Shown piece after piece: positions 1 through 64,000 of a stretch of 64,000 nt of DNA. The stretch spans positions 1 through 64,000 of the forward strand of contig JAQXBM010000057.1 in the NCBI GenBank assembly GCA_029252405.1, given 5' to 3'. The notes below the pieces were generated by a model. That model saw nothing but the letters and a program-made list of their open reading frames with translations, ran no database searches and was not told where the DNA came from. A program made the position numbers and the translations under genes. The DNA is from Crocinitomicaceae bacterium. Its GTDB lineage: Bacteria; Bacteroidota; Bacteroidia; Flavobacteriales_D; Crocinitomicaceae. How positions within the stretch are numbered: position 1 is the stretch's first letter; each line of letters begins with the position of its first letter.

Positions 1-288
1 GATTGGAGTTGATCCTTTAAGCTCAACGTCGATACTAAGTGTATCGAAATCTGGATGGGTGAATTGGACCTTGTGGATCCCTTCTGGAACATTTTTGATT
101 TCGTAGTTTCCTTCTGCATTTGATGTTGCCATGTAGTTGACGTTGTCGTCGATGATTACATTGGCTCCAATAATTGGATTAGTTGTTCCGGATTTGGAAA
201 CTACTCCTTGAACGGATGTTTGTGCTAGTGTGACCAGCGGAAAAAATACCATCAGGCCACAGATTTTAGATAAAAGTCTTGTTTTCAT
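1..288 (-). CDS. TonB-dependent receptor, N-terminal part (probable thiamine receptor)
   Basis: Only the first 96 residues are in the window; the gene runs off the left edge. A signal peptide (positively charged start, hydrophobic core, cleavage near LAQ, about residue 23) is followed by a carboxypeptidase-regulatory-like beta-sandwich with the usual GxVxxxxxxxPIxGANV start and a GxYEIxNVPxG turn. This domain is the standard N-terminus of Bacteroidota TonB-dependent outer-membrane receptors. The barrel and plug are not visible, so the receptor call rests on the N-terminal domain plus context. The TPP riboswitch directly upstream (353-436) suggests that the substrate is thiamine or a thiamine precursor. 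Control should therefore be repression by intracellular TPP. Confidence 0.8.
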   Translation of the reverse strand, partial: MKTRLLSKICGLMVFFPLVTLAQTSVQGVVSKSGTTNPIIGANVIIDDNVNYMATSNAEGNYEIKNVPEGIHKVQFTHPDFDTLSIDVELKGSTPI

Positions 289-314
289 TTTAATAAATGT
301 ATACAAGAACAAGG

Positions 315-345
315 GGCTAATTCTGTGTGTTGTTAATAATTAGCT
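315..345 (-). promoter_or_regulatory. Hairpin between TPP aptamer and start codon, probable expression platform
   Basis: GCTAATT (344-338 read on the minus strand) pairs perfectly with AATTAGC (322-316); the pairing continues past a small internal loop with ACAA/TTGT. It lies between the aptamer and the receptor ATG at 288. There is no U-tract right after the stem, so a classical intrinsic terminator is not evident. Alternative pairing that hides the start region is possible. The role is inferred from position only. Confidence 0.4.
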
Positions 346-352
346 TTTTGTC

Positions 353-436
353 GGTCACTTCCCTTCGCAGGCATTATCCTGAGCAGGTAAAATGGGTGTA
401 ATCTCAGCCTTGATTTCTCAAAGCACCCCTTAGAGA
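353..436 (-). ncRNA. TPP riboswitch (THI element)
   Basis: Read on the minus strand, the conserved blocks appear in order: GGGGTGC, then GGCTGAGATTACACCC, then ACCTGCTCAGGATAATGCC, then TGCGAAGGGAAG. CTGAGA and the GGATAATGC...CGAAGGGA blocks are the invariant pyrimidine- and pyrophosphate-sensing parts of the TPP aptamer. It sits 64 bases upstream of a TonB-dependent receptor start and just after the stop of a NadR-like kinase gene. It should repress the receptor when TPP is plentiful. Confidence 0.95.
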
Positions 437-441
437 CGGTG

Positions 442-449
442 CAAAGGTA
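442..449 (-). promoter_or_regulatory. -7 promoter element TACCTTTG for riboswitch and receptor
   Basis: On the minus strand TACCTTTG matches the Bacteroidota -7 consensus TAnnTTTG exactly. Transcription would start a few bases on, right at the 5' edge of the TPP aptamer. The element lies 6 bases past the end of the kinase stop codon (455-457). No convincing -33 TTTG is visible. Confidence 0.6.
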
Positions 450-454
450 TACGA

Positions 455-958
455 TTAACTTTGAATTGATGCTATTGCATTCAGACTTTTTTCTAATCGT
501 TCTTCCAAGCTTCCAGAAACTTCGATGAACTTCTTTTGAGAGGTGATGAGTTCCATTCTGTACAATTGAAACAGTTCTTCCCGCTTGTTTGGGTGTTCGC
601 GTTGTGGATCGTATTCCCATGGAATATCGGGAGTGCATAAGATGTGTAGATCGAAATGATTGGAGTCGACCGCATCAGAAATTGGTAGCGAAACACTTCC
701 GAATGCAACCTCTGACCAAATTTTCAAGACAATGAAATCAGTGTCAATAATCTGAATTTCGCTTTCCGATTGAGCAAATTGATTCCAATGCCCATTGCAG
801 ATTTTGTCCAAATCTTCTTTAGTATAATCGCGATTAAGATTCTCTAAGTACGTTCGCGCATACTCCGTGAAAACAGTTCCATTCAATTTCTCTCCCAAAA
901 GATTGGCAAGAGTGGTTTTTCCGCTGGATTCAGGTCCTGTTATCGCGATTCGTTTCAA
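455..958 (-). CDS. NadR-like P-loop kinase (probable vitamin or nucleoside kinase)
   Basis: 167 residues. The N-terminus carries a Walker A loop (GPESSGKTT, about residues 8-16), followed by FTEYAR and a central IIDTDFIVLKIW segment. These features are typical of the ribosylnicotinamide-kinase domain of NadR and its AAA_28 relatives. Such kinases phosphorylate a vitamin or nucleoside as it enters, trapping it in the cytoplasm. The start overlaps the end of the upstream PnuC-family transporter gene by 4 bases, so transporter and kinase are translationally coupled. Nicotinamide riboside is the textbook substrate of this pair. The adjacent TPP riboswitch and receptor make thiamine at least as likely here. 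There is no NadR DNA-binding or adenylyltransferase domain. Confidence 0.75.
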   Translation of the reverse strand: MKRIAITGPESSGKTTLANLLGEKLNGTVFTEYARTYLENLNRDYTKEDLDKICNGHWNQFAQSESEIQIIDTDFIVLKIWSEVAFGSVSLPISDAVDSNHFDLHILCTPDIPWEYDPQREHPNKREELFQLYRMELITSQKKFIEVSGSLEERLEKSLNAIASIQS

Positions 959-1596
959 GCCAGCTGTTTTTTGTACTTCTTGTACCAGGCGATGAGTCCT
1001 GCAATGGCCAGAAGTGTGAACACGAAATAGAGCACGGCCGATAAACTGTAACCTCTGTGGTGATAAAGAAAAATGGAAACAAGGTCAATCACAATCCAAT
1101 AAATCCAATTTTCGAGGACTTTTCGAACGACCATGAATGTTGCTGCAAGACTGAAAACAGTTGTAAACGCATCAGCATAAGGATTCGCTTGATCTGTGAG
1201 TGTATCAAAACAAACGCCGAGTATGAAAGCAATTCCACCACTAATGGCGAGGTTGTACAGGTGATAACTGATAGGCCAGGTCTTAATCTCTTCTTTGGAC
1301 GCGTCTATTCCAAGCGAAGCATCCAATTCTTGAGATTCTATGCCTGAGTTGTTTCGCCACGAGAACCATCCAACAATCGCCATCACAACGTAAAAAACTT
1401 GCAATACCGACTCGATGTAGAGTTGACCGTCAATACACAAATAAACATAGATTCCAGAAGATACGGCTGCAAAAAACCAGCACAAGTTGCTTCGTAATGC
1501 CGCAAGGATCACATAAACGACTCCTGTGAATACAGCGATCCATTCCCACAAAGAGGTGAGTAAAATTCCTTCATAAACGCTTTCGAAAAACGACAT
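955..1596 (-). CDS. PnuC/PnuT-family vitamin transporter
   Basis: 213 residues, nearly all membrane-embedded, with about seven predicted helices, as in PnuC transporters. The family signature of a Tyr/Gln-rich helix followed by a Trp-rich one is seen as LYIESVLQVFYVVMAIVGWFSW (residues about 58-80). PnuC proteins let nicotinamide riboside, and PnuT proteins thiamine, diffuse across the inner membrane. Uptake is made one-way by phosphorylation, here presumably by the kinase gene that overlaps the 3' end. The neighbouring TPP riboswitch and TonB receptor favour PnuT (thiamine), but the substrate cannot be read from the sequence. It has its own promoter element at 1616-1623 and no riboswitch in its roughly 14-base leader. 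Confidence 0.85.
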   Translation of the reverse strand: MSFFESVYEGILLTSLWEWIAVFTGVVYVILAALRSNLCWFFAAVSSGIYVYLCIDGQLYIESVLQVFYVVMAIVGWFSWRNNSGIESQELDASLGIDASKEEIKTWPISYHLYNLAISGGIAFILGVCFDTLTDQANPYADAFTTVFSLAATFMVVRKVLENWIYWIVIDLVSIFLYHHRGYSLSAVLYFVFTLLAIAGLIAWYKKYKKQLA

Positions 1597-1615
1597 GTAT
1601 TTCTTTATTAAGTCT

Positions 1616-1623
1616 CAAAGATA
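1616..1623 (-). promoter_or_regulatory. -7 promoter element TATCTTTG for transporter-kinase operon
   Basis: An exact TAnnTTTG match on the minus strand, ending 19 bases before the transporter ATG. It leaves a leader too short for an aptamer, so the transporter-kinase pair is probably not under the TPP riboswitch. Confidence 0.55.
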
Positions 1624-1816
1624 GCTTCTTCCTGCGGAAGCTTGAAAATTGTAGGCTTAAATTGCATGGCATCCTTTTTGCTTTTGCTTCAAGTGAAGAA
1701 AAGTTGTTAAACAGAGAATTCAACAATTGATCGTCTATATTTTCTAAAGATTGACTTTCAGCGCATTCTCTTTTTTACTAAATTGTCGTATTGATCACTA
1801 ATTAAATTAGTTAGCC

Positions 1817-2320
1817 TTGAAAAGAACAGTAGTATCATTTGGAGCAGTCCTTTCATTAATCTTGCTTGTTTCCGCTATGAAGAGCGTGGCAGTGAATGTG
1901 GACTTAGAGTCAAGAGGAATTCCCATTATTGTGGATGTTCCAAATGGATCTGTAGTAAGTGAAGGGCTTTTGTCTGGAATGGACATGGGAGAATCGAAAA
2001 CGCTGAGTTGGGAAATCAATCAAGGTGAATTCAGCTTAGATATTTCCATGGAAGATGCCGCCGTGAGAAAAACGCACGCGGAATACCTGCGATACGAGCG
2101 TAGTGTTGTAGAAATGGACCCAAGTTTTGATGGATACATTGAATCGGATAACAACGGATTCCTTGTTAAATTAGACTTTGATGGAGTGGTTGAGTACGAT
2201 TTTTATCACCTCGTAACGAAGAATAACCGAGCGATTGAGTTCTCAGTTGGATTAGGCGCTTCGGATTACAGCAAAGAAAACATTCGTAAGATTTATCGCG
2301 CAGCGAAAACTGCGAAGTAG
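1817..2320 (+). CDS. Secreted protein of unknown function
   Basis: 167 residues, beginning at a TTG codon; no in-frame ATG is available upstream. This start gives a complete signal peptide (KR, then a hydrophobic stretch VVSFGAVLSLILLVSA). A start at the internal ATG at 1877 would remove it. The mature part is acidic and has no motif I recognise. Its stop abuts, with no gap, the stop of the convergent gene at 2321. An imperfect promoter (TAAATTG) lies about 30 bases upstream. Confidence 0.7.
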   Translation: MKRTVVSFGAVLSLILLVSAMKSVAVNVDLESRGIPIIVDVPNGSVVSEGLLSGMDMGESKTLSWEINQGEFSLDISMEDAAVRKTHAEYLRYERSVVEMDPSFDGYIESDNNGFLVKLDFDGVVEYDFYHLVTKNNRAIEFSVGLGASDYSKENIRKIYRAAKTAK

Positions 2321-3358
2321 TTAGCTTATTTTTTCAGAAATTACTTCAAACGGAATAACCAGTTTTTCCTCTTCCCAATTCAATTGCACGGCATATTTCC
2401 CATTGGCGAAATCGTGGAAATTGATATCAATAGAATGATTCCCGAATACCAAATCAAAGGTCTCTGAGTGGATTTTCCCCAAAGATGGAATCTCCCAAAT
2501 GGATAATTTCAAGCTGCCTTCCTCTGGTATGGTAACAAACAATTTGCTGCTTTTATCAATTGGAAGCGGTGAAATGTAGGCTTCAAATTCCGGTCTGCCT
2601 TTCTCCAATTTTGCATTGAGTCGCTGTCCGTTATTTTGATTTTGTTCGTTGATTCTTGGTGATTCTGAAAGTGGAATGGTGGTTTCAGTAGGAGAAAAGG
2701 GACTAAAGAAGTTGGAGATATTAATTTGATCCTCTTCTCCCGGAGCTGGGCTAAAACCTCCGAGAGTTACCAAGGTTCCTGTCCACCCAGGAATGCAAGT
2801 GATATACTGAACCTCTGTTATAATGGATTCTACGCCAAAACCTCCATTCGTAATAACAGGACCTCCAGTAACATCCCATGGTTTAATAATGTCCCAAGGA
2901 TCGCTTACAAAAGGAAGTAAACTGTCTTGCGTGTTCATCATATTAATTGAATCATTCAACTTGGCAACATCAAGCGTGTCATTTTCACTCTCAATCATTT
3001 GCTCCGAGCGCGTGTTCATCTTCTCAACCACTTCTTTCGAAAAGGTGCTCTGACAGCTAAAAAGCGTCAACCCGAAAACAGCAACCAGTGAAAACATCCA
3101 AATGGCGCGGAAGGACTCTTGGTCATTTTTCCACGGAATGAACTCATGATTGAATTCAACCATTTGGCGGTTTTCAATGTGCCCGCAAACGCGTTGCTTC
3201 GACTGAATTTTTTCAGTCAAAATTGATTTTATTTCGAGCGATGATTTATTCGTGAAATCCGTTACTTCCAGCGCACATTTCTGACAAAACGCACCTTGTT
3301 CGTTCGGAGTCATCTTCGACCAATCTTCGGAACAGGGCTCTGGAATAGATATCTTCAT
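2321..3358 (-). CDS. Membrane-anchored protein with Cys-rich N-terminal motif
   Basis: 345 residues. The N-terminus (residues 1-45) has the pattern IPEPCSEDWSKMTPNEQGAFC-x2-C-x5-VTDFT, with another Cys near residue 58. This block recurs in many uncharacterised Bacteroidota proteins and may bind a metal. One transmembrane helix follows (about residues 88-103). Beyond it lies a low-complexity region, then a C-terminal beta-rich segment with the look of a small secreted sandwich domain. No enzyme motif is visible. It is downstream of, and in the same direction as, the DUF2339 gene, with a gap of 32 bases. Function unknown. Confidence 0.7.
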   Translation of the reverse strand: MKISIPEPCSEDWSKMTPNEQGAFCQKCALEVTDFTNKSSLEIKSILTEKIQSKQRVCGHIENRQMVEFNHEFIPWKNDQESFRAIWMFSLVAVFGLTLFSCQSTFSKEVVEKMNTRSEQMIESENDTLDVAKLNDSINMMNTQDSLLPFVSDPWDIIKPWDVTGGPVITNGGFGVESIITEVQYITCIPGWTGTLVTLGGFSPAPGEEDQINISNFFSPFSPTETTIPLSESPRINEQNQNNGQRLNAKLEKGRPEFEAYISPLPIDKSSKLFVTIPEEGSLKLSIWEIPSLGKIHSETFDLVFGNHSIDINFHDFANGKYAVQLNWEEEKLVIPFEVISEKIS

Positions 3359-3390
3359 AGTGTGGATCTACTCTAAAAAGGTCGAAATCA

Positions 3391-5835
3391 TCACGAAGTT
3401 GCTTCCTTGCTTTCTTCTTCGTCTCCTCCAAGAATTAAGTGCTTGTACTTTGTATAAAGGAAAGAGATGATCAGCAACAGCACTCCAAGCGAAATAAACG
3501 CAATCGTTTTTCCTCCAGTATCCACTTTGGCGATATCGTAAACGAACAACTTCAACAGTGTAATTCCAAACAGAACAAGTGCCATAATTCTCAGGTGTGG
3601 TCGCTTCTTCCAAATTCCAAAGGCGATCAATCCAAAGGCGTAGATTCCTCCGAAAATTGTCAATCCAGCGCGGTAGAAATCACCACCACCGTTCATACGT
3701 TTCAAGTGAATCAACTCTGAACAAACTATCCACACAAGGCAAATGTGGATGATTATTTCGATCACTTGCTTGAAGTATTTGTCTGGATAGAATTGACGAA
3801 GCGAGAACCAATTCGCTGATAAAGCAAAGGCCAGAGCAGCATATCCGATGTAGCGAATATTGATAATCAGACTGTAGAGACTGGCAGGATCTGCGTCAAG
3901 TCTACTAAGCGCTTGATCACGAATAATACTCATGTTGAATAATCCCATACTTAGGAAAGCCAATACGGCAACGGCACTCGCTGTTCCAAGAACAAATGCA
4001 AGAACGCTGTTTTTCCACAAAAAGCGATTTCCAAGTTGCAGGGCTCCAGTAAAGATCAAACTGAAAATCAACATCCAGATAGTTTTCACCTTTTTAATTT
4101 GCCAGAAGAAACCACCGAATAAATCCGATTCCATTTGCTGAGCGATTTCTCGTTGATCCCAGTAAATATCAATCTCGTTCAACATAGAAATGAACAACAC
4201 CATCACACCAAAATAGACGAGGGCATTGGACAAAAATCCAGAGAATCCAGTCGGTGCATTTTTTTGCGTTTCTTGATTTACTTTTGTTTTGAAATAACTG
4301 ATCGTGAAAATCACTCCAGCTAGAACAATAGAAGACAAGAAGTACTCATTGAAAATGGGTGGAATGTACGTCGTGAAAGGGTAAGCGCCAACCAATGTGT
4401 CCATGTTCGACCATGAAATCAGCAAGCTGATAAATGCCAATAGGATAGGGATGTACGAGGTTTTTTCAAAGAAGCCATCTTCTTTTTTCCAACCAATCCA
4501 GAAAAATACTGCAGCTTGAAGTGACCACATAATAGTAATCCAGCTTCCATCGAACATCATAGGAATGGCCAACGTAGCGTAGATGAGCATGAATCCGAAT
4601 GAAAGGTAATACAAACGGTGATCGGCATCTTTTTGTTTGGTAGTGATGAATGTTACCAAACCTTGTGAAGCTGCGAAGAGAAGTGTGTAAACACCATCAA
4701 TAATTTGATTATCATAAATTGCGTTGGCAAAGACGATTCCAGCAACATATCCAAAAACTGAATTTAAAATCACAATTGCGGTACCGCCACCTTCAAGACC
4801 TTCCTTGTATTTCATCTTGTTGGCAATCAACATGGCATAGAACATCACATAGAACACGATGCTAAAGATGAAGAGTGTTTCGTAATCTGATTCTAACCAG
4901 AAAGCAGCTCGAATGGCTAAAACCAAGAAGATAAACCATGTGCACCCAAAAGCAACGGCGAAAACAGGTTGCCAGTTTTTTCGGAATGCGAGGTAGAGGA
5001 TTCCAGCATTAATGATAGTCATATAGCCGAATAGGGCAAAAGTAGTTCCCGTGTTGTCTTGCAATAAAAATGGAACGGCGTACGCTCCCACTAGGCCGAC
5101 AATTGCAATGATTTGTTTATTGTAACGTATGGCGGCGAGTGAAGTAATGACGGTAAACAGTAACATGCTTCCAAATGCGACCATTTTCGGGAATAATTGG
5201 TAGAAATCATAGCCAATGAACGTCACGATATAGGCAACTGCCATACCGCCAGCGAACATCACTGCGCTCAAGTTTTCGTATTTTTTCTTGAGGTAGACTG
5301 CAAAACCGATTAGGATTGCACCTGCCAAATATCCGAGGGCAATGCGCATGACAGGTCCTAAAAGATCCTTGTCGATTGCATATTTCACTCCAACACCGAT
5401 TCCAATAAGAATAATCGCGATTCCGATTTTGTTCGCCAAGTTTTCTCCCAAGAAAGACTCAATAGTTGATTTCCCTTGAGGTTTTGGTGAAGCGACAGGT
5501 TTCGCAACTGGAGTTGGCTTTGGTTCTTTACGAACGGGAGGCTCAACAGGAGGCTGCACTTTTTCTATCACCGGTTTTGCAACAGGAGGGACTTTGTCCG
5601 CGGTTGGTTCGGGGACCTTTTTCTCAACGACTGGTTCCTTTGGGACCACAGGTTGTTCAGGCTGGGGCTGATATGGCCTCGCTGCCTCCGCTTGAGATAA
5701 TTTCTCGATTCTTGCATGAAGTTCTCTGATTTCTGCTTGCAATTCATTGAAGTTCCCACGTAGCTGAGTTTGCTTATTAATAAGCACTTCAAGTCGAGAT
5801 TGTAACTGTCGAATTTCTGCTCTATTTGACTCCAT
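3391..5835 (-). CDS. DUF2339 multi-pass membrane protein
   Basis: 814 residues. Residues 1-50 form a coiled coil (repeated Leu/Ile heptads). Residues about 55-130 are a Pro/Lys/Glu-rich linker, and the rest holds about twenty closely packed hydrophobic helices. This order of coiled coil, linker and a very large polytopic domain is diagnostic of DUF2339 proteins, which have been found in many envelopes without an assigned function. The first ATG gives the coiled coil intact, so the start is sound. The C-terminus ends in a short charged tail rich in Glu. No catalytic motif is seen. Confidence 0.85.
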   Translation of the reverse strand: MESNRAEIRQLQSRLEVLINKQTQLRGNFNELQAEIRELHARIEKLSQAEAARPYQPQPEQPVVPKEPVVEKKVPEPTADKVPPVAKPVIEKVQPPVEPPVRKEPKPTPVAKPVASPKPQGKSTIESFLGENLANKIGIAIILIGIGVGVKYAIDKDLLGPVMRIALGYLAGAILIGFAVYLKKKYENLSAVMFAGGMAVAYIVTFIGYDFYQLFPKMVAFGSMLLFTVITSLAAIRYNKQIIAIVGLVGAYAVPFLLQDNTGTTFALFGYMTIINAGILYLAFRKNWQPVFAVAFGCTWFIFLVLAIRAAFWLESDYETLFIFSIVFYVMFYAMLIANKMKYKEGLEGGGTAIVILNSVFGYVAGIVFANAIYDNQIIDGVYTLLFAASQGLVTFITTKQKDADHRLYYLSFGFMLIYATLAIPMMFDGSWITIMWSLQAAVFFWIGWKKEDGFFEKTSYIPILLAFISLLISWSNMDTLVGAYPFTTYIPPIFNEYFLSSIVLAGVIFTISYFKTKVNQETQKNAPTGFSGFLSNALVYFGVMVLFISMLNEIDIYWDQREIAQQMESDLFGGFFWQIKKVKTIWMLIFSLIFTGALQLGNRFLWKNSVLAFVLGTASAVAVLAFLSMGLFNMSIIRDQALSRLDADPASLYSLIINIRYIGYAALAFALSANWFSLRQFYPDKYFKQVIEIIIHICLVWIVCSELIHLKRMNGGGDFYRAGLTIFGGIYAFGLIAFGIWKKRPHLRIMALVLFGITLLKLFVYDIAKVDTGGKTIAFISLGVLLLIISFLYTKYKHLILGGDEEESKEATS

Positions 5836-5990
5836 AGTCGATTAGTTTTAGTTAGAAATTATTTAAAGTTGAAGCGATATTTTCGAGCTTAATTTCTTGT
5901 CTCGAAGCACTTCAATTTTAGATAAGTCCTAGATCAAGTTTAGGGCTTTCAGGTATAGGAAGTTCCCAATAAATGCTAAAATGGCTTTTC

Positions 5991-7214
5991 CTAAAGGTCC
6001 AAAAGTAGCTGTCCCAAGCGTGCCAAAAATGGCTTCGCAAGCTCCTCGTACTCGTACTTCCCGTCGTTTACAGTGTCGTTGGAATTGACGTATAAATTGA
6101 CCGTTAGAACATAGTGGCGATTTGTCGCAGGATTGTGAACATATGCCGTTTCAGTGACAAATCCATAGGATAATCCCAACTTACTGTAAGTAATTACGGA
6201 CGCGTATTTTGGGTTTTCGTCGCCAAGAACAGTGTACTTGTATAAATTATCAGGATACTTCTTTTTATCAGTGTATTTTTTCTTGCCCAAATCCTTTGGA
6301 ACGGACTTCATGGATTCAAGAAGTATTTGACGATCTTCCTCCCGAATGTCCCAGCAATCTTTTTCTGCGAAGAACTGTGGAAAGAAGAAGCGCATGCTCG
6401 TTGAGTGAATGTCTTGCGCAGAATACTCCAGGTTGTAATTGAAATCGAACGGACCATCAACGATGTCTCTTCGGTATTCGTGTTTTGACCCTAAAAGCTT
6501 TGTGCTATCGTAAATATACTTAGAGGCGAACTCTTCCAATTCCAGCTGACTGCCATCTTGATGATACCTGTGAAATGCGCCCATTGGTTCCAATTCTTCG
6601 AGATCAAACCCATGTGTTTTCATATTCAAAGGCATCTCGCAGCCCGTAAAATCTTTGTAGATGTTCGTTTCAGCTAATCCACGATTGTTTAGTTCTTCGT
6701 TGATTCTTTTCGGCGATAGGAAATGATAGAGAGAGTTATAGTAAGTATTGTTACTCACAATAATCAGTTCACGGATCATCTCCTTGAAACTGACGCTCGA
6801 TTTTATCGATTCATCTACAAATGTCATATTCCCACAGTCGAAGTCGCGCTCAAACTTCAGCTTTGCTTTCGTCGAGAAATCCAGTTCTTTTAGTTTTTCG
6901 AGGGATAACAGTGCAACGGGAAATTTCACGACACTAGCAGGGTAGAAGTACCAATTTGGTGCGGTAAAATTGTAGGTGTTTCCTAGGTAAAGCGATGAAT
7001 CCTGTTCAACAATATCCGTTAGCATGAATTGAAGACGGTACTTCTCACGATTTTCCAAAACGTGATCAACCAAAGAATCTACCCCGTAGATTTGATCGAT
7101 TAGATCATAACCAACAGGCTCCGCTTCATCTATTTCTTGACTGAAGACGACACTATTCGTCGTGATCATCAAGAGGAGGAGAATCGCTCTTATTCTTTTG
7201 AGATTGTGTTGCAT
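5991..7214 (-). CDS. Serine hydrolase of the beta-lactamase/PBP fold
   Basis: 407 residues with a signal peptide ending near residue 25 (VVFSQ). The active-site tetrad Ser-x-x-Lys is at residues 94-97 (PASVVKFPVALL), matching class A beta-lactamase-like proteins. A SNN triad (IVSNNTYYN) takes the place of SDN/YxN. The third motif is weak (SKLGLSYG in place of KTG). The protein is exported, so a periplasmic or surface role is likely. A true beta-lactamase is doubtful given the length and the degenerate KTG; a peptidase-like or penicillin-binding-like activity fits as well. Its first 62 bases overlap the end of the upstream permease gene in another frame. That overlap is needed to keep the signal peptide. 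Confidence 0.8.
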   Translation of the reverse strand: MQHNLKRIRAILLLLMITTNSVVFSQEIDEAEPVGYDLIDQIYGVDSLVDHVLENREKYRLQFMLTDIVEQDSSLYLGNTYNFTAPNWYFYPASVVKFPVALLSLEKLKELDFSTKAKLKFERDFDCGNMTFVDESIKSSVSFKEMIRELIIVSNNTYYNSLYHFLSPKRINEELNNRGLAETNIYKDFTGCEMPLNMKTHGFDLEELEPMGAFHRYHQDGSQLELEEFASKYIYDSTKLLGSKHEYRRDIVDGPFDFNYNLEYSAQDIHSTSMRFFFPQFFAEKDCWDIREEDRQILLESMKSVPKDLGKKKYTDKKKYPDNLYKYTVLGDENPKYASVITYSKLGLSYGFVTETAYVHNPATNRHYVLTVNLYVNSNDTVNDGKYEYEELAKPFLARLGQLLLDL

Positions 7215-8553
7215 AGTAAATTATCACTGCTGGTACCATAGTTATCAAAGACCAAACCAAGATCATTGGATCATCGATCACGAAGAAAGAGATCATCCAA
7301 AGAGTTACTAAAATAAATATGATCGGAGTAACAGGATATCCCCAAGCTTTTACTGAGTCGGTCGAAGGACTCTCTGATTTCTTCTCTCGTCTTCTTAATA
7401 TAAATACTCCGAACACTGTTAAGAGGGAGAAAATCGATAAGGTGATTCCAATGTATTGAATGATTTCTTTGAAAGAACTGAAAATTACCAATAATAAGGA
7501 CACGACAAAGATGAAGTACAGTGCGTTTTTCGGAGCACCATTTTTCGATTGCTTCCCGAGGACTTTAAACGGCGAGTAATCTTTCCCAATTTGCTCTGCG
7601 ACCCTCGGAGCGGCGATAAACATTGCATTCACCCCTGAAATTAGAGCGAGAGAGAAGACGAGACTGAATACCAATCCGATTTTTGTTCCTAAGATTTTAT
7701 TGGCGACGATGTTTCCAAGATCTACCTGTCCGCCGAGTTCGTCGAAAGTGGCAACGTACATGAAAACGAAGTTCATGAGAATGTAAATCACGGTAACCAC
7801 GAGGGTTCCAACGAGCAGTGAAAAAGGTAAGTTTTTCTTAGGGTTTTCCAGGTTGCCAACGATGTACGTACTTGCGTTCCATCCACTGTAGGCGAACATA
7901 ACATACACAAGCGACCCTGCAAACGCAAGACTGAAAATCGTATCGGAACTTTCATCCGTTGGAGCAAAACTTATTCCTGAAGCTTCGTAATCACCGAGGA
8001 AAATGAATGGTATCACCAAGAAGGTCACAATTAGGATCAACTTAACATAGGTCATTACGTTCTGGAAAATTCCTCCCCATTTGATTCCACGCAGCTGTAC
8101 CAATAATACAATCAACAGAACAGAAATCCCTACTAACTTCGATGGAGTAATTTCGAGAATGCCCAGCTTGATCAGCGGGTCGTTTGGAATATTCAGGATT
8201 GGTAAGAAATATTCACCCGTAGCTAATGCCAATGACGCAATTGCAGCAGAAAAACCAACGAACAGCGATATCCAACCACTCAAAAATCCGAGCAGCGGGT
8301 GATAAATATCCGATAGAAATGCATATTCTCCACCTGATCGATTGATGCGCGTTGCTACTTCTCCATATACGGTAGCTCCGCAAAGAGAAACAATCCCGCC
8401 AAGCATCCAAATCATCAAAATTGCAAAAGGGTCGGGAATCCCACCATATTCTGCACTGAGCACCTGATATCCAAGTGAAGTGAAAATTCCAGTACCGATC
8501 ATATTGGCGATCACCATGTTTGTCGCTACCGATCGAGTATATTTTTGAGCCAT
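7153..8553 (-). CDS. APC-family amino acid permease
   Basis: 466 residues with about twelve hydrophobic helices. The N-terminal helix carries the family substrate-backbone motif MIGTGIF (residues about 18-24), as in amino acid/polyamine antiporters of the APC superfamily (LAT/y+LAT-like subgroup). The inner-membrane location is clear and the substrate is not. The C-terminal tail is hydrophilic and its coding sequence overlaps the start of the serine hydrolase gene by 62 bases, implying cotranscription. Confidence 0.88.
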   Translation of the reverse strand: MAQKYTRSVATNMVIANMIGTGIFTSLGYQVLSAEYGGIPDPFAILMIWMLGGIVSLCGATVYGEVATRINRSGGEYAFLSDIYHPLLGFLSGWISLFVGFSAAIASLALATGEYFLPILNIPNDPLIKLGILEITPSKLVGISVLLIVLLVQLRGIKWGGIFQNVMTYVKLILIVTFLVIPFIFLGDYEASGISFAPTDESSDTIFSLAFAGSLVYVMFAYSGWNASTYIVGNLENPKKNLPFSLLVGTLVVTVIYILMNFVFMYVATFDELGGQVDLGNIVANKILGTKIGLVFSLVFSLALISGVNAMFIAAPRVAEQIGKDYSPFKVLGKQSKNGAPKNALYFIFVVSLLLVIFSSFKEIIQYIGITLSIFSLLTVFGVFILRRREKKSESPSTDSVKAWGYPVTPIIFILVTLWMISFFVIDDPMILVWSLITMVPAVIIYYATQSQKNKSDSPPLDDHDE

Positions 8554-8655
8554 ATTGGGAAGGGTTAATCTCTAGCTAACGAAAATACTTTTTTTTTAGG
8601 ATTATGTGGAGATACTGAATTTTAATGAGCAAATTTGTGTAAACCTATGATGCTC

Positions 8656-9852
8656 ATGAAGAAACTTGCATTCCTTTTCCTTGCGGCTGCGATGACGGCC
8701 TGTACAACGGAAACTACAGAAACAACAGACTCTCCTGAAACAAATACTGAAGACTCAACGGCCGTTGTGGAAGTTGAAAAACCAACGTACCCTGAAGATC
8801 GAAAATTCGATGATTTCGCGAATTACATCGCTGGTATGGAAGGGAAGGAAGGTTCTGATTTGAAGGAGTTGGAGTCCTCAGTAACTTGGCAGAATTACAA
8901 AACTGCAATGGACGGTGTTTGGAAAACAACCAACGAGAAATTGCCTGTGATGAAGAATTGGTCGAGCGCTGAAGTGAATCAAGGTGCTGGAACATTGTTT
9001 TATCCTTTCTCGGGACCAGATTTCTTGCACGCTGACGCATTTTTTCCAGAGCATGAGAATATCGTTATGATCGCTTTAGAACCGATTGGAACGTTCCCGA
9101 ACATGGTGGATAAAGCAGCAAAGAGTAAAGATGGTATCTATTTGAATGGTGTGCGTAAATCTCTCAACATGATTCTTGGAAAAAGTTTCTTCCGAACAAT
9201 TGCCATGGCAGATGATTTCAAAGGTGAGGTAGATGGAAATTTACCAGTATTGATGCAATTCATGAAGCGTACGAATCACGAGGTGATGTATCAGGAGGCC
9301 GTGGCAATGAAGCCTGATGGAACCTTAACGACGGACATGTCAAACAATTCGGATTCAACGTACATCGGAAACCGGTATTACTTCAAGCGAAATGGAACTG
9401 ATGAGGTTCGAACACTGACCTACTTTGCCGTGAATCTTCAAAACATGCCATATGTGAGTAGAGGAGGGCTTGTTGCGAAGGGATTGGAAACACGAACGGA
9501 TTTGGTGGCTTATTTAGAAGGAATCGATATGAAATCGACCTACTTGAAGTCGGCATCCTATTTGATGCACCGTCCGACATTCAGCATCATTCGTAACATC
9601 ATTTTGGATAATTCAGAATTCGTACTGCAAGATGATTCTGGAATTCCAATTCAGTATTTTGATAAAGATAAGTGGAATTTAACCTTCTATGGAGATTACA
9701 AATTCCCGATTTCATTGTTCGCTGAACGTCATCAGGAAGACTTGAAAAATGTTTATTTGAACGGAGGTGAGAATGTGAAGTCGTTGCCTTTTGGGATTGG
9801 TTATCAATACCGTAAAGGAACTTCTAACTTGATGAAGGCGGAGAAGAAGTGA
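8656..9852 (+). CDS. Lipoprotein of unknown function
   Basis: 398 residues from the ATG at 8656. ATGs at 8647 and 8650 are possible but add residues in front of a canonical lipoprotein signal (MKK, hydrophobic core, AAMTAC, lipid Cys at residue 16). A Thr/Glu-rich linker follows, then a globular domain of about 340 residues. It includes an FYPFSGPDFLHADAFFP block and a later DLVAYLEGID segment. I recall uncharacterised Bacteroidota lipoproteins with the same block, but no function is assigned. Probably monocistronic. Confidence 0.75.
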   Translation: MKKLAFLFLAAAMTACTTETTETTDSPETNTEDSTAVVEVEKPTYPEDRKFDDFANYIAGMEGKEGSDLKELESSVTWQNYKTAMDGVWKTTNEKLPVMKNWSSAEVNQGAGTLFYPFSGPDFLHADAFFPEHENIVMIALEPIGTFPNMVDKAAKSKDGIYLNGVRKSLNMILGKSFFRTIAMADDFKGEVDGNLPVLMQFMKRTNHEVMYQEAVAMKPDGTLTTDMSNNSDSTYIGNRYYFKRNGTDEVRTLTYFAVNLQNMPYVSRGGLVAKGLETRTDLVAYLEGIDMKSTYLKSASYLMHRPTFSIIRNIILDNSEFVLQDDSGIPIQYFDKDKWNLTFYGDYKFPISLFAERHQEDLKNVYLNGGENVKSLPFGIGYQYRKGTSNLMKAEKK

Positions 9853-9855
9853 TTC

Positions 9856-9885
9856 AACACTTTTGTTCTGGTCGACAAAAGTGTT
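9856..9885. terminator. 10-bp perfect inverted repeat after the lipoprotein gene
   Basis: AACACTTTTG and CAAAAGTGTT form a 10-bp perfect stem with a 10-base loop just after the stop of the preceding gene. It lies between a plus-strand and a minus-strand gene that converge. Neither side has a clean T-tract, so termination is a guess. The 170 bases between it and the next stop (10056) hold nothing else I can identify. Confidence 0.4.
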
Positions 9886-10055
9886 CAAAAACGCCCTTTG
9901 CGCTGCTTTTTCTCCATTCGAAAATCTCTTGAAACTTGGTTTTTTCAGTGATCGCTGACGCGCTTCTTCAAAAACTTACCCGTTTCAATTCTATTTTCTC
10001 TTTTCGTAAAAAAGGCGCGAGAAACAGTTGTCAGAAGTATTTTTCAGTTTCCCGT

Positions 10056-10967
10056 TTAATTTCCATGCTTTTTGAAAAAATCTAAAACGGCGTCTACTTC
10101 TGAGTTCCAGAAATCATAGTCGTGGCCTGCGGTTGGATTGACGTTCAATATCGAAGCTTCGTTTCCACTTTCCTGCAACGCGATGAATAGTTGATTGGAG
10201 TATTCAATTGGGACGATTGCGTCTTTGTCACCATGAGCGAGGTAGACAGGGACTGTTAGTTTTGCGATTGAAGTCACTGCGTTGTCTTGAGTTGTCCAGC
10301 GATCTGTGAATTCGAGGTATGGGCCGTAATATCCATTGTAGAGATTGTCTTTCGTGTACCGCGTTTGATCGAAATCTCCGGATAGTGCTCCGCAAGCTGA
10401 GAAAATTTCAGGGAGATCCATTGCCAACAAAACGGCTCCGCGAGCACCTGTTGAAAGTCCCATAACGAAGTTGTCTTGGCTATCAACCAATAGCTGAAAG
10501 TCATTCTGAATATTTGGAATCATTGTTTCTTTGATCCAAGAGCGAGTAGGGTACTTCAGCCAATCTTTGCGAGTTTCAGGGAAGATGGAATCGCAATAAA
10601 TGCTTTTTCCCATTTCAGGTAGAATGAGCGCATACCCTTTAGCTAAAGCTTTTTCGCACAACTCAGTTTTATCGCACCATTCATTATTGTCGTAGTTCCA
10701 ACCTGGTAGAGCGACAATCGTTCCTTTGAATGCTGTGTCTGAAGGGAATTTAATGATGACCTCCATTGGTCGTCCATTGAAGGTATAGTTGACCGTTGTG
10801 TCAGATTGAATTACCGGACGAACGGTTATTGTAAGGTTTATTGGCTCCACCAATTCTGTTTTCAGCGCTTGTTGCTTTTCTCCAATTTCATAATCATCAG
10901 TGGTGCAAGCTTGAACACTGATCAAAGCGCACGAAAAAAGAACTGGAAAAAGAATGGATCGAATCAT
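10056..10967 (-). CDS. Exported alpha/beta-hydrolase (esterase-like)
   Basis: 303 residues with a lipoprotein signal (SVQAC, Cys at residue 21). The nucleophile elbow GLSTG places the catalytic Ser at residue 172. Acid and base partners follow in AHGDKDAIVP and AGHDYDFW. The layout resembles the PHB-depolymerase/feruloyl-esterase-like and dienelactone-hydrolase group. The oxyanion-side strand reads IVALPGWNY. It acts in the periplasm or at the outer membrane. Substrate not deducible. It has its own -7 promoter element at 10984-10991 and is read away from the terminator of the next gene upstream. Confidence 0.8.
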   Translation of the reverse strand: MIRSILFPVLFSCALISVQACTTDDYEIGEKQQALKTELVEPINLTITVRPVIQSDTTVNYTFNGRPMEVIIKFPSDTAFKGTIVALPGWNYDNNEWCDKTELCEKALAKGYALILPEMGKSIYCDSIFPETRKDWLKYPTRSWIKETMIPNIQNDFQLLVDSQDNFVMGLSTGARGAVLLAMDLPEIFSACGALSGDFDQTRYTKDNLYNGYYGPYLEFTDRWTTQDNAVTSIAKLTVPVYLAHGDKDAIVPIEYSNQLFIALQESGNEASILNVNPTAGHDYDFWNSEVDAVLDFFKKHGN

Positions 10968-10983
10968 ACGGGAATTTCTTGTT

Positions 10984-10991
10984 CAAAGATA
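10984..10991 (-). promoter_or_regulatory. -7 promoter element TATCTTTG for esterase gene
   Basis: Exact TAnnTTTG on the minus strand, ending 16 bases before the esterase ATG and lying just past the intrinsic terminator of the upstream gene. Confidence 0.55.
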
Positions 10992-11008
10992 ATCATCAAA
11001 AGATAAGG

Positions 11009-11049
11009 CAAAAAAAATGCCTCTCATTCACAATGGAAATGAGAGGCAT
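11009..11049 (-). terminator. Intrinsic terminator of the T9SS thioredoxin gene
   Basis: Read on the minus strand, ATGCCTCTCATT pairs perfectly over 12 bp with AATGAGAGGCAT, followed by a run of eight T. It lies 18 bases past the stop codon. Confidence 0.92.
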
Positions 11050-11066
11050 CTTAGGTATAGTTGAGA

Positions 11067-11891
11067 TTACTTAGTAATCTGAACTTTCGTAATTGTTTGT
11101 TCTGTACCGTTTCCGATTTTCACGATGTATTGACCTTCAGTCAAATCAGCAAGGTTCATGTTGAATGAGTTTGATCCAGCAATTGTTGTCTCGTTTGACG
11201 TGTAAACCACTTGTCCAACCAAGTTTGATACTTCGATTGTTACATCAGAAGAAACTGCGTTATTGAAACGAACTGAAACATCTCCATTCGATGGATTCGG
11301 GAAGATTTGAGCATCCGTCAACGTCAATTCTGTAGTTGAAGCTGTACCACAAACTGTCTCAGCTGGAGAGAATCCTGCTGCAGAGAATGCACTTTCGAAA
11401 TCTGCTACCGACTGAATTGGCCAGATATCCAAGTTTTGGATTTGCATGTTGTTGTCAATCAAGGCAAACGTTGGGTAAGCTGTTGGATTGAAGTCAGAGT
11501 TTACTGCTCCTGAACCTCCATCTCCACTTGCTGCTGGCGCGTGAGAGAAAGATCCTCCGTGCTGTGCTTCGAATGATTGAACGTAAGCGTCATCGTCTTG
11601 TCCAGTGTTGATACTGATACATACTAAGTCTGCAGAATTACATCCGTACTTTTCGTGAAGCTCGTTGAAGATCGGAGCCGTACCTTGACAAGGTGGGCAA
11701 TCAACAAAGAAGAAATCAAGAACTACCCATTTACCAGCGTTTGTGTAATCGCTTAGTGTGTGCGTGTTTCCTTCAGTATCCGTAACTGTGAAGTCCGTAA
11801 CTGTTTGTCCAATGGAATATCCTTGGATCTGTGCATTAAGTCCGAATGCAGAAGCACCTAGGACCATTAGAGAAAGTAACATTTTTTTCAT
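11067..11891 (-). CDS. Secreted thioredoxin-like protein with T9SS sorting domain
   Basis: 274 residues. After a signal peptide (cleavage near residue 20) comes a redoxin/thioredoxin fold with the active-site CPPC at residues 65-68 preceded by VVLDFFFVD. Its later segment FNPTAYPTFALID supplies the cis-proline. Residues about 197-274 are a type A T9SS C-terminal sorting domain, with the IFPNPSNGDVSV start and the GQYIVKI...KVQITK end. The protein should therefore be exported through the outer membrane by the type IX system and act as an extracellular or surface-bound thiol oxidoreductase. A terminator follows directly and the gene is monocistronic. Confidence 0.92.
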   Translation of the reverse strand: MKKMLLSLMVLGASAFGLNAQIQGYSIGQTVTDFTVTDTEGNTHTLSDYTNAGKWVVLDFFFVDCPPCQGTAPIFNELHEKYGCNSADLVCISINTGQDDDAYVQSFEAQHGGSFSHAPAASGDGGSGAVNSDFNPTAYPTFALIDNNMQIQNLDIWPIQSVADFESAFSAAGFSPAETVCGTASTTELTLTDAQIFPNPSNGDVSVRFNNAVSSDVTIEVSNLVGQVVYTSNETTIAGSNSFNMNLADLTEGQYIVKIGNGTEQTITKVQITK

Positions 11892-12025
11892 AACTGTTCT
11901 ATTTTAGCGTTAGTTAGAGCCAAAGTACTTTTTTTTTAACAGGGCGCAATCTAAAAATAAGGTAGCTTATTGGAATGCTAAAATTTAAAGCTAAAAGCGT
12001 TTAGTAGAAGGTTGGGCAATGGGTC

Positions 12026-12057
12026 AAAAAAAAGTCCCACGGAATCTAATTCTAGGA
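12026..12057 (-). terminator. Weak terminator after the UbiA-like gene
   Basis: On the minus strand an imperfect stem (TCC...GGA plus GAAT/ATTC) precedes CTTTTTTTT immediately after the UbiA stop. The U-tract is good and the stem poor. The last 15 bases match the end of the rplT terminator at 13641-13654. Confidence 0.4.
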
Positions 12058-12954
12058 TCAACTAGCCGTAGCGATTGTACTTCCAATCATTCCAATAATC
12101 ATCGTTAACCACAATTGTCGACATATTTTGATGTAGCCAGAACGTGAACTAGTTTGAGGTAAGCCATAAAGGAAGCGCAGGGAACCAAGATCCAATATAA
12201 TTAAAGGAATTGTTAAATGTTGATAGGTAGCGATTGTCATAAGCGACAATATTATTGTTGAGACAACGAAAAGTGCTGCCACGTATTTAGAAACGCGAGC
12301 TCCTACCAATATTGGAAGTGTTCTATATCCGAACGCATTGTCTCCATTAATATCTGATAAATCTAATGTAAGTTCACGTGGAATGGTAATCATAAAAACG
12401 AGTGAAGCATATACATATATGAGTACTTCTATTCGATCATTTTCCAAGTTGGAAATAGAATCGCTAACAAGAATGGGTATTACAAGTGGAACGAATCTCG
12501 CAAGTGATGCCATCGCGATATTTCCAATAAGGGGAAGGCGTTTTAGATAGAGGTTATATAACACGGAAATTAAGTAGGCTCCTGTTCCAATCCAAACCCA
12601 ATCCCTAAGGATACATTGAGCAATGTAGATGGATATTCCAATAACGATGAACGTAAATAACCAAAAGTACATTTTCGCCCAATACTTCGAAATAGTTCTT
12701 TCAATAGACCGCTTCTCTAGTTTATTAATCCGATCAATTCCAGTGTCGACAAGATCATTGAGGATAACGCCTGAAATCAGAATTGCTTCTACTCCAATAC
12801 ATATAACAAAGAAGTCAATTGTTGATATTCGGCAACTGTGAAATCCAGGATCGTTTATCAGAAATAGATAGATGCTCACAAATGGGAGTAAGGCCAGCAG
12901 CGAGTGAAACCACCGAATAAAAGTCAAGAAGTCTTTTACCTTTTGGATCAGCAT
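12058..12954 (-). CDS. UbiA-family prenyltransferase-like membrane protein
   Basis: 298 residues and about eight or nine membrane helices. Both Asp-rich motifs of the family are present: NDLVDTGID (residues 66-74, N-D-x2-D-x3-D) and DLSDINGDNAFGYRTLPI (about residues 197-214, D-x2-D-x2-GD). These bind the prenyl diphosphate through Mg. Typical substrates are aromatic or other polycyclic acceptors in quinone, heme or specialised lipid synthesis; the acceptor here is unknown. It overlaps by 7 bases the gene before it, an acyltransferase-like protein, so the two are a unit. They do not sit with menaquinone or heme genes. Confidence 0.85.
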   Translation of the reverse strand: MLIQKVKDFLTFIRWFHSLLALLPFVSIYLFLINDPGFHSCRISTIDFFVICIGVEAILISGVILNDLVDTGIDRINKLEKRSIERTISKYWAKMYFWLFTFIVIGISIYIAQCILRDWVWIGTGAYLISVLYNLYLKRLPLIGNIAMASLARFVPLVIPILVSDSISNLENDRIEVLIYVYASLVFMITIPRELTLDLSDINGDNAFGYRTLPILVGARVSKYVAALFVVSTIILSLMTIATYQHLTIPLIILDLGSLRFLYGLPQTSSRSGYIKICRQLWLTMIIGMIGSTIATAS

Positions 12955-13589
12955 AGTTTTGAATTATTAGAAAGATCGTAATGTAAAAAGTATCGCTCTT
13001 CTTCTCCAATCACTGTTTCGTCAATTACTTTCCAGCCCCATCTCAAATAGGTTAACAATGGTTTTCTTGCGCAGGTCGAGTAGAGTGATTTGTAACCTAG
13101 ATTCCTCATAAAAGGGAAGCAATAAGCTTTTAAGAATTTCCGATTAAGAGCGAGACCAGATTCTCGTTCCAATTGATTCGTAAAAAGTGTTACAATTTCA
13201 CAATGTGGCTGCGGTTTGTCTTTTGGAAATGAGAAACCAAATTCAGCAAATTGTACAATGCTGTTGTTTGTATTGGCCGCTACACTACATTTGATGTGTT
13301 CGCTAGGTGATTTCCAGCTAAGAATGATCAAATCATCATAAGATATTTTTAACCTAAGTTTCCGTTTGAGATCATCCCAACGCCATATTCTGCGTAATAA
13401 ACGATCGTTTGAAATTTCAATGAAAGCGTTATAAAAAGCAGATTCGAATGCGTTTATTTCTTTGCGATTCGAAGGTTGAATTTGCTGGAAGCGCAAGGCG
13501 TTTAATTGACCGTGGGTTCTCATCTTTTTCAGTCTTTGTTCATACAAAGCTGAGTAAGAAATTGATGCATTCACAATTGATTTCAGCAA
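12948..13589 (-). CDS. GNAT-like acyltransferase (tentative), partner of the UbiA gene
   Basis: 213 residues from a TTG at 13589; an ATG at 13523 would give 191 residues, and the start is uncertain. The C-terminal half has the rhythm of a GNAT fold: an EIVTLFTNQ strand, a helix rich in basic residues, LGYKSLYSTC, then LTYLRWGWKVIDE, which corresponds to the usual YxxxGF element. N-acyl amino acid synthases have a similar layout. I do not recognise a named family. The gene starts 51 bases after the rplT terminator and overlaps the prenyltransferase-like gene. Working together on a lipid or small molecule is an inference from this overlap. Confidence 0.45.
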   Translation of the reverse strand: MLKSIVNASISYSALYEQRLKKMRTHGQLNALRFQQIQPSNRKEINAFESAFYNAFIEISNDRLLRRIWRWDDLKRKLRLKISYDDLIILSWKSPSEHIKCSVAANTNNSIVQFAEFGFSFPKDKPQPHCEIVTLFTNQLERESGLALNRKFLKAYCFPFMRNLGYKSLYSTCARKPLLTYLRWGWKVIDETVIGEEERYFLHYDLSNNSKLC

Positions 13590-13640
13590 CTAGGTGTTCT
13601 TCCTTTGCGAATTGCGCAAGTGTCCTGGATTAGAATCAAC

Positions 13641-13671
13641 AAAAAAAGTCCCACCGAAAACGGTAGGACTT
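13641..13671 (-). terminator. Intrinsic terminator of the thrS-infC-rpmI-rplT operon
   Basis: Minus-strand reading: AAGTCCTACCG, loop TTTT, CGGTGGGACTT (11 bp with one G-T pair), then T7. It lies 23 bases beyond the rplT stop. Confidence 0.9.
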
Positions 13672-13694
13672 CCTAAATTATAGCGATGTGTTAA

Positions 13695-14042
13695 TTATTT
13701 CTTCACTGCCTCAACAACTGCTTTGAAAGCATCTGGGTGATTCATGGCTAAATCCGCAAGAACCTTACGGTTTAATTCCATTTCACTTTTGTTGACGAGT
13801 CCCATGAATTGAGAGTAGCTCATTCCATGCTGACGTGCACCTGCGTTAATACGTGTGATCCACAATGAGCGGAAGTTTCTTTTCTTTTGCTTACGTCCTT
13901 CGTATGCATATTGCCATCCTTTTTCGACGGCATTCTTTGCTACTGTCCAAACGTTTTTACGACGTCCATAGTAACCTTTTGCATGCTTCATGATCGCCTT
14001 ACGACGAGCTTTTGAAGCTACATGATTTACTGATCTTGGCAT
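13695..14042 (-). CDS. rplT: 50S ribosomal protein L20
   Basis: 115 residues, full length. The opening [15 protein letters not shown] and the later [33 protein letters not shown] and GMSYSQFM blocks are diagnostic of L20. It binds 23S rRNA early in 50S assembly and in several bacteria represses its own operon. It is the last gene of the thrS-infC-rpmI-rplT cluster and is followed by an intrinsic terminator. Confidence 0.98.
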
Positions 14043-14127
14043 AATAATTTGTTTTTTGACAAGGAGTGCGCTACTATCTCAAACGGCTTGTGTACTCATT
14101 ATCGGGTTAACTCTAACCTGTACATGC

Positions 14128-14146
14128 ATTCGTTACCTTAACGAAT
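14128..14146 (-). repeat. Hairpin between rpmI and rplT
   Basis: ATTCGTTA and TAACGAAT form a perfect 8-bp stem with a three-base loop, touching the rpmI stop. It could stabilise the upstream message or take part in L20 autocontrol. No T-tract follows. Role not shown. Confidence 0.4.
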
Positions 14147-14343
14147 TACTTCATGCACAATTGTTGCTTAATGTTCGCCTCGTCTGATTTGTGTACCAAA
14201 CCAGCCTGAGTCAAGTTACGCTTTTGTTTCTTAGTCTTCTTTGTCAAGATGTGACTTTTAAAAGCGTGCTTTCTTTTGATTTTACCGCTTCCAGTTACAG
14301 TGAATCTCTTCTTTGCACTGGATTTAGTTTTCATTTTTGGCAT
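14146..14343 (-). CDS. rpmI: 50S ribosomal protein L35
   Basis: 65 residues, the usual length. The sequence opens [25 protein letters not shown] and continues with [14 protein letters not shown], the L35 signature. Basic throughout. It lies between infC and rplT, in the conserved order. A structural protein of the large subunit. Confidence 0.98.
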
Positions 14344-14405
14344 CTCTCTTTGTTTTAATTTACCGCTATAATTGCTTTCAATATCTCTAGTCTTAAACGA
14401 CTTTA

Positions 14406-14957
14406 TTACTTTTTCTTTGAGTTGATCATCATCGTCATACGCTTACCTTCCAACTTCGGCATTTGCTCAACAATTCCGTAGTCTTCCAATTCTTGCGCAA
14501 GACGTAACAACAAAATCTCACCTCTATCCTTAAAGACGATTGTACGACCTCTAAAGAATACATACGCTTTCAACTTACTTCCTTCTTTAAGGAATTTCTT
14601 CGCATGCTCTAATTTGAAGTTGAAATCATGATCATCCGTGTTGGGACCAAAACGAATCTCTTTGATGACAACTTTACTTTGTTTGGCTTTGAGTTCTTTC
14701 TCGCGTTTCTTTTGATTGTACAAGAATTTACGGTAATCCAAAATCTTACAAACCGGTGGATTCGCTTTTGGTGAAATCTCTACAAGATCCAACTCAGCTT
14801 CTTCAGCCAATTTCATCGCTTCACGAACCGACATTACTTTAGGTTCGCTTCCTTCGATCACAAGACGAATCTCATCAGCGCGGATTTTTTCGTTAATTCT
14901 ATGCTTCGCAGTATCTTCTCTACGAACAAAATTCTTTTTATTACGAGGTCTTCTCAT
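14406..14957 (-). CDS. infC: Translation initiation factor IF-3
   Basis: 183 residues. After a short basic extension ([12 protein letters not shown]) the N-domain starts at [13 protein letters not shown], and the ERELDLVEI-like segment is [28 protein letters not shown]. The C-domain has [14 protein letters not shown] and ends [10 protein letters not shown]. It keeps 30S subunits apart from 50S and checks the start codon. Unlike the AUU start known from E. coli infC, this one has an ATG at 14957, 8 bases after the thrS stop. It is cotranscribed with thrS. Confidence 0.97.
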
Positions 14958-14965
14958 TCAGTTAT

Positions 14966-16912
14966 TTAAACATTAACAGCCAATTCGATTTCAATCGCTT
15001 TCCCAACAAGGTCTGCAAAGCTTTCAACGCTCATGGATCCGATGTCTCCGTTTTCTCCTCTTTGTCGAACTGAAACAGTGTTGTTAGCTGCTTCTTGCTC
15101 TCCAATGATGAGCATAAATGGAATTTTATTTAACTCGGATTCGCGTATCTTCTTACCTACCTTTTCGTTACGATCGTCAACGAATCCGCGAATATCGTAA
15201 TTATTTAGTAATTGTAAAAGCTTTTGGCTGTAATCGTTGTATTTATCACTGATTGGTAGAATTGCTACCTGATCAGTTGTGAGCCATAATGGAAAATCTC
15301 CAGCACAGTGTTCGAGTAAAACAGCAACGAATCTTTCCATCGACCCGAAAGGTGCTCTGTGAATCATCACAGGACGGTGTTTTTGGTTGTCAGAGCCAGT
15401 ATATTCTAGCTCGAAACGCTCAGGAAGGTTGTAATCAACTTGGATTGTTCCCAATTGCCACTCGCGACCAAGCGCATCTTCGACCATGAAGTCCAACTTC
15501 GGTCCATAGAATGCGGCTTCTCCGTATTCAACAACTGTTGGGAGTTCTTTCTCTGCTGACGCTTCGATAATCGCTTGCTCTGCTTTGTCCCAGTTTTCGT
15601 TCGATCCGATGTACTTGTCAGGATCGTTAGGGTCTCTCAAAGAAATCTGCGCTTTGAAATTCTGGAAATCAAGTGTTTTGAAGATGTACAATACAAGGTC
15701 GATTACCTTTTTGAATTCATCTTTTACCTGATCTTGCGTACAGAAAATGTGCGCGTCATCCTGCGTAAACCCTCTTACACGTGTCAATCCGTGAAGCTCA
15801 CCCGATTGCTCGTAGCGGTAAACCGTTCCAAATTCAGCAAAGCGAACTGGAAGATCGCGGTAAGATCGCGGGCGTGATTTGAAAATCTCACAGTGGTGCG
15901 GACAGTTCATTGGTTTCAACAAGAATTCCTCTCCTTCGTCTGGAGTCAAAATGGGTTGAAATGAATCTTCTCCGTATTTCGCGTAGTGTCCTGAACACAC
16001 GTATAGTTCTTTACTTCCGATATGCGGTGTAATCACCTGATCATATCCTCCAGCTTTTTGCGCTTTTTTGAGGAAGTTTTCCAAACGCTCGCGCAATGCA
16101 GCCCCTTTCGGTAACCACAATGGAAGTCCTTGTCCAACTTTTTGAGAGAAAGTGAATAAATCCAATTCTTTCCCCAATTTTCTGTGATCGCGGGCTTTTG
16201 CAAGCTCAACGTTCTCCAAATATTGTGTCAACTCCGATGCCTTCGGGAAGGTGATTCCGTAAATTCGAGTCAATTGCTTGTTCTTCTCATCACCACGCCA
16301 GTATGCTCCAGCAATGGAAGTCAATTTAATCGCTTTGATTACTCCAGTATGAGGAATGTGCGGTCCACGACACAAATCAGTGAATTCACCTTGCGTATAG
16401 AATGTGATGCTTCCATCTTCTAAATCCTCCAGTAATTCCAATTTGTATGGATCTTCTTTTCCTTTGAAGTATTCGATCGCCTCGGCCTTAGGAACTTCTT
16501 TACGAATGAACTCGTTCTTTTGCTTTGCGAGTTCTTTCATTTTCTGTTCGATCTTCTCCAAATCCTTTTCAGTGATTGTGTAATCCATGAAATCCACATC
16601 GTAATAGAATCCATTTTTTACGGGAGGTCCGATCGCCAATTTTACGCCAGGGTAGAAAAATTCAATTGCCTCAGCCATCAAGTGAGCAGAAGAGTGCCAC
16701 ATGGTTGATTTTCCGTCCTTATCGTTCCAGGTGAGTAGTTGCAAGGTCGCATTTTCGGTGATAGGTAGACCAGCGTCTACAACATTACCGTTAACCTTTG
16801 CAGCAAGTACATTTCGGGCGAGTCCTTCAGAAATTCCCTTTGCGATATCCATCGCGGAAGTTCCGTTTTCGACTTCTTTTACCGAACCATCAGGGAGCGT
16901 AATTTCAATCAT
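14966..16912 (-). CDS. thrS: Threonyl-tRNA synthetase
   Basis: 648 residues from the ATG at 16912. A longer frame opens at 16987, but the family N-terminus (TGS domain) begins at [14 protein letters not shown], and a promoter element at 16935-16942 falls inside the extension, so 16912 is chosen. Order: TGS domain (1-60), second additional domain with [10 protein letters not shown] and the later TDLCRGPH (zinc/editing site), then the class II catalytic core with motif 2 ([27 protein letters not shown]) and motif 3 ([16 protein letters not shown]). The C-terminal anticodon-binding domain follows. It charges tRNA-Thr and clears mis-charged Ser. First gene of the operon. Confidence 0.97.
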
Positions 16913-16934
16913 AATTGTTCTTTCAATGAATTGG

Positions 16935-16942
16935 CAAAGATA
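16935..16942 (-). promoter_or_regulatory. -7 promoter element TATCTTTG for thrS operon
   Basis: Exact TAnnTTTG on the minus strand, 22 bases before the thrS ATG. It lies inside a longer open frame, which argues against the upstream start at 16987. No T-box or attenuator-like structure is visible in the short leader. Confidence 0.6.
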
Positions 16943-17068
16943 GTGAAAGATGGGAGAATGGAGTGACTGTTTTGCTTCGATTTTCACCGCATTATTTCTT
17001 TAGGAGTTTTGCGTCGTTTTAACCGCAAATGGTGCAAATTGGTTTGGGGTTAAGTTGGTCGAAGTTTT

Positions 17069-17704
17069 TCAATTTTTCTGCCCCAAGATGATTAAGTGGG
17101 TGTCGCTATCTCCAGTTGGAAGTGGGTAATTCACTCGAATTATTTGAAGGTGTTCGAGTTGATGTTGATCAAAGAAACTCAATAGATCCTTTTCAAGGTA
17201 AAAGTGAACCGTCATTTTGTGTCCTGTGCTACCCGTTTGTGTGAACGATTCGCTGTAATTTTTTTCGATGCAACTCACGTAGAAAACACCTTTTGTGTTC
17301 AGGAGTGTTGAGGCGGAAGAAATGAATTCTCCAAGATCAACTTTTGTCAAATATGGAACAATAAAGCCCGCGAATATGGCATCGAATTTTTGGTTGAATT
17401 CATGAATTGTTCGTGCATCCGCTACTTCAAATTCCACTCCTTCGATGTGCTTTTTGGCTTCCTCAATCATTTCTGGAGCAACATCTGTGGCCAAAATTGA
17501 TGCTTTTGGCAGGCGATTTTTCAACCACTTCGTGACAGTTCCTGGTCCACATCCAATTTCCAGAAGAGAAGGTGATTCTGAATTGAGGTAAGAAACAAAT
17601 GCTTCGTAGGTTTCATTATAGATTGTGAGGTCCTTGAATTTCTCATGGTAGGCAGTCGCCAGTTTTCTCCACGTTTCGATCGTGTTCTTGTATTGATCAG
17701 CCAT
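17069..17704 (-). CDS. Class I SAM-dependent methyltransferase
   Basis: 211 residues with motif I LEIGCGPGTVTKWL (residues about 47-60), the acidic end of strand 2 (ILATDVAPEM) and a later FDAIFAGFIVPYL. These mark the Rossmann-like fold that binds S-adenosylmethionine. The acceptor is not deducible. The start overlaps the preceding GNAT gene by 8 bases, making a three-gene run with AMP nucleosidase and GNAT. All three are small metabolic enzymes with no obvious shared pathway. Confidence 0.88.
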   Translation of the reverse strand: MADQYKNTIETWRKLATAYHEKFKDLTIYNETYEAFVSYLNSESPSLLEIGCGPGTVTKWLKNRLPKASILATDVAPEMIEEAKKHIEGVEFEVADARTIHEFNQKFDAIFAGFIVPYLTKVDLGEFISSASTLLNTKGVFYVSCIEKNYSESFTQTGSTGHKMTVHFYLEKDLLSFFDQHQLEHLQIIRVNYPLPTGDSDTHLIILGQKN

Positions 17705-18266
17705 ACGATCGCGATTTTAACCACTTTTCTCGGTTGATTGAAAAGATATTCAACGGGGAACCTTCTTCAATAATCGTTTTTTCTAGGCTCATACCGTTTT
17801 TTAGAGCCACTTTTTCTGATCCAATATTGTTGGGGTCAATTTGGGAAATTAAGTGGTCGACCCATCCTTGTTCGAAGGCATGATTCAAGCAAGCATTCGC
17901 AGCTTCAAATGCGTAGCCTTGTTTCCAATGCTTGGGTAATATTGAATATCCGACTTCCAACCGATCCTCGCCTTCAATAGTTTGAATCAGCAATCCGCAT
18001 TGACCAATAAGTTGGTTGCTTTCCTTATGAACCAAGACGTTCATGCTCCCAGTGATGTTTTCGTATCGCTGCAAAGTTTTATCGAACCATTTTTGAGTCA
18101 ACTCTTTTTTCGTGAGTCGAGGGTCCATTCCAAGGAAGATTGCAACGTCATCCGAAATGAACAGTTCCTGCCATTCATCGAAATCATCCCAAGAAAGCTT
18201 TCTGAAGTGCAATCGCTCCGTTTCGAAATTCTCAAGCAGGTAATTGTTATGCTGTTCTGGATTCAT
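17697..18266 (-). CDS. GNAT-family N-acetyltransferase (RimJ/RimL-like)
   Basis: 189 residues. The layout is that of the RimJ/RimL/acetyltransf_3 group: FETERLHFRKLSWDDFDEW at the start, LIGQCGLL strand, LEVGYSILPKHWKQGYAFEAANACL (acetyl-CoA binding loop) and a late SEKVALKNGMSLEKT, which is the conserved NxxSxxvxxkxGF region. It probably acetylates a protein or small-molecule amine. The ATG abuts the AMP nucleosidase stop directly, and the 3' end overlaps the methyltransferase gene. Confidence 0.9.
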   Translation of the reverse strand: MNPEQHNNYLLENFETERLHFRKLSWDDFDEWQELFISDDVAIFLGMDPRLTKKELTQKWFDKTLQRYENITGSMNVLVHKESNQLIGQCGLLIQTIEGEDRLEVGYSILPKHWKQGYAFEAANACLNHAFEQGWVDHLISQIDPNNIGSEKVALKNGMSLEKTIIEEGSPLNIFSINREKWLKSRSYG

Positions 18267-19040
18267 TTACCCAAATCTCAAATGCCTCACTGTATCACCG
18301 TTGTTGATCAACTGTTTCAACGAATCGATTCCAATTTTCAAGTGGTCATCCACGAAATCTGAGGATACCTTTGAGTCGCTTTCGCTCGTTTTCACTCCCT
18401 CTGCAACCATGGGTTGATCAGAAACAAGTAACAATGCTCCAGTAGGAATTTGATTGGCGAAGCCAACGGAAAAGATCGTTGCCGTTTCCATGTCAATAGC
18501 CATTGCACGAATCTCTCTGAGGTAATCTTTGAACTCATCATCATGCTCCCAAACGCGACGGTTGGTAGTATAACATGTTCCAGTCCAGTAATCTTTGCTG
18601 TAATCTCGAATCGTAGTGGAAATTGCTTTTTGAAGCGCGAAAGAAGGGAGTGCAGGAACTTCTGGCGGGAAGTAATCATCACTTGTTCCTTCACCACGAA
18701 TGGCTGCAATTGGTAAGATTAAATCTCCTACTTCATTTTTTCGTTTCAATCCACCGCATTTCCCTAAAAATAGAACGGCTTTTGGGTTGATGGAGGACAG
18801 TAAGTCCATGCACGTCGCAGCGGAGGGGCTACCGATTCCAAAATTGATCATGGTAATTCCTTGTGCAGTGGCACATTGCATTGGTTTGTTTTTTCCCATT
18901 ACTTCAACTCCATGCATTTCTGCAAACTTATTCACGTAATCATGGAAATTGCAAAGCAATATGTATTCACCAAAGTTTTCGAGTTTTTCTCCTGTATATC
19001 GGGGTAGCCAATTTTTAACGATTTCTTCTTTCGTCTTCAT
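18267..19040 (-). CDS. amn: AMP nucleosidase (short form)
   Basis: 257 residues of the PNP/UDP phosphorylase fold. The sequence starts with a short lead-in (KNWLPRYTG), then has FGIGSPSAAT, LFLGKCGGLK, the RGEGTSDDYFPPEVPALPSF loop and AIDMETATIF with the purine-binding Asp/Glu. These loops are typical of AMP nucleosidase, which splits AMP to adenine and ribose 5-phosphate. It lacks the extra N-terminal domain of the roughly 480-residue E. coli enzyme, as usual in this phylum. First gene of a run of three. Confidence 0.9.
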   Translation of the reverse strand: MKTKEEIVKNWLPRYTGEKLENFGEYILLCNFHDYVNKFAEMHGVEVMGKNKPMQCATAQGITMINFGIGSPSAATCMDLLSSINPKAVLFLGKCGGLKRKNEVGDLILPIAAIRGEGTSDDYFPPEVPALPSFALQKAISTTIRDYSKDYWTGTCYTTNRRVWEHDDEFKDYLREIRAMAIDMETATIFSVGFANQIPTGALLLVSDQPMVAEGVKTSESDSKVSSDFVDDHLKIGIDSLKQLINNGDTVRHLRFG

Positions 19041-19061
19041 ATTTTAAGATTGATTAGTTGT

Positions 19062-19096
19062 AAAAAGTGGGAGCTCGTAAATACAAACCCCCACTT
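19062..19096 (-). terminator. Intrinsic terminator after the M49 peptidase gene
   Basis: Minus-strand reading: AAGTGGG...CCCACTT (7 bp) followed by TTTTTA. It lies 18 bases past the peptidase stop and before the AMP nucleosidase start. Confidence 0.7.
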
Positions 19097-19113
19097 ATAG
19101 TATGTATAACGGA

Positions 19114-21153
19114 TTAATCTAAGATTCCGTATTCTTTTCTGTAGTAAAGCATTTGCTCTACGAATGTTTGATTGTTTTCAATTTTAATGTCAATGATTTC
19201 ACCGTCTTCTCCTTCAACTGGAGAGAGAATTGGATTTACAAATCCTCTGTATGGAGCCAAATCCAATGGTTTCACTCGATCCAACACTTCTTTGTGCAAT
19301 GCTTGGTCAACTTTCACGCCGTAATCTTCAACGAGTGCTTTTCCAGCTTCATAATCTCCTTCAGATTTAATGCGTTGAATTTCTCTCAACAACTCTCCAA
19401 AAATCACTCTCAATTTATCGTAATCGTTTACGTTGAAGTACGTTTTTCCATTTCGAGTAATGCGCTCAATCACGTTATCTTGAGCTCCTCTTTCGATTGC
19501 CCAAGATGCTACCAACTGACGGTTTTGCATGTGCTCTTCTTCAACATCATCTCCCAATTCCAAACGCTGTAATTGCGTCATCATTCCGTTTCTGATGTAT
19601 CCGTCGTATTCCGCTTTTCCAACGTCCAATGTTGTGATCAATCCAAGGTCGATCATTTTTGGATCCATGATGTAGTACAAACCAACTAAATCGGCGCGCG
19701 CTTCTTCCAACGTACTCGCATAATTTCTCAAAGTCTCAGCTGGTTGCCCAACTCCTTTGTTGATTTGTCCAGATGCATGGCCAACAACTTCGTGCAGCGC
19801 TGTGTGCAATTTTCCAGCAAGGTATCCGTGTTCTTTTGATAGTGCGATTTCTTCTTCATCATTCGCAAATTCATTCAGGATTCCAGGTCCTCCAGCTTTA
19901 TCGTAAGCGCTGATGATGTTTCCAAGACTCACTGATTTCGAACCAACTTCTTGTCGAATCCAGTTGTTGTTTGGCAAGTTTACACCAATTGGAGTAGAAG
20001 GGGAAGCATCACCAGACTCGCTCGCAACTTGAACTACTTTGTAGCTCACACCTTTCACTTCTTTCTTTTTGTGAGATTCGATCAATGGAGAATTGTCTTC
20101 GAACCACTGAGCATTTTCCGCTACAACAGACATCTGTTTAGATGCTTCGAAATCGGTGATTTGAACAATGCTTTCATACGACGCGCGCTTTCCGAGTGCA
20201 TCTCCGTATGTTTCAATGAATCCGTTGATCCAATCGATATCTCCCTCTGTTGATTTCGCCCAAAGAACGTTATAGTCGTCCCATGTTGTCAAATCACCAG
20301 TTTTGTAGTATTCGATTAATTTTTCGAGTGCGTCCGCTTGAATGTCGTTTTCTGCAACATCAACGGCTTTTTCCAACCAGAAAACAATTTTTTCAATCGC
20401 TTTTCCGTATTTCCCGTCAATCTTCCAAACATCTTCGTACGCTTCACCGTCTTTCAAAATCATGGTAGAGTTCAGTCCCAGCTCGATCGGATGATCGTTG
20501 TTTGGATCAGCTTTCGCATCATAGTATTCATCGACCATTTTTTGCGTCACTCCAGGTCCGTAGAATCCATTTGCTGAGGCGACAATCATGTCTTGGCTAG
20601 CATCTTTCACTTTTCGCTTTGCGGCAAGACTTGGATTAAAAATGATATCAATTGCTTCGTTGGAAATCTTTGCCATGGTCTCTTTCGCATAACCTTTGAA
20701 TGCAAATTGAGAGAATTTCGGCGTAAACTTATTCATTCCGTAGTGGTGATGAATTCCGTTTGCGAACCAGATTTGTTTGGCGTAAACCATCAGGTTTTTC
20801 CAATCATCTGTGCTTTTGTCACCATCATAGTTTTCAATGATGTGTTCAATCGCATTTCTGATTTCAAGATTGTATGGATTATTTTGATCGTAGATGATAT
20901 CACGCCCAGCCAAACCAGCTTGTGACATGAAGTACACCAATTTCTTTTGTTGGATAGTCAATTTGTCGAAATCAACAATATCATAACGAATCACCTGAAT
21001 ATCAGCGAAGCGATCAACCTCTTCACCACTTTTCATTTCAAGATCAGCGTTGATTGTGCTCGTTTCAGATGCTTCTGCTTCAAGTTCTGCAGTTTCTCCG
21101 CAGCTAAATAATAAGGTAGTTAGCAGTAAACTAGGTGCTATAAGAAATTTCAT
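19114..21153 (-). CDS. Dipeptidyl-peptidase III-like zinc peptidase (M49)
   Basis: 679 residues with a lipoprotein signal (LLFSC, Cys at residue 18). The zinc site is HEVVGH at residues 454-459, the six-residue HExxxH variant that defines family M49, with the third ligand in LEEARAD (residues 482-488). The preceding GYLAGKLHTAL and the following GQPAETLRNYASTLEEARADLVGLY are family blocks. It should remove dipeptides from short peptides in the periplasm. DPP III enzymes of eukaryotes are cytosolic, while many Bacteroidota homologues are lipoproteins like this one. Single gene, followed by a terminator. Confidence 0.92.
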   Translation of the reverse strand: MKFLIAPSLLLTTLLFSCGETAELEAEASETSTINADLEMKSGEEVDRFADIQVIRYDIVDFDKLTIQQKKLVYFMSQAGLAGRDIIYDQNNPYNLEIRNAIEHIIENYDGDKSTDDWKNLMVYAKQIWFANGIHHHYGMNKFTPKFSQFAFKGYAKETMAKISNEAIDIIFNPSLAAKRKVKDASQDMIVASANGFYGPGVTQKMVDEYYDAKADPNNDHPIELGLNSTMILKDGEAYEDVWKIDGKYGKAIEKIVFWLEKAVDVAENDIQADALEKLIEYYKTGDLTTWDDYNVLWAKSTEGDIDWINGFIETYGDALGKRASYESIVQITDFEASKQMSVVAENAQWFEDNSPLIESHKKKEVKGVSYKVVQVASESGDASPSTPIGVNLPNNNWIRQEVGSKSVSLGNIISAYDKAGGPGILNEFANDEEEIALSKEHGYLAGKLHTALHEVVGHASGQINKGVGQPAETLRNYASTLEEARADLVGLYYIMDPKMIDLGLITTLDVGKAEYDGYIRNGMMTQLQRLELGDDVEEEHMQNRQLVASWAIERGAQDNVIERITRNGKTYFNVNDYDKLRVIFGELLREIQRIKSEGDYEAGKALVEDYGVKVDQALHKEVLDRVKPLDLAPYRGFVNPILSPVEGEDGEIIDIKIENNQTFVEQMLYYRKEYGILD

Positions 21154-21238
21154 CGGCTATTGCTTTGATTTTGAGTTGCCCGAAGGTAAGGATTTATTGA
21201 GTGACGATCAAGTCGAGTAATTTGCACCTTGTGGTAAA

Positions 21239-21274
21239 CAAAAAAACCGCTCCAAGTATTTCTACTCGAAGCGG
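21239..21274 (-). terminator. Intrinsic terminator after the DUF2541-like gene
   Basis: Minus-strand reading: GCCGCTTCGAGTA, loop, TACTTGGAGCGG, then T7. The stem is about 12 bp with minor wobble pairs. Confidence 0.88.
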
Positions 21275-21296
21275 CCTTGACTAACTATCGCTATTA

Positions 21297-21695
21297 TTAT
21301 CTTCTTCCGAAAACGGTCACTTTTGCTCGTTTTCTGGCTAATCCTTTGGTGTCATAGAAGAAACGGATGTTTTTGATTAATCGCTTTCCTCCATTCAAAT
21401 CAATGATACGCGATCCACTTCCTTTTTTGAAGTTATGACGCAATTGAATTTCTTCTTTCTCACCGTTCATATATGTTACGACCATTCTATGCATGTTCAT
21501 AGCTCCTCCGGTAACAACAACTTTCAATTTTGTGAATCCACCTTCTTTTGCTCCAACGTACATGTCGTCTTTATCGATGGTGTAATTGACCGTGCGAGTG
21601 CCCAATCTTTTCCATTTGGCACGAGATTGTGTATGTCCTACAAATGAGATAAATAGAAAGGCTGAAAATAGAACTGATAAGATTTTGTAATTCAT
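21297..21695 (-). CDS. Small secreted protein, DUF2541-like
   Basis: 132 residues, signal peptide ending near residue 23 (GHTQ). The mature part has WKRLGTRTVNYTIDKDD, a strand series with KKGSGSRIIDLNGGKRLI and ends with RKRAKVTVFGRR, which agrees with the DUF2541 (YaaX-like) pattern of short beta-rich periplasmic proteins. Function unknown. Monocistronic with its own terminator. Confidence 0.65.
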   Translation of the reverse strand: MNYKILSVLFSAFLFISFVGHTQSRAKWKRLGTRTVNYTIDKDDMYVGAKEGGFTKLKVVVTGGAMNMHRMVVTYMNGEKEEIQLRHNFKKGSGSRIIDLNGGKRLIKNIRFFYDTKGLARKRAKVTVFGRR

Positions 21696-21768
21696 AACAT
21701 TGGTTTTAATGGGTTTGTATTTCTTAGATGGGTGAGTTAAGGAAAGGTTTAATTTAGTTTGAAAAAAA

Positions 21769-22695
21769 TTACAAATTCAGTTCTTTTCTATACGTAGAAT
21801 CGGCCACAGAATTTCTGTTCCAATAGTCCGTGTTGATTGAATTCATTCGGGTAGCGGTCGTTGTGAGAAGTTTTCGCTTACCACCATATCCACTGTAATT
21901 AATTTCTATCCAACCAACAATTTTATGCGGGTGAGCTTGTTCAAATTCAATGGTAAGTGTTCGATCCAGCCCTGGATATTCCAATGTGTAGAAGGTCGAA
22001 GTTCCTTCATCTTTCATCGAGATATTACACGAGTAGGGCTTGTATTCGATGTGAAGTAAACGCGTCGCAGCTAATGATGGGTACATCGAAACGCGTCCTG
22101 TTGGAGGATTTTCTCTTAGTCGAATGATGGTCCAAATATCATCTTCCATCAAAGCGGCCACGGATTTTGTCATTTCAAATGTTTCACCTTCAAAATAGGA
22201 ATCGACTTTCACTCCAAAATGTCCGTTCTGAGGATTTTGAACTTCCATGTAAGTATGTCCGCACCATTCTTGGCTACTAGAAGAAACTTTGATTGAATAA
22301 TCACCCTCTTTGAAAGGCAAAAACGTACTCGTCATGATGGAGTAGGGATAAATTCCCGTGTTGAATTTCCGCGTTTGATTCAATTTTAGAACGGAGACAT
22401 TGCTCTTATTGGGTGTATCTGCTTTGACGAAGTTTGTTGTGGAAAATGGCTCCGTTACAAAAACAAATGTTGCCGTTCCCTCGTGAATTTCGCCATACCG
22501 TGCCTGTTGAAGTTTATAACTTGTAATTTCCGCTTTTGAATGGTACCAATAATCAGCATCTTCTTGAGAAGAGTTTCCTGTTTTGAATGATAAATCGTAT
22601 TGGTTGTCGGGTGCTTCTGCTGCAATATTCATGGCAGTTTCGCTACAACTTAATACGAGAAATGATAGGCTTCCAATGATCAATGCGTGTTTCAT
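21769..22695 (-). CDS. Conserved Bacteroidota lipoprotein
   Basis: 308 residues from the ATG at 22695. A longer frame opens at 22791, but the lipoprotein signal (MKHALIIGSLSFLVLSC, Cys 17) fixes the start. The core WYHSKAEITSYKLQQARYGEIHEG...VFVTEPFS...SVLKLNQTRKFNTGIYPYSIMTSTFLPF belongs to a conserved family often mislabelled septum formation inhibitor Maf. It has none of the Maf pyrophosphatase motifs. Real function unknown. It follows the DUF1501 gene in the same direction. Confidence 0.8.
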   Translation of the reverse strand: MKHALIIGSLSFLVLSCSETAMNIAAEAPDNQYDLSFKTGNSSQEDADYWYHSKAEITSYKLQQARYGEIHEGTATFVFVTEPFSTTNFVKADTPNKSNVSVLKLNQTRKFNTGIYPYSIMTSTFLPFKEGDYSIKVSSSSQEWCGHTYMEVQNPQNGHFGVKVDSYFEGETFEMTKSVAALMEDDIWTIIRLRENPPTGRVSMYPSLAATRLLHIEYKPYSCNISMKDEGTSTFYTLEYPGLDRTLTIEFEQAHPHKIVGWIEINYSGYGGKRKLLTTTATRMNSINTDYWNRNSVADSTYRKELNL

Positions 22696-22783
22696 AATTG
22701 CGCTTTTATGATTTGTTCCTTGAATACATTTCATGAAGAACTGCTGACAAGAAAATTCAGGCCATAAGATACGCATTTTCTGA

Positions 22784-23977
22784 TTATACAAAGCCCAAGC
22801 GATCGAAGTTATGATTGAGGACTTGCTGGTCGTTCACTTCTAGCCAATTATTCAAAATGGTTGCATAAACCGATCGGAAATCAACCTTGAATTGGATGTC
22901 TCCGTTATTATCGAGGTTAGATAAATCGGGACCTGCGTTCAGTACCCCCGCTTGCTTCAAATTTCCTCCAATTACGAACACATTGTTCGCCGAACCATGA
23001 TCTGTTCCTTTGCTCGCATTTTCTCCAGCTCGACGTCCAAATTCAGAGAATGTCAGAATTAAGGTGTCCTTGAAACGATCATTTTTCTTCAAATCTTCAA
23101 CCAGCGCACCAATTCCTTCAGAATAAATTTTCAAGAGTCGATCTTGACTCACGACCTGGTTCACGTGCGTATCAAATCCGCCAATTGAGGTATAAAACAT
23201 GCGCGTTTTCAATCCGGAAACAATCATGTCTGCGATTCCTTTCAAGTTCTTTCCGAATGGAGTCGTTGGGTATGAAAACTTCGTGTCGTAGATTTTCGAT
23301 CGCTCAAAAATGTACTCGGCCGATGAATACGTTTCGAGCATTGTTTTGTACAAATATCCTTGATTGTCTTCGTTGAGCAAACTTGGTTGCGTGTGATCGA
23401 CAATGCTTTTGAAGTATTTCTCTCTTGTTGATTGGAACAATTGCTTTGGATCGGTGACGGCAATTCCTTTTTTATCGATTCCTTTCATGATGAGGGAAAG
23501 GCTCGATTCGTGCTGAATCGCTTCGTATGGATTTTGGCAATTTGAGTCCAAGTAACGCCCAATCCAACCTGTTTTCAAGTATTCTTCGGATGCGCTGGCT
23601 GTGTGCCAAATGTCTGTACTTCTGAAGTGAGATCGATTCGGATTTGGATACCCTACGTTGTTGATGACAGTCATTTCGCCACGTTCGTATAGATCCATGA
23701 GTTCCCTGCACGAGCCGTTCAATCCAAGTTCGTCATTCAGTTTAAATATATCCGCTGCTGACTTTCCAATTTGAGGTCGAAGGTTATGGTAGATGTCATT
23801 GCCGTAGGGAACAATCGTATTCAATCCATCGTTTCCTCCGGAGAGTTGAATGACAATCACATTTCTGAATCCTGAGATTTTATCCAAAGAAATAAACTCC
23901 ATTCCTTTCAAAAACGAAGGAAGGAGGAACATGCCCGAGGCAAGCGCCGATTTTTGTATAAATGATCTTCTGTCCAT
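22784..23977 (-). CDS. DUF1501 family protein
   Basis: 397 residues. The N-terminus has a twin-arginine-like signal (MDRRSFIQKSALASG). The family blocks are VIQLSGGNDGLNTIVPY (residues about 41-57), NRSHFRSTDIWHTA, GFDTHVNQ, LTFSEFGRRAGENASKGTDHGSANNVFVIGG. These place it in the alkaline-phosphatase-like/sulfatase superfamily as DUF1501. The Tat-type signal suggests export of a folded, possibly metal-bound protein. It pairs with the DUF1800 gene 8 bases upstream, a recurrent pair in Bacteroidota and Planctomycetota whose job is unknown. Confidence 0.9.
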   Translation of the reverse strand: MDRRSFIQKSALASGMFLLPSFLKGMEFISLDKISGFRNVIVIQLSGGNDGLNTIVPYGNDIYHNLRPQIGKSAADIFKLNDELGLNGSCRELMDLYERGEMTVINNVGYPNPNRSHFRSTDIWHTASASEEYLKTGWIGRYLDSNCQNPYEAIQHESSLSLIMKGIDKKGIAVTDPKQLFQSTREKYFKSIVDHTQPSLLNEDNQGYLYKTMLETYSSAEYIFERSKIYDTKFSYPTTPFGKNLKGIADMIVSGLKTRMFYTSIGGFDTHVNQVVSQDRLLKIYSEGIGALVEDLKKNDRFKDTLILTFSEFGRRAGENASKGTDHGSANNVFVIGGNLKQAGVLNAGPDLSNLDNNGDIQFKVDFRSVYATILNNWLEVNDQQVLNHNFDRLGFV

Positions 23978-23985
23978 AGTCGTTT

Positions 23986-25374
23986 TTAAAAAAGTTGATA
24001 TTCTGGTAAACTCAATAGCTCAATTGCTTTGTCCTTGAGCGAAACACTATCCGATTTGTCAATGGTAACTTTTGCACCTTCCGAAAGCTTCGCTTGAATT
24101 AGGAATGCGGATAAATCATCTTCATGACCGTCCATGTTCTTCTCAAAGCTCTTCCAATTGGGGTGCGCATTGATTTTCTTCTCGATCTTTTCTTGAATCT
24201 TGTCGCGCTTCTTTTCAATTTGAATGAGCATTTGTTCAGGATCGTCGCCTTTTTCATCCCATTCAATTACTCCAAAATTCAGGAGGAGAGAAGACAATTT
24301 GAGACGAAGCATGAGCGTAGAACTATCAATCCAAGCGCGACCGCCTGACCAGCCTGCAACATTCGGAGGAAAGAACAATACTTGATTCAGTTTGCGCTGT
24401 ATTTGCACAATCGCTTTGGGTTCTTTGTAATCAATTTCGAATAAACGTGTCATTCCGACGAGGAGTTCCGTTGGAGATTTGATTTTGCACGCGATAGTCT
24501 CTTCCTGATAAAAAACATCGCTTGTCAATATCGATTTGATCAGGATAGAAAGATCATAATTGGAGTCATAAAACTGATCCACGAAGCTGTCAAACGTTGA
24601 TGCTGGAATTGGCCGTCCAATTAAGAAATCTACAATCTTCTTACACAGATAGCGAGCCGTTTGCTTTTCCTTCAAGAGTATGTTGATTACGTCTTCACCG
24701 GTAAAATTTCCCGTCTTACCCAAAATCGTTTTCGATTCATTGTCGTGTAGTCGAGGTCTATAAATGAATTCTCCTTTCGCCGCAGACCAACCTGTGAAGG
24801 CTCGAGCCGCTTCTTTGATGTCGTTTTCCGTATATCCATTATCGCGACCGAGTGTGAATAATTCCATTACCTCGCGCGCGAAATTCTCATTAGGACTGTT
24901 CTTTTTATTCTGCTTGTTGTTTAGGAATTCTATCATCGCGGGCGACTTAGAAACTTCCATTAGTAGATCGCCGAAATTGCCAAGTGCGTGTTTTCTGAGG
25001 ATGTTATTGAGGTCAACGTTCTCTTTCGGATTTTTGCGTCTTACCGCGAAATGATCGTGAAAAAAAAACGTCATTTTTTCTCTAAGAACGGCTTTGGTTT
25101 TGACCATTTGCTCTAGCCACATTACGTCTAGCTCGTAAACCATTTGATTGGCAAGCTTCCGCAATTCTTTCTTTTCTTTTTGGGACAAGGATTTTCGATC
25201 GACAGCCAACTTACTGAAATCCATTTTCAGGTATTCCACCTTTTCACTCGATTTGAAGAGATGATCAACAAGATCTTCTGCAGTTTTTCCTACGGCGTTA
25301 TTTAAGTTGCATGGGTCGGGACCAAACCCCGCTCTCCAATACAAATGTTGAATCTGTCGTTTCGTTAATTTCAT
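23986..25374 (-). CDS. DUF1800 family protein
   Basis: 462 residues. Typical blocks: an N-terminal HLYWRAGFGP, then MVYELDVMWLEQMVKTKAVLREKMTFFFHDHFAV, NFAREVMELFTLGRDNGYTENDIKEAARAFTGW, and FPPNVAGWSGGRAWI near the C-terminus. The HDHF segment may ligate a metal. No signal peptide is evident at the chosen start. It precedes the DUF1501 gene by 8 bases and is surely cotranscribed with it. Function unknown. Confidence 0.9.
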   Translation of the reverse strand: MKLTKRQIQHLYWRAGFGPDPCNLNNAVGKTAEDLVDHLFKSSEKVEYLKMDFSKLAVDRKSLSQKEKKELRKLANQMVYELDVMWLEQMVKTKAVLREKMTFFFHDHFAVRRKNPKENVDLNNILRKHALGNFGDLLMEVSKSPAMIEFLNNKQNKKNSPNENFAREVMELFTLGRDNGYTENDIKEAARAFTGWSAAKGEFIYRPRLHDNESKTILGKTGNFTGEDVINILLKEKQTARYLCKKIVDFLIGRPIPASTFDSFVDQFYDSNYDLSILIKSILTSDVFYQEETIACKIKSPTELLVGMTRLFEIDYKEPKAIVQIQRKLNQVLFFPPNVAGWSGGRAWIDSSTLMLRLKLSSLLLNFGVIEWDEKGDDPEQMLIQIEKKRDKIQEKIEKKINAHPNWKSFEKNMDGHEDDLSAFLIQAKLSEGAKVTIDKSDSVSLKDKAIELLSLPEYQLF

Positions 25375-25431
25375 CTATTCGCTTTTTTCTTAGACAGCGA
25401 ACAAGATAAAAGGTTTAAATGAATCTAAGAT

Positions 25432-26469
25432 TTATGGGACATATCTATCTCGAATTTTCAGGAAGGGACGCTCGATAATCAGCGATAGTCCTACACCTAA
25501 GGAGATTGAAATGATAAAGAAAATAAGCGAATTTATATTGGAGCCGTAGGTCAAATGATCATTCATAAAATTGCGACAAGCGATGTGCCAGAGGTAGATG
25601 GAGTAGGAATGTTTCCCCGCCATCGTAAAGAATAAAACCACTGGTTTTATCGCCAACTTGAGATCTTTTGATTTTATTTCAAAGTTCGTTAGAGAGAAGA
25701 GCGTCAAGATTCCGAACCCTAGGTTTACGGTCGAAAGACCAACGGTATTCATGAAATATCCGCCTCCAACATACATGAATCCTGGTGCCATTAGTGCAAT
25801 TGATGCAAGTAGGAAGATCCATCTCCATTTCGAAAAGAATGTGAAGAAAGAGGTGAAATGATAGAGGTACCCGATCAGAACTCCAATCAGAATTCCATCC
25901 GATCGCAAATGTGTTTCCATAAACGAGAAGAAGGGCTCATTTCGATGAGGATAGGAAACGTAAAAACGCATGCAGAAACTGAGTATGATCAATCCAATGA
26001 GCACAGGAATCGCTAACTTCTTCTTGTCGAGTGTTCTTGTTTTGTAGGCGATGAAGCTGAACAGGGCAAGACTCAGGTAGAAGTGTTCTTCAACGGCGAG
26101 TGACCATGTGTGCGTCCAAATGTGAGAGAGGTAGCTTTGCATGTAGAATACCTCTCCGAGTAGATCTGGAATAGTTGGAACGAAGCCATCACGGTAATGT
26201 TCAATGACGATCGACCCTGCTAAGAAAATATAAAAGGCGGGATAAATCTTGAATCCTCTGCGCAGCAGAAAGCGTTTGATGTTCAGCTTATTTCGACGCT
26301 TGTATTCCTTGAAAATCAATCCAGAAACGAGAAACCCGCTGAGTACAAAAAACAAGTCGACACCAAGCCAACCGAAGTCAAACAATGGATTGGTGAACAA
26401 CTGACTATGCCTGAATAAAACCAGTATAATTGCGACGCTTCGCAGAATATCGAGTCCAACAATTCTCAT
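25432..26469 (-). CDS. Acyltransferase 3 family membrane protein
   Basis: 345 residues and about ten membrane helices. The N-terminal helix has the conserved Arg/His pair RSVAIILVLFRH (residues 10-21), then WLGVDLFFVLSGFLVSG, and a later HIWTHTWSLAVEEHFYL. These are the signatures of OafA/YrhL-type O-acyltransferases, which transfer acetyl or other short acyl groups onto surface or secreted glycans. The acceptor is unknown. It starts 9 bases after the stop of the upstream nth gene. Confidence 0.9.
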   Translation of the reverse strand: MRIVGLDILRSVAIILVLFRHSQLFTNPLFDFGWLGVDLFFVLSGFLVSGLIFKEYKRRNKLNIKRFLLRRGFKIYPAFYIFLAGSIVIEHYRDGFVPTIPDLLGEVFYMQSYLSHIWTHTWSLAVEEHFYLSLALFSFIAYKTRTLDKKKLAIPVLIGLIILSFCMRFYVSYPHRNEPFFSFMETHLRSDGILIGVLIGYLYHFTSFFTFFSKWRWIFLLASIALMAPGFMYVGGGYFMNTVGLSTVNLGFGILTLFSLTNFEIKSKDLKLAIKPVVLFFTMAGKHSYSIYLWHIACRNFMNDHLTYGSNINSLIFFIISISLGVGLSLIIERPFLKIRDRYVP

Positions 26470-26478
26470 CTATTCGAC

Positions 26479-27123
26479 TTATTTTAATTCGGTAATGGCC
26501 TTTTTGGTTCCAATCTTCACGGTCATGTAATCGTGATCGTACTTTGGAGATCGTGCAGGCGAATACTCACGCCCATAAAAGATGATTTGCAGGTGCAGTT
26601 TATTCCACAATTCTTCAGGGAACAATCGCTTCGCATCTTTTTCAGTTTGATCGACGTTCTTACCATTTGTGATTCCCCAGCGCGTGAGCAATCGATGTAT
26701 GTGCGTATCGACAGGAAAAGCTGGAACACCAAAAGCTTGTGCCATCACGACAGATGCCGTTTTATGTCCAACTCCAGGTAATTCTTCCAACGCTTCGAAT
26801 GACTGAGGAACTTCGCCTCCATATTTTTCAATGAGCATTTCAGATAATGTGAAAATGGCTTGAGATTTACGCGGTGACAAGCCACACGGACGAATGATTT
26901 CACGGATCTCGTCTACGCTCAATTTGATCATGTCAACAGGATTGTTCGCTCGCTTGAAAAGAGTTGGAGTGATCAAATTCACTCGTTTATCCGTGCATTG
27001 AGCGGATAACAAAACGGCGATCAACAATGTGTACGAGTCGGTATGATCCAAAGGTACAGGAGTCTCAGGGTATAATCGCTCCAATTCGGTCACGATGTAC
27101 TCACATTTTTCTTTTTTCGTCAT
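26479..27123 (-). CDS. nth: Endonuclease III, iron-sulfur ligands missing
   Basis: 214 residues. The helix-hairpin-helix LPGVGHKTASVV carries the catalytic Lys (K121), and the nucleophile-activating Asp is in FPVDTHIHR (D139). It should act as an N-glycosylase/AP lyase on oxidised pyrimidines. The C-terminus is unusual: where the family has C-x6-C-x2-C-x5-C for a 4Fe-4S cluster, this protein reads FYGREYSPARSPKYDHDYMTVK with no Cys at all. The catalytic fold otherwise looks complete. It overlaps the TPR gene by 4 bases and precedes an acyltransferase gene. Confidence 0.9.
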   Translation of the reverse strand: MTKKEKCEYIVTELERLYPETPVPLDHTDSYTLLIAVLLSAQCTDKRVNLITPTLFKRANNPVDMIKLSVDEIREIIRPCGLSPRKSQAIFTLSEMLIEKYGGEVPQSFEALEELPGVGHKTASVVMAQAFGVPAFPVDTHIHRLLTRWGITNGKNVDQTEKDAKRLFPEELWNKLHLQIIFYGREYSPARSPKYDHDYMTVKIGTKKAITELK

Positions 27124-27743
27124 TTGATTTTGAATCCGTTTTTTACGAAGCGAATAAATTCTTTGAATTGCGATTTCTTGGTGAAGATTTTTTTGAACTC
27201 TTCCGAATTACTTCCATCTTCAGTTTCTTTTGTTGAAGGTTCATTTGAAGTTTCTTTTGCCGCTTCAACCTCTTGCTTGGCGTCTATTTTCTGTTGATCC
27301 AAATCATCAATTACTTCCAATAAATGATCTTCTTGTTCCGAAAGTTTGTCCGCTCGCGCAAAACGTTTTTCAGCATCCTTCTTATATCCCTGTTGCTCCA
27401 GCAGAAGTCCGAGGTTGTTTTGAGCTACGGCATCATCAGGATCGAGTTTAACCGCTTTTTCATAATCTACGATTGCTCCTTCGAAATCGCCAAAGTTGTT
27501 TCTAGCAAAGGCCATCGCCGCATATCTGAATGAATATTCAGGCTGAAGCTCAATCGCTTTGTTCAAATCTGCGAAGCAGTTATGCTTGTCCATATTATGC
27601 AAATGCGCCACTCCGCGATCAGAATAGATGTCTGGATGATCGGGATTGATTTCGAGTGCTTTTGAGAAGGTTTCAATCGCCTCAAGCACTTTTCCATCCT
27701 TCAATAGCTCGTGTGCCGCTTCGTGTGTTGGATTCGCAAACAT
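27120..27743 (-). CDS. TPR repeat protein
   Basis: 207 residues from the ATG at 27743. An upstream ATG at 27806 would add 21 residues of poor quality. Three TPR units occupy about residues 5-110 (for example AIETFSKALEINPDHPDIYSDRGVAHL and AIVDYEKAVKLDPDDAVAQNNLGLLLEQQG), followed by a charged coiled coil. No signal peptide, so cytoplasmic. The stop overlaps the nth start by 4 bases. Partner unknown. The start is only 16 bases from that of the divergent small gene. Confidence 0.8.
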   Translation of the reverse strand: MFANPTHEAAHELLKDGKVLEAIETFSKALEINPDHPDIYSDRGVAHLHNMDKHNCFADLNKAIELQPEYSFRYAAMAFARNNFGDFEGAIVDYEKAVKLDPDDAVAQNNLGLLLEQQGYKKDAEKRFARADKLSEQEDHLLEVIDDLDQQKIDAKQEVEAAKETSNEPSTKETEDGSNSEEFKKIFTKKSQFKEFIRFVKNGFKIK

Positions 27744-27759
27744 TGGGTACTTTTGTTTT

Positions 27760-27999
27760 ATGAGCAACAAAGGTAGGGACTTTCCGCAATACAGGAAACT
27801 GTTCAACGAAAAGGCATTTTATAAGATCATCGATGACCGAAATTTTGAGGAAATTCAGCTCATGGGGTCACGAAAAATGACCTACGCATTCACAGCTGAG
27901 AAGTATCCCGAAATTTTAAGAATTCAGGACATGCTCGACTTGGAACCCGGATATCTCGAATGTGATCCTGAAGAATACGAAGGATTGATGAACGACTAG
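27760..27999 (+). CDS. Small conserved acidic protein
   Basis: 79 residues from the ATG at 27760. A longer frame exists upstream but would run antisense inside the TPR gene. The sequence is rich in Tyr, Phe and acidic residues (KAFYKIIDDRNFEEIQLMG, RIQDMLDLEPGYLECDPEEYEGL) and has no motif I can name. Cytoplasmic, with no membrane segment. The start lies 16 bases from that of the divergent TPR gene, so each promoter must sit inside the other's coding region. Confidence 0.6.
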   Translation: MSNKGRDFPQYRKLFNEKAFYKIIDDRNFEEIQLMGSRKMTYAFTAEKYPEILRIQDMLDLEPGYLECDPEEYEGLMND

Positions 28000-28113
28000 T
28001 CGTTCTGACGCAAGGATATTTTCTGATTTTCATCAAAATAATTGATTTCAATTGTGGACAAAAAACTCAATTTCACCTTTGATCACGTCTACGAAAATGC
28101 GTACTTTCATTGC

Positions 28114-28572
28114 ATGAAATGGTGTTACCTCTGTTTTATCCTACTACTGATTGGATCATGCACGCTCAGTTCCAGTCAAGAAGCGACTTTACACAAGGCT
28201 GTTACGTCTTATGTAGATGCGCATAACAATGGTGCAGTCATGGCTTACGTGGGGTACACTCATCCAAATATTGTTGGTTTTTACGAAGAACAGGGAGATG
28301 AAATGTTCCGTGAAAAGTTTGAACTATTTTCTCCAGATGACGGAGGCAAATACATCGAAGACGGAAATGTACGTGAAATTGAGAAAGGCGATGGCCAGAT
28401 TCACGTTCAATATACTTTCGATCAATTCTCAGATTTGGGTTATTCGAGTGACGGCGAAATAGGAATTATTGCCATTTCAATTGATAACGGCGTAACTTGG
28501 TTTTTCGCCGAAGAAGAAGACTACAAGAATGAAAAAATATTCAGTAAAGATGAACAACTCATCGACCTCTAA
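28114..28572 (+). CDS. Lipoprotein of unknown function
   Basis: 152 residues from the ATG at 28114, chosen because it gives a clean lipoprotein signal (MKW, hydrophobic core, IGSC, Cys 16). The mature part has AVTSYVDAHNNGAVMAYVGYTHPNIVGFYEEQGDEMF, which looks like a small SnoaL/NTF2-type fold (helix then curved sheet). That fold call is tentative. It ends 3 bases before the outer-membrane protein gene and belongs to the same run. Confidence 0.7.
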   Translation: MKWCYLCFILLLIGSCTLSSSQEATLHKAVTSYVDAHNNGAVMAYVGYTHPNIVGFYEEQGDEMFREKFELFSPDDGGKYIEDGNVREIEKGDGQIHVQYTFDQFSDLGYSSDGEIGIIAISIDNGVTWFFAEEEDYKNEKIFSKDEQLIDL

Positions 28573-28575
28573 ACT

Positions 28576-29397
28576 ATGAAACAATTACTGCTACTTATTG
28601 TATTGGCAACTTCTGGACTGACTTTCGGCCAAGGTTGGACGCCAATGGGAGCGCGATCCATGGCAATGGCGAATGCTTCATCTACTCTGAACGACGTTTG
28701 GGGATACCATCATAATCCGGGAGCTTTGGCCGATGTGAGTGAAATCACAGCTGGAATTTCCTACGAAAACCGTTTTTTGCTTAAAGAGCTTCAAAGTCAG
28801 GGATTCGCTGTGGCGGTGCCATTGAAAGTTGGGGTGATTTCGGTGGGAGGACAATTGTACGGATCTCAACAATTCAGAACATATAAAGCAGGACTCGGAT
28901 ACAGCATGAAACTGTCGGATAAGTTCTTCGCTGGTGTTCAATTGAATTACCTTGGATTAAGACTTCCTGAAAATTATGGAAGCGCAAATACCATGACGGG
29001 TGAAATAGGAGTTTACGCCAAGATTACCGATGATTGGAAAATAGGAGCAAGCGTTTTCAACTTAGGACGAGCGAAATTGTCCGAATTTGCTGATGACCGC
29101 TTTACGACAATGATGCGCCTTGGTACTTCATACAGTTTTTCAGAAAAGGTATTGGTTGCTGTTGATTTTGAAAAGAACCTCGATTACGATGTTCGAATCA
29201 AAACGGGAGTAGAATATGAAGTAGTAAAGAATTTTAAATTGCGCGGTGGTTTCGCTACGGCTCCAATCGAATTAAGTGCAGGAATGGGTTACGAATGGAA
29301 ACAATTACAACTGAGTGTTGGAAGTTCGTACCATCAGATTTTGGGATGGTCTCCGAATTTTGCCTTGGTTTTTAAATCTGAGAAAGGCACGAAATGA
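28576..29397 (+). CDS. PorV/PorQ-like outer-membrane beta-barrel protein
   Basis: 273 residues with a signal peptide (cleavage near FGQ, residue 19). The N-terminus GARSMAMANASSTLNDVWGYHHNPGAL is the UPF0164/PorV-type opening of FadL-like barrels in T9SS organisms, followed by alternating amphipathic strands and a final strand ending in PNFALVFKS. PorV and its kin carry T9SS cargo to the sortase. This one may be a shuttle or an ordinary barrel. It overlaps the next gene by 4 bases, and the two products probably meet in the outer membrane. Confidence 0.65.
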   Translation: MKQLLLLIVLATSGLTFGQGWTPMGARSMAMANASSTLNDVWGYHHNPGALADVSEITAGISYENRFLLKELQSQGFAVAVPLKVGVISVGGQLYGSQQFRTYKAGLGYSMKLSDKFFAGVQLNYLGLRLPENYGSANTMTGEIGVYAKITDDWKIGASVFNLGRAKLSEFADDRFTTMMRLGTSYSFSEKVLVAVDFEKNLDYDVRIKTGVEYEVVKNFKLRGGFATAPIELSAGMGYEWKQLQLSVGSSYHQILGWSPNFALVFKSEKGTK

Positions 29398-31469
29398 TGA
29401 GGTTACTCCTATTTTTCTTGGCTGTATCTCTATCAGGATTTTCCTTCTCACAGGAACAGGTGAAAAACGCCATCATTCAGCAGCGTGTTGAGTTTATTTC
29501 TGAGCAGTTGGAGAATGAACAAATCGATCTTACTGACGTTACAGAAGTGCTGGTTTTTAGGTTTGAACACCCTTTGAATTTGAATTCGGCGAAATGGGAA
29601 GATTTACAGGAATTGTTTTTGCTCTCAGACCTTCAAATCAATGATTTGATCGTTCACCGCGATGCCTTCGGTAAGTTTATTTCCATTTATGAGCTTCAAT
29701 CGTTGAAATATTGGAGCTTGAGCACAATCAATTTAGTGCTTCCTTTTGTGAGGGTCGATGATAAATTGGATCAACTCCATGTTAGTTTGAAAGAAGCATT
29801 TAAGGATGGAAAGTTCGAGATGTTCTTGAGGTACCAGAGAATCCGCGAAGACAAAAACGGATATGCCGATGTGTCGGATTCCATTCTGGAAAACTCCAAT
29901 TCGTATTACTACGGTAATCCAGATCGTTATTACACTCGATTGAGATTCAAGTACAGATCGAACTTAAGTATTGGCGTCACTGCCGAGAAAGATCCGGGAG
30001 AACAATTTTTCCAAGGAGCGCAAAAGAACGGATTCGATTTCTATTCAGCTCACGCATTTTACAAAGGAGGGAAGTACATAAAATCCGTTGCACTGGGTGA
30101 TTACCAAATTCAAATTGGACAAGGATTGAACCTGTGGTCCGGTTTCGCTTTTAGCAAAACAGCGGATGCTACGAACGTCAAGCGATCAGCAAATACACTT
30201 CGCCCTTATACCTCTGTAGATGAAACGCGATTTTTACGTGGAGCAGCTGTCGATTTGGGAGTCGGTGATTTCTCATTGACACTTTTCGGTTCGAGTAAAG
30301 GCGTCGATGGTACCATTAACTCAGATACCCTTTTGAATGAAATTGAGTTTGCTTCGAGCATTAATCTCACTGGATTCCACAGGACGAATTCCGAGATTGA
30401 GCGAAAAGATGGACTTCGTGAAAACATTGGAGGTGCGAACTTTCGCTACAGTAAACGCAGTTTGCAATTAGGAGTTGCAGCTACTTACCAAGGCTATGAT
30501 AGAGATTTTATCAGAGACACACTGCCTTACAACCGATATGATTTCCGAGGACGAAGCACAATGGGAATTAGCGCGGATTACAGCTGGGTTTTCAGAAATT
30601 TCAACTTCTTTGGAGAAACAGGGTACGCGTCGCACTCGAAGTCGTGGGCGAATGTTCACGGAGTACTGTTTTCATTGGACAGCCGGGTTGCGATGAGCAT
30701 GGTCTATCGAAATTACCAGCGAGCGTACCACACTTTCTACAACGCTGGATTTGCTGAGGCGAGTAGAACTCAAAATGAAAAAGGGCTATACACAGGTTTA
30801 AAAGTCAATTTTACGCGTGCATTTTCGCTAAACGGATACGTGGATGTTTTCAAATTTCCTTGGCTTCGATACCAAGTAGATGCTCCATCACAAGGACACG
30901 AATATTTGGTGCAGCCTTCTTACAAACCCAGTCGTGGATTTGAAGTCTATTTCCGATTCCGTGAGCAGGTCCGACCTAAGAACAGTCGAGATAGCGATGG
31001 AACAGTAACCAACATTGAAGATGTTCAACAGCGGAATTACCGCTTAAATTTGAGCTACGCAGTATCGGAAAGCGTACGATTGAAAAGTCGTGTTGAATAT
31101 GTTAGTATCAACAGAAGAAGCAATGAGCCCGAAGGTGGATTCGTGGTTTCGCAAGACGTGATTTACAAACCGAAGTCAAGTCCATTTAGTTTTGCCTTGC
31201 GCTACGCCTTATTTGATACGGATAGCTACGACTCGAGGATTTATACATACGAGAACAATGCTTTGTACGTTTTTTCTGCTCCAGCTTATTATTACCGAGG
31301 CAGCAGAGCATATGTGCTGATTCGTTACAAATTCCTTCGAAGATTTGATCTTTGGGCGCGCTACGCGACAAGTATTTTCTCTAATAGAGATTCAATTGGA
31401 ACGGGAGCTGAAGGAATCATTGGCAACTCACGAAGTGATATTACCATTCAGTTGCGGATGAAGTTGTAA
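29394..31469 (+). CDS. Outer-membrane barrel with N-terminal helix-hairpin-helix domain
   Basis: 691 residues with a signal peptide ending near residue 20 (FSFSQ). Residues about 55-105 form a ComEA-like helix-hairpin-helix segment (LNLNSAKWEDLQELFLLSDLQINDLIVHRDAFGKFISIYEL). The rest is a long series of amphipathic strands with Tyr/Arg girdles typical of a large outer-membrane barrel, ending in ITIQLRMKL. HhH domains usually bind DNA non-specifically, so a DNA-contacting surface protein is possible, but structural use of the fold is as likely. Coupled to the PorV-like gene by ATGA. Confidence 0.75.
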   Translation: MMRLLLFFLAVSLSGFSFSQEQVKNAIIQQRVEFISEQLENEQIDLTDVTEVLVFRFEHPLNLNSAKWEDLQELFLLSDLQINDLIVHRDAFGKFISIYELQSLKYWSLSTINLVLPFVRVDDKLDQLHVSLKEAFKDGKFEMFLRYQRIREDKNGYADVSDSILENSNSYYYGNPDRYYTRLRFKYRSNLSIGVTAEKDPGEQFFQGAQKNGFDFYSAHAFYKGGKYIKSVALGDYQIQIGQGLNLWSGFAFSKTADATNVKRSANTLRPYTSVDETRFLRGAAVDLGVGDFSLTLFGSSKGVDGTINSDTLLNEIEFASSINLTGFHRTNSEIERKDGLRENIGGANFRYSKRSLQLGVAATYQGYDRDFIRDTLPYNRYDFRGRSTMGISADYSWVFRNFNFFGETGYASHSKSWANVHGVLFSLDSRVAMSMVYRNYQRAYHTFYNAGFAEASRTQNEKGLYTGLKVNFTRAFSLNGYVDVFKFPWLRYQVDAPSQGHEYLVQPSYKPSRGFEVYFRFREQVRPKNSRDSDGTVTNIEDVQQRNYRLNLSYAVSESVRLKSRVEYVSINRRSNEPEGGFVVSQDVIYKPKSSPFSFALRYALFDTDSYDSRIYTYENNALYVFSAPAYYYRGSRAYVLIRYKFLRRFDLWARYATSIFSNRDSIGTGAEGIIGNSRSDITIQLRMKL

Positions 31470-31476
31470 GAAGAGA

Positions 31477-33159
31477 TCAGCCTGTTATCATCTTAGCAGC
31501 AGAAAGCAAGGTCAAGACCTTTGGATAATCCATCGGATCGCCGCTGTTAGCCATGTTTTCTACGTACTTCTTTAAGCTTGGGATAGAATCCAAGCCTTTC
31601 ATGTTTTCTTTGATGTAATCTTGATAAAACGCGCTGAGTTCCTTATTCGTAGAAAACCAGTAGGGAAGAGGATTCATGTGATTCTTGGTCGTCAAACCCT
31701 GTTTTTTGCTGAGGCTCGTTTTGTGAACTGTTTTCTGCATGGCTAAATTCCAAAACTCCTTTCTAGAGTAATTCGCCCCTTTAAACTTGATGTTTCCTTT
31801 GGCGTTTACCGGAACTTTCGTCGATTCCCAAACATACGAAGCGGCTTTTGGATATTTTTTATTGATCCATTTTTTGTAAAGTCGATGACGCTCTCTTTGT
31901 TCCGTAGGAATGGACAAACAGAACTCCCAGAAGTCCAAATCAACAAACGGAGAGAGCGATTCTGATTTCGTTTGTGTCGGTAAGGCACCATTGTTACCAG
32001 CGATCATACATCGATTGTAGTGCTTGTAGATCTCCTGATCTTGATAATCGATTTTGAGGTCGTATTCCTGACATTTCGGGCAGTTCGTAACGGCATTGAG
32101 CGTAATTGGATCGTTGAGGTATTTCTCCCCACCGAAGGTTCCAACGTTTGAGTTTCCGCATAATCCTGAATGAAGAAGTCCAAAGCTCGTAAAGTCCAAA
32201 TGATCCAAAAGACTAGTTCCATGGGCAACGCCAAAATAGTTGATGTTCCCTCCAGTCAATTGCGTTGCGCGATCAACATTCTTCAAAAAGACTCCGTTGT
32301 CCAATGATTTGAAAATCCATTCGTGCTTTAAATCTGAAGCGATCTCTTTGGCAATCGTTTCGTCCAAATAATCCGTTTGAGAAAAGGTGATGTTCAACTG
32401 ATCCGTATATCCCATATCATGAGCTACACAGCAGACCATGCGCGTATCGAGCCCTCCGCTGAGTGCCACCAAATGACGGTACCCATATTCTTTGTCCTTT
32501 TCAAAAATGTCGCGAATGGCTTTTCGAAAACGACTGTCAATTCCTTCAATCGCTTCATCATCGGAAATTTCCGTTGGTTCTTTCTTAAGGCGATAAAAAA
32601 GCTTCACTCCCTCGGACTCTTTCGAATAAGTGAAGTAATATCCTGGGACCAAACGATGCACTTCCTCTACGATCGTCATGTCCTCGATTGTGTAACCGTA
32701 GTTCAACACGAAATAAGCAGCCTGCTCGTTTAGGGTCGGCTTCAAGGATGCGTGATTTCTGAGATACTCGGTCATGTCGTAACAATTCGAGCTAATCACA
32801 AGAGTTGTCTCGTTGCTGGCATGGAACAGCTGTTTGGAACCCACATGATCAGCGTATGCCACTATTTCACCACTCGTTTTATCTACAGCTATTCCCCAAT
32901 AGCTGCCCTTCATCTTGGTAAAGAAGGTTTCTTTATTTTTCGTGTATTCGTCGAGGAGAAATTCTTGCCAATCAGACGTGCTTGCACTGCTCAGCAATTC
33001 CTTTTTGTTCAGGACAACACCATCTAAAATGAAGAGTAATTCTTCTGTGTCAACCAATACCTTGTCGTTTTCAAATTTGTCCGTTGTCGAATAACTGAAC
33101 GATACGATTTGATGCTGTTGCTTGTCAAATTCTAAAAGGAAGTGGCTTTTTTTGCTCAT
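31477..33159 (-). CDS. Asparagine-synthase-like protein without glutaminase Cys
   Basis: 560 residues from the ATG at 33159; a TTG at 33198 would give 573. The N-terminal half resembles a degenerate class II amidotransferase fold (KGSYWGIAVDKTSGEIVAYADHVGSKQLF), but the start has no Cys after Met, so it cannot hydrolyse glutamine. The C-terminal half has the ATP pyrophosphatase loop SGGLDTR followed by the rest of an AsnB-like synthetase domain. It resembles asparagine-synthase-related proteins of surface glycan or peptide clusters, which adenylate a carboxylate. Substrate unknown. It starts just past the tau-coding frame of dnaX. Confidence 0.8.
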   Translation of the reverse strand: MSKKSHFLLEFDKQQHQIVSFSYSTTDKFENDKVLVDTEELLFILDGVVLNKKELLSSASTSDWQEFLLDEYTKNKETFFTKMKGSYWGIAVDKTSGEIVAYADHVGSKQLFHASNETTLVISSNCYDMTEYLRNHASLKPTLNEQAAYFVLNYGYTIEDMTIVEEVHRLVPGYYFTYSKESEGVKLFYRLKKEPTEISDDEAIEGIDSRFRKAIRDIFEKDKEYGYRHLVALSGGLDTRMVCCVAHDMGYTDQLNITFSQTDYLDETIAKEIASDLKHEWIFKSLDNGVFLKNVDRATQLTGGNINYFGVAHGTSLLDHLDFTSFGLLHSGLCGNSNVGTFGGEKYLNDPITLNAVTNCPKCQEYDLKIDYQDQEIYKHYNRCMIAGNNGALPTQTKSESLSPFVDLDFWEFCLSIPTEQRERHRLYKKWINKKYPKAASYVWESTKVPVNAKGNIKFKGANYSRKEFWNLAMQKTVHKTSLSKKQGLTTKNHMNPLPYWFSTNKELSAFYQDYIKENMKGLDSIPSLKKYVENMANSGDPMDYPKVLTLLSAAKMITG

Positions 33160-33204
33160 TGCGAATGGACTTTCTCTTTGTTCCGATTTCGATTTCAAAT
33201 CAAC

Positions 33205-34937
33205 TTAAAACTCAATATCTAGATTGAAGGTTTTCTTCAAGGTATGCAAATTCGGGTTTTTACGTGCCAAGGCTGCAAATTTATCTTTCCCCGTTTGGAA
33301 TTTCACTTCCTCATCTGGGTTTTTGGTGATTTCCAATTCCACCTTGATGTTGTAATTGCGTAGCTCTTTTCTGAGATATCCCAATAATTCTGAAACCCGC
33401 AAACGAATCGTATCAATCTGAACTTGATTGTCCACTTCAAGAATAAATAAATCGTCTTTTCTAGGGAGCGGATCGCGTTTGATCAAGGCATTGTAGTACG
33501 TTTTATCGCCTTTTTCCTTGAGCATATGTGCAAACCGTCGCCACGCCATTTTGAAGTCATCGATGTGATAATCATTCATTGGCATGTTGCTGAAATCCAA
33601 TGGAGCGCCATCTTCACCTTCATCTTTTGGAGCCATCATTTTGTTGATGGACAAGCTTGAAGTATACTTTGAATTTCCACTTGGAGCCGATAAAACCTTC
33701 GGTTCTGGGCGATCGAATACCTTTTTGATTGGCTTTTTCGCAGCGGGTTTGGCCACTTTCGTTTGACTCGCCTTGTCTCTTAAATCCTGATTTGGGAACG
33801 GAATTATCTTAACTGGGTCCGTTAGGAGTTTTTTTTTTGAAGCTCCTGATTGATGGAACACAATTGCATAAGCGCCATTTCGACGAGCAAGCGCTGATTC
33901 TTGGCGGCCTTGTATTCGACATCAGCCTTACTTAAGACACCCAATGCTCGTAACAAGTTAGGTGCATCAATTTCTTTCGATTGAGCAACGTATTTCTGTT
34001 GAATGGATTCGCTGACCTCTAACAAATTCGCCGTACGAACATCTTTACAAACTAATAAGTTACGGTAATGATTGGCCAATCCAACAATGAAATTATGACC
34101 GTCAAATCCTTTTTCGATAATGTCGTTCAGCATCAACAATGCCGCTGGAATATCTTCCTTTTGAGCACTCTCAACAATTCTGAAATAGTAATCGTAGTCA
34201 AGAATGTTGAGGTTATTGATGACGTCTTCGTAGGTGATTGAATTCCCTGAGAAAGTCACAATTTGATCAAAAATTGACAATGCGTCTCGCAACGCGCCAT
34301 CGGCCTTTTGAGCAATGATGTGCAATGCATCACCCTCCGCAGCAATTGTTTCGTTTTGAGCGATGCGCATTAAGTGATCGGCAATGTCTTTTACTTTGAT
34401 TCGATTGAAATCAAAGATTTGACAACGCGATAAAATCGTTGGAATGATTTTGTGCTTTTCCGTTGTCGCAAGGATGAAAATTGCGTGTTTCGGTGGCTCT
34501 TCCAAGGTTTTCAAGAACGCATTGAAAGCCGCAGTTGAGAGCATGTGAACCTCGTCAATGATGTACACTTTGTAATCTCCAAGTTGCGGTGCAATTCGAA
34601 CCTGCTCAATCAAATTACGAATGTCTTCCACCGAGTTATTCGACGCAGCATCCAATTCGTAAACATTCAATGATGAACCCGTGTTGAACGATTCACATGA
34701 ATCACATTCATCACACGCTTCCATTTTTTCTGTTCGATTGAAACAGTTGATCGTTTTTGCTAGAATACGCGCCGTCGAAGTTTTCCCCACACCGCGCGAT
34801 CCACAGAACAAAAATGCCTGTGCCAAGTGATCACTTTTGATCGCATTCTTCAATGTCGAAGTAATGGACTGTTGTCCAACAACGGTATCAAAAGTTTGGG
34901 GTCTATATTTTCGTGCGGAAACGACAAAATCGCTCAT
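33205..34937 (-). CDS. dnaX: DNA polymerase III gamma/tau, two products by -1 frameshifting
   Basis: The zero frame (34937 to 33822) encodes 371 residues: Walker A GSRGVGKTSTARIL, zinc Cys cluster (CFNRTEKMEACDECDSC), DEVHMLS, and the SRCQ sensor, then a helical region, ending EL-QKKNS. This is gamma-sized. A -1 shift on the A10 run (33829-33838) leads to a second open frame to 33205 of about 207 more residues, which carries a basic linker and a C-terminal domain (residues MAWRRFAHMLKEKGDKTYYNAL, DNQVQIDTIR) like tau domain V, giving about 577 residues in all. Tau links polymerase and helicase. An assembly error in the homopolymer is the main alternative. Confidence 0.85.
33797..33847 (-). 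promoter_or_regulatory. dnaX: Programmed frameshift signal in dnaX
   Basis: Reading 5' to 3' on the minus strand: AGGAG (33847-33843), a four-base spacer, ten A (33838-33829) and C, which contains A-AAA-AAC in the zero frame (33834-33828). The zero-frame TAA follows two codons later. AACGGA (33823-33818) can pair with TCCGTT (33802-33797), a 6-bp stem starting 4 bases past the slippery heptamer. E. coli dnaX uses the same three parts (SD-like, A-AAA-AAG, hairpin), and Thermus dnaX uses A9 transcriptional slippage. Confidence 0.75.
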
Positions 34938-34942
34938 GAGTA

Positions 34943-34950
34943 CAAATATA
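34943..34950 (-). promoter_or_regulatory. -7 promoter element TATATTTG for dnaX
   Basis: Exact TAnnTTTG, ending 5 bases before the dnaX ATG at 34937. Transcription would start at or within a base or two of the start codon, implying a leaderless or near-leaderless message. Confidence 0.55.
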
Positions 34951-35006
34951 ATTGAATTTCAAGCCTAGTCAGCATGCTGTTGATAACTCTGTGATTTTAT
35001 TGACAA

Positions 35007-36251
35007 TTACCTTCTAGGTGAGATCGTGACAACGGCACCATTTGAAGGAGTCCAAAGGTCAATTCCCGCAGGAATATCGAAACGTGAGTCTTCTGATAAT
35101 TCAGCAACTTCAGCAACGTTTTCATATAGGATCGTTCGGACTTCTATTTTCGCTTGATCGACAAAAATCCAGTTCACCTGATTAACTGCTTCAGCATTTC
35201 TGGTCCAACATTTCAAGTCATTCGCAGCTCTGAGTGGAGCTCCCCAACATCCTTCACCTGCGTATACAATCCCGGTGGAATCGTTTCGGATAAAGCCTTC
35301 TTCAGAGCCAAATCCCTCACTTTGAATAATTGGCCATGTCACTTTGCAGGTGTGGGAGTCATTCTCCAAGCACAAACGAACGTTCTTGTATTTCTCGAAA
35401 AGTGGAACGAAGTTTCGATACTCCGTATTCATTTCTTTTTTGTGCGCTACGTGTGCACGAATTGGTCGGTGATATTGCGGAATTTGCCAGTTGAAATGAG
35501 CGTGTGTTTTGAGCGAGTTTCTCAAGAACAACTTCTGACGTCCAAATTTGTAAATCTCAGAATTGAGGGAGATGATATTCAGCAAAGTACCGCCAAATTG
35601 AACATCGTAATATATGCGCTTGTGCGGAACGTTGAACAAGTTGCGAATAGAGCGATTTGTCAATTCGTGGTTCCCACGCGTTACTACCAATGGAGTAATT
35701 CTTCCATCTTCAGCAATTGTGTGTTCCCAATCATCGAACCATTCAACCCATTGTTTTGGTGTATCCAATCCGGTGAAATCGCCATTGAAAAGAACTGCAT
35801 GAGGCTTCAATTTAGCGACCATTTTATTTCCTTTTCGCCGTGTTTCGGATAAATCGCGGGAATCTCCACCTGCAATAAATGAAAGTCGCTTCGTCGGAAC
35901 ATCGGGAACGGTAGAGAAATAGTAAATCGCTGAGTAGCCTTCCGAATCTTTGATCGTGAAGTAATACTTCTGATTGGCTTTCAAATTGGTCAATCGCGCG
36001 AAATGTGTATTCATGGATTTTGCGCCATTCGACGTTTCAATTCCCACCGAATCTGAGAAATTGTATTCATTCGGTTTAGTCGTATCAAAGTGCAGCGAAG
36101 GATTTTTACCGGATAGTTGATTCCAAGCAATCGTTGCCTCATACGAAGCATTCGTGTTAAACATTACACGCACGTAATTCACATTGCCCATCAAACTAGT
36201 TGAGGCAAAAACGATTAGGACGAAAAGGAACTTTCTCAGCATAAAAATCAT
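35007..36251 (-). CDS. Calcineurin-like metallophosphatase with N-terminal Fn3-like domain
   Basis: 414 residues from the ATG at 36251; an ATG at 36242 also fits. The signal peptide ends near residue 22. An N-terminal beta-sandwich of the purple-acid-phosphatase type (residues about 25-110, ARLTNLKANQKYYFTIKDSEG) precedes the metallophosphatase core: GGDSRD, LFNGDFTG, VTRGNHE, then IPQYHRPIRAHVAH for the two-metal site. It is secreted to the periplasm or beyond, and acts on phosphate esters of unknown kind. Promoter at 36260-36267. Confidence 0.88.
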   Translation of the reverse strand: MIFMLRKFLFVLIVFASTSLMGNVNYVRVMFNTNASYEATIAWNQLSGKNPSLHFDTTKPNEYNFSDSVGIETSNGAKSMNTHFARLTNLKANQKYYFTIKDSEGYSAIYYFSTVPDVPTKRLSFIAGGDSRDLSETRRKGNKMVAKLKPHAVLFNGDFTGLDTPKQWVEWFDDWEHTIAEDGRITPLVVTRGNHELTNRSIRNLFNVPHKRIYYDVQFGGTLLNIISLNSEIYKFGRQKLFLRNSLKTHAHFNWQIPQYHRPIRAHVAHKKEMNTEYRNFVPLFEKYKNVRLCLENDSHTCKVTWPIIQSEGFGSEEGFIRNDSTGIVYAGEGCWGAPLRAANDLKCWTRNAEAVNQVNWIFVDQAKIEVRTILYENVAEVAELSEDSRFDIPAGIDLWTPSNGAVVTISPRR

Positions 36252-36259
36252 TTGAAGGT

Positions 36260-36267
36260 CAAAGATA
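36260..36267 (-). promoter_or_regulatory. -7 promoter element TATCTTTG for the metallophosphatase
   Basis: Exact TAnnTTTG match on the minus strand, 8 bases before the ATG at 36251 and 17 before the ATG at 36242. Confidence 0.5.
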
Positions 36268-36333
36268 ATTGATTCATCTTGCTTTCGCTCAATTCTATTT
36301 TTTTTCGTATTCTAATGTTCCAATAACTAACTT

Positions 36334-36612
36334 ATGAAGAAGTCCATTTTCCTTTTTTTTATAATTTGTGGAGCATTAGTTTCTTGCTCGAACGATTCAA
36401 AAGAGTACGAACTTGCGGCAAAGGAGCTTTGTTCGTGTATGATTGAAGGTGAAGTTCAAACAGACGACGCTGCAGCTGAAAATATGAATTTGGGCCTTTG
36501 CCTGTTGGGTGCGGAAGTTGACCTCAAAGCTCCAGAAATGTCAGATGAGATTGAAAAGCAATGTCCAGAATTTCAGGATGGATTTGAAGGATTTGTAAAA
36601 GAAATGAAGTAA
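36334..36612 (+). CDS. Small cysteine-bearing lipoprotein
   Basis: 92 residues with a lipoprotein signal (ALVSC, Cys 18). The mature part has four further Cys (ELCSCM, LGLCLL, EKQCPEF) set in helical, acidic sequence. Such Cys spacing recurs in small Bacteroidota lipoproteins of unknown function and could form disulfides in the periplasm. It precedes the phosphotransferase-like gene by 5 bases and shares its transcript. Confidence 0.75.
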   Translation: MKKSIFLFFIICGALVSCSNDSKEYELAAKELCSCMIEGEVQTDDAAAENMNLGLCLLGAEVDLKAPEMSDEIEKQCPEFQDGFEGFVKEMK

Positions 36613-36617
36613 CAAGA

Positions 36618-37589
36618 ATGCTCAAAGAAAATCAACAGACAATTCTAGAAAAAACAGGAAGCTCTGCGATTAATAAGATCGAGACGATTCAGGAACTATG
36701 GAGTGGTTATGGATCAATTTTAAGAGTGTATTTATCGGGTGGCCAATTCAATTCGGTGATCGTCAAAAACATTGTTCAGCCAGAATTGTCCAATCATCCG
36801 AGAGGCTGGGATACAGAAACCTCTAACGCGCGAAAAATCAAATCCTACGAAGTAGAAACGAACTGGTACAAAAACTACAACGATCAGTGTGACGCTGATT
36901 CCCGCATTCCGAAGTTCATTCATTTTTGGGAGAATGAAGGAGAGTATTTTATTCTGTTGGAAGATTTGAATGATGCAGGATTCCCTTTGAGAAAATCGAA
37001 TTTGAGCTTGGATGAAATCAACGGGTGTTTGAGCTGGTTGGCAAATTTTCATGCCACTTTTTTGAACACTGATCCCGATGGTTTATGGGAGGTTGGAACT
37101 TATTGGCACTTGTCAACTCGACCTGATGAATATCAAAAAATGGATACAAACGATTTAAAAAAGGCAGCGTCAAAATTGGATCATGAATTGAACAATTGTA
37201 ACTACCTCACGCTGGTTCATGGAGATGCGAAGGTGGCGAACTTTTGCTTCGGAGAGGCTTCTAATCAGGTCGCTGCAGTGGATTTTCAATATATTGGAGC
37301 GGGATGCGGAATGAAGGACGTAGCTTATTTTTTAGGCAGCGTTTTAAGTGAAGATGAATTAGCGTTATTGGAAGAGGAGTTGCTGTCAACATACTTTAAA
37401 TATCTTCGAAACGCCGTTCATTCAAAAGAGGTGAAGGTTGATTTTTTCGATCTGGAGCAAGGATGGAGGAGATTGTATCCAATTGCTTGGGCCGATTTCA
37501 CCCGCTTTTTAATGGGATGGATGCCGACACATCAGAAATTGAATCGATATAGCGATAAGATGGTGAAGATGGCTTTGGAGCTGATATAA
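36618..37589 (+). CDS. Phosphotransferase of the aminoglycoside/choline-kinase fold
   Basis: 323 residues. The kinase catalytic loop is LVHGDAKVANFCF (HGD-x4-N) and the metal motif is VDFQYIGAGCGMKDVAYFL, which takes the DFG-like place. ILLEDLNDAGFP marks the hinge. It looks closest to the ecdysteroid/CHK-kinase-like group. It should phosphorylate a small hydroxyl compound. No resistance gene context is visible, so an antibiotic-resistance role has no support here. It follows the small lipoprotein gene. Confidence 0.85.
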   Translation: MLKENQQTILEKTGSSAINKIETIQELWSGYGSILRVYLSGGQFNSVIVKNIVQPELSNHPRGWDTETSNARKIKSYEVETNWYKNYNDQCDADSRIPKFIHFWENEGEYFILLEDLNDAGFPLRKSNLSLDEINGCLSWLANFHATFLNTDPDGLWEVGTYWHLSTRPDEYQKMDTNDLKKAASKLDHELNNCNYLTLVHGDAKVANFCFGEASNQVAAVDFQYIGAGCGMKDVAYFLGSVLSEDELALLEEELLSTYFKYLRNAVHSKEVKVDFFDLEQGWRRLYPIAWADFTRFLMGWMPTHQKLNRYSDKMVKMALELI

Positions 37590-37651
37590 CTGAATATTGA
37601 AATATTTCTAAATTGCAATAAATCTATTTCGCAATATGACGATATAGATAT

Positions 37652-39130
37652 TTAACCAACTCGCTTTTCCAAATACTCACACGCAATCTTCGCACTGTTC
37701 AAAGCCAAAGGAATTCCTCCTCCAGGATGCACAGACACGCCCACAAAAAACAAATTGTTGAATTGCTTACTGAAGTTCGGATGACGTTGAAAAGCGGCGT
37801 AACGATTATTCGACGCGTTTCCATAGATCGAACCTTGCTTGCCGTGATAACGCGCTTCAATTTTTCGCGGTTCCAATACTTCTTCAACTTCGATGAGTTC
37901 AGCAATATCTCTTCCAAGTACTTTGCTAATTTTCGCAATAATTTTCTCGCGAATTCGCGCAATTTCTTGATCCCAATCTTGCCCGATATCGATGGGTGAG
38001 TTGATCATCGTGAACCAGTTTTCACATCCCTCTGGCGCATCTCCATTGACATACTTTGAGGTGATGTTCACGTAAATCGTTGGGTCATCAATGGATTTTT
38101 TCTTGTGGAAGATTCCGTCAAATTCGGCTTTGTAATCGTCTGAAAAGAAGATGTTGTGAAGCGTAAGTTCTGGAAATGAACCTTTGATTCCCCAATAAAA
38201 GACAATCGCCGAACTTGATTTCTCTTGTTTGATCGTTTTCTCAGGTTTTGGAAATGGCGACTCTTTTAGCAAACGTTCGTAGGTGAAGCTCACATCCATG
38301 TTGCTTACGACGGCATCCGATACATATTTTCCTTTTGCTGTTTCAATTCCAGCGACAGTTTTTCCGTCGACGATGATTTTATCTACGCGCTCGTTGAAAT
38401 GGAATTCAACACCATATTTCTTGGCGAGATTGAACAATGAATCGGTAATTTGAATCATTCCATTCTTCGGAAGGTAGGGCGTCTGATTGATTTCGAGGTG
38501 ACCAATCATGTTCAGCATTGCTGGAGCCTGATACGGATCACTGCCGTTGTAGCTCGCAAAGCGGTTGAACAATTGCACCGTTTTTGGATTTCGAAAAGCC
38601 TTTTGATTCTCGTCATTCATGGTTGAGAAAAGCTTGTATTTCGACAATCTGCCCATTGCTTTGAAGAACGACTTCCCAGTATAATTTCGCCACGAATGAA
38701 GCGAAGCCTCAATAAACATTGGAGCGATCGCTTTGTAATTTTTCGCCGCTTTGTCCAAATAAGCGTTCAGGTTCTGTTTATCCTCTCCTAGTTTTTTGCT
38801 GATTTCCTCAACAATCTCATCGCGCTTATTTGAAAGCTGCATGCGAATACCATCATTGAAGAAATAATTGAACGAAGTACTGAGTGGAACCAATTCAAAT
38901 TCTGAGAAATCTTCTCCACAGAGATCGTAAATCTCTTTCAAGTATTTTGGTCCAGTAAAAACGGATGGACCTTGGTCAAATCGGTATTCACCGAAAGTGG
39001 CACTGTTGATTTTACCTCCGGGATAAGCGTTCGATTCGAAAACATGCGTTTCATAACCCATCTTCGCTAATCGAACAGAGGTTGCCAAACCAGCAACCCC
39101 TGAACCAATAATTATGACCTTTTTCTTCAA
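37652..39130 (-). CDS. CrtI-type carotenoid desaturase (phytoene desaturase family)
   Basis: 492 residues. The FAD-binding Rossmann motif is at the N-terminus (KVIIIGSGVAGLATSVRLAKMGYETHVFE), followed by PGGKINSATFGEYRFDQGPSVF, which is the CrtI signature. The C-terminus has FFVGVSVHPGGGIPLALNSAKI. Family members desaturate or isomerise phytoene, neurosporene or hydroxylated carotenes. The SVHPGGGIP form occurs in both CrtI and CrtD of Bacteroidota, so substrate is left open. There is no phytoene synthase or cyclase gene next to it. It starts where the cyclophilin gene ends. Confidence 0.9.
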   Translation of the reverse strand: MKKKVIIIGSGVAGLATSVRLAKMGYETHVFESNAYPGGKINSATFGEYRFDQGPSVFTGPKYLKEIYDLCGEDFSEFELVPLSTSFNYFFNDGIRMQLSNKRDEIVEEISKKLGEDKQNLNAYLDKAAKNYKAIAPMFIEASLHSWRNYTGKSFFKAMGRLSKYKLFSTMNDENQKAFRNPKTVQLFNRFASYNGSDPYQAPAMLNMIGHLEINQTPYLPKNGMIQITDSLFNLAKKYGVEFHFNERVDKIIVDGKTVAGIETAKGKYVSDAVVSNMDVSFTYERLLKESPFPKPEKTIKQEKSSSAIVFYWGIKGSFPELTLHNIFFSDDYKAEFDGIFHKKKSIDDPTIYVNITSKYVNGDAPEGCENWFTMINSPIDIGQDWDQEIARIREKIIAKISKVLGRDIAELIEVEEVLEPRKIEARYHGKQGSIYGNASNNRYAAFQRHPNFSKQFNNLFFVGVSVHPGGGIPLALNSAKIACEYLEKRVG

Positions 39131-39583
39131 CTATTCAGTGATTTCAATTGAATGAATTAAATCTCCTTGGCGAATATCATCAACAATATCCACACCGTCG
39201 ATAACTTTTCCAAAACACGTATGTGCTCCGTCCAAGTGCGATGTGTTATTTCTTGAGTGACAAACGAAAAATTGTGACCCACCTGTGTTTCTTCCTGCAT
39301 GTGCCATTGAAAGTACTCCACGATCGTGATGTTGGTTTCCTCCAGATGTTTCACAGTCGATTTGGTAACCAGGACCTCCTGTACCAGGCATTCCTGTTGC
39401 TCCTTCGCGTGAGTTTGGACATCCACCTTGGATAACAAAATCAGGAAGTACACGGTGAAATTTCAATCCATCGTAAAAACCATCTTTCGCGAGTTTTACA
39501 AAATTTGCCACTGTATTTGGAGTGTCTTCAGCGTATAAATCCGCCGTCATTGTTCCTTTTTCTGTCTTGATAATTGCTTGCAT
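39131..39583 (-). CDS. Cyclophilin-type peptidyl-prolyl isomerase
   Basis: 150 residues, the size of a single-domain cyclophilin. Key blocks: [50 protein letters not shown] and [15 protein letters not shown], with active-site Arg (FHRV) and Phe/Gln in GSQFFV present. There is no signal peptide, so it works in the cytoplasm. Its stop abuts the start of the desaturase gene. Promoter at 39602-39609, divergent from that of bshC. Confidence 0.95.
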
Positions 39584-39601
39584 AATGCCTTAATTTTTTG
39601 A

Positions 39602-39609
39602 CAAAGATA
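39602..39609 (-). promoter_or_regulatory. -7 promoter element TATCTTTG for the cyclophilin gene
   Basis: Exact TAnnTTTG on the minus strand, 18 bases before the ATG at 39583. Confidence 0.5.
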
Positions 39610-39650
39610 ATGTCTTGCATTCTTTTTAGGACAATTTTGAGCGGCTTCGT

Positions 39651-39658
39651 TAACTTTG
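39651..39658 (+). promoter_or_regulatory. -7 promoter element TAACTTTG for bshC
   Basis: Exact TAnnTTTG on the plus strand, ending only 3 bases before the bshC ATG at 39662. This implies a leaderless mRNA. Confidence 0.55.
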
Positions 39659-39661
39659 CAC

Positions 39662-41251
39662 ATGCAAATTAAAGAAATCAATCGCGAGGTAACAGGAATT
39701 TTTTCAGATCAACACGTGCGAATGGTCAACCGACCGTACGAAATGGAGAAGTACATTCAACGCCTTTTTACGGAGGAGATGTTCGCCCACCAGATCGAAG
39801 CAAAAAGTTTCCAATTTCAACAGGAGAGCAGGGATTCTTTAGTGAAAGCCTTGGAAAATCAATATGGTGACATCATCGAAAACAGACCTGACTTTGAGCG
39901 ATTGATTGCACCGAATGCATTTACGGTGACAACAGGTCACCAGTTGACATTACTCGCGGGGCCAATGTATTTCGTTGTCAAGATTTGTGAAGTGATCAAA
40001 CTTGCCAATGAGTTGAAAGAAAAACACCCAGACTACGATGTGATTCCCGTTTTTTGGATGGCATCTGAAGATCATGATTTTGAGGAAATTCAAGGCACGA
40101 ACCTTTTCAATAGACCGCTCTCAGTTGATTATGAACAACGCGGACCTGTCGGACGTTTTTCCACTGATAAATTGGACGAATTCAAGGCAGAAGTTCTCGG
40201 TTTCTTTGGTGAAGATAAGCGCTCTGAGATTGAACCATTGCTGAATGCGTATGCAGGATCAAACTTGGCAGATGCTACACGAAACTTGGTTCATCATTTA
40301 TTCGGAAAGCAAGGTTTGGTGATTGTTGATGGAGACGATCCAGACTTAAAAGCTCAATTCGCACCAATTGTGAAAGAGGAGTTGAAGTCAGGAAAGACGG
40401 AGCAGGCTGTTTTGAAGACAAATGAATCTCTAGAAGCGGATGGATTCAAAATTCAAGTACATGTTCGCCCGATCAATTTATTCTACATCCAAGACGGATT
40501 CCGAGAGCGCATAGTAAAAACTGAACATGGTTTTGAAGCAGGAGATAAATCGTGGTCGGAAGCAGAATTACACGAATTGGTAGATCAAGATCCAACGCGT
40601 TTCTCTCCAAATGCCTTGATGCGACCTGTTTATCAGGAAGTTGTATTGCCCAATTTGGCGTATGTAGGTGGAGCAGGGGAGATTTCCTATTGGCTCCAGT
40701 TGAAAGGTGTGTTTGAAGCGTACAACATTCTCTACCCAATTATTCAAGTTCGGAATTCTGTTTTGTGGATTGATAAAACGTCCATCAAAAAAATGGATAA
40801 AATAAGTCTTGATTGGAAGGATGTTTTTCAAAGCGCCGATGTTCTGAAAAAGGAATACGTTAAGCTCCATTCTTCCGATGAATTGGATTTCACACATCTT
40901 GATGAATACGCTACAGAGTTAGGCAAAGAAATTCAACGGCGTACGTTAAGCGTTGATCCAAACATGAAGCAATTGGCTGAGGTTGAGGTGACGCGTTTAA
41001 CGAAGCAATTGGACGGATTGAAAGCCAAGTTGATCAAATCTTCCAAAGGCAAACACGATCAAGCAATGAAGTCAATTGAAATGATCAAAGTCAAACTTTT
41101 CCCTGGAGGTGGACTGCAAGAGCGGTCAGCTAACTTCTTGACTTTCTGCGCAGATGGCGTTATCGAATCACGACTGGAAGAACTTTACAATGCGCTTGAT
41201 CCATTTTCGGAGAATTTAATCGTCTTAATGGAAACGGATTCAATAAAATAA
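39662..41251 (+). CDS. bshC: Bacillithiol biosynthesis cysteine-adding enzyme BshC
   Basis: 529 residues from the ATG at 39662; the TTG six bases before it lies inside the promoter. BshC blocks are seen: TVTTGHQLTLLAGPMYFVVKICEVIKLANELK, VFWMASEDHDFEEI, PNALMRPVYQEVVLPNLAYVGGAGEISYWLQLK and a C-terminal coiled coil ending in a basic-helix region with ERSANFLTF. The enzyme joins Cys to glucosaminyl-malate, the last step of bacillithiol synthesis. The other steps are not in this window. A TonB-dependent receptor gene follows by 38 bases but has its own promoter element. Confidence 0.93.
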   Translation: MQIKEINREVTGIFSDQHVRMVNRPYEMEKYIQRLFTEEMFAHQIEAKSFQFQQESRDSLVKALENQYGDIIENRPDFERLIAPNAFTVTTGHQLTLLAGPMYFVVKICEVIKLANELKEKHPDYDVIPVFWMASEDHDFEEIQGTNLFNRPLSVDYEQRGPVGRFSTDKLDEFKAEVLGFFGEDKRSEIEPLLNAYAGSNLADATRNLVHHLFGKQGLVIVDGDDPDLKAQFAPIVKEELKSGKTEQAVLKTNESLEADGFKIQVHVRPINLFYIQDGFRERIVKTEHGFEAGDKSWSEAELHELVDQDPTRFSPNALMRPVYQEVVLPNLAYVGGAGEISYWLQLKGVFEAYNILYPIIQVRNSVLWIDKTSIKKMDKISLDWKDVFQSADVLKKEYVKLHSSDELDFTHLDEYATELGKEIQRRTLSVDPNMKQLAEVEVTRLTKQLDGLKAKLIKSSKGKHDQAMKSIEMIKVKLFPGGGLQERSANFLTFCADGVIESRLEELYNALDPFSENLIVLMETDSIK

Positions 41252-41276
41252 AATCTGTCTATTTGCGTTGATCTAC

Positions 41277-41284
41277 TACATTTG
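41277..41284 (+). promoter_or_regulatory. -7 promoter element TACATTTG for the TonB-dependent receptor
   Basis: Exact TAnnTTTG, ending 5 bases before the ATG at 41290. Transcription would begin at about the start codon. Confidence 0.55.
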
Positions 41285-41289
41285 CACAC

Positions 41290-43947
41290 ATGCCGAATTT
41301 TTTAGTCGTACTACTCTTATTTTTATCAGGTTTTTCTTTCGCGCAAGAAGTGACGCTGACTGGACGTACGGTTGATCGCGCAGGAAAACCAATTGAGTAC
41401 ATTCAAGTCTATTCACCCGAAGCTATAGCGATAGTCGATACGGATACTGAGGGGAAATTCACATTGACATTTTCAAGACCAGATACCGTTTTGATTAAAT
41501 TCAGAACGAGTCCTTTAATTGAAGAGTCGGAAACAATCGAAAAAACGATTATCCTGAAAGAGGGAAACAATGAAATGGATGATGTCAAGTTTTCCTTTTT
41601 GAACACGGTGGAAGTCATTGTTGTGGAAAGAATTCAAGACGTTTTCGATTTACCAACAATGCCATTTATTGATCTGGGAATGATCGCAGGCGGAGGTGTA
41701 GAGCGCGCATTGGCGCTGACACAAGCTGGTGTAACATCTAACAATGAGCTAACCTCCAACTACAATGTCCGTGGTGGGAACTACGACGAAAACCTTGTTT
41801 ATGTAAATGGATTTCAAATTTACCGACCTTTCTTAACACGATCTGGTCAGCAAGAGGGAATGAGTTTCATCAATTCTTCGCTGGTTAAAAATATTAGCTT
41901 TTCAGGTGGTGGTTTTGATTCGAGATACGGAGATAAATTGTCTTCTGTTTTGGACATCGAATACAAAGATCCAAGCGATACCTTAAAAGGTTCACTGGTA
42001 GCTTCCCTGTTGAGCACTGAAGCGCATTTGGAACAACAAGTGAATCCACGATTTAATTACTTAATTGGAGCCCGATACCGCGCAAATGGATATTTATTGA
42101 ATTCATTGCCCGCTCAAGGAGCCTACAATCCTGTTTTCTGGGATGCACAGTTTCTGACCAATGTTCGATTGAATGAAAACGTAACGTGGTCGACAATTGG
42201 TCACTTTTCCTCCAATAATTACCGCTTCGCACCAGAAACGCAACGAACAGATTTTGGAACGGCGAACGAAGCTTATTCCTTTGTGATTTACTTTGATGGG
42301 CAGGAGCAAACCCGTTTCCAAACGATGATGGGTGGAACTTCTATCAAATGGAAAGCTTCGGAAAAAACGAACTTAGATTTCTACGCGACAGTCTTCAATA
42401 CGGATGAGCGCGAATACTTCGATATTCAAGGCCAGTACTTCATCAATGAATTGGAGTCTGATCCTTCCAAAGAGGAATTTGGTGACTCTATTTCTACACT
42501 CGGAATTGGGACTTTTTTGAATCATGCGCGAAATCGACTGAACGCAACAATCTTCAATGTGTATCACCACGGAGATCATGAATTGCATAAAGGATTTTTG
42601 AAACGAGATAGTTCGATTATCGCCAAAAGCAACTTAAAGTGGGGAGTAAACTTCCAAATGGACGACTTCACGGATCGCCTGAGCGAATGGAGATTGATTG
42701 ATTCTGCGGGATACTCGGTACCTCAAAATACTCCGAGCGAAGTCAAACTATTTGAAACGATTAAGGGCGATTTGGCATTGCAGTCACAACGTTACACGTC
42801 TTTTTTACAATTGAATACGAAGTGGTCGAAAAACAAAAAGAACTACGCCGTTGAAGTCAAGAAAAAGTACAAAGGTGAAGGTGGAAAGAAATACTACAAG
42901 ACCTTCCGTGATACCTTCGATAATTCAGCGGCTACTTGGGCTTTGAGTCTAGGTTCACGAGCTGGATACACCACTGCCAACAATGAATTTTACATCACGC
43001 CAAGGGCATCTGTGAATTATTCTCCGAGAACTCACATGGTCCAGGATACAGCAATCATAAGACGTGGTGTAAACTTCCGTTTCGCGACAGGAATGTATTA
43101 TCAACCTCCGTTTTACAGAGAGTTCAGAACCTTCGATGGAACGCTAAACATGAATGTGAAATCACAGAAATCGGCGCATTTTGTGGCTGGAGGTGACATG
43201 TATTTCAACATGTGGAATCGTGAGGTGCCGTTCAAATTTACGGCTGAAGCGTACTTTAAGCACTTGTGGGATGTAAATCCATACGAAATTGAAAACGTTC
43301 GAACGCGCTATTATGCTGAGAACAATGCGGTCGCATATGCATACGGACTTGATTTGAACATTTACGGTCAGTTCGTCGATGGAATCGAGTCGTTCTTTAA
43401 AGTTGGCTTCTTGTCGACGAAGGAAGATATCTTGAACGATTACTACGATGAATATTACAACGCTGCTGGAGAGAAGATCATCTTTGGATTCAGTGAAGAT
43501 CAAACGGTAGTTGACAGTGCCCGAATTTATCCTGGATATGTTCCCCGCCCAACAGATCAGATTATTACTTTCGGTGCGTTGATCCAAGATCGAATGCCGA
43601 AATACGAGAGTTTCAGCGTACAAGTTGGAATTCAATACGGAGCGCCACTTCCTTACGGTCCACCAGATTTCAGTCGTTACAAAGATACTTTGCGCCTTAA
43701 GGCGTATTTCCGTGTGGATATTGGAATGTCTTACGATTTCTTGTATAAAGCGCAGCAGGAGGAGAAAGAAACCTTCTGGACGCGAAACTTCGATGATGCA
43801 ATCCTTTCCTTCGAAGTATTCAACCTACTTGGAGTGAACAATGTCCTTTCCAAACAATGGATTCAGGACGTTGAAGGGCGCTTCTATTCCATCCCAAATT
43901 ACTTGACACAACGTCGTTTCAACTTGAAGATGATCTTGAGGTTCTGA
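41290..43947 (+). CDS. TonB-dependent outer-membrane receptor
   Basis: 885 residues. A signal peptide ends near residue 19 (FSFAQ). Residues about 20-110 form the carboxypeptidase-like beta-sandwich (VTLTGRTVDRAGKPIEYIQVYS). A plug domain follows (LTQAGVTSNNELTSNYNVRGGNYDENLVYVNGFQIYRPFL and FSGGGFDSRYGDKLSSVLDIEYKDP), then a 22-strand-type barrel with an aromatic C-terminal strand ending MILRF. It brings in an unknown substrate using TonB energy. No SusD partner is next to it. Downstream, a convergent helicase gene ends immediately after its stop. Confidence 0.93.
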   Translation: MPNFLVVLLLFLSGFSFAQEVTLTGRTVDRAGKPIEYIQVYSPEAIAIVDTDTEGKFTLTFSRPDTVLIKFRTSPLIEESETIEKTIILKEGNNEMDDVKFSFLNTVEVIVVERIQDVFDLPTMPFIDLGMIAGGGVERALALTQAGVTSNNELTSNYNVRGGNYDENLVYVNGFQIYRPFLTRSGQQEGMSFINSSLVKNISFSGGGFDSRYGDKLSSVLDIEYKDPSDTLKGSLVASLLSTEAHLEQQVNPRFNYLIGARYRANGYLLNSLPAQGAYNPVFWDAQFLTNVRLNENVTWSTIGHFSSNNYRFAPETQRTDFGTANEAYSFVIYFDGQEQTRFQTMMGGTSIKWKASEKTNLDFYATVFNTDEREYFDIQGQYFINELESDPSKEEFGDSISTLGIGTFLNHARNRLNATIFNVYHHGDHELHKGFLKRDSSIIAKSNLKWGVNFQMDDFTDRLSEWRLIDSAGYSVPQNTPSEVKLFETIKGDLALQSQRYTSFLQLNTKWSKNKKNYAVEVKKKYKGEGGKKYYKTFRDTFDNSAATWALSLGSRAGYTTANNEFYITPRASVNYSPRTHMVQDTAIIRRGVNFRFATGMYYQPPFYREFRTFDGTLNMNVKSQKSAHFVAGGDMYFNMWNREVPFKFTAEAYFKHLWDVNPYEIENVRTRYYAENNAVAYAYGLDLNIYGQFVDGIESFFKVGFLSTKEDILNDYYDEYYNAAGEKIIFGFSEDQTVVDSARIYPGYVPRPTDQIITFGALIQDRMPKYESFSVQVGIQYGAPLPYGPPDFSRYKDTLRLKAYFRVDIGMSYDFLYKAQQEEKETFWTRNFDDAILSFEVFNLLGVNNVLSKQWIQDVEGRFYSIPNYLTQRRFNLKMILRF

Positions 43948-46233
43948 TCAAACCATCAACGAAGCACGGTACAATTTCAATTCGTCCCACGTAAATTTAC
44001 GGCCCACTTTTTCTTTTAAATCAGTCAGTGATCCTCCCTCGTAATCATCAAATACGTCACTCAGTTGGTTGATGCGTTTTGAATCGAGTAAATCGCGTAA
44101 TTCGATTTTTTCAGTTTTCAACAAGCGCTCGCAGTGCGAAGTAATTGTCTGTCCACTCAGCTGTCGCTCTTTTGCTATTTCTTTGATCGAATTTCCATCT
44201 TTCAAGAGCTCCAAAGTAATCTCGTAAGTTGATTTCTTTTTCTTCTTCGTTGCGCGTTTTTCGCGCTTCGTTTTCACTTGGATGAAATCGGTATCGAAAT
44301 CGAAAGTAGCGTTCTCTTGTCGCATTTCTTGCTTCACCAATTCGATCATTCGTTGCTTATACGCAATGATTTCATTTTCCCATTTCTGATCTTTCTCCAA
44401 CGGCAGTTCGTTCACAATTGCATTGATCAGTTGTTTCGCCTTTTTCATGCGAATGATCGTTTCCGTCATCAATTGATCAAGTTCTTCCAATTCCTCGTTG
44501 TATTGCTTTGTATTGCTTTTCTGCTGCAATTCAGCCATTTTCTTGAGGTTGGAGTAGAGTATTCCATCAAATGTTTTGAAGAAGTAGTTGTAGGCGGCTT
44601 CAACGCGTTCTTGAACGTATTTCAGGTCCGTATTGTTTTGAAGGAAGAGCTTATTGACTTGATTTCGAAACTTACGCGATGCTTCCATCGTTCCTTCCAA
44701 TTGCTGAACTTGCTGCGTCATCCACGATTGGTTTTTGCCTTTCATGGATTTCGATCCTTGATTCTTGTACGTCGCTTTGTGTGAATGCCACTTGTTCATG
44801 AGTTCCATCCAGTCGAAGGCTCGCTGAAGCATGCTGTGAGCGTATTCGAACGTTCCGTCAATCAAGGATTTTTCGAGATCCTCTGATCCATCATTCGCTT
44901 TGGTGTAGGCTGCAACTTCATGATTCGTCGCTAAGCGATTTGGAAGTATTGGATTCAACAAGACGAGTCCATCCAACGAGCGCAATCTTGAGAGTGCAAC
45001 ATAGGATTGACCTGGAACAAATACTTTGGAAACATCTATAATCGCCTTGTCAAAGGTCAAACCTTGACTTTTATGAACGGTAATCGCCCAGGCCAGTTTC
45101 AAAGGATAATGCACAAATGTGCCGAGTACTTTTTCCTCAACTTCACCTGTTGATGGATTCAGCGTGTATTGAATGTTGTTCCATTCGTATTTTTCAACTT
45201 CAATAATTTTTTTCTCATTCGGGAATTCAACTTTCACTTCGTCGCGATCGAGTGAGATGATTTTTCCCATTTTCCCATTGTAGAAGTTTTTCTCCTGCGA
45301 GATATCATTTTTGATGAACATCACCTGCGCTCCTAATTTAAGCTGCATGGTTTCTTCAAGCGGGTAGAGGTGTTCTGGAAATTTCCCAGTCACTTCCGCG
45401 TTATATCGATTTATTCGTGTGTCCAATCGATCCAAGGCTTCACGGTTGATTTTATCCGCATCGGCATTGTGAGTGGTGAGTGTTATATAATCGTCGTGCT
45501 TGGTGGCGTCAAAGTTTCGGTCGACATGCGAATTCAAAATCTCAATGTCTTCGTCAGTGATTTTACTGTTTCGAAGGTTGTTCAGGATGCGAATAAAGGT
45601 TTCATCAGCCTGACGATAAACCTTCTCCAATTCAATGTACAGCGGTTTCACTTCGTGAATTACTTGCGAATCAAAAAAGAAAGGACTCTTGTAATAATTG
45701 CGGAGGTAATTCCATTCCATTTGTTTGACAACAGGCGGAAGTTGAAGTAAATCACCAATAAACAACACTTGAACACCTCCAAATGGTTGATTGATCTTTC
45801 GCACGTTTCGCAACATCCAATCCATCGCGTCTAGCAAATCTGCACGGAGCATACTCACTTCATCCACAATCAACAATTCCAAGTTCCGTATAATCGCTCT
45901 GCGCTGATTGTTCATTTTGAAATGACGCAGTAAAGTCGATTTACTTTCCAGTCGCACTTGCTCGTTGAATGTAGCATTGAAATCAGGAATAAATCCACCA
46001 AAAGGCAATTGAAAAAAAGAGTGAATGGTTACCCCACCAGCATTCAAAGCAGCAATACCTGTTGGAGCGACAATTACAGCTTGTTTGTATGTCGATTTCA
46101 CGATTTTCTGAAGCAGCGTTGTCTTACCTGTACCCGCTTTTCCAGTAAGAAAAATAGTGCGTTTGGTTTGGTTGATAAAGCGTTCTGTGAACTCGGCAAT
46201 CCTGTTTGTTTCGGTCTGGTTTTCTGTTGTCAT
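43948..46233 (-). CDS. PIF1-like superfamily 1 helicase with C-terminal HTH
   Basis: 761 residues from the ATG at 46233. Walker A is GKAGTGKTTL (residues 31-40), followed by APTGIAALNAGGVTIHSFF. Walker B is LLIVDEVSMLRADLLDAMDWM, and QVLFIGDLLQLPPV is the Q-containing motif III. Motifs AVTVHKSQGLTFDKAIID (as AITVHKSQG) and VPGQSYVALSRLRSLDGLVL close the core. Residues about 670-761 hold a winged-helix/HTH unit (GNSIKEIAKERQLSGQTITSHCERLL) like the HTH_40 domain found in RecQ-type helicases. It is a DNA helicase for G-quadruplex or replication stress, by analogy with Pif1. Convergent with the receptor. Confidence 0.92.
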   Translation of the reverse strand: MTTENQTETNRIAEFTERFINQTKRTIFLTGKAGTGKTTLLQKIVKSTYKQAVIVAPTGIAALNAGGVTIHSFFQLPFGGFIPDFNATFNEQVRLESKSTLLRHFKMNNQRRAIIRNLELLIVDEVSMLRADLLDAMDWMLRNVRKINQPFGGVQVLFIGDLLQLPPVVKQMEWNYLRNYYKSPFFFDSQVIHEVKPLYIELEKVYRQADETFIRILNNLRNSKITDEDIEILNSHVDRNFDATKHDDYITLTTHNADADKINREALDRLDTRINRYNAEVTGKFPEHLYPLEETMQLKLGAQVMFIKNDISQEKNFYNGKMGKIISLDRDEVKVEFPNEKKIIEVEKYEWNNIQYTLNPSTGEVEEKVLGTFVHYPLKLAWAITVHKSQGLTFDKAIIDVSKVFVPGQSYVALSRLRSLDGLVLLNPILPNRLATNHEVAAYTKANDGSEDLEKSLIDGTFEYAHSMLQRAFDWMELMNKWHSHKATYKNQGSKSMKGKNQSWMTQQVQQLEGTMEASRKFRNQVNKLFLQNNTDLKYVQERVEAAYNYFFKTFDGILYSNLKKMAELQQKSNTKQYNEELEELDQLMTETIIRMKKAKQLINAIVNELPLEKDQKWENEIIAYKQRMIELVKQEMRQENATFDFDTDFIQVKTKREKRATKKKKKSTYEITLELLKDGNSIKEIAKERQLSGQTITSHCERLLKTEKIELRDLLDSKRINQLSDVFDDYEGGSLTDLKEKVGRKFTWDELKLYRASLMV

Positions 46234-46303
46234 CCTATTTAAGATAGCCAAAAAGTTCAATTCAAAATAGAACTATTCGATTTTTTTTCGCCTTATTTCT
46301 TGT

Positions 46304-47068
46304 TCAATTAATGACTTCTATTGAGAAGTCGTCGGCGTAAATAACGGCATTATTTGAGAATGAATTTGCCGTAATTCCAATTTCGATGCTCGTGTACATT
46401 CCTTTGGTTCCTTGGAGGTTGTAGAGAAGGTCTTTTGGAAGCGTTTTGGTGTCTTGTTCTTCAATGATCAACTGATCGTCTAAATAGAGTTTTACCCAGC
46501 CTTTTTTCTTTTGAGAGAGAAGTGTCTCAAAGGTGATTTTAAACCATTGATTTCGCGGAAAGCTGAAGTCTTCCTGCGTTAGATTTCCATTTTTGAATTT
46601 GAATTCAACGACGCCGTAGTTTTCTGTTCCGACGTTTGCTACGCGGATTCCAGGTCCCGCCCCAATAGGAGTTTGTTCTTCCAAATCCAGTAGAAAGAGC
46701 CAGTCTAATTCTTCTTCACCTTCGATGTAATACCAGATCTCAGATTTCACTGTTTCTCCCTCGAAGAATGCCATGTTCTGTTTGGCTAAACTGCATTTTG
46801 AAAGTTTTTCCTCACTGCTAACTACTGCATCAAATTTTAGACTGGTTGTTCCAGAATGTGCTTGTTCAGTTGAGAGTGTTATCGAGTTATTGTCATACGT
46901 TTGCTGGGTATATGACCAGTTTACATCGTCTTCAATCAATAAATCTTCGAAGTTTAAGTACGATTCGAAATCATCCGTAAATGAATTTGGTCCAGCAAAG
47001 AACGTTTCTTTGTTACATCCTAAAAGAATGATGCTCAATACTAGAAAAAGTAGGTGTTTTTTCATCAT
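46304..47068 (-). CDS. Lipoprotein with concanavalin-like sandwich fold
   Basis: 254 residues with a lipoprotein signal (ILLGC, Cys 18). The mature sequence has TDDFESYLNFEDLL, SGTTSLKFDAVVSS, KSEIWYYIEG, QWFKITFETLLSQKKKGWVKLYLDDQLIIEEQ and ends in NNAVIYADDFSIEVI, the pattern of a jelly-roll sandwich as in polysaccharide-lyase or LamG-type carbohydrate-binding domains. No catalytic residues are clear. Its ATG overlaps the stop of the upstream barrel gene (ATGA). It is the third gene of an aminotransferase operon. Confidence 0.72.
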   Translation of the reverse strand: MMKKHLLFLVLSIILLGCNKETFFAGPNSFTDDFESYLNFEDLLIEDDVNWSYTQQTYDNNSITLSTEQAHSGTTSLKFDAVVSSEEKLSKCSLAKQNMAFFEGETVKSEIWYYIEGEEELDWLFLLDLEEQTPIGAGPGIRVANVGTENYGVVEFKFKNGNLTQEDFSFPRNQWFKITFETLLSQKKKGWVKLYLDDQLIIEEQDTKTLPKDLLYNLQGTKGMYTSIEIGITANSFSNNAVIYADDFSIEVIN

Positions 47069-47628
47069 CGTCTTCTTTCTTTAAGTTTTGGTCTCAACTT
47101 ATAGCCGATAGTAATTCCACCCCAGTGTTCCCACTGAAAATCGACGATATAAGAAACGATTGGGGTGTACGAAAATCGGTAGAACAATCGTTTTCCTTCA
47201 GGTTCGAGACGGTACCCAATTGATACGGGGGCACGCAAAAAGAAACTTCCTTTTGTGGTGATGGTGAGTGCTTGACCAATTCCTACGTCTAATCCATGTT
47301 TATGTCCATAAACACCATGAACCATCACTGGAAAAATGAATCCAGCGCCATTATTTTTATCGATGTAAGTTCCGCTAATTCCTGTTCGAAGCATCCAGCG
47401 GAATTTATTCTTTGTTGCAAATGTCCATTCAAAATTGAACGATCCAAAGCCACCTGAACCTCCTAGCTCAAAGTAAAGAGATCTTGGTTTTCCCTGTTGT
47501 CGGTGCAAGCGTGGTACATACGCCTCACATTCCCATTGAGATAGGCTAGAACCCGACGCCAAAAAGTCTTGGCCTAAGGAAAATCCTGTAGCGAACACGA
47601 CGAGTGTAATTGTGATGAACCACTTCAT
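47065..47628 (-). CDS. Small outer-membrane-type beta protein
   Basis: 187 residues from the ATG at 47628, which overlaps the aminotransferase stop as ATGA; an upstream ATG at 47637 is less likely. A signal peptide ends near FSLGQ. The mature part alternates aromatic and polar residues (GFGSFNFEWTFATKNKFRWMLRTGI, RAPVSIGYRLEPEGKRLFYRFSYTPIVSYIVDF), as in small porin-like barrels. No named family recognised. Its last base overlaps the next lipoprotein gene. Confidence 0.68.
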   Translation of the reverse strand: MKWFITITLVVFATGFSLGQDFLASGSSLSQWECEAYVPRLHRQQGKPRSLYFELGGSGGFGSFNFEWTFATKNKFRWMLRTGISGTYIDKNNGAGFIFPVMVHGVYGHKHGLDVGIGQALTITTKGSFFLRAPVSIGYRLEPEGKRLFYRFSYTPIVSYIVDFQWEHWGGITIGYKLRPKLKERRR

Positions 47629-48785
47629 TTTACCCAACTGTTTATTTTTGATTTACACTCTTTCAATGCCCTCTTCAGGTAATCGATATCTTCTTGTTCC
47701 ACATACGCTTGAGTTGATAGACGCATCAAAATTTTGTCTTTCCATTGGAATACAGGAATTTCAATCTTGTACTCATTGTAGAGCAGCGATTTCAATTCAT
47801 TCGCGTCCGAAATCGGAACTGGAACACTACAAATTTGCCCTAAGAATTCTGAGTTAACGGATGTTATCGGTTTTGTTCCTGCGATGTCGCACAAGTCTTC
47901 GTAATTCTCGAGAACCATTTTTTTACAACGAGCAGAAACGTCCCACCAATTGTTTTTATTCAGGTATTCAATCGCTTTTGGAAGGGTTAAAAATGCTGAG
48001 TAATCTCTCGTTCCCTGAAGTTGGTGGTAATCCAAGAACTTCGATTTCCCAGGCGTTTCTGAATCAAATCCCCAACTGACGAGCAGTGGATCAAATTCAT
48101 TTTGAATTTCTTTGGTAGCATATAAAAATGCGCAGCCTTTTGGAGCGAGCATCCACTTGTGACAGGCTCCGGTGTAAATATCTGCTTTCAATTCTGATAA
48201 ATCCAAAGGGATATGACCTGGAACGTGGGCTCCATCCACAATTGTAATCAATCCCAGTTCTTTCGCTCGCTCGCAAATCTCCTTTACTGGAAAAATGGTG
48301 GCGGTCATGCTGGTAATTTGACTAATAAAAATGGCCTTGGTTTTTTGTGTGTATCCTTTCCAAAAAGCATCGATGAATTCCTCTTTCGATTCAATACCGA
48401 TTGGAATTTCCTGCTGCACATATTCGGCGCCAGCCTTTTGGCAATAATAATTCCACGTTCTATCCAATGCTCCGTATTCATGATTGGTCGCCAAAATTTC
48501 ATCTCCTGGCTCAAAATGAAAGCTCTTTGCAATGATATTGATCGCATACGACGGATTCATTGTCATGACCAGATCATCTTTATCACAGTTGATATATTCA
48601 GCGAGAGCTTGCTTTGAGATTTCTAATTGCTTGTTCCCATCGTGAACGAAAAACTGAACGGGATCCTGCTCTAAACGCATCTGCCAGTATTGATAATCAT
48701 CAAAAATCGGCTTAGGGCAAGCACCAAAAGAACCATGGTTTAAATGGCGGTATTCTGGATTCAGTAGAAAATCATTCTTCAACAT
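47625..48785 (-). CDS. Class V aminotransferase-like PLP enzyme
   Basis: 386 residues. The PLP lysine lies in TGACHKWMLAPKGCAFLY (about residue 190), and the aspartate in IVDGAHVPGHIPLDL. YRHLNHGSFGACPKPIFDDYQYWQMRLEQDPVQFFVH at the N-terminus matches the isopenicillin N epimerase/cysteine desulfurase-like group within class V. It has no signal peptide and no [Fe-S] assembly partners nearby. Substrate unknown. First of three genes joined by two ATGA overlaps to a barrel protein and a lipoprotein, an odd mix of a cytosolic enzyme with envelope proteins. Confidence 0.88.
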   Translation of the reverse strand: MLKNDFLLNPEYRHLNHGSFGACPKPIFDDYQYWQMRLEQDPVQFFVHDGNKQLEISKQALAEYINCDKDDLVMTMNPSYAINIIAKSFHFEPGDEILATNHEYGALDRTWNYYCQKAGAEYVQQEIPIGIESKEEFIDAFWKGYTQKTKAIFISQITSMTATIFPVKEICERAKELGLITIVDGAHVPGHIPLDLSELKADIYTGACHKWMLAPKGCAFLYATKEIQNEFDPLLVSWGFDSETPGKSKFLDYHQLQGTRDYSAFLTLPKAIEYLNKNNWWDVSARCKKMVLENYEDLCDIAGTKPITSVNSEFLGQICSVPVPISDANELKSLLYNEYKIEIPVFQWKDKILMRLSTQAYVEQEDIDYLKRALKECKSKINSWVK

Positions 48786-48885
48786 AAGCGGGTCAAATAG
48801 TTCGTTTATTGCGGAAGGGAAGATACAAAAACCGAATCATTGTGTGCACTAAATGACCTGTAAATGCAATTATTTGGTGCTAATG

Positions 48886-49521
48886 TTAGAACGAGAAAAT
48901 GCGAATAGGCCTCACTCGGAACATTGAAACTTTGTACATGTAGTTAGCTGTAGGGTACTCATCCATCTCGATGGCTTTTGCACTGATGTCACTAACTTGA
49001 GTAGAGGTCCAATAGTGCGACCCGTTAAAATTTCCAATATTTTGATTCGCTCCAGTCAATCCATGCTCAGAAGCACCAAATCCAATTTGTCGATTCATTT
49101 CGAGCGCTTCATCAGCGCCGGGTAAGTACCAATCATCAAAACCTTCGACATCCAGGTTATAGCAAATCTCTGCAGCCGTTCCAAAGGTTTGGCAGGTGTC
49201 AACGATCCCTGCTGTATTCACTGCTCCAAGACCATAGACAGATACCCATGAACCAGGTGAAATGAAAAGACCTGTACATCCCCATTCATAGGTCCCGGGC
49301 ATATCAAAAGCCAGAGCTGAAAGGCCCACACAATTGACGGTGTCTAGGTAAAAAATGATCCCACCTTCACCGTTCTTCCCAATAAATGCTTCTACGGGGT
49401 GGTCGTGCAAGAGCTCTCCAACGCTAACACCGTTGTTTAATTTATCTTGCAGCGTTGGTGTTTCGTTCTTCTTGCATCCGAAGAGGATTAAAAGGAAAAG
49501 AAAAATAATCAGCGGTCTCAT
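48886..49521 (-). CDS. DUF1566-type lipoprotein
   Basis: 211 residues with a lipoprotein signal (LILFGC, Cys 16). The mature part has YLPGADEALEMNRQ, NGSHYWTSTQVSDISAKAIEMDEY and ends FRVRPIRIF, with the conserved W-x-P...L-x2-W/YWTS...R-x-VR core of DUF1566/Lcl surface domains. GGIIFYLDTVNC opens the domain. Surface or periplasmic, role unknown. Single gene, divergent from the SpoIIE gene. Confidence 0.82.
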   Translation of the reverse strand: MRPLIIFLFLLILFGCKKNETPTLQDKLNNGVSVGELLHDHPVEAFIGKNGEGGIIFYLDTVNCVGLSALAFDMPGTYEWGCTGLFISPGSWVSVYGLGAVNTAGIVDTCQTFGTAAEICYNLDVEGFDDWYLPGADEALEMNRQIGFGASEHGLTGANQNIGNFNGSHYWTSTQVSDISAKAIEMDEYPTANYMYKVSMFRVRPIRIFSF

Positions 49522-49583
49522 AGCTTAAATTTACGAAGAGAAAACCGTTTTTCTGAGCTATAGCGCATTGATTCTCTGATAAT

Positions 49584-49612
49584 TTTGCTCGAAATTAAAT
49601 TGCGTATTTTTG
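49584..49612 (+). promoter_or_regulatory. Full -33/-7 promoter of the SpoIIE phosphatase gene
   Basis: TTTG at 49584-49587, 17 bases, then TATTTTTG at 49605-49612. Both elements fit the Bacteroidota promoter. The -7 element ends 4 bases before the GTG start, so the message is probably leaderless. Confidence 0.65.
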
Positions 49613-49616
49613 TTTA

Positions 49617-51782
49617 GTGCCAATAACCATTAAATACATACTGCTCCTAATTCTTTGTGTGAGTTTCTCAACAGAACTTTATGCTCAAACCGAGTCTGAC
49701 AGTTCGCGTGCACATAAATATTTTGAGTTGTTTCAGGATTTCGAATTCGAGGATACCCTGAAAGCACGTATTTATTCAGATTCTGGGTTGTATTTTGCCA
49801 AACTTTCGAAAGACGCGAATGTCTTGGCGAGAGGGTATCAATTTAAAGGGTGGTACTATCAAAATGGATCAGAATTCCGAAAAGCGAAGGAATGCTTTTC
49901 AAAATCCCTGGCTGACTTCATTAAGGCGCGCAATAAACAAGGAATTGCTGATGCTTACGGCAATTTGGGGAATATTTGCTACGACATGAAGGACTATGTC
50001 CCCAGTTTAGATTACCAACTCAAGTCCGTTCGGCAAAATGAAGAAATCTTATCTTCAATAATCACCAAGAAAGAACAGGCGAGGGCCCGGGAGGGAAAAA
50101 CGTATGCCCTGAGTAATATTGCCTCAATATTCGGGGAACTTGACTTGTACGACAAGTCCTTGGAATACGAGCGTAAGAGTTTGGCCGGAGAAATTGCAGC
50201 AGGTAATGCAATTGGAGAGGCAATATCGTACACCGCTATCGCAACCATTTACAAGGAAATTGGTGTAATCGACAGTGCAGAATTCTACTTCAAAAAGGGA
50301 ATTGAGATTTATTCAAAAGAAGAGTATTACAACGGTTTGTCGAAAGCTTATTACAGTTATGCAGCGATGAAGGGTACAACCCTAGCGAAAGAAGAGCGTG
50401 GAAGAATGTTGAAGGAAGCGCTAAGGCTGGATGAAAGAATGGGCGATAGAGATGGAACTGTTTATGGATTGTTGGGAATCGCTGATTATCAATTCAAAGA
50501 ACTCGACAATGACAGTTTGACTGCACTTTTATTCCGTGCGGAAGAGTTGATTTACGAGTACGGCCTGAACCATCACTTAGAGCGATTCAATAAGATTTCG
50601 TCCAAATTCAGTGCGCGATCTGGCGATTACAAAGAGGCTTATAATTTTCTACAGGAATATATACGTCTGAGGAAAATCTCTGATAAACAAAAGGAAAATC
50701 GAGAAATACTTACTGCCGAGGTGAAGTACGAAGTTCAGTTGAAGAGTAAACAAGACAGTGTTCTGATGGCCGAAAGTTTTTCTTTGAAACGGGAAAAGGA
50801 TCAACGTAAAATTGCCGAGCAACGAACTTGGATCACCTTAGGCGTTTTGGGAGGTTTGGTGCTATTGGGATCTCTCTTCTTCTTCATCTATGCCAATCGA
50901 AGAAAACGACTATTGAATGAATTTCTCTCCGAAAAAAATGAAGTCATCAACACCCAAAAAGACATTGTAGACGAAAAGAATCAGTCGATTTCGGCTTCGA
51001 TTGCTTACGCTCAAAGGTTGCAGTCGGCAATTCTTCCCAAACGATCGGAAATTGAGGAGTACTTTCCCGAGAGCTTTTTGATCTTCAAACCGAAAGATTT
51101 GGTGAGCGGAGACTTTTACTGGTTCGAAAAGTACGGAGATAAGATTTACATAGCCGCCGCAGATTGCACTGGGCACGGAGTTCCTGGAGCTATTGTAAGC
51201 GTTGTTTGTAGTAACGCACTCAGCCGTGTTTTGAAAGAGTTTGGCATTACAGAGCCGAGTAAAATATTGGCTCGAACACGTGAACTCGTTATGGAGACGT
51301 TTGGCCGTAGTGATGAACAAGTTGAGGATGGGATGGATATCTCACTTTGCGCGATCGATAAATCATCCAAGTCTGTCATTTTCGCCGGAGCGAATAATCC
51401 TTTGTGGATCGTTCGAAGCAATGATCATTTTTCTGAATCTACTGAAGTTGATAGAATATTGGAAGGCACTTCTCACCATTTGTTAGAGTTCAAGGGAGAT
51501 AAACAACCCGTTGGGCCATATCCTGAAATGAAAGATTTCACGGACAGAACGGTTTCTTATTTCGAGGGAGACACGCTCTATTTGTTCTCGGATGGATTTT
51601 CCGATCAGTTTGGAGGAGAAAAAGGCAAGAAGTTCATGTCGGCACGATTGAAAAAAGAATTGCTTACACGTTGTGGTGTTCTTCTTCCGACTCAGGAAGC
51701 GGAGATCGATCAATTATACGAGAACTGGAAGGGAGGTGAAGAGCAGGTGGATGATGTGTGTATGATTGCCGTGAAATTGTAA
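49617..51782 (+). CDS. TPR sensor with SpoIIE-type PP2C phosphatase domain
   Basis: 721 residues from a GTG at 49617. The signal peptide ends near residue 24 (ELYAQ). About six TPR-like repeats fill residues 40-360 (for example AKECFSKSLADFIKARNKQGIADAYGNLGNICY). A transmembrane helix lies at about 404-425, then a short coiled coil, and a SpoIIE phosphatase domain at about 470-721 with metal Asp in GDFYWFE and DCTGHGVPGAIVS (D516) and SDGFSDQFGG. The TPR part would sense outside the membrane and the phosphatase act in the cytoplasm, probably on an anti-anti-sigma factor. No such partner is adjacent. Confidence 0.93.
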   Translation: MPITIKYILLLILCVSFSTELYAQTESDSSRAHKYFELFQDFEFEDTLKARIYSDSGLYFAKLSKDANVLARGYQFKGWYYQNGSEFRKAKECFSKSLADFIKARNKQGIADAYGNLGNICYDMKDYVPSLDYQLKSVRQNEEILSSIITKKEQARAREGKTYALSNIASIFGELDLYDKSLEYERKSLAGEIAAGNAIGEAISYTAIATIYKEIGVIDSAEFYFKKGIEIYSKEEYYNGLSKAYYSYAAMKGTTLAKEERGRMLKEALRLDERMGDRDGTVYGLLGIADYQFKELDNDSLTALLFRAEELIYEYGLNHHLERFNKISSKFSARSGDYKEAYNFLQEYIRLRKISDKQKENREILTAEVKYEVQLKSKQDSVLMAESFSLKREKDQRKIAEQRTWITLGVLGGLVLLGSLFFFIYANRRKRLLNEFLSEKNEVINTQKDIVDEKNQSISASIAYAQRLQSAILPKRSEIEEYFPESFLIFKPKDLVSGDFYWFEKYGDKIYIAAADCTGHGVPGAIVSVVCSNALSRVLKEFGITEPSKILARTRELVMETFGRSDEQVEDGMDISLCAIDKSSKSVIFAGANNPLWIVRSNDHFSESTEVDRILEGTSHHLLEFKGDKQPVGPYPEMKDFTDRTVSYFEGDTLYLFSDGFSDQFGGEKGKKFMSARLKKELLTRCGVLLPTQEAEIDQLYENWKGGEEQVDDVCMIAVKL

Positions 51783-51789
51783 GAAAGCA

Positions 51790-51820
51790 GAAACCCTCAC
51801 GATACTATCATGAGGGTTTC
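51790..51820. terminator. Bidirectional terminator hairpin
   Basis: GAAACCCTCACGAT and ATCATGAGGGTTTC make a 14-bp stem with one mismatch and a 3-base loop. Both sides have a short T/A run. It lies between convergent genes (SpoIIE phosphatase and the tiny ORF), so it can serve both. Confidence 0.75.
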
Positions 51821-51844
51821 ATTATGTTTGGTTGTAAGGGATGC

Positions 51845-51943
51845 TTATTTCAATATTGCCAATCCTTTGATGTAAAGAATGTAATCTTGTAATGATCCGT
51901 TTAACATTTTATCGAGGGCTGTTGTTTTATTTTCGTTTTTCAT
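51845..51943 (-). CDS. Possible 32-residue peptide
   Basis: A short frame of 32 residues on the minus strand: MKNENKTTALDKMLNGSLQ followed by a more hydrophobic end (DYILYIKGLAILK). The ATG follows an A-rich stretch (TTAAAAACACAACGCT), typical of starts in this phylum. It lies 89 bases past the glycosyltransferase stop and before the shared terminator. The C-terminal half could form an amphipathic helix. No known small-protein family is recognised. Chance ORFs of this length are common, so treat it as a candidate. Confidence 0.4.
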   Translation of the reverse strand: MKNENKTTALDKMLNGSLQDYILYIKGLAILK

Positions 51944-52032
51944 AGCGTTGTGTTTTTAAGTTGTTGCTATGAGTAATTCAAAAGGCGTGCCAAAAAATGT
52001 CTACTTGTCGGAAACTCCTATGAAACCGGATG

Positions 52033-52938
52033 TTATTTCACCTTGTTCCAATTCGTATACGGGAAGAAATCTCTACCAATCATTCGCTCAACAGAACTCA
52101 AAAAGCGGTATTTCGTCTGTTCGTGCTTCATTGGAGGCCGATTCAATTTCCCTTTTTTTGTTTGATTCAACTTGTGCTTCCATTCGATTCGAGCCATCAA
52201 TTCATTCATCACTTCGGGGTGCGTTCCTTTGAACCTCGGAATTTTCCCGAGTGGCCCATAATCGAATTCGTTCGGTTTGAGCTGATATTCGCCTGAAATC
52301 ACCTCACGACCGTGATGCATGGAATCTTGTTCTTTCTTTTTTGATTGCATCAACTCTGGAGGTCTAACCCAACCGTAATGATAGATGTGTGCATTCGCCT
52401 TTACGACGTTCAATTTTTCGTTGTCATTCCTACGAAACGATTGTGCATCCTTGTATGAATATACGTTGCAGTTATTTTTCACAACGCGGATCTCATTTTT
52501 ATACCATCCGTGGAAAGGGAGGTAGTGATTGTAATCACCAAAGAAATGGTAATAATCGAAGAGCAGACCTTGTACGTTTGCATTGTCTTTGTGCTTTTCG
52601 CAGGCAGCAACGATAGCGTCCAAATCTTTTTCGTGCACCACTTCATCGGCCTGAAGGTAAAAACACCAATCGCCTGAACATTGATCCAAGGCAAAGGTTG
52701 TTTCGTTGGCAAAGATCTTTCCATCAACGAATTCCTGCTCGGACCACACGCGGTCAATTATTTTGACTTTATCGGAACCAATGGACTCAATTTTCTCTCG
52801 AGTACGGTCGTTTTCCGCGTTATCGCCCAAAGCGACAACAAACTCATCTACAATTGGCAATATAGACCGAATCGATTCCTCAATTGGGAAATAATAGATG
52901 TCTGCGTTACGCACCATTGTAAAACCGCTAATCGTCAT
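52033..52938 (-). CDS. Glycosyltransferase family 2-like protein
   Basis: 301 residues from the ATG at 52938; a TTG two codons earlier also exists. GT-A features: MTISGFTMVRNAD at the start, VDEFVVALGDNAENDRTREKIE for the nucleotide-sugar strand, and WCFYLQADEVVHEKDLDAIVAACEKH as the DxD-type site (QAD). It resembles Bacteroidota glycosyltransferases that act in the cytoplasm on envelope sugars. Donor and acceptor unknown. A -7 promoter element is at 52979-52986, leaving about 40 bases of leader. Confidence 0.82.
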   Translation of the reverse strand: MTISGFTMVRNADIYYFPIEESIRSILPIVDEFVVALGDNAENDRTREKIESIGSDKVKIIDRVWSEQEFVDGKIFANETTFALDQCSGDWCFYLQADEVVHEKDLDAIVAACEKHKDNANVQGLLFDYYHFFGDYNHYLPFHGWYKNEIRVVKNNCNVYSYKDAQSFRRNDNEKLNVVKANAHIYHYGWVRPPELMQSKKKEQDSMHHGREVISGEYQLKPNEFDYGPLGKIPRFKGTHPEVMNELMARIEWKHKLNQTKKGKLNRPPMKHEQTKYRFLSSVERMIGRDFFPYTNWNKVK

Positions 52939-52978
52939 GTACAATATCGTTTGAATCCTTCCTGGATGATTATTGGGG

Positions 52979-52986
52979 CAAAGATA
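52979..52986 (-). promoter_or_regulatory. -7 promoter element TATCTTTG for the glycosyltransferase
   Basis: Exact TAnnTTTG on the minus strand. It lies 40 bases before the ATG at 52938, a longer leader than most genes here. Confidence 0.5.
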
Positions 52987-53004
52987 ATGAATTCATACTC
53001 TGGA

Positions 53005-53640
53005 TCAATCAGCGAATTGTTGCAATGATTTCTTGAATGCAAGGTAAGCTGCTTTGTAGCGCTCATACATCTTTCGAGTTGTGTATTTGACACCAAAAAC
53101 ATGATGCGTGTTTTCTGTCATGATTGAATGATACGACCGTGTGTATTTGCCTTCTTTGTCCTCATAAGTTACCCAGTGATGGGAAGCAGCAAAAGGATCA
53201 TCTGAGTTCGCTTTATCTTCTGATTGATCGACCGTTTTTTCGTTGGGCTGCTCAATCAAGTAATCAATTGGATCGCCTCCCCACTGAGGAGAGAATACGA
53301 AGAACTCCACGGTGCCATCAGGAGAGGTGAATTTTGCTTCCTCTGTTTCAACGAATTCATAATCGTCTCCGTAAATTTGCATTGGACCACTTGGACTTGC
53401 AGTGAAATTCTCAGGATAATCGACCTGAAACCATGTTGCGCTGTAGGTTGACAGTTTCACTGGGGCTTCAGGTTTCACTTCAGGGTGAATCGAATCACGT
53501 TTAACGCGAAGGGGTTCTTCAATTTGAGTTTCTTGATTTTCAGCTTGAGCCTCATTCTCCACTGCAACGATGTCTTCCGATTCCGTTTCTCCGCAAGCCG
53601 TCAAAAGTAACGCTGCGATAATATAAATTCCCTTTTTCAT
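53005..53640 (-). CDS. Lipoprotein of unknown function
   Basis: 211 residues with a lipoprotein signal (LLLTAC, Cys 16) and an acidic Glu/Gln-rich linker (residues about 17-60). The folded part has STYSATWFQVDYPENFTASPS, KFTSPDGTVEFFVFSPQWGG and HHVFGVKYTTRKMYERYKAAYLAFKKSLQ, a layout like small stress- or PsbP-type domains. That match is tentative. It is read in the same direction as the next lipoprotein gene upstream, 23 bases away. Confidence 0.68.
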   Translation of the reverse strand: MKKGIYIIAALLLTACGETESEDIVAVENEAQAENQETQIEEPLRVKRDSIHPEVKPEAPVKLSTYSATWFQVDYPENFTASPSGPMQIYGDDYEFVETEEAKFTSPDGTVEFFVFSPQWGGDPIDYLIEQPNEKTVDQSEDKANSDDPFAASHHWVTYEDKEGKYTRSYHSIMTENTHHVFGVKYTTRKMYERYKAAYLAFKKSLQQFAD

Positions 53641-53663
53641 TCAATTCTCAATTTTTCAATCTC

Positions 53664-54194
53664 CTAACACCCGCATTCTCCAACAACATCAAGCATAGTC
53701 GCGTCTTTGTCTTTCGGTTTGATATTGATGGTGCCAATTCTTTGCCACGTTTCGTCTATCTGACCTGTTTCCGTTGTTTTCACCACCATGTCATACTTAT
53801 CACTTTTCCATCTTTCCATCAACCTTCTTCCATCTAGATCGGTTGAACTGGTCAATTCAAAAACGCGCATTTCACCATCTAATTCCATGTACGCCTTTTT
53901 CTCGTAGTTCGTCATGAAAACGTATTTCCCCTCGCTGAGTTCATCCGCCGTCCGACCGAAGTAGCAAGCGCAACCTTCAATCCCTTCAGGATATTCAACA
54001 TAAACCGCTACATCAACACTTGCAAGAGTTTCTGGAATGGGTTCAGGTTCAATAGGCTCTAGGATCTCAGATGAATCGATGTCGATAACGACAACTTCCG
54101 AATTCTCGTCTTCGGTCGAAGTGAACTCACACGACGAGAAGAGCAATATTCCAATCAAGAACAAAGAACCGAATAGTGGGTTAGATCGTTTCAT
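53664..54194 (-). CDS. Lipoprotein of unknown function
   Basis: 176 residues from the ATG at 54194; a longer frame begins at 54386 inside the helicase gene and is not used. The lipoprotein signal is clear (LLFSSC, Cys 22), followed by a run of Glu/Pro/Asp. Two Cys in CACYFGRTADEL and one pair in the terminal GECGC may form disulfides. It lies 10 bases beyond the DEAD-box helicase stop. No family recognised. Confidence 0.7.
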   Translation of the reverse strand: MKRSNPLFGSLFLIGILLFSSCEFTSTEDENSEVVVIDIDSSEILEPIEPEPIPETLASVDVAVYVEYPEGIEGCACYFGRTADELSEGKYVFMTNYEKKAYMELDGEMRVFELTSSTDLDGRRLMERWKSDKYDMVVKTTETGQIDETWQRIGTINIKPKDKDATMLDVVGECGC

Positions 54195-54204
54195 TTCTGA
54201 GTGT

Positions 54205-55470
54205 TTACTTTTTCGCTCCGCTGTTGCCTGCTGGTTTGTTTCCTTGAGGTTTTCTAGGACCTTTCTTTTTCTTGTGAAAATGACGTTTATTTCTATTTCC
54301 ACCTCCTTTGAAATTACTCTTTTCTGACCATTCCGGTCCAGGTCCGAGCGCCTCTGGTGGAGCCAATTTCTCAAATTTCGTTTCAATCAGGCGTTCGATC
54401 TTGCGAACCTTGTGCATGTCTTTCTCATTAATGAGCGTGAATGCTTCTCCTTTGGTGTTTGCTCTGGCAGTTCGCCCAACTCTGTGCACATAATCCTCGG
54501 CATCGTGAGGTACATCGTAGTTCACTACCATGTTGATTTCTTTGATGTCGATTCCACGGCTCATAACGTCTGTGGCCACCAAAATGCGAATCCGCTTGGA
54601 TCTAAATCCTCTTAGGACTTCCTCTCGTCGGTCCTGATCGAGGTTCGATGAAATTCCAGTTGCTTTGAATCCGCCCTTTCGAAGAGATCGAACGATATCG
54701 GAAACTTTCATCTTGGATGAGGTGAACACGATAATACTGTCGAAGTCTTTTCGTTCCTTCAAAATGTGTGTTAGGACTCCAATCTTCTGATTCTCATGGG
54801 ACATGTACATCTTCTGAGTAACTCCTGCGGCAGGTTTCGAAACTGCGAATGCAATTTCCTTTGGATTCTTCATGAATCGCTTGGCCAAATCTTTAATGTT
54901 GTTCGGCATGGTCGCGCTAAACATAAGATTCTGTCGCTCTTTTGGAAGGTGAGACATGATTGTTTTCAAATCATCAATGAATCCCATATCCAGCATTCGA
55001 TCTGCTTCATCGAGCACCAAATGTTTCACATGTTTGAAGTTGACGTATCCCAGTTTCAAGTGAGAAATGAGTTTCCCTGGCGTCGCCACTACGATATCAA
55101 CTCCATTAGTGAGTGCGTCTTTCTGTATGGACCAATCTTTTCCGTCTCCACCGCCGTAAATTGCCATCGATCCGACAGAAATGAAGTAGGAGAGACCTTG
55201 AATTTGCTGTTCAATTTGAATCGCTAATTCGCGGGTTGGAACAATAATCAGTGTATCGACATTGGTGTCTTTCTTTCCGATCAATTTATTCAAAATCGGT
55301 AGTACAAAAGCACCTGTTTTACCTGTTCCCGTTTGGGCACAAGCAATGATGTCGTCGTTATTAAGTATGATTGGGATCGCCTTTTCTTGAACTGGTGTCG
55401 CAGTTTCAAATCCCATGTATCCAAGGGCTTCGAGTAGTTCAGGGCGTAAGTTTAATTCGGTAAATTTCAT
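54205..55470 (-). CDS. DEAD-box RNA helicase
   Basis: 421 residues. Motifs in order: Q-motif (FETATPVQEKAIP), Walker A AQTGTGKTGAF, PTRELAIQI, TPGKL, DEAD (LVLDEADRMLD), SAT, then the second RecA domain with ATDVMSRGID and HRVGRTARA. A basic, Gly/Lys-rich tail (residues about 385-421) should bind RNA. It resembles RhlE-type helicases of Bacteroidota that act in ribosome assembly or cold response. Its ATG is one base from the stop of the NYN-domain gene upstream, so the two are surely cotranscribed. Confidence 0.95.
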   Translation of the reverse strand: MKFTELNLRPELLEALGYMGFETATPVQEKAIPIILNNDDIIACAQTGTGKTGAFVLPILNKLIGKKDTNVDTLIIVPTRELAIQIEQQIQGLSYFISVGSMAIYGGGDGKDWSIQKDALTNGVDIVVATPGKLISHLKLGYVNFKHVKHLVLDEADRMLDMGFIDDLKTIMSHLPKERQNLMFSATMPNNIKDLAKRFMKNPKEIAFAVSKPAAGVTQKMYMSHENQKIGVLTHILKERKDFDSIIVFTSSKMKVSDIVRSLRKGGFKATGISSNLDQDRREEVLRGFRSKRIRILVATDVMSRGIDIKEINMVVNYDVPHDAEDYVHRVGRTARANTKGEAFTLINEKDMHKVRKIERLIETKFEKLAPPEALGPGPEWSEKSNFKGGGNRNKRHFHKKKKGPRKPQGNKPAGNSGAKK

Positions 55471-55471
55471 T

Positions 55472-56293
55472 CTAATTGTTAGCCGCGTTTGTTTGTTGCG
55501 GTCTTTTTTTGGAACTCTTCCTTGGAGTGCGCGTTGGTTTCTTTTTTACTTCAACATTTCGAACGAACATCAACTTGTGTCTGCTTTTCGGATTGTCGCG
55601 TTGCTCAATTTCAAATTCTTTCAAAGATCGAATGAGCGCCGTTAATTTCTCAAATCCGTAGTTACGCGAGTCGAAGTTTGGTTTCTTCTTTTGGATCAAG
55701 TTTCCAAGATCTCCCAAGTAAACCCAGCCATCTTCATCTGATAAATCTGAAATCGATGTGCGGATCAAATTGATATCTTTCTGAGAGATTTTATCGACGG
55801 TAATTTTGTCGGTCTCGGACTGTTTATCACTTGTGGATTCCTTCTTCGAACTTTGTTTTCTCAGAATCTCAACGTAGATAAACTTATCACAAGAAACGAT
55901 GAACGGATTTGGTGTTTTTCGTTCTCCAATTCCAAGCACTTTCATTCCTGCCTCTCTCAATCGAGTGGCCAATCGCGTAAAATCACTATCACTTGATACG
56001 ATACAGAATCCGTTTACTTTTCCAGAGTAGAGGATGTCCATTGCATCGATAATCATTGCTGAATCTGTTGCGTTTTTTCCAGTTGTATATCCGTATTGTT
56101 GAATAGGTGTTATTGCATTTTCGAGCAAGAGGTTTTTCCACTTCGTGAGATGTGGTTTCGTCCAATCGCCATAAATTCGTTTGATTGTTGGGTTGCCGTA
56201 TTTGGCTATTTCTTCCATCATCTCTTTTACGTGAGCAGATGGGATATTATCGCCATCAATTAGGACGGCGAAATTGACATTTTTATATTCCAT
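55472..56293 (-). CDS. NYN-domain RNase with OST-HTH/LOTUS domain
   Basis: 273 residues. The NYN/PIN-like core starts at NFAVLIDGDN (first acidic pair), then GKNATDSAMIIDAMDILYSGKVNGFCIVSSDSDFTRLATRLREAG, supplying the remaining acidic metal residues. A LabA/MARF1-type fold is expected. Residues about 175-250 form an OST-HTH/LOTUS-type domain (DISDEDGWVYLGDLGNLIQKKKPNFDSRNYGFEKLTALIRSL). A basic C-terminal tail follows. It should cut or bind RNA. It is translationally next to the DEAD-box helicase, 1 base apart, which suggests joint RNA work. Confidence 0.9.
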   Translation of the reverse strand: MEYKNVNFAVLIDGDNIPSAHVKEMMEEIAKYGNPTIKRIYGDWTKPHLTKWKNLLLENAITPIQQYGYTTGKNATDSAMIIDAMDILYSGKVNGFCIVSSDSDFTRLATRLREAGMKVLGIGERKTPNPFIVSCDKFIYVEILRKQSSKKESTSDKQSETDKITVDKISQKDINLIRTSISDLSDEDGWVYLGDLGNLIQKKKPNFDSRNYGFEKLTALIRSLKEFEIEQRDNPKSRHKLMFVRNVEVKKKPTRTPRKSSKKRPQQTNAANN

Positions 56294-56351
56294 TACTCAT
56301 AAAGTTACGCTTTTTTGACTAGAGCGAGAGTAGAATGGAAAAATGACGAGT

Positions 56352-57215
56352 TTAGATACGGTCCAAAACGTACCGAATTAACTTCAGCATGTGCTGAGAA
56401 TAGTCTTTTGAGAAGTCTTTTTTCGGTCGATTGGCGATACCAAGACAAATCGTTCCGCACTGATGTCCTAGCCCTTTTCCGAGAGCAAAAAGCGCCGAAC
56501 TTTCCATTTCGAAGTTGGTGATGCGTGAATCTCCGTGTTTGAATGCAGTCAATTGCTCGTTGAGCTCGTTGGTTCTGTTGGGAAGTCGAAGTTGACGTCC
56601 TTGAGGACCGTAAAATCCACTCGAAGTGATCGTGATTCCTTCCACCGTTTCGTCTGAACGCAATTTATCCGTTACACTTTCAGATGCCTTCGCCAAGTAG
56701 GTGTTGATCGCTTCAGGAAGCGGCACAGCTTTGTTAATAGCAGTGTTCAGTTCTGTTTCTTCCGCATCGAATGGAATGTCGTAATAATGGGCGACGTTGT
56801 CCAATCCAAAAGCATGCGTTGATAGAATGTATGAATGAACAGGAACCTCAGGTTGCAAAATACCGCAGGTACCAATTCTGATCATCGTCAGAGATGTTTT
56901 TTCCGCTTTATCTTCTCGTTTTTCAAGGTCAATGTTGAAAAGTGCATCTAACTCGTTAATGGTGATATCGATGTTATCCGTTCCAATTCCCGTAGAAACA
57001 GCACTGATTCTTTTGCCTTGATACATCCCCGTTTTACAGACGAATTCTCTGTGCTGAGAGCTGTGCTCAACAGAATCAAAAAAGGAAGCAACAAGGTTTA
57101 CACGATCCTGATCTCCAACAAGTATGATTTTGTCAGAAATATTCTCAGGAGATAATCCAAGGTGGTAAACTTGACCTTTGTCGTTTAGAACCAATTCGGT
57201 GTGCGGGTATTGCAT
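56352..57215 (-). CDS. Nucleoside phosphorylase (uridine phosphorylase-like)
   Basis: 287 residues of the PNP/UDP fold. The phosphate-binding loop is at GDQDRVNLVASFF, SVSTGIGTDNIDITINELDAL is the ribose-side strand, IRIGTCGILQPEVP closes the site, and NFEMESSALFALGKGLGHQ is the base-binding/Glu segment. It should split uridine or another nucleoside with phosphate. It has no signal peptide. Promoter elements are weak (TATTTTCA). It starts 46 bases after the upstream terminator. Confidence 0.9.
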   Translation of the reverse strand: MQYPHTELVLNDKGQVYHLGLSPENISDKIILVGDQDRVNLVASFFDSVEHSSQHREFVCKTGMYQGKRISAVSTGIGTDNIDITINELDALFNIDLEKREDKAEKTSLTMIRIGTCGILQPEVPVHSYILSTHAFGLDNVAHYYDIPFDAEETELNTAINKAVPLPEAINTYLAKASESVTDKLRSDETVEGITITSSGFYGPQGRQLRLPNRTNELNEQLTAFKHGDSRITNFEMESSALFALGKGLGHQCGTICLGIANRPKKDFSKDYSQHMLKLIRYVLDRI

Positions 57216-57263
57216 TTAGTCGATTTTGTTGGATGAAAATAGGTATTCTGGCGCATATTTCAA

Positions 57264-57296
57264 TGAAAAAGCCCTGACGATGAATGTCAGGGCTTT
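57264..57296 (-). terminator. Intrinsic terminator after the DUF4197 gene
   Basis: Minus-strand reading: AAAGCCCTGAC, loop ATTCATC, GTCAGGGCTTTTTC. An 11-bp perfect stem with a T5 tail, 22 bases past the stop. Confidence 0.9.
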
Positions 57297-57317
57297 AGTA
57301 AATCGGTTTATTATTTT

Positions 57318-58073
57318 CTAGTTACCTCCGAGGCTTCCAAATACTCGTTGAAGAATATCTGATACTCGCGCCAACGGGTCTTTACGAATTTTGTTCTCTT
57401 CGATTTCTACCATGTGGAATAATCCAGATACGGCTCTTTCCGTAACGTATTCGTTCAAATCTGTATTTACAGGTTCCGCATTTGTCAAAGGAAGATTAGC
57501 AAATGTGTTGTACTTCGAAGCGATTGGCTCCCAGTATTCTGTCAACTTTACTTTGGCGATTGCTGCTTCAACCTTTGGTGCGAAAGCTTGTACCAATTCG
57601 GCTGTCGTCTTTTCTTTCAAGAAGCTTGTCGCTGCACCATCACCTCCATTCAAAATAGAGAAACCATCAGAAATGCTCATTCCTAAAATGGCATCTTTGA
57701 AAATCGGGAGGGCTTCTTTAGTTGCTTCCTCCGCTGCACGGTTCAATGTCGTTTCAAATTTCTCAACCTGTCCGTCTAATCCCCATTCAAGTGCTTTTTC
57801 CTTAACTCGAAGAGCGTCTTCAGGGAAAGGTAAACGAATATCAGCGTTTCCTAAAAACCCGTCTGTCACTGATGTGAGATCAACAGAGTTTTTGATTCCA
57901 ACGTTGAGTGCCTCCTTTAATCCAGAGATTACTTCGCCGTTTGTTAAAGCTGGTGTTCCTTCGTTAGATGTCTCTGATCCGTCGAGTACTACTTCTGCTA
58001 CATCGTTCAATACATCACAAGATGAAAGAATGAGTGAAGCGCAAATTCCTATAGGTATGATTATTTTCTTCAT
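57318..58073 (-). CDS. DUF4197 lipoprotein
   Basis: 251 residues from the ATG at 58073; a longer frame from 58160 includes the promoter and is not used. The lipoprotein signal is LILSSC (Cys 19). The body is DUF4197: GEVISGLKEALNVGIKNSVDLTSVTDGFLGNADIRLPFP, then FKDAILGMSISDGFSILNGGDGAATSFLKEKT and ERAVSGLFHMVEIEENKIRKDPLARVSDILQRVFG. Helix-rich and periplasmic, role unknown. Promoter at 58088-58095. Confidence 0.93.
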   Translation of the reverse strand: MKKIIIPIGICASLILSSCDVLNDVAEVVLDGSETSNEGTPALTNGEVISGLKEALNVGIKNSVDLTSVTDGFLGNADIRLPFPEDALRVKEKALEWGLDGQVEKFETTLNRAAEEATKEALPIFKDAILGMSISDGFSILNGGDGAATSFLKEKTTAELVQAFAPKVEAAIAKVKLTEYWEPIASKYNTFANLPLTNAEPVNTDLNEYVTERAVSGLFHMVEIEENKIRKDPLARVSDILQRVFGSLGGN

Positions 58074-58087
58074 GGTTGATATTTTTT

Positions 58088-58095
58088 CAAACTTA
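58088..58095 (-). promoter_or_regulatory. -7 promoter element TAAGTTTG for the DUF4197 gene
   Basis: Exact TAnnTTTG on the minus strand, 14 bases before the ATG at 58073, between the upstream terminator and the gene. Confidence 0.55.
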
Positions 58096-58135
58096 CTAAC
58101 TTTTGTCTTTAGTAAGACAAAAACGATACCAAAGA

Positions 58136-58173
58136 AAACAGAAATCCCTTTCTCAACCAAGAGAAAGGGATTT
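58136..58173 (-). terminator. Intrinsic terminator of the gliding-associated gene
   Basis: AAATCCCTTTCTC and GAGAAAGGGATTT form a perfect 13-bp stem with a six-base loop. On the minus strand the T-rich tail CTGTTTTCTTT follows. It lies 23 bases beyond the stop. Confidence 0.88.
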
Positions 58174-58196
58174 GATATCGTATTTCTTACGAGTTT

Positions 58197-60926
58197 TTAC
58201 TTCATAATATTGATCGAACCGTTGAATTCGTGCTTCGCATCGTTGTACAAATCTTTCACACGTGCTCTCCACGTGTACATGCCACCTTGAACGATTTTTC
58301 CATTGTAAGTTCCGTCCCATCCAACTGATGGATCGTGGTTCTCCCAAATTAATTCTCCCCATCGGTTGAATACGAATAAATCAAAGTCGTAGACATCGAT
58401 TCCCTGAATTTCAGGTTTCCATATTTGGTTGAATTCGTCACCATCTGGAGTAAATGAATTTGGAGCGAAGAACAAGATGTCTTGAACAACGTTTAGGTAC
58501 AATGTCAACGTGTCGACACAACCATGTTCCGTGATCACTGCAAGTGTCACAGGGTACGATCCAACTTCCTCAGGGAAATAGAACTTCGGATCTGAAATTC
58601 CACTTGCTGATGGGTTCGAATAAGGACTGTACCAGCTATAAGCGATAACATCAACTGATGAGCGATCCTGCATTTGAACTGCTGGTTCGAAAACCGTTGT
58701 AGGGTTTGCAGAGAATGTGAAATCCGCAATTGGATTCGGCTTCACTTCTGCGATTTGTTTCATCGTATCTGTATACACACACCCGTAAATAGATGTTGTT
58801 GTCATGATCACATCGAAAATACCCACTTCGTTGAATTGGTAGTGTGTTGAATCATTTCCAGTTTCTAAGGTAGCACCATCAGGACCGAATTCCCAATACG
58901 TTGTTGCAATTTCTCCACCATTTGCTGAAGTATTGAAGAATTCAAATCTTCCAGGCATACACTTCTCAGCCTCATCAATCGTTGCTGATGGCTCGATAGG
59001 TGTAGGGAATGTCACAATCATACATGAGTTATCCGTTGGTGATCCACATACCTCTGAAAGCGTAACACAGTACTGCGTATTCGTCACTGCTGGATCAACG
59101 GTAATTGTAGTTCCTGTACCAATAACGTTTCCTGCTTCAGTCCAAGTGAATGTGTAAGGACTTGATCCTCCCGATCCAACTACTGTCAACATGATATCAT
59201 CTTCTGGACAAATTTGTGTGTCCGGCGTAAGACTTGTAATAGCTAAGGCTGCCGGCTCACCAATTGTTCCAGTGATTGTGATAACACATCCATTAGCATC
59301 TGTAACAGTTACTGTGTGCGTTCCTGCAAATAAATCGTTGGCTACATCCGAAACTGAAACTGAATTATCCCACGAATACGTGTATGGTGCAGTTCCTTGA
59401 GAAATATCAACATCAATGATTCCATCGTTACCACTGTTACATGTTACATCAGATTGACTAGCTATTACACCAATCATTCCAGGGATTTCTGTTACCGTCA
59501 CAGTTACGACATCTGTACAACCGACATCTGAAGTTACGGTACAGTTGTAGGTACCAGCACTCAAACCAACTGCCGTTGCTGTCGTTTGTAAAAGTGGGTC
59601 ATCCCACTGATAAGTAACAATTCCAAGATTCGGATTCATTACTGCCGTGGCAGTTCCGTCACTTCCTCCAGGGCAAGAAACTACAGTAGTTGATCCTGAG
59701 AAACTCGCAGGAGTATCTCCTACAGTTACGTTAGCTGTTGCGCTACATCCGTTTCCGTCTGTCATGATCACTTGATATGTACCTGCAGAAACGCCCGTCA
59801 CAGTTTGTGTTGTTGCTCCCCCAAGTGTTGGCCAGCTATACGAGTAGGTTGGTACACCAACTAACGGTGTTGCAGTTACAGTACCTTGACCAGCTGAACA
59901 AATATCCGGGGTTGACGATGCGTCCACCTGAGAACTCACACCAGTAACAAAGGTAGTATCTGAGTTAGCGACTACGGGATTATTCGAACAGGCAACAGGT
60001 AAAGATGACACAAGGAAATATCCTGTCGTTCCAGGCAATACTGGATTCACAGTTAAAGTTCCTCCGTTGTAGGGTTGTGTCGTAGCATTCACCGTGTTCG
60101 CCCAAGACAAAGAGCCTCCAGTCGCACCGTTTACAATCGGTTGGAAAGGAATGTTACTAATTGTGTAAGCGTTTGTGTTCGCTGGTGTTGTTGGAGTCCA
60201 CATTTTTGCTTCAGGTGTCAAGATTGACCACTGAGAATTGTTTCTACCCGGAGTAATTGTTGCAACAGTACCAGGTGCGTTTTGAACACCTTGAATACCT
60301 AATCCTCCATTCCATGTTGGAGAAAGTGCTTTATACGAAATGTGATATTCGATATTGTTCGATGTCTCATTAACAATAACTGCCATGTCGACGCAGAAAC
60401 CAGCAGGTCCGAAAGCAGAAAGGTTTTTGTAAACAACTACAAATTGTCTGTTTGGCGCAGTTCCAACTGTTTGGTAATAAATAGAACCACCTGGCGAGTT
60501 AGCTGGGTTAATGTCATGGTATGCTGGCATCATAGAGTTTCTTGCAGCAGCAAAACCAGGATTTGGCATTACTCCAGCTCCTCCGAGTGCCCAAGGACAG
60601 TACCCATTAGCATTCCCCAAGTTGAATGAAATAACTCCATTCGAACCGATTGTACACTGTGTATAATTTGCTCCATAGAAATTTACAGTGAATCCAATTG
60701 GAATGGCAGGACTAAAAGAATCATCAGTAAGGAATACATTCGTTGGCGCTGGTAATACAAGTCCTGATATCGCTCCAGGATTACAATCAACAATATCAAT
60801 CGCTGAACCGATACACACCGTTGTGTCATTTCCAAGACAAACCGTTGGGTTCTGAGAAAAGGATGTGTATGAGCTTATTAGGAGTAGGATACTGCTAATT
60901 AGTGTAGAAATAATATTTTTCATCAT
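58197..60926 (-). CDS. Gliding-associated T9SS type B protein with SprB-like repeats
   Basis: 909 residues from the ATG at 60926. The signal peptide ends near YTSFSQ. After an N-terminal region with many Cys and a lectin-like sandwich (residues about 40-300), there are at least three SprB-type repeats marked by YSYSWP, VTYQWDD and YTYSWDN. PKD-type segments follow, and the C-terminal 85 residues are the gliding motility/CHU_C type B sorting domain (FFAPNSFTPDGDEFNQIWKP...FVFNRWGELIWENHDP). The protein should be secreted by T9SS and attached to the cell surface. It is probably an adhesin. Promoter at 61014-61021. Confidence 0.93.
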   Translation of the reverse strand: MMKNIISTLISSILLLISSYTSFSQNPTVCLGNDTTVCIGSAIDIVDCNPGAISGLVLPAPTNVFLTDDSFSPAIPIGFTVNFYGANYTQCTIGSNGVISFNLGNANGYCPWALGGAGVMPNPGFAAARNSMMPAYHDINPANSPGGSIYYQTVGTAPNRQFVVVYKNLSAFGPAGFCVDMAVIVNETSNNIEYHISYKALSPTWNGGLGIQGVQNAPGTVATITPGRNNSQWSILTPEAKMWTPTTPANTNAYTISNIPFQPIVNGATGGSLSWANTVNATTQPYNGGTLTVNPVLPGTTGYFLVSSLPVACSNNPVVANSDTTFVTGVSSQVDASSTPDICSAGQGTVTATPLVGVPTYSYSWPTLGGATTQTVTGVSAGTYQVIMTDGNGCSATANVTVGDTPASFSGSTTVVSCPGGSDGTATAVMNPNLGIVTYQWDDPLLQTTATAVGLSAGTYNCTVTSDVGCTDVVTVTVTEIPGMIGVIASQSDVTCNSGNDGIIDVDISQGTAPYTYSWDNSVSVSDVANDLFAGTHTVTVTDANGCVITITGTIGEPAALAITSLTPDTQICPEDDIMLTVVGSGGSSPYTFTWTEAGNVIGTGTTITVDPAVTNTQYCVTLSEVCGSPTDNSCMIVTFPTPIEPSATIDEAEKCMPGRFEFFNTSANGGEIATTYWEFGPDGATLETGNDSTHYQFNEVGIFDVIMTTTSIYGCVYTDTMKQIAEVKPNPIADFTFSANPTTVFEPAVQMQDRSSVDVIAYSWYSPYSNPSASGISDPKFYFPEEVGSYPVTLAVITEHGCVDTLTLYLNVVQDILFFAPNSFTPDGDEFNQIWKPEIQGIDVYDFDLFVFNRWGELIWENHDPSVGWDGTYNGKIVQGGMYTWRARVKDLYNDAKHEFNGSINIMK

Positions 60927-61013
60927 TTTAATACTTAGGTCCGAACTAGTGTTCTTTGAAGAGACGTTCCTGCTTTTCATTAAGTTGCCACAAGGGGCAA
61001 AATAATTTAAGTA

Positions 61014-61021
61014 CAAAGTTA
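61014..61021 (-). promoter_or_regulatory. -7 promoter element TAACTTTG for the gliding-associated gene
   Basis: Exact TAnnTTTG on the minus strand, giving a leader of about 85 bases that contains a small TTGCC/GGCAA hairpin. Confidence 0.5.
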
Positions 61022-61100
61022 GTAAACCGAAGAGAGTTTTTATTCGCCTGATCCAAATCTGGTAATAGGACTTCAAACATCCTGATTTATTTTCAACTAA

Positions 61101-62504
<1,404 letters not shown>

Positions 62505-62524
62505 TTCAACGATATATTAGGATG

Positions 62525-62557
62525 AAGGTCGGCTCTCCTAGAGTCGACCTTTTTTTA
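62525..62557 (+). terminator. Intrinsic terminator of gdhA
   Basis: AAGGTCGGCTC and GAGTCGACCTT form a stem of about 11 bp with one mismatch and a 5-base loop, followed by T7. It lies 20 bases past the stop. Confidence 0.9.
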
Positions 62558-62592
62558 TTCGCATTATTTTAACATCGGGTGTGGCATTTTGT

Positions 62593-62600
62593 TAGTTTTG
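62593..62600 (+). promoter_or_regulatory. -7 promoter element TAGTTTTG for the E1 gene
   Basis: Exact TAnnTTTG on the plus strand, 19 bases before the ATG at 62620. Confidence 0.45.
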
Positions 62601-62619
62601 TTTTATCTATTGATGATAT

Positions 62620-64000
62620 ATGGAAGTGCTAGACAAACGCAAGATTAACTTCGACCGAAGTGGATTCGAAGACAAAGAATTACTAGAGATTTATCGAAGG
62701 TTGCTAAAACCACGTTTGATTGAGGAGAAAATGCTCATTCTCTTACGTCAAGGGAAAATTTCTAAATGGTTCTCGGGTTGGGGACAGGAGGCGATTTCCG
62801 TTGGTACCGCCTACGCTATGGATCGCGAAGAATACATTCTTCCAATGCACAGAAATCTCGGTGTCTTCACAACTCGTGATATTCCATTAAACCGACTTTT
62901 TTCTCAGTTTCAGGGGAAAGCTTCTGGTTTCACGAAAGGGCGAGATCGCTCATTCCACTTTGGAACGCAGGAGTATAACATCGTTGGTATGATTTCTCAC
63001 TTGGGCCCTCAATTGGCCCTCGCAGATGGAATTGCACTAGCGTCAAAAGTTCGTGATCAAAAGAAAGCGACGATCGTTTTCACTGGAGATGGTGGAGCGA
63101 GCGAAGGAGATTTCCACGAAGCGCTGAATGTCGCTTCCGTTTGGGATTTACCAGTCATTTTTGGAATTGAAAACAACTGTTGGGGACTTTCAACTCCATC
63201 GAATGAGCAATTCAACTGTAAACAATTTATCGATAAAGGAATTGGATATGGAATGGAAGCCGTTCAAGTGAATGGAAACAATATCCTTGAGGTAATTACA
63301 ACTCTTCGCAAGATTGCTGAAGACATTCGTGAGAATCCAAAGCCTATATTACTGGAGTTTATGACGTTCAGAATGCGTGGACATGAGGAAGCATCAGGAA
63401 CAAAGTATTATCCAGATGGTTTGCAGGATGAATGGGAAGAGTTTGACCCGCTTACGAATTACTCAGAGTTTCTTTACGCGAATGGAATTCTCACAGAAGA
63501 CGTTGAGAACAGATACCGAATCGAGATCAAGAAAGAAATTCAGGATGGATTGGAAATGGCTTACGCCGAAGAAGATATCGTTCCGAACTTGGAAACTGAA
63601 TTAACAGATGTATACGCTAGTTTTGATCAAGTTGTTCAATCGGCGGAAGGAAATAAAACGGAAAAACGATTAGTTGATGCTATTCAAGATGGTCTTCGTC
63701 AATCGATGGAGAAATATCCGGACCTCATTATTATGGGACAAGATGTTGCTGAGTACGGAGGCGTTTTCAAAGTAACAGAAGGCTTTGTTGAGCAATTTGG
63801 CAAGGATCGCGTTCGAAATACACCCATTTGTGAAAGTGCAATTGTTGGTGCCGGGCTTGGTTTATCCATTGCTGGAATGAAAGCGGTAGTTGAAATGCAA
63901 TTCGCAGATTTCGTGACTTGTGGGTTCAATCAAATTGTAAATAACTTGGCTAAGATTCACTGGCGTTGGGGACAAAATGCTGATGTTGTCGTTCGTATGC
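62620..64000 (+). CDS. 2-oxo acid dehydrogenase E1, alpha-beta fusion (partial)
   Basis: 460 residues are visible and the gene leaves the window at the right edge. Residues about 20-330 are an E1 alpha domain: the thiamine diphosphate motif GDGGASEGDFHEALNVASVWDLPVIFGIENN and LEFMTFRMRGHEEASG. From about residue 345 an E1 beta domain begins (EKRLVDAIQDGL...IIMGQDVAEYGGVFKVTEGF...NTPICESAIVGAGLGLSIAGM). The fusion of both chains is normal in Bacteroidota branched-chain 2-oxo acid dehydrogenases. It uses TPP as cofactor, which links it loosely to the thiamine uptake genes at the other end of the window. Confidence 0.93.
   Translation, partial: MEVLDKRKINFDRSGFEDKELLEIYRRLLKPRLIEEKMLILLRQGKISKWFSGWGQEAISVGTAYAMDREEYILPMHRNLGVFTTRDIPLNRLFSQFQGKASGFTKGRDRSFHFGTQEYNIVGMISHLGPQLALADGIALASKVRDQKKATIVFTGDGGASEGDFHEALNVASVWDLPVIFGIENNCWGLSTPSNEQFNCKQFIDKGIGYGMEAVQVNGNNILEVITTLRKIAEDIRENPKPILLEFMTFRMRGHEEASGTKYYPDGLQDEWEEFDPLTNYSEFLYANGILTEDVENRYRIEIKKEIQDGLEMAYAEEDIVPNLETELTDVYASFDQVVQSAEGNKTEKRLVDAIQDGLRQSMEKYPDLIIMGQDVAEYGGVFKVTEGFVEQFGKDRVRNTPICESAIVGAGLGLSIAGMKAVVEMQFADFVTCGFNQIVNNLAKIHWRWGQNADVVVRM

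Follow-up and report, generated by a model that had tools for sequence, protein, structure and literature searches.

The window analysed here, a 64,000-nucleotide stretch of a Crocinitomicaceae genome, carried on its minus strand a dnaX gene in which the zero frame ended at gamma length and a second frame continued. The features of this locus, in window coordinates, were as follows.

33822–34937 (-), zero frame of dnaX, a gamma-length clamp-loader subunit of 371 aa (ORF and profile matches)
33205–33861 (-), open -1 frame, very probably with the tau-specific C-terminal part after the run (33828–33205) (profile, predicted fold)
33829–33838 (-), run of ten A (A10), the proposed slippage site, conserved (sequence, comparison across loci)
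33828–33834 (-), A-AAA-AAC heptamer, made of run bases plus one following base; the last position is not conserved (sequence, comparison)
33822–33824 (-), TAA ending gamma in the zero frame (sequence)
33809–33811 (-), TAA closing the +1 frame soon after the run (sequence; same pattern in relatives)
33843–33847 (-), AGGAG, not conserved past near relatives (sequence, comparison)
33797–33823 (-), 6-bp inverted repeat (AACGGA at 33823–33818, TCCGTT at 33802–33797), not conserved (sequence, comparison)

The 3′ end of the zero-frame ORF read CAG GAG CTT CAA AAA AAA AAC TCC TAA, giving C-A10-C at the end of gamma and a stop two codons past the run. The -1 frame was open to 33205 over 218 codons, about 207 of them past the run, and this reading of the junction, coordinates included, agreed with a preliminary description of the same DNA. 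Both non-tau frames were closed near the run by TAA codons, at 33824–33822 and 33811–33809. The heptamer lay in phase at 33834–33828, and AGGAG, encoded by the codons CAG GAG, was located 8 bases 5′ of it. A or T tracts of at least 10 were rare (18 in the whole 4.28-Mb genome). Among the 17 others, one (L417) was flanked in a single frame by at least 100 open codons on each side, while three at or near contig starts were not fully judgeable. Within the 64-kb window A9 was not in excess, with 5 matches against 10.58 expected. L417 (G000:C52:21745–21754, minus strand) was thus the one other A10 of this kind in the genome, in what looked by eye like a carboxypeptidase-like protein, and had no frame break.

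The neighbouring genes, as identified by Pfam, were ordinary: asparagine-synthase-like (31477–33198, minus strand), purple-acid-phosphatase-like (35007–36251, minus strand) and an EcKL/APH-like kinase (36618–37589, plus strand). Eight promoter-like sites were counted near dnaX against 3.7 in shuffled sequences (sd 2.0), and one terminator-like site against 1.8. An Rfam search gave no match at the junction and one sub-threshold snoRNA match elsewhere; no tRNA was found in the window, nor a near match to dnaX in a plasmid collection.

In a profile search the 371-residue zero-frame product carried the clamp-loader domains. The NCBIfam model PRK14971 (614 positions) matched both pieces in order, at 1–368 (E = 1.2e-205) and at 431–613 (E = 5.3e-19). 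Since Pfam gave no family for the tau part and a PDB profile search gave weak matches only, with unrelated names (best E 0.028), a predicted fold was used for it. The -1 frame piece consisted of a weakly conserved linker followed by a well-predicted domain (pLDDT 94–98, in blocks from residue 91 to 180). The best fold matches of this domain were 4tps_B, an entry with DnaA domain I (Z 8.1, rmsd 2.7, 80 residues aligned), then DnaA 2e0g (Z 7.3), RbfA 2dyj_B (Z 7.3) and DciA 7ykm and 8a3v_C (Z 7.1). RbfA, an unrelated KH-like protein, thus scored level with DnaA domain I and DciA, and no tau chain was among the matches listed; with Foldseek the best E was 0.016. DciA, DnaA domain I and DnaX domain V have been described as having a common KH fold (PMC9912922). 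These results indicated that the -1 frame very probably encodes the tau-specific domain, as had been suggested earlier for this frame.

For comparison, dnaX was searched in 150 genomes of the same family, with a match in 146 and 143 loci used (G012, G124 and G149, with partial hits, were left out). From the rest of the order 71 of 84 matching genomes were taken, the 13 lowest-scoring being omitted. The class was sampled as 30 genomes in list order (G247 with no match and G251 with a partial hit were omitted), 20 further genomes of which 19 were chosen for short frames, and 20 chosen for long frames; owing to this selection by frame length, class-level shares of the states are not population shares. 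The phylum was sampled by 30 genomes hand-picked to spread families, one of which was dropped as it had no anchor, and named genome records contributed 80 loci, of which 76 remained after merging. Loci sharing the same 180 bases at the junction were counted once. The tau frame was assigned from the tau-part profile together with open-frame length, replacing a first classification by open-frame length that had placed some loci wrongly (e.g. L068, L330 and L151).

A run of at least nine A was present in 127 of the 143 loci of the family, and 123 combined it with tau in the -1 frame, including three single-contig genomes (G059, G070 and G096). The remainder comprised two loci with zero-frame tau by profile (G051, with A11, and G126, with further breaks), one with +1 tau (G102, which has A9), one unassigned and 16 without the run. 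An A11 would join the two frames, as the preliminary description had stated; A9, which it also named, would not, and A8 would. Several relatives with 11 or 12 A (e.g. L008 and L111) retained the break, because in them the base after the tenth A is itself A and the phase is unchanged. In L014 (G051) and L117 (G102) one base of the run flips the frame, placing tau in the zero and +1 frame, respectively. In L151 (G126) dnaX was interrupted by stops and its tau part by a second frame break; this is likely a poor assembly.

Across Bacteroidota, 331 of 388 non-redundant loci had a run of 9–13 A no more than 140 bases from the end of domain III. Its length was 9 in 22, 10 in 280, 11 in 25, 12 in 2 and 13 in 2 of them, and exactly 8 in none; 57 loci, 16 of them from the family of the window, were without it. 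Among loci with at least 55% G+C, 16 of 26 retained the run. The first Lys-Lys pair after domain III was AAA AAA in 297 of 303 loci, where the Lys codon usage of the individual genes predicted 166.3, and other Lys-Lys pairs in dnaX were AAA AAA in 64 of 131 cases.

A tau frame could not be assigned in 18 of the 388 loci, six of them with the run. Of the 325 run-bearing assigned loci, 192 had -1 tau, 112 had zero-frame tau and 21 had +1 tau. An uninterrupted dnaX with no A-run, which the preliminary description had set against its reading, was not the usual condition of relatives with zero-frame tau: 112 of 138 such loci kept the run. On a FastTree tree of 231 dnaX proteins (one gene, run-less loci included) at least 35 frame switches were counted, 16 of them on internal branches, against 87.9 for shuffled labels; many of the genomes are drafts or metagenome bins, and single-tip changes may be errors. 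The first classification agreed, with 41 changes on 249 tips.

The non-tau frames were closed early in every class (one locus was skipped in this count). With tau in the -1 frame, a stop within 7 codons occurred in 189 of 192 loci in the zero frame and 173 of 192 in the +1 frame, where codon shuffling predicted 64.1 and 87.1. With tau in the zero frame the corresponding figures were 108 of 111 for the -1 frame (54.7 expected) and 100 of 111 for the +1 frame (35.9); with tau in the +1 frame they were 21 of 21 for the -1 frame (7.4) and 20 of 21 for the zero frame (12.0). Genus averages agreed with these counts. When counting began up to one codon earlier, on the first classification, the larger classes were alike, but the -1 frame of the +1 class closed within seven codons in only 14 of 22 loci (21 of 22 within 11 codons), because many of its stops sit at the threshold.

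The preliminary description had proposed an SD-like stimulator and a hairpin. In the family of the window AGGAG accompanied only 32 of 126 runs, 23 of them in two genera (14 of 18 runs in the genus of the window, 9 of 17 in a second genus and 9 of 91 elsewhere in the family), and a 6-bp stem of any sequence followed the run in 16 of 126 loci against 14.05 expected, both counts resting on the first, open-frame-length classification. The named stem, with all six pairs, was intact in 8 of 127 loci (5 of 19 in the genus of the window), near the chance value of 5.4 obtained when the 3′ halves were dealt among genomes. With one locus per genus (171), the mean fold z after the run was -0.43, between the values of two control stretches (-0.56 and -0.14); values of -0.79 upstream and -0.99 centred on the run were below the controls, but were computed with mononucleotide shuffles. 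The base 3′ of the run was free (G in 144, C in 93 and T in 93 of 330 loci). Thus, at the run, relatives shared the A tract and the frame break, as the earlier reading would have it, and not AGGAG or the stem, neither of which is supported as a stimulator. Ribosomes of Bacteroidia have been reported not to recognise SD sequences (PMC9976891). Many Bacteroidia nonetheless keep a +1 prfB frameshift with an SD-like site (PMC8710568), which is of low efficiency in F. johnsoniae (PMC12421855). Missing SD recognition weakens a ribosomal role and leaves room for one; this argument is only moderate because the prfB frameshift with its SD-like site persists in the same class.

We propose, at a probability of roughly 0.8, that RNA polymerase slipping on A10 lets the single dnaX gene of the window yield both clamp-loader forms. 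The polymerase would slip on the run and produce a mixture of dnaX messages. Transcripts with the templated ten A, or with 9 or 12, would reach an early stop and give gamma-length products, and those with eleven A, or eight, would be read into the -1 frame to give a tau of about 577 aa. Slippage in this cell, its rate and the lengths of the products are what we infer here. The preliminary description had left ribosomal and transcriptional mechanisms open; its two-product dnaX, with tau needing a shift at A10, was supported by the comparison, which on the mechanism favours the polymerase. Transcriptional slippage is preferred because the run is kept when tau lies in the zero or +1 frame. Tau in the +1 frame is beyond the reach of a -1 ribosomal shift, whereas slippage can reach it by dropping one base or adding two. 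That -1 placements outnumber +1 placements suits a polymerase that mostly adds bases. The small size of the +1 class (21 of 325) and the 57 of 388 loci without a run, 16 of them in the family of the window, are points against slippage.

Programmed -1 ribosomal frameshifting at A-AAA-AAC, with AGGAG and the hairpin as stimulators on the E. coli model but with the products reversed, is the main rival and an unlikely one, though it has its own evidence: the window has the in-phase heptamer, AGGAG 8 bases upstream of it and the inverted repeat downstream, 304 of the 325 run-bearing loci have tau in the -1 or zero frame, where it would fit a -1 shift, and Atkins et al. treated the reversed dnaX type as ribosomal (PMC5009743). 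Against it stand the lack of conservation of AGGAG and the stem, the free base after the run and the 21 loci with +1 tau. A ribosomal heptamer needs fewer A, and a run of nine or more, rather than seven, appears to fit slippage better. A -1 ribosomal shift likewise needs an early stop in only one non-tau frame, and the closure of the third frame as well seems to fit slippage better too. Some slippage is expected on any A10, and closure of the third frame may reflect selection for tidiness and is no proof of programming. With A_AAA_AAN within the run, ribosomes may contribute, and both mechanisms together are possible. An independent gene for the C-terminal part, translated from a start of its own, is very improbable. 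Three run-less relatives do have ATG or GTG at the junction, but in 118 of the 123 -1 loci of the family the tau frame had no ATG, GTG or TTG between the run and the tenth codon past it, and relatives with zero-frame tau encode one fused protein. A sequencing error or a decaying gene has still less to commend it. Homopolymers are error-prone, and G051 (A11) and G102 (A9) were single-genome exceptions of that sort; the same break in 123 of 143 loci of the family, with the tau part open and recognised by its profile, excludes chance or error and refutes this explanation at family level. Judged from these sequences, the split dnaX is not a sequencing artefact.

In the 16 run-less loci of the family (L130–L139, L141–L145 and L147, from genera g5, g9, g12, g20 and g23) tau stayed open in the -1 phase. 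In three of them an ATG or GTG of the tau frame overlapped the gamma stop (ATGA in G047, GTGA in G089 and TAATG in G023). In the other 13, no ATG, GTG or TTG was found in the stretch that starts at the preceding in-frame stop and ends with the codon overlapping the gamma stop, and all 13 had a conserved ATC by the gamma stop, before TTA, CTA or ATA. The tau frame opened just two codons before this ATC in 5 of the 13. An in-frame TTG or GTG followed within the next fifteen codons in 6 of the 13, which counts against an AUC start. Part of the conservation may stem from double coding: read in the zero frame, the A fills the third position of a Val, Ala or Leu codon, and TC opens a Ser codon. The simplest reading would be that dnaX may have split here into two coupled genes, many of the 13 using AUC to start the second. 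Among the papers listed by a literature search, which were on translational coupling, none contained the phrase 'AUC start codon'.

A broader proposal, for and against which we see about equal grounds, is that in Bacteroidota dnaX the genomic frame of tau is nearly neutral, with slippage supplying all three frames. In the loci compared, at least 35 moves of tau between the zero, -1 and +1 frames would have left the run, and the stops in the other two frames, in place. In part of the family of the window the run would have been lost, leaving dnaX as two overlapping genes expressed by termination-reinitiation, in 13 genomes apparently from AUC.

The two-frame architecture of dnaX has been known since 2013, and dnaX of the window belongs to that type. 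Antonov et al. (2013) described 17 dnaX genes in which tau needs a shift, all of them -1, with poly-A at the site in 12 of the 17 and A10 in nine; transcriptional realignment was favoured for those (PMC3711429). The window shares with them the zero-frame gamma, the -1 tau and the conserved poly-A at the junction. Compared with those 17 genes, the present set holds 388 loci with tau in all three frames. Atkins et al. (2016) put the reversed type, in 'many fewer bacteria', under ribosomal frameshifting and gave one Chlorobium candidate with E. coli-like signals (PMC5009743). In a limited search of the open-access literature, no published account was found of tau in three frames or of conservation of the run over the phylum.

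Other systems resembled the window in part. With the dnaX of Thermus thermophilus, in which slippage occurs on A9 and stops lie nearby in both other frames, it shares a long A-run, early stops in the other frames and two products; in Thermus, however, tau is the templated frame, whereas in the window it needs the slip (PMC1088944, PMC5009743). The -1 ribosomal frameshift of E. coli dnaX involves the same gene, two products and a slip on A's, but there tau is zero-frame and an SD-like site and stem-loop stimulate, whereas here neither is conserved and the A-run is longer (PMC3711429, PMC5009743). In mxiE of Shigella flexneri slippage is likewise required for the longer protein, although that gene is unrelated and the run is of U (PMC1088944). 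For poly-A-tract frameshift genes of Blochmannia, dnaX included, rescue of a split frame by slippage has likewise been proposed; the tract in Blochmannia dnaX lies inside the tau part and looks incidental, whereas the run here is at the gamma-tau junction and conserved (PMC3017870).

Comparison over a phylum bears on the question of ribosome or RNA polymerase for two-frame dnaX, and the gene supplies a set of naturally occurring frame changes at a single site. Such a dnaX can look in annotation like a short gene followed by a hypothetical gene. Genomes without the run would allow the need for the fusion of tau to the clamp loader, and AUC as a start, to be tested.

Two bins, labelled Chryseobacterium gleum (L222) and Chitinophaga pinensis (L225), had dnaX 79–80% identical to that of the window, and their labels look wrong. 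In L330, from a reduced genome of about 0.5 Mb (family code f36), dnaX ended at gamma length with no tau part recognised, and the next open frame read by eye like ribosomal protein L19.
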